33,406 bases of DNA from Bacteroidota bacterium (GTDB taxonomy: Bacteria > Bacteroidota > Bacteroidia > Chitinophagales > Chitinophagaceae), in the NCBI GenBank assembly GCA_963169885.1, contig CAUJFR010000309.1, positions 1-33,406 on the forward strand. Reading direction: 5' to 3'. The notes below the pieces were generated by a model that had not been told where the DNA came from, did not search any database, and was given only the letters and a program-made list of their open reading frames with translations. The position numbers were made by a program, and so were the translations under genes. Positions 1 through 33,406 of this stretch are shown piece by piece; within the stretch, counting starts at the first letter, position 1, and every line of letters begins with the position of its first letter.

Positions 1-238
1 CCGCATGACAGATATAGGGATACTTGGTCTCCAGGAAATCACCGGTCTTGGCCCAGGGGAAATCATCGTCATCACAGCCGGCCGGCAAACCGTTGTACCC
101 GGCACCGACACTCTTATTCTTAGCATTGACAATACAGGCGCCGACCTGGGTATTGGGATCCTTGCTGCGCCGTGCGGAAAGCAAGGCTACACCCATGAAG
201 TATTCGTCCCAGGTGATATAGTCTGTTCTTTTTTTCAT
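1..238 (-). CDS. Deoxycytidylate (dCMP) deaminase, partial (C-terminus beyond left edge)
   Basis: Reverse complement of 238..1 reads [79 protein letters not shown], a typical dCMP deaminase N-terminus. Absent from the ORF track because it is open at the edge. Confidence 0.9.
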
Positions 239-420
239 AACCAGATTTGTAAGTCAAAAGTAAAAATTAAAAAGTCAAAAGCCTTTAGTCTGTACTATTC
301 AAAACGGATGGCACCGTACCTGATTTTCCTAAATTCAGAATGGTATTTATATTCCGGAATTGATCTGCTATGAGATTTTTTACTTTTTACTTTTGAATTT
401 TGACTTTTTAACGGGTATAA

Positions 421-452
421 AAAAAGAGGTTGTTTGTCCGACAACCTCTTTG
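421..452 (-). terminator. Rho-independent terminator after icd
   Basis: AAAGAGGTTGT-loop-ACAACCTCTTT stem, followed by a T-run on the minus strand. Confidence 0.8.
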
Positions 453-466
453 GAATTCATTTGAAA

Positions 467-1699
467 TTATTTCAGTTTCTTCTGCAGGTTACTGTCAATC
501 GCCTCCAGGAACTCTTCCGTATACAGGAAATGCTCTCCGTGCTTTACTTTATTGCCATGTATACAAACGGCCAGATCCTTGGTCATTTTGCCTTCTTCCA
601 CCGTTTCGATACAAACGGTCTCCAGTGCCTGGCAGAAATCGATTAACGATTGATTGGCATCCAGTTTACCACGGAACGCGAGTCCGCGTGTCCAGGCAAA
701 GATGGAAGCGATCGGGTTGGTAGAGGTGGGTTTTCCGGCCTGGTGATCCCGGTAGTGACGGGTAACGGTTCCATGGGCGGCCTCCGCTTCCATGGTTTTG
801 CCATCCGGTGTGATCAGTACAGAAGTCATCAGTCCGAGTGAACCGAAGCCCTGTGCCACTGTATCGCTTTGTACATCTCCATCATAATTCTTACAGGCCC
901 ATACAAAATTACCATTCCATTTCAGGGCACTGGCCACCATATCATCAATCAGGCGGTGTTCGTAAACAATGCCGGCGGCTTCGTACTGTGCCTTAAATTC
1001 ATTGTCAAATATTTCCTGGAAGATATCCTTGAAACGACCATCATATTTCTTCAGAATGGTGTTCTTGGTGGAAAGGTACAGGGGCCATTTTTTACTCAGG
1101 GCCATATTGAAGCAGCTGCGTGCAAAACCCATAATACTTTCGTCGGTATTGTACATGGACATGGCCACACCATCTCCTTTGAAATTGAATACTTCAAAGG
1201 TCTGGGGTTCGCCACCTCCTTCAGGAGTAAAGGTCATGGTGAGCTTTCCTTTGCCTTTGATGACCGTATCCGTAGCCCTGTACTGATCGCCAAAAGCATG
1301 CCGGCCCACGATAATCGGAGCAGTCCAGTTGCTCACCAGGCGGGGTACATTGCTGATCACGATCGGCTCCCGGAAAACGGTTCCGTCGAGGATGTTCCGG
1401 ATCGTACCATTTGGACTTTTCCACATTTGTTTCAGACTGAATTCCTTCACCCGGGCTTCGTCCGGAGTGATGGTGGCACACTTGATACCCACCCCATATT
1501 CTTTAATGGCATTGGCTGCATCTACGGTCACCTGATCATCGGTCTGATCACGGTATTCGATACCCAGGTCATAATATTTGATATCCACCTCGATATAAGG
1601 CAGGATCAGCTTGTCTTTAATGAATTTCCAGATAATCCGGGTCATTTCATCGCCATCCAGCTCTACGACCGGGTTCGCAACTTTGATCTTTTGTGTCAT
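467..1699 (-). CDS. icd: NADP-dependent isocitrate dehydrogenase (eukaryotic-type homodimeric subfamily)
   Basis: ORF 467..1750; start [32 protein letters not shown] at 1699 preferred. Family motifs [12 protein letters not shown] and [12 protein letters not shown] present. Confidence 0.93.
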
Positions 1700-1749
1700 A
1701 CAAGTTTGGTTTGGGTTTACATTGAAAACCTGATCGTTATCAGGCAGCA

Positions 1750-1757
1750 CAAACTTA
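1750..1757 (-). promoter_or_regulatory. Candidate Bacteroidota -7 box (TAAGTTTG) for icd
   Basis: Exact TAnnTTTG match about 50 nt upstream of the 1699 start. Confidence 0.45.
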
Positions 1758-1828
1758 CTATTTTATCACATGTGACTAATGTCATAGTCCCATGATTGTT
1801 CACCGCTTAGTTTTACCGTTGAATTGTA

Positions 1829-1857
1829 TTTAGTCGAATTGATTCAAATCAACTAAA
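1829..1857. promoter_or_regulatory. Inverted repeat upstream of Crp/Fnr gene (candidate operator)
   Basis: TTTAGTCGAATTGA-T-TCAAATCAACTAAA; 12 of 14 half-site positions symmetric; ends 13 nt before the ATG. Confidence 0.45.
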
Positions 1858-1870
1858 AAGCGTACCTTTT

Positions 1871-2488
1871 ATGTCACATAGCTCAAATATGGATACAGTA
1901 CGGGCTTTTATGATCTACCTCCAGAAGCTTTCCGATATCACGGAAGAGGAGTTTAACAAACACTTGTTACCTGTTTGTAAAGTGCGTCGTTTTGCCAAGA
2001 AGGAAGTAATTACCCGGGCAGGTGAAATGGAGAATCATTTCAATTTTATTGTAAAAGGGATGGCCCGGAAATTTTATAAAAAAGGGCATCAGGAAATCAA
2101 TGTACAGATTTCGATGGAAGGGCATATGATGCTTTGCCAGGAGTCCTTTCACAGCCGTCAGCCGTCTGAATATACCATTGAAGCAATTGAACCAACCACG
2201 CTTGTTTCTATTTCTTATGAGGATGCGGAAACGATGTTTGCTTCATCCCAGCGGATGGAACATCTTGGCAGGGTCATCGTCACTTATTCCATGGTGATTA
2301 AAGATAAATGGCAGATGCAGCTCATTAAAATGACACCCAGAGAGCGGTTTGTCAGTTTTGTTACCAAGAACCCTGAACTGATGCAACGGGTTCCACAGAA
2401 ATACCTTGCTTCTTATCTCAATATCAAACCGGAAACGTTCAGTCGTTTCAAACACCTGATCAGAAATCATCAGGTGTCAGTGGAATGA
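1871..2488 (+). CDS. Crp/Fnr family transcriptional regulator (cyclic-nucleotide-binding domain plus HTH)
   Basis: ORF with cNMP-binding-like fold and C-terminal PQKYLASYLNIKPETFSRFKHLIR HTH. Confidence 0.85.
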   Translation: MSHSSNMDTVRAFMIYLQKLSDITEEEFNKHLLPVCKVRRFAKKEVITRAGEMENHFNFIVKGMARKFYKKGHQEINVQISMEGHMMLCQESFHSRQPSEYTIEAIEPTTLVSISYEDAETMFASSQRMEHLGRVIVTYSMVIKDKWQMQLIKMTPRERFVSFVTKNPELMQRVPQKYLASYLNIKPETFSRFKHLIRNHQVSVE

Positions 2489-2497
2489 CTGCTGCTT

Positions 2498-4381
2498 TCA
2501 ACGACTGACCACTAATACGGGAATATCCAGTTCATGTCTTACAGCATCCACCGTCTGACCATAAATAAGGTCTTTCAAACCGCTATGACCATGTGCCCCG
2601 ATGACCAGCATATCTCCCTGGTTTTCTTTCACTAACCGGGCTATTTCTTTTGCCCTGTCATTGAAACCAAGTAAACCGATAGCCGGTATTCCTTTTTCTT
2701 TCAATTGCCGGACATACTCATCCAGGTGTTCCTGGTCTTTACGGGTTTCCAGGTCATCCGCTTCTTTACCTATGATCCGGGTAGCTGCACTTTCCACCAC
2801 ATGGATCAGGATGTAGCGTGTTTTTTTGTTTCCCTGCCCTATGGCATGCAGCATCAGTTTTTGATCATTCTCGCTGAAATCCAGGGCTACAGCAATCTGG
2901 TTATACTCGGGTATCTGCTGCAGCGAAAGGGGAGTGGCCTGTGGGTGAATGCGGAGCGGGGCTGCCTGTTTTTTACTTAATAACGGATACACGACTGCCA
3001 CTACCAGTAATAAAAGATATAACAGCGCCGCAATAATAATTACGGCTTTCCATAGCAAACTGCCTGAATCGCTGAAAAAACCACTGGCCTGTTCTATCAC
3101 CATACGGATATTCAGGTATACAATTACGGCGGTGATCAGGGAAGCCAGTACAATGGTAAAGGGTTTGATGGCGAATGTGCCCATCTTTTTTTTATCACTG
3201 GTAAAATGTATCAGGGGAATGATGGCAAATCCGAGTTGCAGACTCAGGATCACCTGACTTAAAATCAGGAGACTGTCAATATTTTCTTCCCCATTGATCA
3301 ATATAACAATTACCGCCGGGATCACGGCAATAAGCCGGGTCAGGAGCCGCCGCATCCAGGGAGCAATCCGTAAATGCAAATAACCTTCCATGACAATCTG
3401 CCCCGCGAGGGTACCGGTAATTGTGGAGCTTTGTCCGGCGGCAATCAGGGCTACAGCAAATAATACCGGTGCGAGTTCACTGCCCAGCATTGGCTTCAGC
3501 AATTCATGGGCTGTCCTGATTTCTCCGACATCGGTCCGGCCGGATTCAAAGAAAACTTTTCCCGCCAGCACAAGTATGGCTGCATTGACAAAAAATGCGA
3601 GATTCAATGCGATGGCACTATCAATAAAATTCATCCGGAGGGCTCGCTTAATACCCTTTTCATCCCGCCTTATTTTACGTGTCTGTACCAGTGCGGAGTG
3701 CAGGTACAGGTTATGCGGCATTACCGTTGCGCCAATGATGCCAATGGCAATATAAAGGGCCGTATCGTTGGGTATCCGCGGTACAAATCCTTTAGCCACT
3801 TCCCGCAGATCCGGTTTGGCAAGTATGATTTCTGTAAGGAACGAAAGGCCAATGATAGCAATCAGGGCAATGATAAAAGCCTCCATTTTCCGCATGCCCA
3901 TCCGCTGTAATAACAGGAAAAGAAAAGTGTCCAGTACCGTTATCAATACACCCCAGATCAGGGGCAGTCCGGTGAGTAACTGAATACCAATAGCCATACC
4001 CAGAATTTCCGCCAGGTCGGTAGCCGCAATTGCAATCTCGGCCAGGCCGTATAATGCATAGTTGATATACCTGGGATAGGTTTCCCTGTTGGCCTGAGCC
4101 AGATCACGTCCCCTGACAATTCCCAGTCTGGCGGATAAACTCTGCAGCAGGAGGGCCATCAGGTTACTCATGAGCAGCACCCAGATCAGTTTGTAATGAA
4201 ACTGACTGCCCCCGGCCAGATCAGTAGCCCAGTTGCCCGGATCCATATACCCGACGCTAACCAGATAGGCCGGTCCGAAAAAGGCAAGCAGTTTCCTCCA
4301 CCCCTTGCCGGTAGCCTGGGTTGTATCCACGGTGCCGTGTACTTCACTCAATGACTGGTAAGGTTCCTTTTCATGCTTCAT
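2498..4381 (-). CDS. mntH: Nramp family divalent metal (Mn2+/Fe2+) transporter with C-terminal universal stress protein domain
   Basis: DPGNWATDLAGGSQF and MPHNLYLHS Nramp motifs; C-terminus QIAVALDFSENDQ...VIGAHGHSGLKDLIYGQTVDAVRHELDIPVLVV is UspA-like. Confidence 0.92.
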   Translation of the reverse strand: MKHEKEPYQSLSEVHGTVDTTQATGKGWRKLLAFFGPAYLVSVGYMDPGNWATDLAGGSQFHYKLIWVLLMSNLMALLLQSLSARLGIVRGRDLAQANRETYPRYINYALYGLAEIAIAATDLAEILGMAIGIQLLTGLPLIWGVLITVLDTFLFLLLQRMGMRKMEAFIIALIAIIGLSFLTEIILAKPDLREVAKGFVPRIPNDTALYIAIGIIGATVMPHNLYLHSALVQTRKIRRDEKGIKRALRMNFIDSAIALNLAFFVNAAILVLAGKVFFESGRTDVGEIRTAHELLKPMLGSELAPVLFAVALIAAGQSSTITGTLAGQIVMEGYLHLRIAPWMRRLLTRLIAVIPAVIVILINGEENIDSLLILSQVILSLQLGFAIIPLIHFTSDKKKMGTFAIKPFTIVLASLITAVIVYLNIRMVIEQASGFFSDSGSLLWKAVIIIAALLYLLLLVVAVVYPLLSKKQAAPLRIHPQATPLSLQQIPEYNQIAVALDFSENDQKLMLHAIGQGNKKTRYILIHVVESAATRIIGKEADDLETRKDQEHLDEYVRQLKEKGIPAIGLLGFNDRAKEIARLVKENQGDMLVIGAHGHSGLKDLIYGQTVDAVRHELDIPVLVVSR

Positions 4382-5033
4382 AGGAAATCAGAATATTTTC
4401 GGCCAGTTCACGACTGATATTTATGATGGTTTGTTTGCCAGTCCTGATTTCTAATGACTGATCAAATTCAAACCGTTTGCGCACTTCAACCACCGTACCG
4501 ATGCTGATTTTTTTATGTTTCAGTAAATCGAGTATTTCCCCCGATTGGTTACTGACACCGGACACCAGGCAGGATGTATTGAGGGGCACTTCCGGTAACC
4601 GTATTTTTTTCCCACTTTCAATTTTACCCTGGGCGTCCGGAATCGGATCCCCGTGCGGATCTTTTTTGGGAAATCCCAGGTAGGCATCCAGTTTGTCAAT
4701 GAGTTTTTTATTACTCACATGCTCCAGTTCTTCTGCTACTTCATGCACTTCATCCCAGGTGAATTTCAGTTTTTCCGCGAGGAAATACTCCCACAACCGG
4801 TGACGGCGTATAATACCAAGCGCCACTTTACTGCCATCTGTGGTCAGCCGGAATCCCTGGTAAGGCTGATAATGAAGCAGCTTTTTAGCTTTCAGTTTTT
4901 TCATCATATCCGTAACCGATGCCGGACGGGTTTTCAGTTCTCCGGCCAGTTCATTCGTGGTAACCGTCCCTTCCTTCTTCTGCAGATGAAAAATGGTTTT
5001 GATATAGTTTTCCTCACTGACTGAGTAGTTCAT
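4371..5033 (-). CDS. mntR: DtxR/MntR family metal-dependent transcriptional regulator
   Basis: SEENYIKTIFHLQKKEG N-terminal HTH, FeoA/SH3-like C-terminus; 11 bp overlap with mntH indicates an operon. Confidence 0.9.
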   Translation of the reverse strand: MNYSVSEENYIKTIFHLQKKEGTVTTNELAGELKTRPASVTDMMKKLKAKKLLHYQPYQGFRLTTDGSKVALGIIRRHRLWEYFLAEKLKFTWDEVHEVAEELEHVSNKKLIDKLDAYLGFPKKDPHGDPIPDAQGKIESGKKIRLPEVPLNTSCLVSGVSNQSGEILDLLKHKKISIGTVVEVRKRFEFDQSLEIRTGKQTIINISRELAENILISYEA

Positions 5034-5037
5034 ATTG

Positions 5038-5087
5038 CCTAAAAAATAATTTAGACAAATCTAAATTAAGTTTAGGTATCAGCCAAA
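5038..5087 (-). promoter_or_regulatory. mntR-mntH promoter with nested palindromic operator
   Basis: CCTAAA-N6-TTTAGA-CAAA-TCTAAA-N5-TTTAGG (5038..5076); minus-strand -7 box TAGATTTG (5056..5063) at its centre and -33 TTTG (5084..5087) with 20 nt spacer. Confidence 0.7.
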
Positions 5088-5145
5088 TTACTGGTTGACA
5101 TTGACCGGAGAAACCACTATCTTTCCGGCTGTTATATCTGATCTT

Positions 5146-6141
5146 ATGTCCCTGATAAAATTATTCCTTCTGCTGATGGCTGGCCCTCTGCTGTTGACCG
5201 GCTGCCAGTCAAAGAAAAAACCGGTTTTATCCGGTGATGAACCGGTTGCCGTTTCAGACTTTATTGAATTCTTCCCCCCTCTTACCCTTGGTTTTCAGGC
5301 AGGGGATACAATGCTGAATAAAAAGGAAAATGATACCTTACGGATCAGTTATAAAATATTTACGCAGTTTGTACCGGATACGGTACTGACCAGGTTATTC
5401 GGAAAAGGCAATAAACCCGGTATCTGGGCAATCGGGAAAGCCGGGGTTCCGGATGGCGAAACCTATTTACTGATCAGGGCCGGAACGTCGGCAAAAAAGG
5501 GATGGGTATTACTGGCATTTGATAAAAAGGATAAATTTATTGCCGCTATTCCCGCACTGATTCCAGATAATAAAAAAGAAACCAGCCAGTCATTTGTACT
5601 GGATAAACGGTATACAATCACCAGGGCGGTTCAACGAAGGAATGCGGATGGTTCCCAAAGTGAAGGGAAAGATGTTTATGTACTCAATGAAGCCACCGGG
5701 CAGTTTATGCTCATCCTGACTGAAGCACTGGACGAGAAAATCACGGAACTGATCAATCCAATCGATACCCTCGGTCGTAAACATAAGTATGCGGCGGATT
5801 ACGGTACCGGTAAAATGAATCTCGTATCTGTCCGTGACGGAAGAAAGGCGGACCGGATCAGTTTTTTTATTCATTTTGAAAAAGATAATGGAGCCTGCAC
5901 GGGTGAACTTAAAGGCGAAGCAAAATGGACCAGTCCCGGAAAAGCCGTTTACCAGGAAGATGGAGACCCCTGTGTGCTAAATTTTTCATTCCATTCCAAT
6001 AGCGTAACACTTTCCGAAACCGGATGTGGGGCCAGGCATGGATTAAATTGTAACTTTAACGGGTCCTATGCCCGGAGAAAATACACCAAACCGGTGAAAT
6101 CAGCTGCCAAAAATACCGGGAGTAAAACAGGTAAAAAGTAA
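5146..6141 (+). CDS. Hypothetical lipoprotein with Cys-containing C-terminal module
   Basis: ORF 5095..6141; start at 5146 gives signal MSLIKLFLLLMAGPLLLTGC lipobox. Confidence 0.75.
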   Translation: MSLIKLFLLLMAGPLLLTGCQSKKKPVLSGDEPVAVSDFIEFFPPLTLGFQAGDTMLNKKENDTLRISYKIFTQFVPDTVLTRLFGKGNKPGIWAIGKAGVPDGETYLLIRAGTSAKKGWVLLAFDKKDKFIAAIPALIPDNKKETSQSFVLDKRYTITRAVQRRNADGSQSEGKDVYVLNEATGQFMLILTEALDEKITELINPIDTLGRKHKYAADYGTGKMNLVSVRDGRKADRISFFIHFEKDNGACTGELKGEAKWTSPGKAVYQEDGDPCVLNFSFHSNSVTLSETGCGARHGLNCNFNGSYARRKYTKPVKSAAKNTGSKTGKK

Positions 6142-6264
6142 AATTTTACCCGTATTTCCTACGCGATTGCCCCATTTTTTTTAATGAATTAACCTGAGAA
6201 TGAGCCTGTTAGTTTATATCATAATTTAGCACTAACTTGCGCCTTCGTGTAAAAAGAACACATT

Positions 6265-7920
6265 ATGAGTTTTAATAAATATACAGTCCCTTACCCGGTC
6301 GAAGAACGTTACAGTAAAAGAGTGGCCTATTTCTCCATGGAATTTGCCACACACCAACCCCTTAAGATTTATAGCGGCGGTCTGGGCTTTCTGGCCGGTT
6401 CTCATTTAAGAAGTGCATATGAACTCCGTCAGAATTTAATCGGAGTGGGAATTCTCTGGAAATATGGTTATTACGATCAGGAACGCAACCAGGACCAGAC
6501 ACTGGATGTTTCCTGGAATGAAAAGCAATATAGTTTTCTGGAAGACACCGGCATCAAATTCCAGATCAACATACATGAACATCCGGTGTGGGTGAAAGCC
6601 CTTTACCTGAATCCGGAAACGTTTAAAACAGCTCCGCTCTTTCTGCTTTCTACCGATTTACCGGAAAACGACTATGTTTCCCAAACCATCACGCATCGGT
6701 TATATGATGCGAATGTGGCTACTAAAGTAGCCCAGTTTATCCTGCTTGGAGTTGGAGGTGCTAAATTGATTGACCTGTTGGGATTTAATCCTGAATTATA
6801 TCACCTGAACGAAGCGCATGGTATTTCTGCCGCCTTCTATCTTTATAAAAAGTACGGACACAGTATACAGGAAGTAAAAAAGCGCCTGGTATTTACCACT
6901 CACACACCGGAGGAAGCCGGCAATGAAAAGCACGATATTCATCTTTGTCATAAAATGAGTTACTTCTGCGGACTCACCATTGATGAAGTAAAGAAATTAT
7001 ACGGGAATGACAGTGATCAGTTTAATCACTCCCTGGCGGCTTTGCGTTTTGCGCACCTGGCCAATGGTGTATCCCAGCTGCATGGCCATGTATCGCGGGC
7101 TATGTGGAGCAAGTATGAGGATATTTGCCCCATCATCTCCATTACCAATGCGCAGAACTGGAGGTACTGGGCCGACAAACAACTGTACCGCTTTATGGAA
7201 GCGGGCGATGATTACGGGATGGATGACCGGAAAAAATACCTGAAGAAAAGAGCGTTTGAGATAGTGGCCGATCAGACGGGTAAAATTTTCCATCCGGATG
7301 TATTCACCATTGTTTGGGCCAGACGTTTTGCCGGATACAAACGAGCGGGACTGATCACCACCGCTGAAGAAAAGTTTGAAGAGATGATCCACAACTCAAA
7401 GTACCCGGTGCAGATCATCTGGGCCGGTAAACCTTACCCGGTGGATCATCCGGCTATCAGTGAGTTTAATCAACTGGTTCACCTGAGCAAACGTTATAAG
7501 AATGTAGCCGTACTGATCGGATATGAACTCGGATTGTCCAAGCGGCTGAAACAGGCTGCGGATGTATGGTTAAATAATCCACGGGTACCACGCGAAGCAT
7601 CCGGTACCAGCGGTATGACGGCTTCCATGAATGGTGCAGTGAACTTCTCCACCAATGACGGCTGGATCCCGGAGTTTATCAATCATGGCCATAACGGGTT
7701 TGTGGTGCCAATGGCGGATTATGATAATATGCCGGTCTACGAACAGGATCAGTATGACCTGGCAAAACTCTACGAAATTCTGCAAAATGAAATGCTGCCA
7801 CTCTATTATGAAAACTACAGTACCTGGAGACAGGTGATGAAGAACGGAATGCAGGATGTACGCTTCCAGTTTGATAGTAACCGGATGGCACATGAATATT
7901 ATGATCTCCTGTACAAATAA
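6265..7920 (+). CDS. glgP: Alpha-glucan phosphorylase-like protein (GT35-related, short form)
   Basis: Motifs YSGGLGFLAGSHLRSA, HLNEAHG, TTHTPEEAGNEKHD, WARRFAGYKRAG, PREASGTSGM. Confidence 0.88.
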   Translation: MSFNKYTVPYPVEERYSKRVAYFSMEFATHQPLKIYSGGLGFLAGSHLRSAYELRQNLIGVGILWKYGYYDQERNQDQTLDVSWNEKQYSFLEDTGIKFQINIHEHPVWVKALYLNPETFKTAPLFLLSTDLPENDYVSQTITHRLYDANVATKVAQFILLGVGGAKLIDLLGFNPELYHLNEAHGISAAFYLYKKYGHSIQEVKKRLVFTTHTPEEAGNEKHDIHLCHKMSYFCGLTIDEVKKLYGNDSDQFNHSLAALRFAHLANGVSQLHGHVSRAMWSKYEDICPIISITNAQNWRYWADKQLYRFMEAGDDYGMDDRKKYLKKRAFEIVADQTGKIFHPDVFTIVWARRFAGYKRAGLITTAEEKFEEMIHNSKYPVQIIWAGKPYPVDHPAISEFNQLVHLSKRYKNVAVLIGYELGLSKRLKQAADVWLNNPRVPREASGTSGMTASMNGAVNFSTNDGWIPEFINHGHNGFVVPMADYDNMPVYEQDQYDLAKLYEILQNEMLPLYYENYSTWRQVMKNGMQDVRFQFDSNRMAHEYYDLLYK

Positions 7921-7948
7921 CAGGAATAAAATAAACCGATCTGCTAAG

Positions 7949-7974
7949 AACCCCTGGTCTTCAGGGGTTTTTTT
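7949..7974. terminator. Bidirectional terminator between glgP and ispH
   Basis: AACCCCTG-GTCTT-CAGGGGTT followed by T-run. Confidence 0.85.
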
Positions 7975-9184
7975 ATTCGAATCGGCGCATCACCGTTTCA
8001 ATTGAGGCCGCACCCTGAAAGAAGCTCAGTAATTTAATGATGACCGCTTCCACCATGGCATCGGGACAGGAAGCGCCACTGGTGATAAGGATATGTACTG
8101 GTTCATTATCCGGCAGATACCCCTTGCTGTTTTTTTCCAATTTCTGGTGAAAATCAAAGTGAAGGACTTCCTCGCTGGAAATGAGCTTTTCTGCACTGCT
8201 GATATAATAAGTGGGTAATTGGGTTTCACATAACTCCACCAGGTGTGACGTATTGGAGGAATTATATCCCCCCACTACAATCGCCAGATCGGCATTCGAT
8301 TCCAGCATAGCACTGACCGCAGTCTGATTATCATTTGTGGCATAACAAAGCGTGTCCCGTGTATCGGCAAAACTGGCCGGATCTCCGGTATAATATTGTA
8401 TCACATTCTTAAGATAGTCGGCAATGGCCTGCGTATCACTGGCCAGCATGGTGGTTTGATTTACCACGCCTAAACGTTTCAGGTGAAGCGTGACGTCAAA
8501 TCCCGTGGAATATTGTCCTTTGAATACGGTATAGAATTCATCCGCTATTTTCTCTCCGGTGATAAAGCTGGCCAGTAATGTGGCTTCCTCCATGTCTTTG
8601 ACCACCACTGCCGGACCATTCGCTGCGGCATGTGAAAATGTAGCCCTTGTTTCCTCGTGACCAGGCTTGCCGTGTATGACAATCGTATAATCTTTTTGCG
8701 CAATAACCTCGCTGCGGTTCCATACCTTTTCCACAAAGGGACAGGTGGTATTATATTTCTCCGTTGGAATACCCTTCTCCTGTAGTTGTTTTTCAATAGC
8801 CAGCGTGGTGCCAAATGCCGGGATGAGCACAATATCATCGGCTGTAACCTGTTCAAAGGCGATCAGCTGTTTGCCATGTGTATCCTGCAGGAACTGTATT
8901 CCATGCTTCACCAGATCGGCATTGACCTGCGGATTATGGATCATTTCACTAAGCAGGAAAATCCGTTTTCCGGGATTTTCAGCAACAGTCCGGAAAGCAA
9001 TATCAATGGCATTTTCGACCCCATAACAAAACCCGAAATGCCGGGCCAGGGAAATTTGTACCGGGCCGAAATCAAGCAGGGTAGGGCTGAAATCCTTTTT
9101 CATTTTATCCGCCTCTTTCCGTTTCTTTTTGATAGCGGAGATCAGGGGACTACGATAAAAGACCGGCACATCGAATTGCTTCAT
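7973..9184 (-). CDS. ispH: 4-hydroxy-3-methylbut-2-enyl diphosphate reductase
   Basis: Fe-S cysteine motifs HFGFCYGVENAI, NTTCPFVEKVWNR, TSGASCPDAMVE. Confidence 0.95.
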   Translation of the reverse strand: MKQFDVPVFYRSPLISAIKKKRKEADKMKKDFSPTLLDFGPVQISLARHFGFCYGVENAIDIAFRTVAENPGKRIFLLSEMIHNPQVNADLVKHGIQFLQDTHGKQLIAFEQVTADDIVLIPAFGTTLAIEKQLQEKGIPTEKYNTTCPFVEKVWNRSEVIAQKDYTIVIHGKPGHEETRATFSHAAANGPAVVVKDMEEATLLASFITGEKIADEFYTVFKGQYSTGFDVTLHLKRLGVVNQTTMLASDTQAIADYLKNVIQYYTGDPASFADTRDTLCYATNDNQTAVSAMLESNADLAIVVGGYNSSNTSHLVELCETQLPTYYISSAEKLISSEEVLHFDFHQKLEKNSKGYLPDNEPVHILITSGASCPDAMVEAVIIKLLSFFQGAASIETVMRRFE

Positions 9185-9264
9185 GGAACAAAGTTAATGA
9201 TTGAGAAACGTATGCCCTTACAACAGTGAACTTCCTCAAATGTTCTTCTTATCTTGCCCAAAAC

Positions 9265-10650
9265 ATGACCATGCGCTGGTTAACGGTTGTTTCACTGCTG
9301 TTTATTTTATCCGCCTGTGAAATGCGGGAAAAAAGCAAGGAACCCAAAAATAATAAAACAATGACAGATCGGTTTAGTCCACCGGATTGGGTGCGGGGCA
9401 CCACGATTTATGAAGTAAATATCCGTCAATATACCCCGGAAGGCACATTCAATGCTTTTGCACAACACCTGCCCCGTTTAAAAGAACTGGGAGTGGAAAC
9501 ACTCTGGTTTATGCCGGTTACACCCATAGCGCAAAAGAATAAAAAGGGAAGCCTGGGCAGTTATTATGCCTGTTCGGATTATACTTCCATTAACCCGGAA
9601 TTTGGTACCATGGATGATTTTAAATCATTGGTCAGCCTGGCCCACCAGTTGGGATTTAAAGTCATACTGGACTGGGTCGCCAATCATACAGGCTGGGATC
9701 ATCACTGGACTGTGGAGCACCCGGATTATTATCTGAAAGACACCGCTACCAATGATTTCCTGAAAGCCTCGGGTATGGACGATATCATTGAGCTGGATTT
9801 CAATAACCCGGCACTGCGAAAGGAAATGACAGCTGCCATGCAATTCTGGGTAAAGGAATGTGATATTGACGGATACCGGTGCGACCTGGCCTCCTGGGTA
9901 GAACTCGATTACTGGCTGGAAGCCAGACCACAGGTGGATGCAGTTAAACCCCTATTCTGGCTGGGTGAATATGATGAACTGGAAAAGCCGGAATACGGGA
10001 AAGCATTTGATGCGAGCTACTCCTGGGGTTGGATGCACCTGACAGAGGATTTCTTTAAAAAGCAACTCCCACTGGATACGCTGACCGGACTGCTTCACCG
10101 GTATGATGCACTGGGCGATACTACCATGCGCGCCTGGTTTACCACCAATCATGACGAGAACAGCTGGAACGGTACCGAATTTGAAAAATACGGATCCATG
10201 TTCAAAGCCCTGGCCGTATTCAGTTTTACCTGGAATGGTATTCCTTTATTGTACTCCGGCCAGGAACTGGGGAATACCAAACGGATTGATTTCTTTGATA
10301 AGGATACTATCGTGGCAGGCCCGTGGGCAGCAGAACTCACTGGATTCTATCAGTCTTTAATCAAGCTCAAATCGACTCACCCGGCATTGAAGGCGGGCGA
10401 TCCTTCCGTCACCACGTACCGGCTGACTACAACCGATGACCGGCATGTACTGGCATTCTTACGGGAAAAAGGAAATCGTGAAGTATTGGTTGTACTCAAC
10501 CTGTCTGATCAAAAGGACCTTCATTTCGAGATCACCGGTACTGAAGTAACCGGCCTGTATAAAAATGCGTTCTCTGGAGCGGCCAATGATTTTACCAATG
10601 AAAAAAACTTTGAGTTGCAGGACTGGGAGTTTGCGGTGTATGAAAAGTGA
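9265..10650 (+). CDS. Alpha-amylase family (GH13) lipoprotein
   Basis: ORF 9226..10650; start at 9265 gives MTMRWLTVVSLLFILSAC lipobox; GH13 regions VILDWVANHT, DGYRCDLASWVE, FTTNHDEN. Confidence 0.9.
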   Translation: MTMRWLTVVSLLFILSACEMREKSKEPKNNKTMTDRFSPPDWVRGTTIYEVNIRQYTPEGTFNAFAQHLPRLKELGVETLWFMPVTPIAQKNKKGSLGSYYACSDYTSINPEFGTMDDFKSLVSLAHQLGFKVILDWVANHTGWDHHWTVEHPDYYLKDTATNDFLKASGMDDIIELDFNNPALRKEMTAAMQFWVKECDIDGYRCDLASWVELDYWLEARPQVDAVKPLFWLGEYDELEKPEYGKAFDASYSWGWMHLTEDFFKKQLPLDTLTGLLHRYDALGDTTMRAWFTTNHDENSWNGTEFEKYGSMFKALAVFSFTWNGIPLLYSGQELGNTKRIDFFDKDTIVAGPWAAELTGFYQSLIKLKSTHPALKAGDPSVTTYRLTTTDDRHVLAFLREKGNREVLVVLNLSDQKDLHFEITGTEVTGLYKNAFSGAANDFTNEKNFELQDWEFAVYEK

Positions 10651-10710
10651 ATGGTAAATAGTAAATAGAAAATAGTAAACAGAAAATAGGGAATACAAGG
10701 GATTAAAATA

Positions 10711-10746
10711 AAAAAGGCGGTCTGAAGTTCAGGCCGCCTTTTTATT
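10711..10746. terminator. Bidirectional terminator between GH13 gene and htrA
   Basis: AAGGCGGTCTGAAGTTCAGGCCGCCTT hairpin flanked by A- and T-runs. Confidence 0.85.
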
Positions 10747-10765
10747 ATGGGTGAGTCATTCATTA

Positions 10766-12271
10766 TTATTCATCTCCGGCACTCAGCTTAACCGGGTAAC
10801 GGTACATGCCGTCAAATCCATCGTAGAATCCTTCCAGATTCACACTTTCACTTTGACTGCGTGCTAATGCCCTGCCAAGGTCTTCTATATTTTTAACTTC
10901 CACACCGTTCACATTGGTAATAATAAATTCATCCTGCATGCGGGTTTTACTGAAGGCACCACCTGGCCTGATTTTCTTAACCAGCACACCGCCTTCCACT
11001 TCATTTTTAATGGCGGTTTTCTTATCCAGATTTTCAAGATCAGCCCCTAGAATATCACCCAGGTTATTCGCTGCCAGATTAGCATAAGTGCCCTGATCCG
11101 CTTTCAGTGTGGCACTGGTGGTATATTCCTTTCCATCTCTCTTATAGGTGATGGATACTTTATCCCCCGTATTCAGGGAGGCTACAGTGCCCTGCAATTC
11201 GGTCCAGGAACTGATATTCACATCATTGATCTTGCGGATGATATCTCCTTTTTTCAGACCGGCAGAAGCGGCGGCGCCATCAGGAGCAACTGTACCGACA
11301 TAGGCTCCGTCAGTGGAATTGACCTTGGTATTATCAGCTGCAATACCAAGATATGGTCTTTTTACATCGCCGAATTTGATCAGGTCATTGACAATCTTTT
11401 TGGCCAGGTTGACTGGTATGGCAAACGAATAACCGGCATAAGTCCCGGTAGGGGCATAAATAGCCGAATTGATACCGATCAGTTGTCCATCCGTGGTAAT
11501 CAGCGCACCACCACTGTTTCCCTGGTTTACGGCTGCATCGGTCTGTATAAAGGATTCAATCGGGGTTTCACTCTGACGTCCATTGATTCCAATCGAACGT
11601 CCCTTCGCACTGATGATACCGGCTGTAACAGTGGTTTCCAGGGTCAGTGGATAACCGATCGCCAGTACCCATTGTCCCAGTTTTATGTTATCCGAGTTGC
11701 CATAAAGCAGGAAGGGGAAGCCGGTGCCATCAATTTTTAATACGGCAATATCGCTGCTGGCGTCTTTGCCGATAACCCGTGCTTTGTATGTTTTTTTATT
11801 ACTCAGGGTTACAGTGATTTCATCCGCCACCCCTTGTCCGCCATCAGAGATGACGTGATTGTTAGTGACGATATATCCATCATCGCTGATAATAACTCCG
11901 CTTCCGGAAGCACGCTGCTCGGGTTGGATCTGCGGTCCCATATTGAAAAACTGCTCAAACAGGTCTTCAAAACCATTTCCATTCCCACGGCTGCGGGGCA
12001 ATTGGTTGGTGATTTTTTTTGCGGGCGTTTTTGTTTTGATATGTACTACGGCAGGTACCGCTGCATTGGCGGCTTTGGTAAAATCCGTGGCTTCACCTAT
12101 TGGAGCGGCATTGTCTAAGAAACCGGCATAGTTGACCGGGACCTTTCCATCAGAAGACTGGTTAAACGCGGCTGTATATTGGCGGGCAACCACTTTACTG
12201 TAGATCCACACACTGCCTACAGCAGAAACTGCACTGACTGCAACGATCAATAGAAGCTGTTTAAATTTCAT
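10766..12271 (-). CDS. htrA: Do/HtrA-family periplasmic serine protease with two PDZ domains
   Basis: ORF 10766..12328; start MKFKQLLLIVAVSAV at 12271 preferred; His (VTNNHVIS), Asp (SSDIAVLKI), Ser (NQGNSGGAL) triad intact. Confidence 0.93.
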   Translation of the reverse strand: MKFKQLLLIVAVSAVSAVGSVWIYSKVVARQYTAAFNQSSDGKVPVNYAGFLDNAAPIGEATDFTKAANAAVPAVVHIKTKTPAKKITNQLPRSRGNGNGFEDLFEQFFNMGPQIQPEQRASGSGVIISDDGYIVTNNHVISDGGQGVADEITVTLSNKKTYKARVIGKDASSDIAVLKIDGTGFPFLLYGNSDNIKLGQWVLAIGYPLTLETTVTAGIISAKGRSIGINGRQSETPIESFIQTDAAVNQGNSGGALITTDGQLIGINSAIYAPTGTYAGYSFAIPVNLAKKIVNDLIKFGDVKRPYLGIAADNTKVNSTDGAYVGTVAPDGAAASAGLKKGDIIRKINDVNISSWTELQGTVASLNTGDKVSITYKRDGKEYTTSATLKADQGTYANLAANNLGDILGADLENLDKKTAIKNEVEGGVLVKKIRPGGAFSKTRMQDEFIITNVNGVEVKNIEDLGRALARSQSESVNLEGFYDGFDGMYRYPVKLSAGDE

Positions 12272-12439
12272 AGTGCTTATTATTTTTTTCAGTTTAAATT
12301 TTACAAATCCTGTGCCTTTGACGTACAAAATAACAAACTGTCAGTAGTTCTTTGTTTACCATTGGGTTAGTTTAACAAATCTTTACTAAAGCCTTCGTAC
12401 TTTGGTCATCCGGCTCTAATTTATATAAACAATTCAGAT

Positions 12440-13438
12440 TCAGATTGTGTTCAGAAATGCCAGGGTATTAATGCCGTCGGCGAAATCAGCCAATCCCGGA
12501 TACTGACTTTGTCCAAAAGGTACGAAACCCCTGCCGGAAATAGATTGGACCTGCCCGGAATTCCTGAGCGATTCCGTCAATTTGTCGGCCTCCGTATAAT
12601 ATTCGTAATTCAGTTGGCTGATCGGGGAGAAAAGCGCGGGTTCTTCCACCAACAGCAGGGAGCCATTGGTCATATAGTATTTTTTATTGAGCAGGTGAAG
12701 GGCCAGGTTGTAGTCAAAATTGTTTTTGTATTTGTGGTGGTCGGAAAGGAACCCGTATTTCCTGAAAGCTTCCAGCATGGGTACAAAATCATACCCTTCC
12801 GGAACATAGATTTTTGTGATGTTCCGGCAACCCAGACCAAAATACAGGTACACATCATCTGCCAGCCCTTCCAGTTCGTCAGCCGTTTCCTTACCGTTCA
12901 GGATTGCAACGGAAGTCCTGTTCTTCCGGATTATATGTGGGTACCTGCTGAAGTAATATTCAAAATACCGGGAGGAGTTATTACTGCCGGTAGCAATATA
13001 GGCATCACATCCTTTCAGCATATCCGCAAATTCCGTCCGGTTTGCAGCTGCAGGATCCCATGCTGCAATTTTTCCGGCCAGGTGACTGATCAGCACACTA
13101 TCCCGGGAGGATGGTTTAACCACCGCATAATGCCCGCTGATAAAAACGGAGAGCCAATCGTGAAAACCAACAAGCGGGATATTGCCGGCCATTATTAAGC
13201 CCACTTTTTTTGGGGAATTAGTACTATCAGGGACATGATTTTCGTCAGTCCAGGCAACCAGTTTTTCACTGCTTAAATAGGATTTTGCAATGTTTTCCAC
13301 CGCAGAATCCACAAATTCGGGTATAAACCAGCCATTTTCGTAGCCCGCTTTTTCAACGACCTGACGCCAGTCAGGTGAATTGCCCAAAATATATTCACCA
13401 AGCCTTGATAATAAATAAATTCTGTGTTGTAAATTCAT
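12440..13438 (-). CDS. Acyl-CoA reductase (LuxC-like)
   Basis: Motifs VGLIMAGNIPLVGFHDWLSVFISGH, CDAYIATGSNNSSRYFEYYFSRYP, YFGLGCRNITKIYVPE (catalytic Cys). Confidence 0.82.
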   Translation of the reverse strand: MNLQHRIYLLSRLGEYILGNSPDWRQVVEKAGYENGWFIPEFVDSAVENIAKSYLSSEKLVAWTDENHVPDSTNSPKKVGLIMAGNIPLVGFHDWLSVFISGHYAVVKPSSRDSVLISHLAGKIAAWDPAAANRTEFADMLKGCDAYIATGSNNSSRYFEYYFSRYPHIIRKNRTSVAILNGKETADELEGLADDVYLYFGLGCRNITKIYVPEGYDFVPMLEAFRKYGFLSDHHKYKNNFDYNLALHLLNKKYYMTNGSLLLVEEPALFSPISQLNYEYYTEADKLTESLRNSGQVQSISGRGFVPFGQSQYPGLADFADGINTLAFLNTI

Positions 13439-13469
13439 CCCTGTCTACTAATTTTGTAAGGCAAAAGTA
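13427..13469. promoter_or_regulatory. Overlapping divergent promoters of acyl-CoA reductase and ferredoxin
   Basis: Plus: TTGT (13427..13430), 18 nt, TAATTTTG (13449..13456). Minus: TACTTTTG (13469..13462). Both exact TAnnTTTG matches. Confidence 0.5.
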
Positions 13470-13496
13470 ACCCTGAACCCGTTAATTTAGTTTATT

Positions 13497-13844
13497 ATGG
13501 CTATTAAGATTACCGAAGAATGTATCAATTGCGGCGCTTGCGAGCCCGAATGTCCGAACAATGCGATCTATGAAGGTGGTGTGGAGTGGGCCATGGCTGA
13601 TGGCACATCCGTTAAAGGATCCTATACCTTAGTGGACGGATCTGTTGTGGATGCTGATCAGAAAAATGCACCTGTTGCCACAGACACTTATTACATCACG
13701 CCAAACAAGTGTACGGAATGCCAGGGCTTCCATGAAGAACCCCAGTGTGCCGCTGTATGCCCTGTTGATTGCTGTGTTCCGGATGAAATGTATGAGGAAA
13801 CCGTGGAACAGTTAATGGAGAAGAAGAGCAAACTGCATTTATAA
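13497..13844 (+). CDS. 4Fe-4S dicluster ferredoxin
   Basis: CINCGACEPECPNNAI and CTECQGFHEEPQCAAVCPVDCC cysteine motifs. Confidence 0.93.
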   Translation: MAIKITEECINCGACEPECPNNAIYEGGVEWAMADGTSVKGSYTLVDGSVVDADQKNAPVATDTYYITPNKCTECQGFHEEPQCAAVCPVDCCVPDEMYEETVEQLMEKKSKLHL

Positions 13845-13867
13845 TCCAAAAAGTGCCTGAAATGTGC

Positions 13868-13907
13868 AAAAAATCCGGCTGCCGCATGGCGGGTACGGAT
13901 TTTTTTT
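13868..13907 (+). terminator. Terminator-like hairpin after ferredoxin
   Basis: AAAAAATCCG...CGGATTTTTTT. Confidence 0.65.
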
Positions 13908-13980
13908 CTGTAACTTTCAGGTATACTGATAAACAGCGAGAGCTGTTCTGCAAGTGGCGGGTGATATTTCCCGTCGTAAA

Positions 13981-14014
13981 AAGGTGAAGGGGCAACAACC
14001 TTCACCTTTCTTAT
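13981..14014 (+). terminator. Strong hairpin/terminator
   Basis: Perfect 10 bp stem AAGGTGAAGG-GGCAACAA-CCTTCACCTT followed by TCTTATTTT. Confidence 0.7.
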
Positions 14015-14166
14015 TTTCAGCCACATAGACCATCCTTAACTGCATTCGGACCATTAAATTTTGTTAATGATGGCGCTTTGGGGGAATTGACGTTGTGCAT
14101 CTTATTTTTTTCCGCAATATTTGCATATCCGGATCCGTTCAAACCGGGCTTAATCAAGACTTTACA

Positions 14167-15162
14167 ATGAAAAAAAATATAGCGCTGGTTACCGGCGGTT
14201 TTTCCGGGGAGGCTGTCATCTCCTACCGGTCCGCCAGAACCATTGATACGCACCTTGACCGTTCACTTTTTACTGTTTATAAAATTGATATTAATTCCCA
14301 GGGCTGGTTTTATGAACTGGTGGATGGACGTAAAGTGGAAGTGGATAAGAATGATTTTTCCCTTCAGCTCGACAACGAAAAAGTAAATTTTGACGCGGTT
14401 TTTATTGGCATGCATGGCACTCCCGGAGAAGACGGAAAATTACAGGGCTATTTTGATACACTGAAAATTCCTTACACCGGATGCGATGCCGCTTCTTCTG
14501 CCATTACATTTAATAAGCGATATGCTACTGCTGTAGCAGGGGCTTCCGGGATTCCTGTTGCTAAATCTGTCTTACTGATCCGGAACCTCCTTGGATCTTC
14601 TGAGCAGGTTATGGATCAGCTGAAGTTCCCGGTTTTTGTAAAACCGAATAATGGGGGATCAAGTATCGGGATGTCGAAGGTAAATGAGCCAGACAGCAGC
14701 CTGCTGAATACAGCAATTGAAAAAGCCTTTCAGGAAGATAGCCAGGTATTGGTGGAAGAGATGGTAATAGGACGAGAGTTTACTGTGGGCGTTTTCCGTT
14801 CAAAAGGAAATATAATAGTCCTGCCGCTGACTGAAGTCAGAGCGGATGCAGATATGGCTTTCTTTGATTTTGAAGCCAAATATCAGGGAAAGTCCTCTGA
14901 AACCACACCGGCAGAAATTGATGAAGTAACAGCAGATAAGATCCGGGATACTGCAAAGCGGGTTTATTCTGCCTTCAATTGCAGGGGTGTGGTGCGGATT
15001 GATTTTATTTACAATGAAGCAGAAGGACGGCCTTATATGCTGGAAGTGAATACCATTCCCGGACAGAGTGATGCCAGTATCATTCCGCAACAGGTTCGTG
15101 CGATGGGCTGGAGCCTGAAAGAATTTTACACAAAACTGGTAATGGAGTGTTTTGGTGAATAA
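14167..15162 (+). CDS. ddl: D-alanine--D-alanine ligase
   Basis: ORF 14095..15162; start MKKNIALVTGGFSGEAVISYRSA at 14167 preferred; GMHGTPGEDGKLQGYFD, YMLEVNTIPGQSDASIIPQQ. Confidence 0.95.
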   Translation: MKKNIALVTGGFSGEAVISYRSARTIDTHLDRSLFTVYKIDINSQGWFYELVDGRKVEVDKNDFSLQLDNEKVNFDAVFIGMHGTPGEDGKLQGYFDTLKIPYTGCDAASSAITFNKRYATAVAGASGIPVAKSVLLIRNLLGSSEQVMDQLKFPVFVKPNNGGSSIGMSKVNEPDSSLLNTAIEKAFQEDSQVLVEEMVIGREFTVGVFRSKGNIIVLPLTEVRADADMAFFDFEAKYQGKSSETTPAEIDEVTADKIRDTAKRVYSAFNCRGVVRIDFIYNEAEGRPYMLEVNTIPGQSDASIIPQQVRAMGWSLKEFYTKLVMECFGE

Positions 15163-15188
15163 CCCCTGTCCAATTTAAAAACCATCTG

Positions 15189-15989
15189 ATGTTAAAAATC
15201 ATTACAGGTCGCCCCTTATGGGTAAATATGCTGGTCGGTTTACTACTGGCCATTGGGCTTTTTGCCTTTTTCCTTTTGTCATTGAACTGGATCACCGGCC
15301 ATGGCCAGTCAGCTACGGTACCTTCCGTTGCAGGAAAGACGTATGAACAGGCAAAAGCGATTTTGAAAAAGGCCGGATTTGATGTGGAGATTCAGGATTC
15401 CATCTATGTGGATTCGGTGCCGGCCCTGCATGTGATAAAACAAATACCGGATGCGGATGAAGTGGTAAAGTCCAATCGTACCGTTTTTCTGGTAATCCGC
15501 AGAGCCGTTCCACCAGAAGTGGAAATGCCAAATCTTTCAGGTTATAGTTTCCGTAATGCAGAGATGGTGTTGAAAGGCATGGATCTGCGTGTGGGAGATA
15601 CCACTTTCAAACCTGATTTTGCACGGAACGCCGTACTGGAACAGTTATACAATGGTGCCATTATAAAGCCGGGTACAAAAATCAGAAAAGGGTCAGTCAT
15701 CTCTCTTGTACTGGGTGATGGTATCGGCAACCAGGAATTCCCGGTACCCATTATTACCGGCATGACGTTTTGTGATGCAAGAGCGGAGTTGGAGTCGATG
15801 GGGCTTTCAATCGGTGCAATCGTCCTGGATGGAGTTACGGATACCTGTAATGCGTTTATTTATAAACAGGTTCCGGGTCGTTACGATGACGAGAAACGGA
15901 TTTTGCGGATCCGTTCGGGTCAGACCATTGACCTTTTCCTGCAGCCGGATCGTCCTGTGGCCGATACGACAATGAATATTCCGGAGTAA
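15189..15989 (+). CDS. Membrane-anchored protein with three PASTA domains
   Basis: N-terminal TM segment LLVGLLLAIGLFAFFLLSL; repeats VPSVAGKTYEQAKAILKKAGF, MPNLSGYSFRNAEMVLKGMDL, VPIITGMTFCDARAELESMGL. Confidence 0.9.
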   Translation: MLKIITGRPLWVNMLVGLLLAIGLFAFFLLSLNWITGHGQSATVPSVAGKTYEQAKAILKKAGFDVEIQDSIYVDSVPALHVIKQIPDADEVVKSNRTVFLVIRRAVPPEVEMPNLSGYSFRNAEMVLKGMDLRVGDTTFKPDFARNAVLEQLYNGAIIKPGTKIRKGSVISLVLGDGIGNQEFPVPIITGMTFCDARAELESMGLSIGAIVLDGVTDTCNAFIYKQVPGRYDDEKRILRIRSGQTIDLFLQPDRPVADTTMNIPE

Positions 15990-16004
15990 AAAACAAAAAC
16001 CAAT

Positions 16005-16316
16005 ATGGAGCATATTACAGTTGAAGCGTTAAAATCCCGGATGGATGCCGGCGAAAAATTAAACCTGATTGATTGTCGTGAACCGTCGGAATTTGCCGAG
16101 TTCAATATCGGGGCCAAACTGATTCCGTTGGGCATGATCCAGACGATGCAGGCCGATGAACTCAATGACCTCAGGGAAGAGGAAGTGATTATTCATTGCC
16201 GCAGTGGGAAAAGGAGCATGATGGCCTGTATGTTTCTCGACTCATTGGGCTTTAAGAATACCGTAAATGTAACCGGCGGTGTACTGGCCTGGCAGGAGAA
16301 GTTCGGAGGGAAATAA
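16005..16316 (+). CDS. Rhodanese-like domain protein
   Basis: LIDCREPSEFAEFNI and active-site loop IIHCRSGKRSM. Confidence 0.92.
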   Translation: MEHITVEALKSRMDAGEKLNLIDCREPSEFAEFNIGAKLIPLGMIQTMQADELNDLREEEVIIHCRSGKRSMMACMFLDSLGFKNTVNVTGGVLAWQEKFGGK

Positions 16317-16399
16317 TAGCTAATAGGCACATTTTTTCCGGATAATCTAAGTCAGAAAAGAGTACCAACCAGTAGCCGAATTACTAAGAGCATAATTAA

Positions 16400-18559
16400 C
16401 TAAAGCCGCACATTCACCCCGATCATATAGTTAATACCCGCCATCGGGAAATAATAATTCTCCGTGGTCTGTTGTCCGCCGTAAATATAACTGAAGGTAT
16501 AGCCGTTGGGTTCATACGCGTTATTAAATACATTGTTCAACTGACCAATGATATTCAGCTCCTTTACTTTTTTAGCTTTAATGGTATAGCTCAGCCGGAG
16601 GTCCTGTACAAAAAACGGATCCAGTGAACGGGCTATATTGCTGGTATTGTCGAGATATTGCCGGCCCACATATTTACTGATCAGGTTGATCGAAATCTGT
16701 TTTAAAGGGAAAAGTTCAATCATTGCTCCACCGGTAAGAGCCGGCGAATACGCGATATCGGCGGAAGGATAGCGGTTGAGTTTTTGCCCGCCATTATCAT
16801 AATCATCTATATACTCTTCCATATCCAGTACTTTATTCCGGCTAATGGTAAGATTGCCCGACAGATTCAACCAGCTTTGCAGATTAGCCACCCCTTGAAA
16901 TTCTATACCGGCCCGGTAGCTTTTTGGAATATTGGTACGGGTATAGGCACCCACATCATTGATCCGGCCGGTGAGTACCAGCTGATCTTTGTAACGCATA
17001 TAATAAAGGGTGACACCCCAATTGTATTTTTTCCCGGTACGCTCCACGCCGGCTTCGATATCGTGTAACTGTTCAGGGCGTGGTTGTAAGGCAGCGCCTG
17101 CTTCAAAATCATCCCGGTTGGGCTCCTTATTCGCCAATCCATAGGAGAGGTAGGTCTTCCAGTTATTCTTCTTCAACGTGATACCGGCTTTAGGGTTGAA
17201 GAAATGCCAGTCATTATTTATCAGCAACCCCGGATTATCCCGGAAACCATTTATTTCGTATTTAACGAACCGGTATTGCAGGTCATAGAACAGGTATACG
17301 CCAGTGCCGATCTCGGTCTGCTGTTTGCCATAGAGATTAAAATCTGTTTTGAATGCATCGAGGTTATACCAGGTATCCAGCCCGGTTAACCCGTTGGACG
17401 CCCAGTTTATTTTTCCATAATGCTTGCCATCATAACGGGTCAGTCCGCCACCACCGGTGATTTGTGTTTTTTCCGACTTGTACTGTAAGGAAAAGACCGA
17501 ACCGTAAAAATAATTGTCCAGCCACAACTGCCGGATAAAGTCAGAGGTGAATGTCGTGTCATTTCCGTTTACAGGGTAGGGGAGGTTGTATTTTGAATAG
17601 TCCTCATCCGCTTTATATTGCTCATAATACCCTTTGCCACGGGTGAGAAAACCAGCCACATGCAGACTGAGGCGATTACTGATTACCTGGTTAACAAAGA
17701 GCTGGTAATGGGATTGCGTATAGTTATCTGTTTCGTTTGTATATGGACTACCCGGCTTTTCGGTACCGGCATAGTTGACTGTTCTGTTTCCGGCAAGCAG
17801 GTCAGCTTCAGCAATGCCATACCAGGCCTGGTAGGTTTTCTCTTTACCGGTAAAGGCATTGAAGCGGACCGATGTTTTATTATTCATCCAGGCCGTGGAG
17901 ATAAAAAATGATTTCAGGTTTGTACTGGCCCGGTCAATAAAACCATCACTGCTGATCCTGGATAATCGGATATCCGTGGTAAAGCCATTTACCAGCCCGC
18001 TGTTGTATTTGAGGGTGTTTTTCCATGTATTAAAAGATCCGGCACTGTTATTTAATTCGATGGCTGATTCTTTCACTACTTCATTCGTGCTGAAATTCAT
18101 ACTGGCGCCGAAAGCCCCGGCACCATTGGAAGAAGTGCCCACCCCGCGTTGTATCTGAATGCTGCCGGCAGAAGAACTGAGATCGGGCAGGTTGACAAAG
18201 AACAATCCCTGGCTTTCTGCGTCATTGTACGGGATGCCATTGATGGTCATATTGATCCTGGTGGCATCGGTGCCCCTGATCCGGATACCGGTGTAGCCGA
18301 TTCCGTTGCCGGCATCAGCATTCACCACTACTGAAGGGGTCTGGTTGAGCAAATAGGGGATATCCTGCCCGAGATTGGAAGCCACAATCGCTTTGCGGCT
18401 CAGGTTCGATTTGGTAAAGGGGGCATTTTCCCCGGCACGGATCGCTTTCACTTCCACCGGAGATAAGGTGTAGAAACTGTCTCTGACGCTTTCTTTTTGC
18501 TGCGCGAGACTGCAGATTGCTGCCCCTGTGAGGCAGGCGGACATAAAAATCCTCTTCAT
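16400..18559 (-). CDS. TonB-dependent outer-membrane receptor, TPP-riboswitch regulated (candidate thiamine or precursor uptake)
   Basis: ORF 16400..18577; start at 18559 (MKRIFMSACLTGAAICSLAQ signal peptide) or 18577; plug motifs GIRIRGTDATRINMTINGIPYND; C-terminal beta-barrel ending GVNVRL. Confidence 0.9.
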   Translation of the reverse strand: MKRIFMSACLTGAAICSLAQQKESVRDSFYTLSPVEVKAIRAGENAPFTKSNLSRKAIVASNLGQDIPYLLNQTPSVVVNADAGNGIGYTGIRIRGTDATRINMTINGIPYNDAESQGLFFVNLPDLSSSAGSIQIQRGVGTSSNGAGAFGASMNFSTNEVVKESAIELNNSAGSFNTWKNTLKYNSGLVNGFTTDIRLSRISSDGFIDRASTNLKSFFISTAWMNNKTSVRFNAFTGKEKTYQAWYGIAEADLLAGNRTVNYAGTEKPGSPYTNETDNYTQSHYQLFVNQVISNRLSLHVAGFLTRGKGYYEQYKADEDYSKYNLPYPVNGNDTTFTSDFIRQLWLDNYFYGSVFSLQYKSEKTQITGGGGLTRYDGKHYGKINWASNGLTGLDTWYNLDAFKTDFNLYGKQQTEIGTGVYLFYDLQYRFVKYEINGFRDNPGLLINNDWHFFNPKAGITLKKNNWKTYLSYGLANKEPNRDDFEAGAALQPRPEQLHDIEAGVERTGKKYNWGVTLYYMRYKDQLVLTGRINDVGAYTRTNIPKSYRAGIEFQGVANLQSWLNLSGNLTISRNKVLDMEEYIDDYDNGGQKLNRYPSADIAYSPALTGGAMIELFPLKQISINLISKYVGRQYLDNTSNIARSLDPFFVQDLRLSYTIKAKKVKELNIIGQLNNVFNNAYEPNGYTFSYIYGGQQTTENYYFPMAGINYMIGVNVRL

Positions 18560-18620
18560 TTTTTTACATTTAACCATTAAAAAATAAGAGGGAAACGCTG
18601 TGGAGAAAGGACAACTATTG

Positions 18621-18708
18621 ACTCCTTCCCTTCGCAGGCATTACCCTGACCAGGTTCTACGGGTTTAATCTCAGATTCCGGCTTAAGCCGGAAACACCCC
18701 GGGAAACA
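18621..18708 (-). ncRNA. TPP riboswitch (THI element) in the leader of the TonB receptor
   Basis: Minus strand: TTTCCCGGGGTGTTTCCGGCTTAAGCCGGAATCTGAGATTAAACCCGTAGAACCTGGTCAGGGTAATGCCTGCGAAGGGAAGGAG, with GGGGTG, CTGAGA, GAACCTG and GGGTAATGCCTGCGAAGGGA core elements. Confidence 0.93.
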
Positions 18709-18826
18709 CTGAAAATCAGGTCTTTTTGGTAAAAGACCCTTTACAGGTACGAAATTACGAAGAAAATTATTACGCGGACTGTAACTTTTCTACGCTGCCT
18801 TTCGTATTACATCTAAACCATCGTTT

Positions 18827-19549
18827 ATGAAGAAGTTATATTTATCCTTGTTACTCCTGACCGGCGTTGCCTCCTACCTGGGAGCCCAGCAAACCATTAA
18901 TGACCCCAATGTGGTTAAAGTGGATGTGGCCTCTTTCCATGCAATTGAAGTCGCTACCGGAATTGAATTATTTCTATCGGCCGGCAATGTGGAAGAAGTT
19001 GCAGTGAGTGCTTCCACCACAGAATACCGCGACCGCATCGTAGCTAAAGTGGAGGATGGTGTTTTGAAATTATACTATGATTCAAAACTGAAAGCCATCA
19101 ACAAAAAAAAGGAAAGCAAGCAATTGAAAGCGTATGTATCCTACCGGCAACTGGATAAACTGAATGCCAATACCGGGGCCCTGGTTAAAATTCAGGGGGT
19201 TCTGAAAACAACGGCACTGGAACTGAATGTGAATACGGGTGCCCAGGTGATGGGTGAAGTTGAAATACAAAACCTGAGTGTAAAACAAAACACCGGTTCA
19301 CAGGTAAGCCTGACGGGTAAAGCGCAGCAACTGAAAGTGGATGGAGATACAGGCAGTAAATTCAAAGGAGAGGGGATGGCTACACAATCCTGTGATGTTA
19401 CTGTAAGTACCGGGGCCAATGTGACTATTGATGCTGAAAAAGAAATTATGGTGAAAGCCAGTACCGGGGGGATTGTAAAATATAAAGGCAATGCCGCTAT
19501 CCGGGAAATAAAAACCAGTACGGGTGGCACAGTAAAAAAGATTAGTTAA
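18827..19549 (+). CDS. DUF2807 / GIN-domain secreted protein, paralog 1
   Basis: Signal peptide MKKLYLSLLLLTGVASYLGAQ; beta-solenoid-like repeats with NTGA/NTGS/STGG turns. Confidence 0.85.
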   Translation: MKKLYLSLLLLTGVASYLGAQQTINDPNVVKVDVASFHAIEVATGIELFLSAGNVEEVAVSASTTEYRDRIVAKVEDGVLKLYYDSKLKAINKKKESKQLKAYVSYRQLDKLNANTGALVKIQGVLKTTALELNVNTGAQVMGEVEIQNLSVKQNTGSQVSLTGKAQQLKVDGDTGSKFKGEGMATQSCDVTVSTGANVTIDAEKEIMVKASTGGIVKYKGNAAIREIKTSTGGTVKKIS

Positions 19550-19568
19550 ACCCTGTAATTTTATAAGT

Positions 19569-20273
19569 ATGAAAAAAATAGTTTCAGCACTGGCTATTCT
19601 TGTTTTATCATTTACTGTAAATGCTCAGATCAATGATGAGCATGCACAGGTGCGTCCGGCCAGCGGATATCACGGCATACATGTTTCCAGTGCTTTTAAT
19701 GTTTACCTGAGTCAGAGTAATGAAGAAGCGGTGGCCGTCAGTGCGGCGAGTGTAAAAGACCGGGATATGATCACGGTGGAAGTAAAGAGCGGTATTTTAC
19801 ATATCGGTCTCAGTAAAGCCTGGAAATGGAGTAATGGTAATAAAAAGCTACGGGCCTATATTTCGTTCAAACAACTGAATGAACTGAATATATCCGGTGC
19901 CTGTGATGTGTTTATTAATGGCGTATTGAAAACCGATGAACTCCGGGTGCAACAGTCAGGTGCCAGCGACCTGAAGGGTAAAATGGATGTAGCCAAATTA
20001 CATGTTGATCTCAGCGGAGCCAGCGATATGACCATAACCGGCACAGCCACCCGTTTATATGTGGAAGCCAGCGGGGCCAGTGATTTTAAGGGATTTGACC
20101 TGGTGGCTGAGTCCTGTGAAGCCAAAGCCAGCGGCGCCAGTGATATCCGCATCACTGTAAACAAAGAACTTTCCGCTGAAGCCAGTGGCGCCAGTGATGT
20201 AAAATACCGGGGGGGCTGCACCATCCGGGAAGTGAAAAGCAGTGGGTCTGCCAGTGTATCCAGAGGACGATAA
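19569..20273 (+). CDS. DUF2807 / GIN-domain secreted protein, paralog 2
   Basis: Signal peptide MKKIVSALAILVLSFTVNAQ; repeated SGASD turns about every 18-21 residues. Confidence 0.87.
   Translation: MKKIVSALAILVLSFTVNAQINDEHAQVRPASGYHGIHVSSAFNVYLSQSNEEAVAVSAASVKDRDMITVEVKSGILHIGLSKAWKWSNGNKKLRAYISFKQLNELNISGACDVFINGVLKTDELRVQQSGASDLKGKMDVAKLHVDLSGASDMTITGTATRLYVEASGASDFKGFDLVAESCEAKASGASDIRITVNKELSAEASGASDVKYRGGCTIREVKSSGSASVSRGR
19959..20212 (+). repeat. Degenerate intragenic repeat encoding A/SGASD turns
   Basis: Repeated GAAGCCAGCGG(G/C)GCCAGTGAT-type units about 54-60 nt apart in DUF2807 paralog 2. Confidence 0.8.
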
Positions 20274-20294
20274 ACAATTAAGCAGTATAGTCAT

Positions 20295-20328
20295 GAAAAG
20301 CGCCCTGATTAATTAGGGCGCTTTTTCT
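20295..20328 (+). terminator. Terminator after the DUF2807 pair
   Basis: GAAAAGCGCCCT-GATTAATT-AGGGCGCTTTTTC. Confidence 0.85.
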
Positions 20329-20370
20329 TTGGTGGGTATCCGGAATAACCGTACCTTTGCCGTCCAACAT

Positions 20371-20442
<72 letters not shown>

Positions 20443-20448
20443 CAACGA

Positions 20449-20476
20449 AAGCCATCCGCTACGGGTGGCTTTTTTA
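20449..20476 (+). terminator. Terminator after tRNA-fMet
   Basis: AAGCCATCCG-CTA-CGGGTGGCTTTTTT. Confidence 0.8.
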
Positions 20477-20564
20477 AATTTTCCGAAACAGTTGCACTTC
20501 AACTGGCAAGGACTGACTACCTCCTCACCACTTGCTGCCTGATGCGTGCAACCTCAGGTCTATC

Positions 20565-21431
20565 ATGAAAACAGGATTCGTAAATATTTTCGGCCGGCCC
20601 AATGCCGGAAAAAGCACCTTGCTGAACGCCCTGATGGGGGAGAAGCTGGCTATTGTATCTTCCAAAGTCCAGACCACCCGTCACCGGATCAAAGCTATCC
20701 TCACGGATAAAGATTACCAGGTTATTATTTCGGATACACCCGGCATCATTGAACCGCGGTATAAACTCCATGAAAAAATGATGATGGCGGTAAAAGGAGC
20801 CCTGGAAGATGCGGATGTGGCCCTGTTTATCGTGGATGTGAATGAGAACTGGGAGGAATGCAATACCATATTTACGGCCCTGAAACTGAAAGTGCCATCG
20901 ATCGTGGTGATCAATAAGATTGACCGGGCACCACAGGATAAAATAAAAGAAGCAGTAGCTTTCTTTGAACAGCAACCGTATTGCAAGAGTACCCTGACCA
21001 TTTCCGCTTCCAGCGGGATCAATATCAAAAATTTTTTACGTCCTATACTGGCCTTGCTGCCGGAAGGCGAGCCTTATTATTCCGGAGATGATATCAGTGA
21101 CCTGCCGACCAAGTTTTTTGTCAGTGAACTGATCCGGGAAAAGATATACGAACTATCACAGGATGAAATTCCTTATCATTCCGCCGTACTGGTACGGGAG
21201 TTCAAGGAGAAGACGACATTAATAAAGATCGTGGCCGACATCATTGTACACAGGGAGACTCAGAAAGTGATCCTGATCGGGGAAGGCGGCAGCATGATCA
21301 AAAAAATCGGCTCAGCCGCCAGGAAGGATATCGAAGCATTCCTGCAACAAAAAGTGTTTTTAGAATTATTTATAAAAGTAAAACCGAAGTGGAGGGAGAA
21401 TGATCTCCAACTGAAGGAGTACGGGTACTGA
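20565..21431 (+). CDS. era: GTPase Era
   Basis: ORF 20532..21431; start MKTGFVNIFGRPNAGKSTLLNALMGEKLAIVSSKVQTTRHRI at 20565; DTPGI, NKID; C-terminal KH domain KVILIGEGGSMIKKIGSAARKDIE. Confidence 0.96.
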   Translation: MKTGFVNIFGRPNAGKSTLLNALMGEKLAIVSSKVQTTRHRIKAILTDKDYQVIISDTPGIIEPRYKLHEKMMMAVKGALEDADVALFIVDVNENWEECNTIFTALKLKVPSIVVINKIDRAPQDKIKEAVAFFEQQPYCKSTLTISASSGINIKNFLRPILALLPEGEPYYSGDDISDLPTKFFVSELIREKIYELSQDEIPYHSAVLVREFKEKTTLIKIVADIIVHRETQKVILIGEGGSMIKKIGSAARKDIEAFLQQKVFLELFIKVKPKWRENDLQLKEYGY

Positions 21432-21465
21432 AATTAGATAGTAGTGAGAAGTTAGTAGTCAGCAG

Positions 21466-21497
21466 GCCGTACTTCGTACCTCGTACTTCGTACTTTG
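21466..21497. repeat. Short intergenic repeat words (GTACTTCGTACC/T)
   Basis: GCCGTACTTCGTACCTCGTACTTCGTACTTTG; the 14-mer GCCGTACTTCGTAC recurs at 28499..28512. Confidence 0.6.
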
Positions 21498-21531
21498 TAT
21501 TTATTGTTTGTTCAAATTTAATTGAGTTTAT

Positions 21532-22848
21532 ATGTCATTTACCGTAGCAATTGTGGGTCGTCCGAATGTTGGAAAAAGCACCCTGTTCAACCGTTTACTG
21601 GAACAGCGTAAAGCCATCGTGGATGATATCAGCGGCGTAACCCGTGACCGGCAGTATGGGGTGGCCGACTGGAATGGTAAGACCTTTAATGTAGTGGATA
21701 CAGGTGGTTTTGTGCAGGGCAGTGAAGATGTGTTTGAACGGGAAATTGCCAAGCAGGTGCTGGTAGCCCTGGAAGAGGCGAATGTGATTGTATTCATGGT
21801 AGATGCGGCTACCGGACTGACCAGTCTGGATGATTCAATGGCCAATTTGCTGCGCCGGAGCACCAAGCCGGTTTTTTTAACCGTAAACAAAGTGGATACC
21901 AATGAGCGATTGCTCGACGCCTCTGAGTTTTACAGCCTTGGTTTTGAACAGATTTTCTTTATCGCCGCGGCGAGCGGAAGCGGAACCGGTGAATTACTGG
22001 ATGCGGTAGCTGAACTGATCATTGATGACGACGCCTCAGCCGAAGCCCTGGAAATGGCGGCCCTTCCCAAATTTGCGATCATCGGTCAGCCTAACACCGG
22101 TAAATCTTCTTTGCTGAATGCGCTGGTTGGAACGGAGCGGACTATCGTGAGTGATATTGCCGGTACCACCCGTGATACGATTCATACCCACTATAACTTA
22201 TTCCAGAAAGAGTTTGTGCTGATTGATACAGCGGGAATCCGCCGGAAAGCCAAAGTGCATGAGGACCTGGAATTTTATTCCGTGATCCGTGCCATCAAAG
22301 CACTCGATGAAGCCGATGTGTGTTTACTCATGCTGGATGCGGAAAAAGGGATTGCGGCGCAGGACCTGAATATATTTGCCCTGGCAGCCAAGAAAGGTAA
22401 AGGAGTCGTGGTTCTGGTCAATAAATGGGACCTGGTTAATAAAGAAACCAATACCGCCAGGGATTATGAAGCTGAACTGAAAAAGCGGTTCGCTCCCTTT
22501 AGTGATGTGCCGATTTTATTTATCTCCGCGAAAGAAAAGACAAGGATATTCAAAGCCATTGAAGTCGGTCTGGAAGTATATGAGCATCGTCAATACAAAA
22601 TTCCGACATCACAGCTGAACGATATCATGCTGAAAGCCATACAGGCCTATCATCCGCCGGTGGTGAGGGGAAATCCGATCAAGATCAAATTTATAACCCA
22701 GTTGCCCACGCCGGTTCCTTCATTTGCCTTCTTCTGTAATTTTCCGGATGATATCAAACAGCCGTATAAAAACTATCTCGAAAACAAATTGCGCGAGAAT
22801 TTCAAACTGACCGGGGTGCCGGTTCGTATATTCTTCCGAAAGAAATAA
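21532..22848 (+). CDS. der: Ribosome biogenesis GTPase Der (EngA)
   Basis: Two G domains (GRPNVGKSTLFNRL and GQPNTGKSSLLNAL) plus C-terminal KH-like domain. Confidence 0.97.
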   Translation: MSFTVAIVGRPNVGKSTLFNRLLEQRKAIVDDISGVTRDRQYGVADWNGKTFNVVDTGGFVQGSEDVFEREIAKQVLVALEEANVIVFMVDAATGLTSLDDSMANLLRRSTKPVFLTVNKVDTNERLLDASEFYSLGFEQIFFIAAASGSGTGELLDAVAELIIDDDASAEALEMAALPKFAIIGQPNTGKSSLLNALVGTERTIVSDIAGTTRDTIHTHYNLFQKEFVLIDTAGIRRKAKVHEDLEFYSVIRAIKALDEADVCLLMLDAEKGIAAQDLNIFALAAKKGKGVVVLVNKWDLVNKETNTARDYEAELKKRFAPFSDVPILFISAKEKTRIFKAIEVGLEVYEHRQYKIPTSQLNDIMLKAIQAYHPPVVRGNPIKIKFITQLPTPVPSFAFFCNFPDDIKQPYKNYLENKLRENFKLTGVPVRIFFRKK

Positions 22849-22852
22849 GGAC

Positions 22853-25060
22853 TTACTTTAAAAAACGGGTGATTAACCCGGTCATCTGTTTTTTATATTC
22901 CTTCAACTCTTCCTGTTGCTGAAGGATAAAACTGTTGTCTTTTAGTTTACCGATCACTTTTTCCATTTCGGCCGCTGTGTCATACACCATTTTGCGGAAC
23001 GGGTTTCGGTAATCCTTCGCCCGTGATTCATAGATCCCCTCCGTCATCCATATTTTGGTTTGTACACTTTCCTCCAGAAGCCGAAGCCAGACTTTACGGG
23101 TTAATCCAGCCTTACCCAGGTGTAGAATTTCCTCCAACCCGGCATAAGCCTGCCGGAATTTTTTATCGGGATATGCCAAACTTTCTTTTTCATAAAATGC
23201 ATGCACCTGGTCCCAGTCACTGATCTTTCCATTGCGGATAGAACGGATCATGGAACGGATATCGGGTTCAGGAATCAGTTGCCCGCCTATATTCTTCCAG
23301 GCCGTTCTGACACTGGATTTAGGTAACCTGGCCTCCAGTTGTTTCCAGTCATTGATCTTTTGGCTTTCGATAAACTCCAGCAACTGTATGGTTCCGTAAT
23401 ACTGAATCAGTTCCTTATACAACCGGTACGCTTCCGGTACTTTTACCAACTGAACTTTCCGGTTGCTGTTTTCAAATCCTTCAGCAAGTAGTTCAAGCCC
23501 TTTAAGTGCGTCCGGATTTTTTTCCAGCAATTCTTCTCCTTTTTTCAACAACTCTTTTTCGGTCAGCTTTTTTTTATGTTTCAAGGCCCAGGCAGTGGCT
23601 GCAGATTTTTTAAAGAGGAGCAGACTGTCAAACATTTCCCCGATAGTATCCGGTGCCAGGAAATCATATTCGATCACCTGTGATTTATCCAGTCGTTTAT
23701 CCCGGCTATTGTATTTGCCTGCATTCCGGGCGAGCGCATACATATTGTACATAAACCAATAGCCCGGCATGATCACCAGTTTATCCCTGCTTACATCATT
23801 ACTGACTAAAGCAAAGGGAATGGGAATATTCAATTCGGCCGGAAAATCGCCTTTGGCAATGAGGGTAAAGCTTGCAAACTTTGAATTATGTTTCAGGCTT
23901 ACACAGAGTCCTGGCCAGAAACCCCTTCCGGCAATGATTTCCCCGTCGGCCCCTCTGGAATTATGATTGGAGCCAATAGTCGCACCGGCAGCCATATTGC
24001 TTTGTCCGAGTACCGTAGCCGCACATAAAAAGGAATTGTTGTGGTGTTGTTCATGGGCTGGAAAGATTAATGAGTTCAGCACTTCACAACAGGATATTGT
24101 TGAATTATCACCCAGGTAGGAATTAATCAGGCGGGCACCGTATTTCAGCTGCGAATTGGTACCCATCATGAAACGCACGGCTTTTACTCCATAGAAGATG
24201 CGGCAGCCGAAACCTACAATTCCATTGACCAGTTCACAGCCTTCCCCGATCTGGGATTTTGCCTCAGGGGAGGAGTTGATGGTCAGGTTTTTTATTTTAT
24301 TGGCTCCTTTCAGGTAAGCATCTGTGCCGATCCAGGTGTCTTTTACAATCTTACAATTCTTAATCACGGTGCGGTCCCCGATCTTGCCATAGTAACCTCT
24401 GCGGGTATCAAATTTTTTATCAGTAAACTCTTTGAAACGCTGCAACAGTTTTTCATCATCCCTGTACTTTGACCATAGCCAGGCATCGCCGGCCTGCATT
24501 TCATTAAACGGGAGAATACTCCGTCCTCCGTTTTCATTGCAGATTTCCATCCACACCCGTACCGCTTCCTTTTCGCCTTCTTTCAACACCCCGTTTCCGA
24601 ATTTGGAGTGGTTGGTGGTGGCGAGTTCATTAATATTTACCAGCATTACATCATTGCCGATGATATAATGACTCATAAAACTCACATTATCGATCACCAC
24701 ATTATCGCCGATATCACAACTGATGATGGTACTGTTATAAAGTCCCACCGGCATATGCAGGTTGTTGAATTCATGGAAATAGGGTTCCAGTTTGCCAATA
24801 CGCACCAGGCCAAAGAAGGAACAACGTTTAACCAGCAGGGGATCGAAAGACTCCGACACCAGTACGTTGTTCCAGTCATCCGAACTGTTGTCGTTTTTTT
24901 CCAGCAACTGAATTTCCACGGGCGTCAGTTTCCGGTAGCGGATACCGCTCCGGTGCTGAATGTTGCGGAGATAATACTCATTCTTGCCTTTTGGAATAAA
25001 TTCCTTTGGAATAAAACCGTATCCAAGCGAGGAGATGGCTTTTTTAGTAATGATGTTCAT
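22853..25060 (-). CDS. DUF4954 family protein (hexapeptide/left-handed beta-helix-like)
   Basis: Hexapeptide-like stretches SQIGEGCELVNGIVGFGCRIFYGVKAVRF and LGQSNMAAGATIGSNHNSRGADGEI; 15 nt downstream of glmS. Confidence 0.82.
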   Translation of the reverse strand: MNIITKKAISSLGYGFIPKEFIPKGKNEYYLRNIQHRSGIRYRKLTPVEIQLLEKNDNSSDDWNNVLVSESFDPLLVKRCSFFGLVRIGKLEPYFHEFNNLHMPVGLYNSTIISCDIGDNVVIDNVSFMSHYIIGNDVMLVNINELATTNHSKFGNGVLKEGEKEAVRVWMEICNENGGRSILPFNEMQAGDAWLWSKYRDDEKLLQRFKEFTDKKFDTRRGYYGKIGDRTVIKNCKIVKDTWIGTDAYLKGANKIKNLTINSSPEAKSQIGEGCELVNGIVGFGCRIFYGVKAVRFMMGTNSQLKYGARLINSYLGDNSTISCCEVLNSLIFPAHEQHHNNSFLCAATVLGQSNMAAGATIGSNHNSRGADGEIIAGRGFWPGLCVSLKHNSKFASFTLIAKGDFPAELNIPIPFALVSNDVSRDKLVIMPGYWFMYNMYALARNAGKYNSRDKRLDKSQVIEYDFLAPDTIGEMFDSLLLFKKSAATAWALKHKKKLTEKELLKKGEELLEKNPDALKGLELLAEGFENSNRKVQLVKVPEAYRLYKELIQYYGTIQLLEFIESQKINDWKQLEARLPKSSVRTAWKNIGGQLIPEPDIRSMIRSIRNGKISDWDQVHAFYEKESLAYPDKKFRQAYAGLEEILHLGKAGLTRKVWLRLLEESVQTKIWMTEGIYESRAKDYRNPFRKMVYDTAAEMEKVIGKLKDNSFILQQQEELKEYKKQMTGLITRFLK

Positions 25061-25075
25061 GTGCGGAAATAAAAT

Positions 25076-26911
25076 TTACTCGACCGTTACTGATTTGGCG
25101 AGGTTACGGGGTTTGTCCACATCACAGCCGCGGGCCAGTCCGATGTAGTAGGCCAGTAACTGGAGCGGAATGACACTCAGCATCGGTGCCAGGATTTCAT
25201 CGGCTTCAGGAACCACCATCACATCTTCTGACAGCGAGGCGGAGGTTTCATCTCCTTCAGTGATCACGGAAATCACCCGTCCTTTACGGGCCTTGATCTC
25301 CTGCATATTGCTCACCACTTTTTCGTGAAAACTGTCTTTGGTGGCTACAAAAACCACCGGCAGATTTTCATCCACCAATGCAATGGGACCATGCTTCATT
25401 TCGGCAGCAGGATAACCTTCCGCATGTATATAGGAAATCTCTTTTAGTTTTAGTGCACCTTCCAGGGCAACGGGGAAATTATACCCCCGGCCTAGATACA
25501 GGAAATCATGGGCATCTTTGTATTTCTCCGCCAGGGCTTTGATATTATCGCTGTGTTTTAGCGTCCAGGCTACTTTCTCCGGAATTTCCTGCAGTTCTTT
25601 CAGCAGGTTCATATATCTTTTTTGAGTAATCGTTCCTTTCATATACCCGATCTTCAGGGCAATCATGGTCAGCACAGCCAGCTGAGCAGTAAAGGCCTTG
25701 GTACTGGCTACACCGATTTCAGGACCGGCGTGGGTATAGGCACCGGCATGGCTCATCCGCGCGATAGAGGAGCCCACTACATTCACCACACCCAGTATGA
25801 TTGCGCCATTGCTTTTGGCATTTTCAATGGCTACCAGGGTATCGGCTGTTTCTCCGCTCTGTGATATGGCAATGATGACATCTCCTTTATTGATGACCGG
25901 GTTGCGGTACCTGAATTCAGAAGCATATTCCACTTCTACATTTATGCGGCAGAGTTCTTCAAAAATATATTCTGCCACCAGTCCGGCGTGCCAGCTGGTC
26001 CCACAGGCCACCATCACGATCCGGTTGGCATTCATAATCTGTTCGGCATACTGCTGAATACCACTCATGGTAATGGTACCTTCAACCGCATCCAGCCTGC
26101 CCCTCAGGCAATCATAAACCGTTTGCGGTTGTTCGAAAATTTCTTTCAGCATAAAATGTTCATATCCGCCTTTTTCAATCGCAGCCAGCTCTATATCCAG
26201 CCTCTGCACATAAGGAGTCAGTTTCTCATTCCCGAGGTTTTTTAAAACCAGTTCATCCGGCTTCACGATCGCCAGTTCATAATCATTTACATAAACCACT
26301 TCTTTGGTGTACTCGAGCATCGGGCTTGCATCGGAACCCAGGAAATGTTCTCCTTTTCCCACACCTATAACCAACGGACTTCCTTTTCGTGCTGCAATTA
26401 TAGTTTCCGGATCGTCAGCAGACATCAGCAGTATCACATAAGCCCCGGTAACCCGTTTCAAAGCCACCCGTACGGCTTCTTCCAATGAACAATCATTGTT
26501 TTTTTTAATTTCTTCAATAAAGTTGAGGAGTACTTCTGTATCAGTATCGCTGGAAAATGTATAGCCTTTGTTGATCAGTTCCTGTTTGAGCTGATTATAA
26601 TTTTCAATGATCCCGTTATGGATCATGGCCAGCTGACCGGACGAAGATTGATGGGGGTGCGCATTCCGGTCACTCGGTTCGCCATGGGTGGCCCAGCGGG
26701 TATGACCGATTCCAATATGAGAATGCAGATTTTTTCCTATGATACTATCTTCCAGTTCGGCTACCTTACCTTTTTTCTTATAAACATTGAGTCCGCCGTT
26801 TTGAAGGGCTACGCCGGTACTGTCGTAACCGCGGTACTCCAGTCTTTTCAGTCCTTTGATAATTATGGGATATGCTTCCCTGGGCCCGGTATAGCCAACG
26901 ATTCCACACAT
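25076..26911 (-). CDS. glmS: Glutamine--fructose-6-phosphate aminotransferase (isomerizing)
   Basis: N-terminal MCGIVGYTGPREAYPIIIKGLKRLEYRGYDS (Cys2 nucleophile); SIS domains; C-terminus NLAKSVTVE. Confidence 0.97.
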   Translation of the reverse strand: MCGIVGYTGPREAYPIIIKGLKRLEYRGYDSTGVALQNGGLNVYKKKGKVAELEDSIIGKNLHSHIGIGHTRWATHGEPSDRNAHPHQSSSGQLAMIHNGIIENYNQLKQELINKGYTFSSDTDTEVLLNFIEEIKKNNDCSLEEAVRVALKRVTGAYVILLMSADDPETIIAARKGSPLVIGVGKGEHFLGSDASPMLEYTKEVVYVNDYELAIVKPDELVLKNLGNEKLTPYVQRLDIELAAIEKGGYEHFMLKEIFEQPQTVYDCLRGRLDAVEGTITMSGIQQYAEQIMNANRIVMVACGTSWHAGLVAEYIFEELCRINVEVEYASEFRYRNPVINKGDVIIAISQSGETADTLVAIENAKSNGAIILGVVNVVGSSIARMSHAGAYTHAGPEIGVASTKAFTAQLAVLTMIALKIGYMKGTITQKRYMNLLKELQEIPEKVAWTLKHSDNIKALAEKYKDAHDFLYLGRGYNFPVALEGALKLKEISYIHAEGYPAAEMKHGPIALVDENLPVVFVATKDSFHEKVVSNMQEIKARKGRVISVITEGDETSASLSEDVMVVPEADEILAPMLSVIPLQLLAYYIGLARGCDVDKPRNLAKSVTVE

Positions 26912-27025
26912 AAAGTTTGATGGTTTTTTGCGTCAATAGTATCGATTTCTAAACATGCAAACGTTTGACTGCCTGCATAAGTGTAAAGGTGCGAATTTAA
27001 TTGTAGACGTCAAAAACTTAACGTA

Positions 27026-28417
27026 TTAAAGAAGACTCCCGCTTAACATGGCATAGGCCACCGAAAAGTAAATAATCAGTCCGGTTACATCCACCAGCGT
27101 GGCCACAAAGGGGGCAGAACTGACGGCAGGGTCGGCGCCAAGTCTTTTAAGCAGGAGGGGGAGCATACTACCGGAAAGGGTGCCCCAGAGAACTACACCG
27201 AGGAGTGTTACGGAAACGGTAACCCCGATCTGCCACCAGTAAATTCCATAGAGTGCCGGGTCAAAAGAATGCCAGGCATAGATCCGCAGGAAACCGATGA
27301 GGCCCAGTACGGCGCCCAGGAGTAATCCGGAAATGATTTCCCGCCGCATAACCCGCCACCAGTCTTTGATCGTGATTTCACCAATAGCCATAGCCTGTAT
27401 AATCAGGGTGGAGGCTTGAGAACCGCTGTTACCCCCGCTGGAAATAATCAGGGGAACAAATAAGGCCAGTACAACGGCTTTTTTTATTTCATCCTCAAAG
27501 AAAGCCATGGCCGTGGCGGTCAGCAGCTCTCCCAAAAACAGCACCACGAGCCATACGACCCTTTTTTTGAAGAGTTTCAGAATCGGAATTTCCAGGTAGG
27601 GTTCATTCAACGCTGCTGTACCTCCCATTTTCTGCATGTCCTCACTGAACTCTTCCTGGGTAACCCAAAGAATATCATCGATGGTTACAATGCCGAGCAG
27701 CTTATTGCTTTTACTGACAACGGGCAGGGCTACCCGGTTATTCATTTTAAATACTTCCGCGGCGGTTTCCTGGTCATTTTCCGGAAGGAGGGCGATAAAA
27801 CGTTCATCCATCAGTTCGGCTACCTTTTTATCCGGTGGATTCAGAATGAATTCACGGATCCGGATATCATCCAGCAATTCTCCTTTGTCATTGATCACAT
27901 AGATCACATTGATGGTCTCACTGTCCTTTCCGAATTTCCGGATCGTACTGAAGACCTCTTCAATTGTATTCCATGGATAAACATATACATAATCAGGAGT
28001 CATCAGCCGCCCGATACTGTTTTCGGGATAGCCAAGCAGGGATAACGTTACTTTCCGCTCATCCGGATCCAGTAATTTGATCAGTTCACGTACTACATTA
28101 CTGGGCAGCTCTTCCAGGAAATCGGTACGGTCATCCGCCGGCAGTTCATTCAACAGGTTGGCCGTTGTATTGGCCGGCAGATCACGGATCACTGATTTCT
28201 GAATAGAGAGATCCAGGATTTTGAATACACTGGCGGCCCGGTGTACCGACATATTGGCCACAATCTGGCTCTGGAAATCAGGAAATTCATGTACCAGGAA
28301 GGCGACATCACTGATATTCTGGTCATCCAGGAAATCACGGATCTTCAGCCGGTCTTCGGTCTGAATAACGGATTCAAACTGTTCCAGTAAAGTGGGATGT
28401 TCCAGTTCCAGTGACAT
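27026..28417 (-). CDS. mgtE: Magnesium transporter MgtE
   Basis: ORF 27026..28444; start MSLELEHPTLLEQF at 28417; MgtE_N, CBS pair, and TM region GNSGSQASTLIIQAMAIGEI. Confidence 0.95.
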   Translation of the reverse strand: MSLELEHPTLLEQFESVIQTEDRLKIRDFLDDQNISDVAFLVHEFPDFQSQIVANMSVHRAASVFKILDLSIQKSVIRDLPANTTANLLNELPADDRTDFLEELPSNVVRELIKLLDPDERKVTLSLLGYPENSIGRLMTPDYVYVYPWNTIEEVFSTIRKFGKDSETINVIYVINDKGELLDDIRIREFILNPPDKKVAELMDERFIALLPENDQETAAEVFKMNNRVALPVVSKSNKLLGIVTIDDILWVTQEEFSEDMQKMGGTAALNEPYLEIPILKLFKKRVVWLVVLFLGELLTATAMAFFEDEIKKAVVLALFVPLIISSGGNSGSQASTLIIQAMAIGEITIKDWWRVMRREIISGLLLGAVLGLIGFLRIYAWHSFDPALYGIYWWQIGVTVSVTLLGVVLWGTLSGSMLPLLLKRLGADPAVSSAPFVATLVDVTGLIIYFSVAYAMLSGSLL

Positions 28418-28531
28418 GGACCAAAAATACGAAGGGGGGCGCATACGGCCCTGTCAAATCTGCTGTGAAAATTACCCGTTTGTTGAGGATTGAATATTGC
28501 CGTACTTCGTACTGGTAAAAACCAGTAGCAT

Positions 28532-28915
28532 ATGATATTGCCTTTTTTATTTATTGCCCCGACAGAAACCCGGGGCAGGGGTGTATACACTTCGGAGGAT
28601 ATTGAAGAAGGAGTGATGGTGGAAGTATCGCCCGTAGTGGTCATGAGTATGGAGGAACGGAAACTGCTGGATCAGACCCTGCTGCATGATTATATTTTTG
28701 AATGGGGCGATAACAAGGATCAATGCTGTATGGCTATGGGTTATGTACCGGTATATAATCATTCGTATACGAGTAATTGTGAGTATGGAATGGACTATGA
28801 ACATCAGCTTATCAGCATAACCACAATAAGGCCCGTTAAAGCCGGGGAGGAGCTGTTGGTAAATTATAACGGGGATTGGAATGATGCCACACCACTCTGG
28901 TTTGAAGTGAAATAA
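28532..28915 (+). CDS. Small stand-alone SET-domain protein (putative lysine methyltransferase)
   Basis: GRGVYTSEDIEEGVMVE; YNHSYTSNCEYG (NHS..NC motif); AGEELLVNYNGDW (EL..NY motif). Confidence 0.85.
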   Translation: MILPFLFIAPTETRGRGVYTSEDIEEGVMVEVSPVVVMSMEERKLLDQTLLHDYIFEWGDNKDQCCMAMGYVPVYNHSYTSNCEYGMDYEHQLISITTIRPVKAGEELLVNYNGDWNDATPLWFEVK

Positions 28916-28948
28916 AAAAACCGGTCCGTAACTGCGGACCGGTTTTTT
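28915..28948. terminator. Bidirectional terminator between SET-domain and CHRD genes
   Basis: AAAAAACCGGTCCG-TAACTG-CGGACCGGTTTTTT. Confidence 0.9.
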
Positions 28949-28966
28949 AAAAATATAGTTAGTCAG

Positions 28967-29464
28967 TTACTGAAAACGAATTTGTCCGCGGATTTCGCCA
29001 CCCGGGAATGCAGCCGTATGCAGATTTACATAATAAACCCCATTCAACAGGTCTTGTTCTTTTACCACCACGTCATCTACTAACATTGATCCCTTATAGG
29101 AACCACAGGAAGTATTGCTGACTGTAGCACAGCGGGTGATAGCGGAAGTAGAAAAGGTCTGAACAACCCCTGCGGCAAAACCGGTAGGAGCCAATCCGTG
29201 AATATGGGCAGCTGTCACAGATCCGGTTAAACCAGACCAATTAAAAGAGTAAGTAAGAATCTTTGAGCTACGGGTATAAGATACATCCAGTGTACCCAGC
29301 GCAGCAGAAGTAACCGCAGGAGTTTCCTGAGCGCCGGTCATTGGAATACCGGTTTTGGAAAAATCTGAAGTTCTTTTCAGTTCAGCGTCCGATTCACAGG
29401 AAGAAATCATAAACAGTGAAGCGACCATGAACAGGGGTAAAGCAGTTAGTTTCATCAATTTCAT
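28967..29464 (-). CDS. CHRD-domain lipoprotein
   Basis: MKLMKLTALPLFMVASLFMISSC lipobox; GAQETPAVTSAALGTLDVSY, AAHIHGLA, VYYVNLHTAAFPGGEIRGQI. Confidence 0.88.
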   Translation of the reverse strand: MKLMKLTALPLFMVASLFMISSCESDAELKRTSDFSKTGIPMTGAQETPAVTSAALGTLDVSYTRSSKILTYSFNWSGLTGSVTAAHIHGLAPTGFAAGVVQTFSTSAITRCATVSNTSCGSYKGSMLVDDVVVKEQDLLNGVYYVNLHTAAFPGGEIRGQIRFQ

Positions 29465-29550
29465 GATTACGTTATTTGGGGTAAAAATAAGGATTTTTTT
29501 GAATGGGCAATATTTTTACAAAATAAGCTAAAACCCTGTGGGTAAACTGT

Positions 29551-32154
29551 TTATTTCAGGTGATTTTTTATTTCCTGCAGCTTCAATAAAGCTTCTACGG
29601 GAGTGAGGCGGTTAATATCCGTTTCTTCCAGCATCCGGCGGATTTCATCAAAGGTTTCGCTATGGGCATCGAAGATCGATAACTGCATTTTCGGGGTACT
29701 GATTTTCTTCAGCGCCTCCCCGGTGTCTTCCTGCACATGTTTGGTTTCCAATTGCCCAAGGATCTCATTGGCCCGGTCGAGCAGGGCAGGGGGCATCCCG
29801 GCCATTTTAGCCACGTGGATACCAAAACTGTGCGTGCTGCCCCCACGGGCCAGTTTACGCAGGAAAATGATTTTATTGCCGACTTCCTTATTGGTGACAT
29901 GAAAATTTTTGATCCGGGGACATTTTTCCTCCAGTTCATTGAGTTCATGATAGTGCGTGGCAAACAGCGTAATAGGTTGATGCGGGGAATTATGCAAATA
30001 CTCCGCAATGCTCCAGGCTATTGAAATACCATCGTAAGTCGATGTACCCCGGCCAATCTCATCCAGCAGGATCAGGCTGCGGGAGGTAAGATTATTAATG
30101 ATGGAGGCCGTCTCATTCATTTCCACCATAAACGTGGACTCGCCTCCCGACAGGTTATCGGACGCCCCCACCCGGGTAAATATCTTATCGGTCAGGGGCA
30201 GACGGGCTTCGGCAGCCGGTACAAAACTTCCGGTATGGGCCATCAGGGTAATCAGGGCGGTTTGCCGGAGTAAGGCCGACTTACCACTCATATTAGGACC
30301 CGTCAGGATGATGATCTGCTGGTTGTTTTTATTCAGTTCCACATCATTGCTGATATAGGTTTCGCCCACCGGCAAATTACGTTCTATCACCGGGTGCCGT
30401 CCCTCCTTCACGATCCATTCATCACCGGTATGCAGTACCGGCTTTTTATAGTGGTATTGGATGGCATTGTGGGCATGACAGGCCAGGCAATCCATAATGG
30501 CCAGCAGGTTGCCATTGGTTTGAACCGGTGCCAGGTAATCAAACAATTCATTGAGCAGGGCATCATACAATTCGGCTTCAATCCGTAAGATCTTTTCCTC
30601 CGCCCCGGTAATTTTTTCCTCATATTCTTTCAGTTCCGGTGTGATATACCGTTCCGCATTGGCCAGGGTCTGTTTGCGGATCCACTCGGGGGGAACTTTG
30701 TTTTTCTGCGAATTGGTGACTTCCAGGTAATAGCCAAACACATTATTAAAACCGATCTTGAGGGAGGCGATCCCGGTACGTTCGGCTTCCTTCACCTGAA
30801 GCCGGGTCAGGTACTCCTTGCCACTATAAGCGATCTGTCTCAGTTCATCGAGTTCGGGATGGACACCATCTCCGATGACTCCGCCCTTGGCGGCCAGTGC
30901 CGGCGGATTTTCATTGATCTCTTTAAAAATTTTATCAGCAATATAAGGACAGGGATTCAGGGCATCGCCCAGTCTTTTCAGGTATTCATTCTTGCAGGCC
31001 AGACAAAGTTGCTTGATCGTTTCCACCAGTTTTAATCCGCGGGCCAGTTGCATCACTTCACGCGGATTGATTTTCTTCATCGGGATTTTTGAAACCAGCC
31101 GTTCTATATCCCCGCATTGTTTGATGGGTTGGGTAAGTTTGTTCCGGAGTTCGGTTTCACGGATCAGGAATTCCACTGTGTCGAGCCGCTCATTGATCTT
31201 CTGAATATCTTTTAAGGGGAAAACAATCCATCGTTTCAGCAACCGGGCACCCATCGGGGATACTGTATTATCAAGCACCCCCAGCAGGGTATGATTGCCT
31301 TCATGGCTTCCATATACCAGTTCCAGGTTACGGATGGTAAAACGATCCATCCAGAGAAAATCATCCCGGTCGATCCGTTGGAGGGAAACGATATGCTGAA
31401 GATTCGGATGCTCGGTATCTTTCAGATAATGGATGATGGCCCCGGCAGCTGTTAATCCGTTTTTCATTTCATCCACACCGAATCCTTTCAGGGAATGCGT
31501 CTGGAAATGTTTCAGCAGCGTATCGCTGGCATAGCCGGCATCAAAAATCCATTCGTCAAGCGTGTAGGTATAGACTTTGTTATTGAAATATTCTTTAAAC
31601 TTCTTTTGCTGATGACGCTGGAATACCACTTCAGCCGGTTTGAAACTCTGGATCAGTTTATCGGCATATTCTCGATCCCCTTCAGCCGTAAAAAACTCAC
31701 CGGTAGAGATATCGAGAAAAGCCAGACCAAACTGTTCGTTTTCGGCAAAGTGTATCGCTGCCAGGAAATTATTGCTATGATGTTCGAGCAGTTTATCATT
31801 GACTGTGGTTCCAGGCGTTACCATATCAGTTACCCCTCTTTTCACAATGCCCTTTGCGAGTTTGGGATCTTCCAGTTGATCACAGATGGCCACCCGGTGA
31901 CCGGCTTTAACCAGCTTATGTAGATAGGTGTCAAGGGAGTGGTGGGGAAAACCGGCCAGTTCAGCAGAAGACGCGGCTCCATTGTTTCGTTTGGTCAGCG
32001 TAATGCCCAGGATACGAGAAGCTAAAACGGCATCCTGCCCAAAGGTTTCGTAAAAATCCCCGACCCTGAATAATAGAATCGCATCCGGGTATTTCTGTTT
32101 AATAGCCCGGTGCTGCTGCATCATTGGAGTTTCGGAACCTGCTGTTTTCGCCAT
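29551..32154 (-). CDS. mutS: DNA mismatch repair protein MutS
   Basis: FRVGDFYETFGQDA mismatch-recognition motif; Walker A GPNMSGKSALLRQ; DEIGRGTSTYDG. Confidence 0.97.
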   Translation of the reverse strand: MAKTAGSETPMMQQHRAIKQKYPDAILLFRVGDFYETFGQDAVLASRILGITLTKRNNGAASSAELAGFPHHSLDTYLHKLVKAGHRVAICDQLEDPKLAKGIVKRGVTDMVTPGTTVNDKLLEHHSNNFLAAIHFAENEQFGLAFLDISTGEFFTAEGDREYADKLIQSFKPAEVVFQRHQQKKFKEYFNNKVYTYTLDEWIFDAGYASDTLLKHFQTHSLKGFGVDEMKNGLTAAGAIIHYLKDTEHPNLQHIVSLQRIDRDDFLWMDRFTIRNLELVYGSHEGNHTLLGVLDNTVSPMGARLLKRWIVFPLKDIQKINERLDTVEFLIRETELRNKLTQPIKQCGDIERLVSKIPMKKINPREVMQLARGLKLVETIKQLCLACKNEYLKRLGDALNPCPYIADKIFKEINENPPALAAKGGVIGDGVHPELDELRQIAYSGKEYLTRLQVKEAERTGIASLKIGFNNVFGYYLEVTNSQKNKVPPEWIRKQTLANAERYITPELKEYEEKITGAEEKILRIEAELYDALLNELFDYLAPVQTNGNLLAIMDCLACHAHNAIQYHYKKPVLHTGDEWIVKEGRHPVIERNLPVGETYISNDVELNKNNQQIIILTGPNMSGKSALLRQTALITLMAHTGSFVPAAEARLPLTDKIFTRVGASDNLSGGESTFMVEMNETASIINNLTSRSLILLDEIGRGTSTYDGISIAWSIAEYLHNSPHQPITLFATHYHELNELEEKCPRIKNFHVTNKEVGNKIIFLRKLARGGSTHSFGIHVAKMAGMPPALLDRANEILGQLETKHVQEDTGEALKKISTPKMQLSIFDAHSETFDEIRRMLEETDINRLTPVEALLKLQEIKNHLK

Positions 32155-32203
32155 ATATAAGTCCCCGCCCGGCAGTTATAAAGCTATCCCCGGCAGGGGG
32201 TGA

Positions 32204-32211
32204 CAAAAATA
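32204..32211 (-). promoter_or_regulatory. Candidate -7 box (TATTTTTG) for mutS
   Basis: Exact TAnnTTTG match about 50 nt upstream of the mutS start. Confidence 0.45.
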
Positions 32212-32269
32212 AGGAACTGTTTATGTAAGAACCGGCCTTTCCGCATCTGTTGAAAAAAATAAAGCAGTC

Positions 32270-33406
32270 ATGAACAAACTTATAACCCTCACCGGGTTGC
32301 TTCTTTCCGGCACCCTTTTAAACGCCCAGGGCCTCCCCACCGATACGGTTCGGGTGGATGCCACCATCAATAATGCCACCGTCTACTTTGGTTATGGGGC
32401 CGAACTTACCCATGAAACCAAGGCCCGGGTGGATGGGAATACTAAAATCATTGTTATCAGTCAGCTCAGTACCAGTGCGGATCTGAATAGTCTGCAGGTG
32501 AGTGTACCCGAAGATGTGGCCTTACTCTCACAGCGGTACAGCGTGTTTTACCCAACCCTGCCCCCGGCTGTAAAAAACCGGGATGTAGAACGGCTGGAAG
32601 ACAGTATCCTTTTAATGAATAAAGAAATAAGCCGGCTGGACAACCTGGTACAGGTAGATCAGGAAGTGCTCACCAAGACCGGATCCATGATTGAAGGTTC
32701 CCTGAGTCATATCGGGGAAAAGACTTTGTCGGGCGAAGAATTACTGAAACTGGTAGAGTATTATACGGCCCGGATCGAGAAGATTAAAAATAACATGTTC
32801 AATAACCGTCAGCTGATTACCCAGGCCAATGTCCGGATCGCCGAGATCCGTAAACGGATTGCGTTGATGACAGCCGTTGCCCCGGTCAAACAACGTCCTT
32901 ACGGCCAGGTGATCCTGCAGGTGATGTGTAAAAAAGCCGGGGAGATTCCATTACAGTTATCTTATTACACCAATAATGCGGGTTGGGTAGCCGTATATGA
33001 TGTACGGGTGAATTCAAAGACCAATAAGGTTAAAATGGTCTATAAAGCCTCACTGACCCAGACCACCGGGGTGGACTGGAAAAAAACAAAACTCACCCTG
33101 AGCACAGGTACACCCAATTTTGGAGTAACAGCGCCCTTACTCACGCCCTGGTACCTGCAACTCTATGTGCCGGGCATTTATACCGACCTGGAACGAAGGG
33201 CCAGTATGAGCAATGCGAACCGGAATATTGTGCAATCCTATGCCGATAATAAAGCCATGGCGGAAGAAGTAGTGGTGAATGGTTATGGTACAATGAAACT
33301 TGAAAAAAAGCTGAATGACAATGTGAATCCCAGCACCGTGCAGCAGTATACCAGCCTGACGCAGGGGCAACTCAATACCAGTTTTGAAATTGACCTTCCC
33401 TATGAT
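32270..33406 (+). CDS. DUF4139 domain-containing secreted protein (mucoidy-inhibitor-like), partial at right edge
   Basis: Open frame from ATG 32270 to window end (379 codons); signal peptide MNKLITLTGLLLSGTLLNAQ; coiled coil; ISYYTNNAGWVAVYDVRV-type DUF4139 region. Not in ORF track because it is open at the edge. Confidence 0.8.
   Translation, partial: MNKLITLTGLLLSGTLLNAQGLPTDTVRVDATINNATVYFGYGAELTHETKARVDGNTKIIVISQLSTSADLNSLQVSVPEDVALLSQRYSVFYPTLPPAVKNRDVERLEDSILLMNKEISRLDNLVQVDQEVLTKTGSMIEGSLSHIGEKTLSGEELLKLVEYYTARIEKIKNNMFNNRQLITQANVRIAEIRKRIALMTAVAPVKQRPYGQVILQVMCKKAGEIPLQLSYYTNNAGWVAVYDVRVNSKTNKVKMVYKASLTQTTGVDWKKTKLTLSTGTPNFGVTAPLLTPWYLQLYVPGIYTDLERRASMSNANRNIVQSYADNKAMAEEVVVNGYGTMKLEKKLNDNVNPSTVQQYTSLTQGQLNTSFEIDLPYD

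Follow-up and report, generated by a model that had tools for sequence, protein, structure and literature searches.

In textbooks, glycogen phosphorylase (GP) is recognised by the PLP that it carries on a single lysine, and why glycosyl transfer by this enzyme needs PLP is an old question. In ordinary GPs the backbone of the EASGTSG loop holds the 5'-phosphate of PLP. The catalytic group of PLP in these enzymes is this phosphate and not the aldehyde (PMC6411801), and the lysine is therefore an anchor, with which a phosphorylase may dispense if the role is otherwise filled. One review (PMC11046441) proposes that proto-GT35 was an NDP-sugar enzyme in which PLP took the place of a nucleoside monophosphate, and the GP of Methanococcus maripaludis (MmGP) is described in a further review (PMC12267944, citing PMID 40636995) as not requiring PLP. 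The GT35 protein considered here is encoded in a 33,406-nucleotide stretch of DNA from a member of the Chitinophagaceae (contig CAUJFR010000309.1, hereafter the window) and carries a threonine in place of the PLP-lysine.

A short GT35 protein with threonine at the PLP-lysine position

The gene and its PLP loop are located as follows:
6265..7920, + strand: ORF of the Thr-type GT35 / TIGR02094 'alpha-glucan family phosphorylase', 551 aa
7594..7638, + strand: PLP/phosphate loop EASGTSGMTASMNGA, placed by alignment to solved GPs
7618..7620, + strand: ACG codon of Thr452, at the PLP-lysine position (rabbit Lys680, E. coli MalP Lys646)

The ORF codes for a short GT35 protein without a full N-terminal DUF3417 domain. 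It belongs to TIGR02094 with a score of 423.9 bits (cut-off 191.7; 413-454 bits for other members) and matches Pfam PF00343 with 53.8 bits, while on the GT5 glycogen synthase profile TIGR02095 it scores 40.5 bits, below the cut-off of 328.45. The AlphaFold2 model (mean pLDDT 91.3, pTM 0.90) has the GT-B phosphorylase fold, its top Foldseek matches in the PDB all being GT35 enzymes and the best being the GP of Segatella copri (TM 0.90 by query length).

Homologs were sampled from near relatives, 396 Bacteroidota genomes, the best 80 named GTDB loci, 145 Verrucomicrobiota genomes and plasmids, and the final alignment comprises 232 proteins. In HMM alignments to solved GT35 enzymes Thr452 falls on the PLP-lysine with no gap, and the window-type loop EASGTSGMTAxMNG is aligned opposite EASGTSGEKAEMNG of the S. 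copri GP. The original prediction, that threonine occupies the PLP-lysine position, is upheld by these alignments, with 163/163 clade proteins and 0/69 others being non-lysine at 452. The residue is Thr in 135, Ser in 27 and Ala in one of the 163 non-lysine proteins among the 232, and Lys in all 69 outgroup GT35 proteins. The Lys-aldimine signature EASGT(G/S)xxK of the PLP-dependent (fold type V) GPs is thus replaced by T, S or A at its last position throughout the clade. Because Lys452 is absent, the usual PLP aldimine cannot form at this position, as had been expected should the alignment hold. Among close relatives the Thr452 codon drifts synonymously (ACG/ACT/ACA/ACC) with the residue unchanged, and this drift and the 163 homologs led to the rejection of a sequencing error or local mutation. 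Misalignment of the loop was likewise rejected, as both the HMM and MAFFT alignments are gap-free and the flanks invariant.

Extent and origin of the clade

The clade members (n=163) are 52-99% identical to the window protein, compared to at most 37-38% for proteins outside the clade. They occur in Bacteroidota, Verrucomicrobiota, Campylobacterota and one Halopseudomonas, the holder H. formosensis being an isolate, and the substitution is clade-wide, as first surmised, but more widespread than the close Bacteroidota homologs that were then thought perhaps to share it. Apparent spread into 'Sphingomonadales' and 'Beijerinckiaceae' MAGs (L111, L114, L121) was not counted; these are probably mislabelled, because their sequences group with Chitinophagaceae (L121 in the tree).

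Maximum-likelihood analysis of 104 rows recovers the non-lysine proteins as monophyletic (SH-aLRT 98), with one change at position 452, on a clade stem branch of 1.19 changes per site. Loss of the lysine from a Lys-bearing ancestor is the simplest reading of this tree, taken with a provisional root, because all other TIGR02094 proteins and a canonical GP keep the lysine. The clade is under strong purifying selection, dN/dS against close relatives being 0.017-0.04 where synonymous sites are unsaturated.

Two copies of the clade protein are found in some genomes (L013 in G032, L057 in G357, L059 in G156, and also G448 and G246). The second, divergent copy may carry Ala or Ser at 452, L013 being the sole protein with Ala. 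Within the genus of the window genome, the phosphorylase gene of one genome contains an in-frame TAG (G010:C4:19263-20912, L017), and a further genome of 1.8 Mb (G003) is without both the phosphorylase gene and the glycogen synthesis genes.

Residues kept and residues changed

Three conserved features are located as follows:
6373..6387, + strand: Gly-rich loop SGGLG (rabbit Gly134-Gly135), invariant or nearly so
6901..6903, + strand: His213 (rabbit His377, glucosyl site), invariant or nearly so
7315..7344, + strand: WARRFAGYKR phosphate-binding segment, invariant in 232/232

The retention of the WARRFAGYKR segment, also noted at the outset, extends to every aligned protein, and Arg354, Lys359 and Arg360 (rabbit Arg569, Lys574 and Arg575) are invariant in 232/232. 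Asn295 and Tyr358 (rabbit Asn484 and Tyr573) are invariant or nearly so across the alignment, and the stretch from Glu444 (rabbit Glu672) to Gly450 is kept in practically all 232 homologs. The window protein thus has the GT35 catalytic and phosphate residues R354, K359, E444, Y358, H213 and N295.

The changed positions include a candidate replacement lysine:
7537..7539, + strand: Ser425, sharing a helix face with Lys429
7549..7551, + strand: AAA codon of Lys429, present in 163/163 clade proteins and in 0/69 Lys452 proteins

Six clade-invariant positions are never seen outside the clade in the 232-protein alignment, namely Ser46 (Asp outside), Gln56 (Leu/Ile), Gln297 (Val/Ile), Val350 (Gly), Pro390 (Ala) and Lys429 (Val/Thr/Ile), which is the one lysine of the set. 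Lys429 sits in helix 422-431 of the AlphaFold2 model, one helix from 452, and in each of the 232 proteins a lysine occupies either 429 or 452, never both. Residue 425 is Ser in 163/163 clade proteins and Gly or Ala in 67/69 Lys452 proteins. By alignment, 425 and 429 correspond to rabbit Ala653 and Ile657. Ile657 lies one helical turn beyond Ala653 and two beyond Val650, both of which line the PLP pocket in GP structures. The pairing of lysines at 429 and 452 is suggestive but not statistically independent, counting as one event and not many because the gain of Lys429 falls on a single long stem branch, which it shares with five other perfectly segregating positions.

The main rival to a PLP-free enzyme, both PLP independence and another lysine having been raised with the original prediction, is a displaced lysine, whereby a PLP-dependent glucan phosphorylase would form its aldimine on Lys429 of the neighbouring helix. 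The strict alternation of the two lysines, the singling out of Lys429 among the clade-specific positions, its proximity to the pocket residues Ala653 and Val650 and the retained PLP-phosphate loop are consistent with such a swap. The residues at 425 (Gly/Ala to Ser) and 350 (Gly to Val) are, however, bulkier, and a GP operating without PLP has, according to the review on MmGP, already been reported; a displaced lysine is considered rather unlikely. Alternatively, PLP may be bound tightly yet non-covalently in an active phosphorylase, with Thr/Ser452 making room for the aldehyde or hydrogen-bonding to it. Binding of the 5'-phosphate, the catalytic group of PLP in ordinary GPs (PMC6411801), could still be provided by the kept EASGTSG loop and the basic residues, but this explanation leaves the invariant Lys429 and the pocket substitutions unaccounted for and is judged very unlikely.

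Genome content

In 52/53 Bacteroidota holders PF00343 matches no protein but that of the clade; the exception (G036) also has a canonical GP. The clade protein is likewise the sole GT35 in 19/19 further genomes, drawn from named Bacteroidota and from other phyla, if second clade copies are set aside; in these 19 the second copies were judged by length and a weak PF00343 score and not read in every case. A backup by a canonical GP encoded elsewhere was rejected on these counts. No genome with both a Thr-type and a Lys-type protein was found among the 396 Bacteroidota and 145 Verrucomicrobiota at the thresholds applied, a pattern suggestive of functional replacement.

A glycogen synthase is encoded in 29/32 holders tested (24 full GT5, five GT3), GlgB scores above the cut-off in 29/32 and GlgC is present in most. 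Neither glycogen synthase nor GlgB is found in G021 and G133, while G174 contains GlgB and GlgC without a full glycogen synthase. Most Bacteroidota genomes tested also encode a conserved protein of 260-320 aa (G000:C173:649-1314, for example) whose match to GlgA (GT5) is confined to the N-terminal half and which accompanies or replaces the full GlgA. A fragment of this kind, corresponding to the GlgA N-terminal half, is noted in PMC11046441, where it is assigned no function.

A catalytically dead or regulatory homolog is very unlikely. The residue lost counts as indispensable in every textbook GP, which is what a pseudoenzyme might show, but the other catalytic residues are invariant, the protein is the sole GT35, the gene context is metabolic and purifying selection is strong. 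The suggestion of a regulatory homolog, raised with the original prediction, is therefore improbable in view of the invariant catalytic residues of a protein that is almost always the sole GT35 of its genome.

Gene neighbourhoods

Two further window genes provide the local context of the phosphorylase gene:
5095..6141, + strand: predicted lipoprotein without a Pfam match, a conserved upstream gene with homologs in 23 examined loci
9226..10650, + strand: GH13 alpha-amylase-family protein with a lipoprotein-like signal (PF00128, 1.7e-40), with homologs in 19 loci

The GH13 gene is an alpha-glucan context near the phosphorylase gene. Homologs of the 5095-6141 gene lie directly upstream of the phosphorylase gene in the loci where gene order was seen. 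A common regulon or operon in Bacteroidota was rejected, the neighbourhood being little conserved beyond the family level. The window also encodes an NRAMP metal transporter that carries a fused universal-stress-protein domain (2498-4381, - strand), adjoined by a DtxR-like repressor with a FeoA domain (4371-5033, - strand).

In Campylobacterota the Thr-type gene (T) forms the clusters GlgA-GlgB-T (L175), GlgB-Pgm-T (L178), Pgm-T-Pta (L173), GAPDH-T-PGK (L182) and, with a GlgB-like GH13 protein, GlgB-like-PGI-T (L166). In G457 and G459 two glgA genes lie close to it. A Bacteroidota locus has the order AckA-phosphoketolase-T plus a USP-like gene (L103). Lys-type short GPs adjoin phosphoketolase too, and DUF1622 neighbours one Lys-type and one Thr-type gene. 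Thr-type plasmid genes are named glgP, alpha-glucan family phosphorylase, by NCBI. Further neighbours are a pyridoxamine-5'-phosphate-oxidase-family gene about 30 bases downstream of the Thr-type glgP on a Runella rosea plasmid (L278:10660-11097) and, in Campylobacterota, a fusion of a nucleotidyltransferase with a phosphoglucomutase/phosphomannomutase-type domain, encoded beside or near the Thr-type gene (L169:5814-8333, L176:6936-9440).

These neighbourhoods bear on a possible reversion to an NDP-sugar glycosyltransferase, in which a nucleotide would occupy the old PLP site and glucose would be drawn from ADP- or UDP-glucose. Position 452 corresponds to the second Glu of the GT4/GT3 EX7E motif, which contacts the nucleotide ribose. 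Together with the proposed replacement of a nucleoside monophosphate by PLP in proto-GT35 (PMC11046441), this correspondence would fit a reversion. The genomes, however, already contain a GT5 or GT3 glycogen synthase, with glgA beside the gene in Campylobacterota, and the neighbourhood is catabolic. Clade proteins score 33-41 bits against GlgA or are unlisted, compared to 40.8 for the Lys-type L070, and are thus no closer to it; drift towards GlgA was not seen in the profile scores. Reversion is accordingly weaker than PLP on Lys429 and decidedly unlikely, and the finding of bona fide glycogen synthases in the same genomes and gene clusters speaks against the transferase-type homolog suggested earlier.

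Proposed function

The clade protein is probably a working glucan phosphorylase, as far as sequence and context allow. Phosphorolysis of alpha-glucans is favoured because the glucosyl and phosphate sites are retained, the gene is the sole copy, glycogen synthases are encoded in the same genomes and the context is catabolic. The reaction would be the conversion of alpha-1,4-glucan to glucose-1-phosphate (EC 2.4.1.1), as inferred from gene context and co-occurrence, and the product would pass through phosphoglucomutase to glycolysis or a phosphoketolase route. The reading preferred here, if only tentatively, is that of a working alpha-1,4-glucan phosphorylase that is PLP-free and represents a distinct GT35 subfamily, the PLP-lysine having been lost once in its ancestor.

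A PLP-free enzyme with Lys429 in the vacated site is favoured because the lysine is an anchor, MmGP is PLP-free by the account in PMC12267944, and PLP has been proposed to be a later entry into the fold (PMC11046441). The glucosyl site (His213, Asn295, Tyr358, Glu444 and the Ala445-Ser446-Gly447 backbone) is retained, as are both phosphate-binding elements, Arg354/Lys359 and the EASGTSG loop. The old PLP pocket would be remodelled by the changes of Lys452 to Thr/Ser, Gly/Ala425 to Ser and Gly350 to Val, and Lys429 with Arg354/Lys359 may supply the positive charge and hydrogen bonding otherwise given by PLP and its 5'-phosphate. Both the PLP independence and this role of Lys429 are predicted from sequence. 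Several observations count against the PLP-free phosphorylase: strict EASGTSG conservation may point to continued binding of PLP or a different phosphate ligand, the pyridoxamine-phosphate-oxidase-family gene directly follows the Thr-type glgP on the Runella plasmid, three holders (G021, G133, G174) are without a recognised glycogen synthase, and the gain of Lys429 and loss of Lys452 fall on a single stem branch. The literature yielded no activity, PLP or structural measurement for any clade member.

Comparison with known systems

On balance, we are inclined to regard these proteins as a GT35 clade of bacteria, widespread and of single origin, that traded its PLP-lysine for one on a different helix. 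The outcome would be either a PLP enzyme with a swapped lysine or a phosphorylase free of PLP, in which the entry of PLP into the GT-B fold was reversed. Chryseobacterium, Hymenobacter, Akkermansia relatives and Sulfurovum are examples of organisms that would have it as their only GP. The clade was previously lumped in with GP relatives and annotated simply as glgP, and for many bacteria automated annotation as 'alpha-glucan phosphorylase' or as a PLP enzyme may be mistaken on a defining point. A natural clade in three phyla and one gammaproteobacterium that is without only that lysine makes the PLP question testable by ordinary enzymology. No paper on a GT35 clade lacking its lysine was found in the searchable literature; the original MmGP paper, outside that scope, may touch on it.

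MmGP, an archaeal GP, is likened to the clade by its reported PLP independence, as given in the review. The GT5/GT3/GT4 retaining glycosyltransferases (GlgA etc.) share the GT-B fold, an equivalent Arg/Lys/Glu constellation and the absence of PLP, but use NDP-sugars, and the clade scores to GlgA are only about 33-41 bits. Classical GP and MalP (TIGR02093; rabbit GP, E. coli MalP) have the same family and catalytic core, but carry PLP on Lys680/Lys646 and are about 800-850 aa long, and the window protein matches TIGR02093 weakly (42 bits, cut-off 552.9). The Lys-type TIGR02094 proteins (S. copri GP, PDB 9l6i; the short L070 and L214) resemble the clade in fold, glucosyl site, Arg/Lys phosphate ligands and EASGTSG loop and share phosphoketolase and DUF1622 as gene neighbours. 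The clade differs from them in the change of Lys452 to Thr/Ser, the gain of Lys429, an identity of at most 37-38% to the nearest and its own monophyletic group. GT35 as a family and the concept of PLP-free GPs are already known, while a broad lysine-less bacterial clade with a new invariant lysine appears to be new, as far as the literature is searchable.
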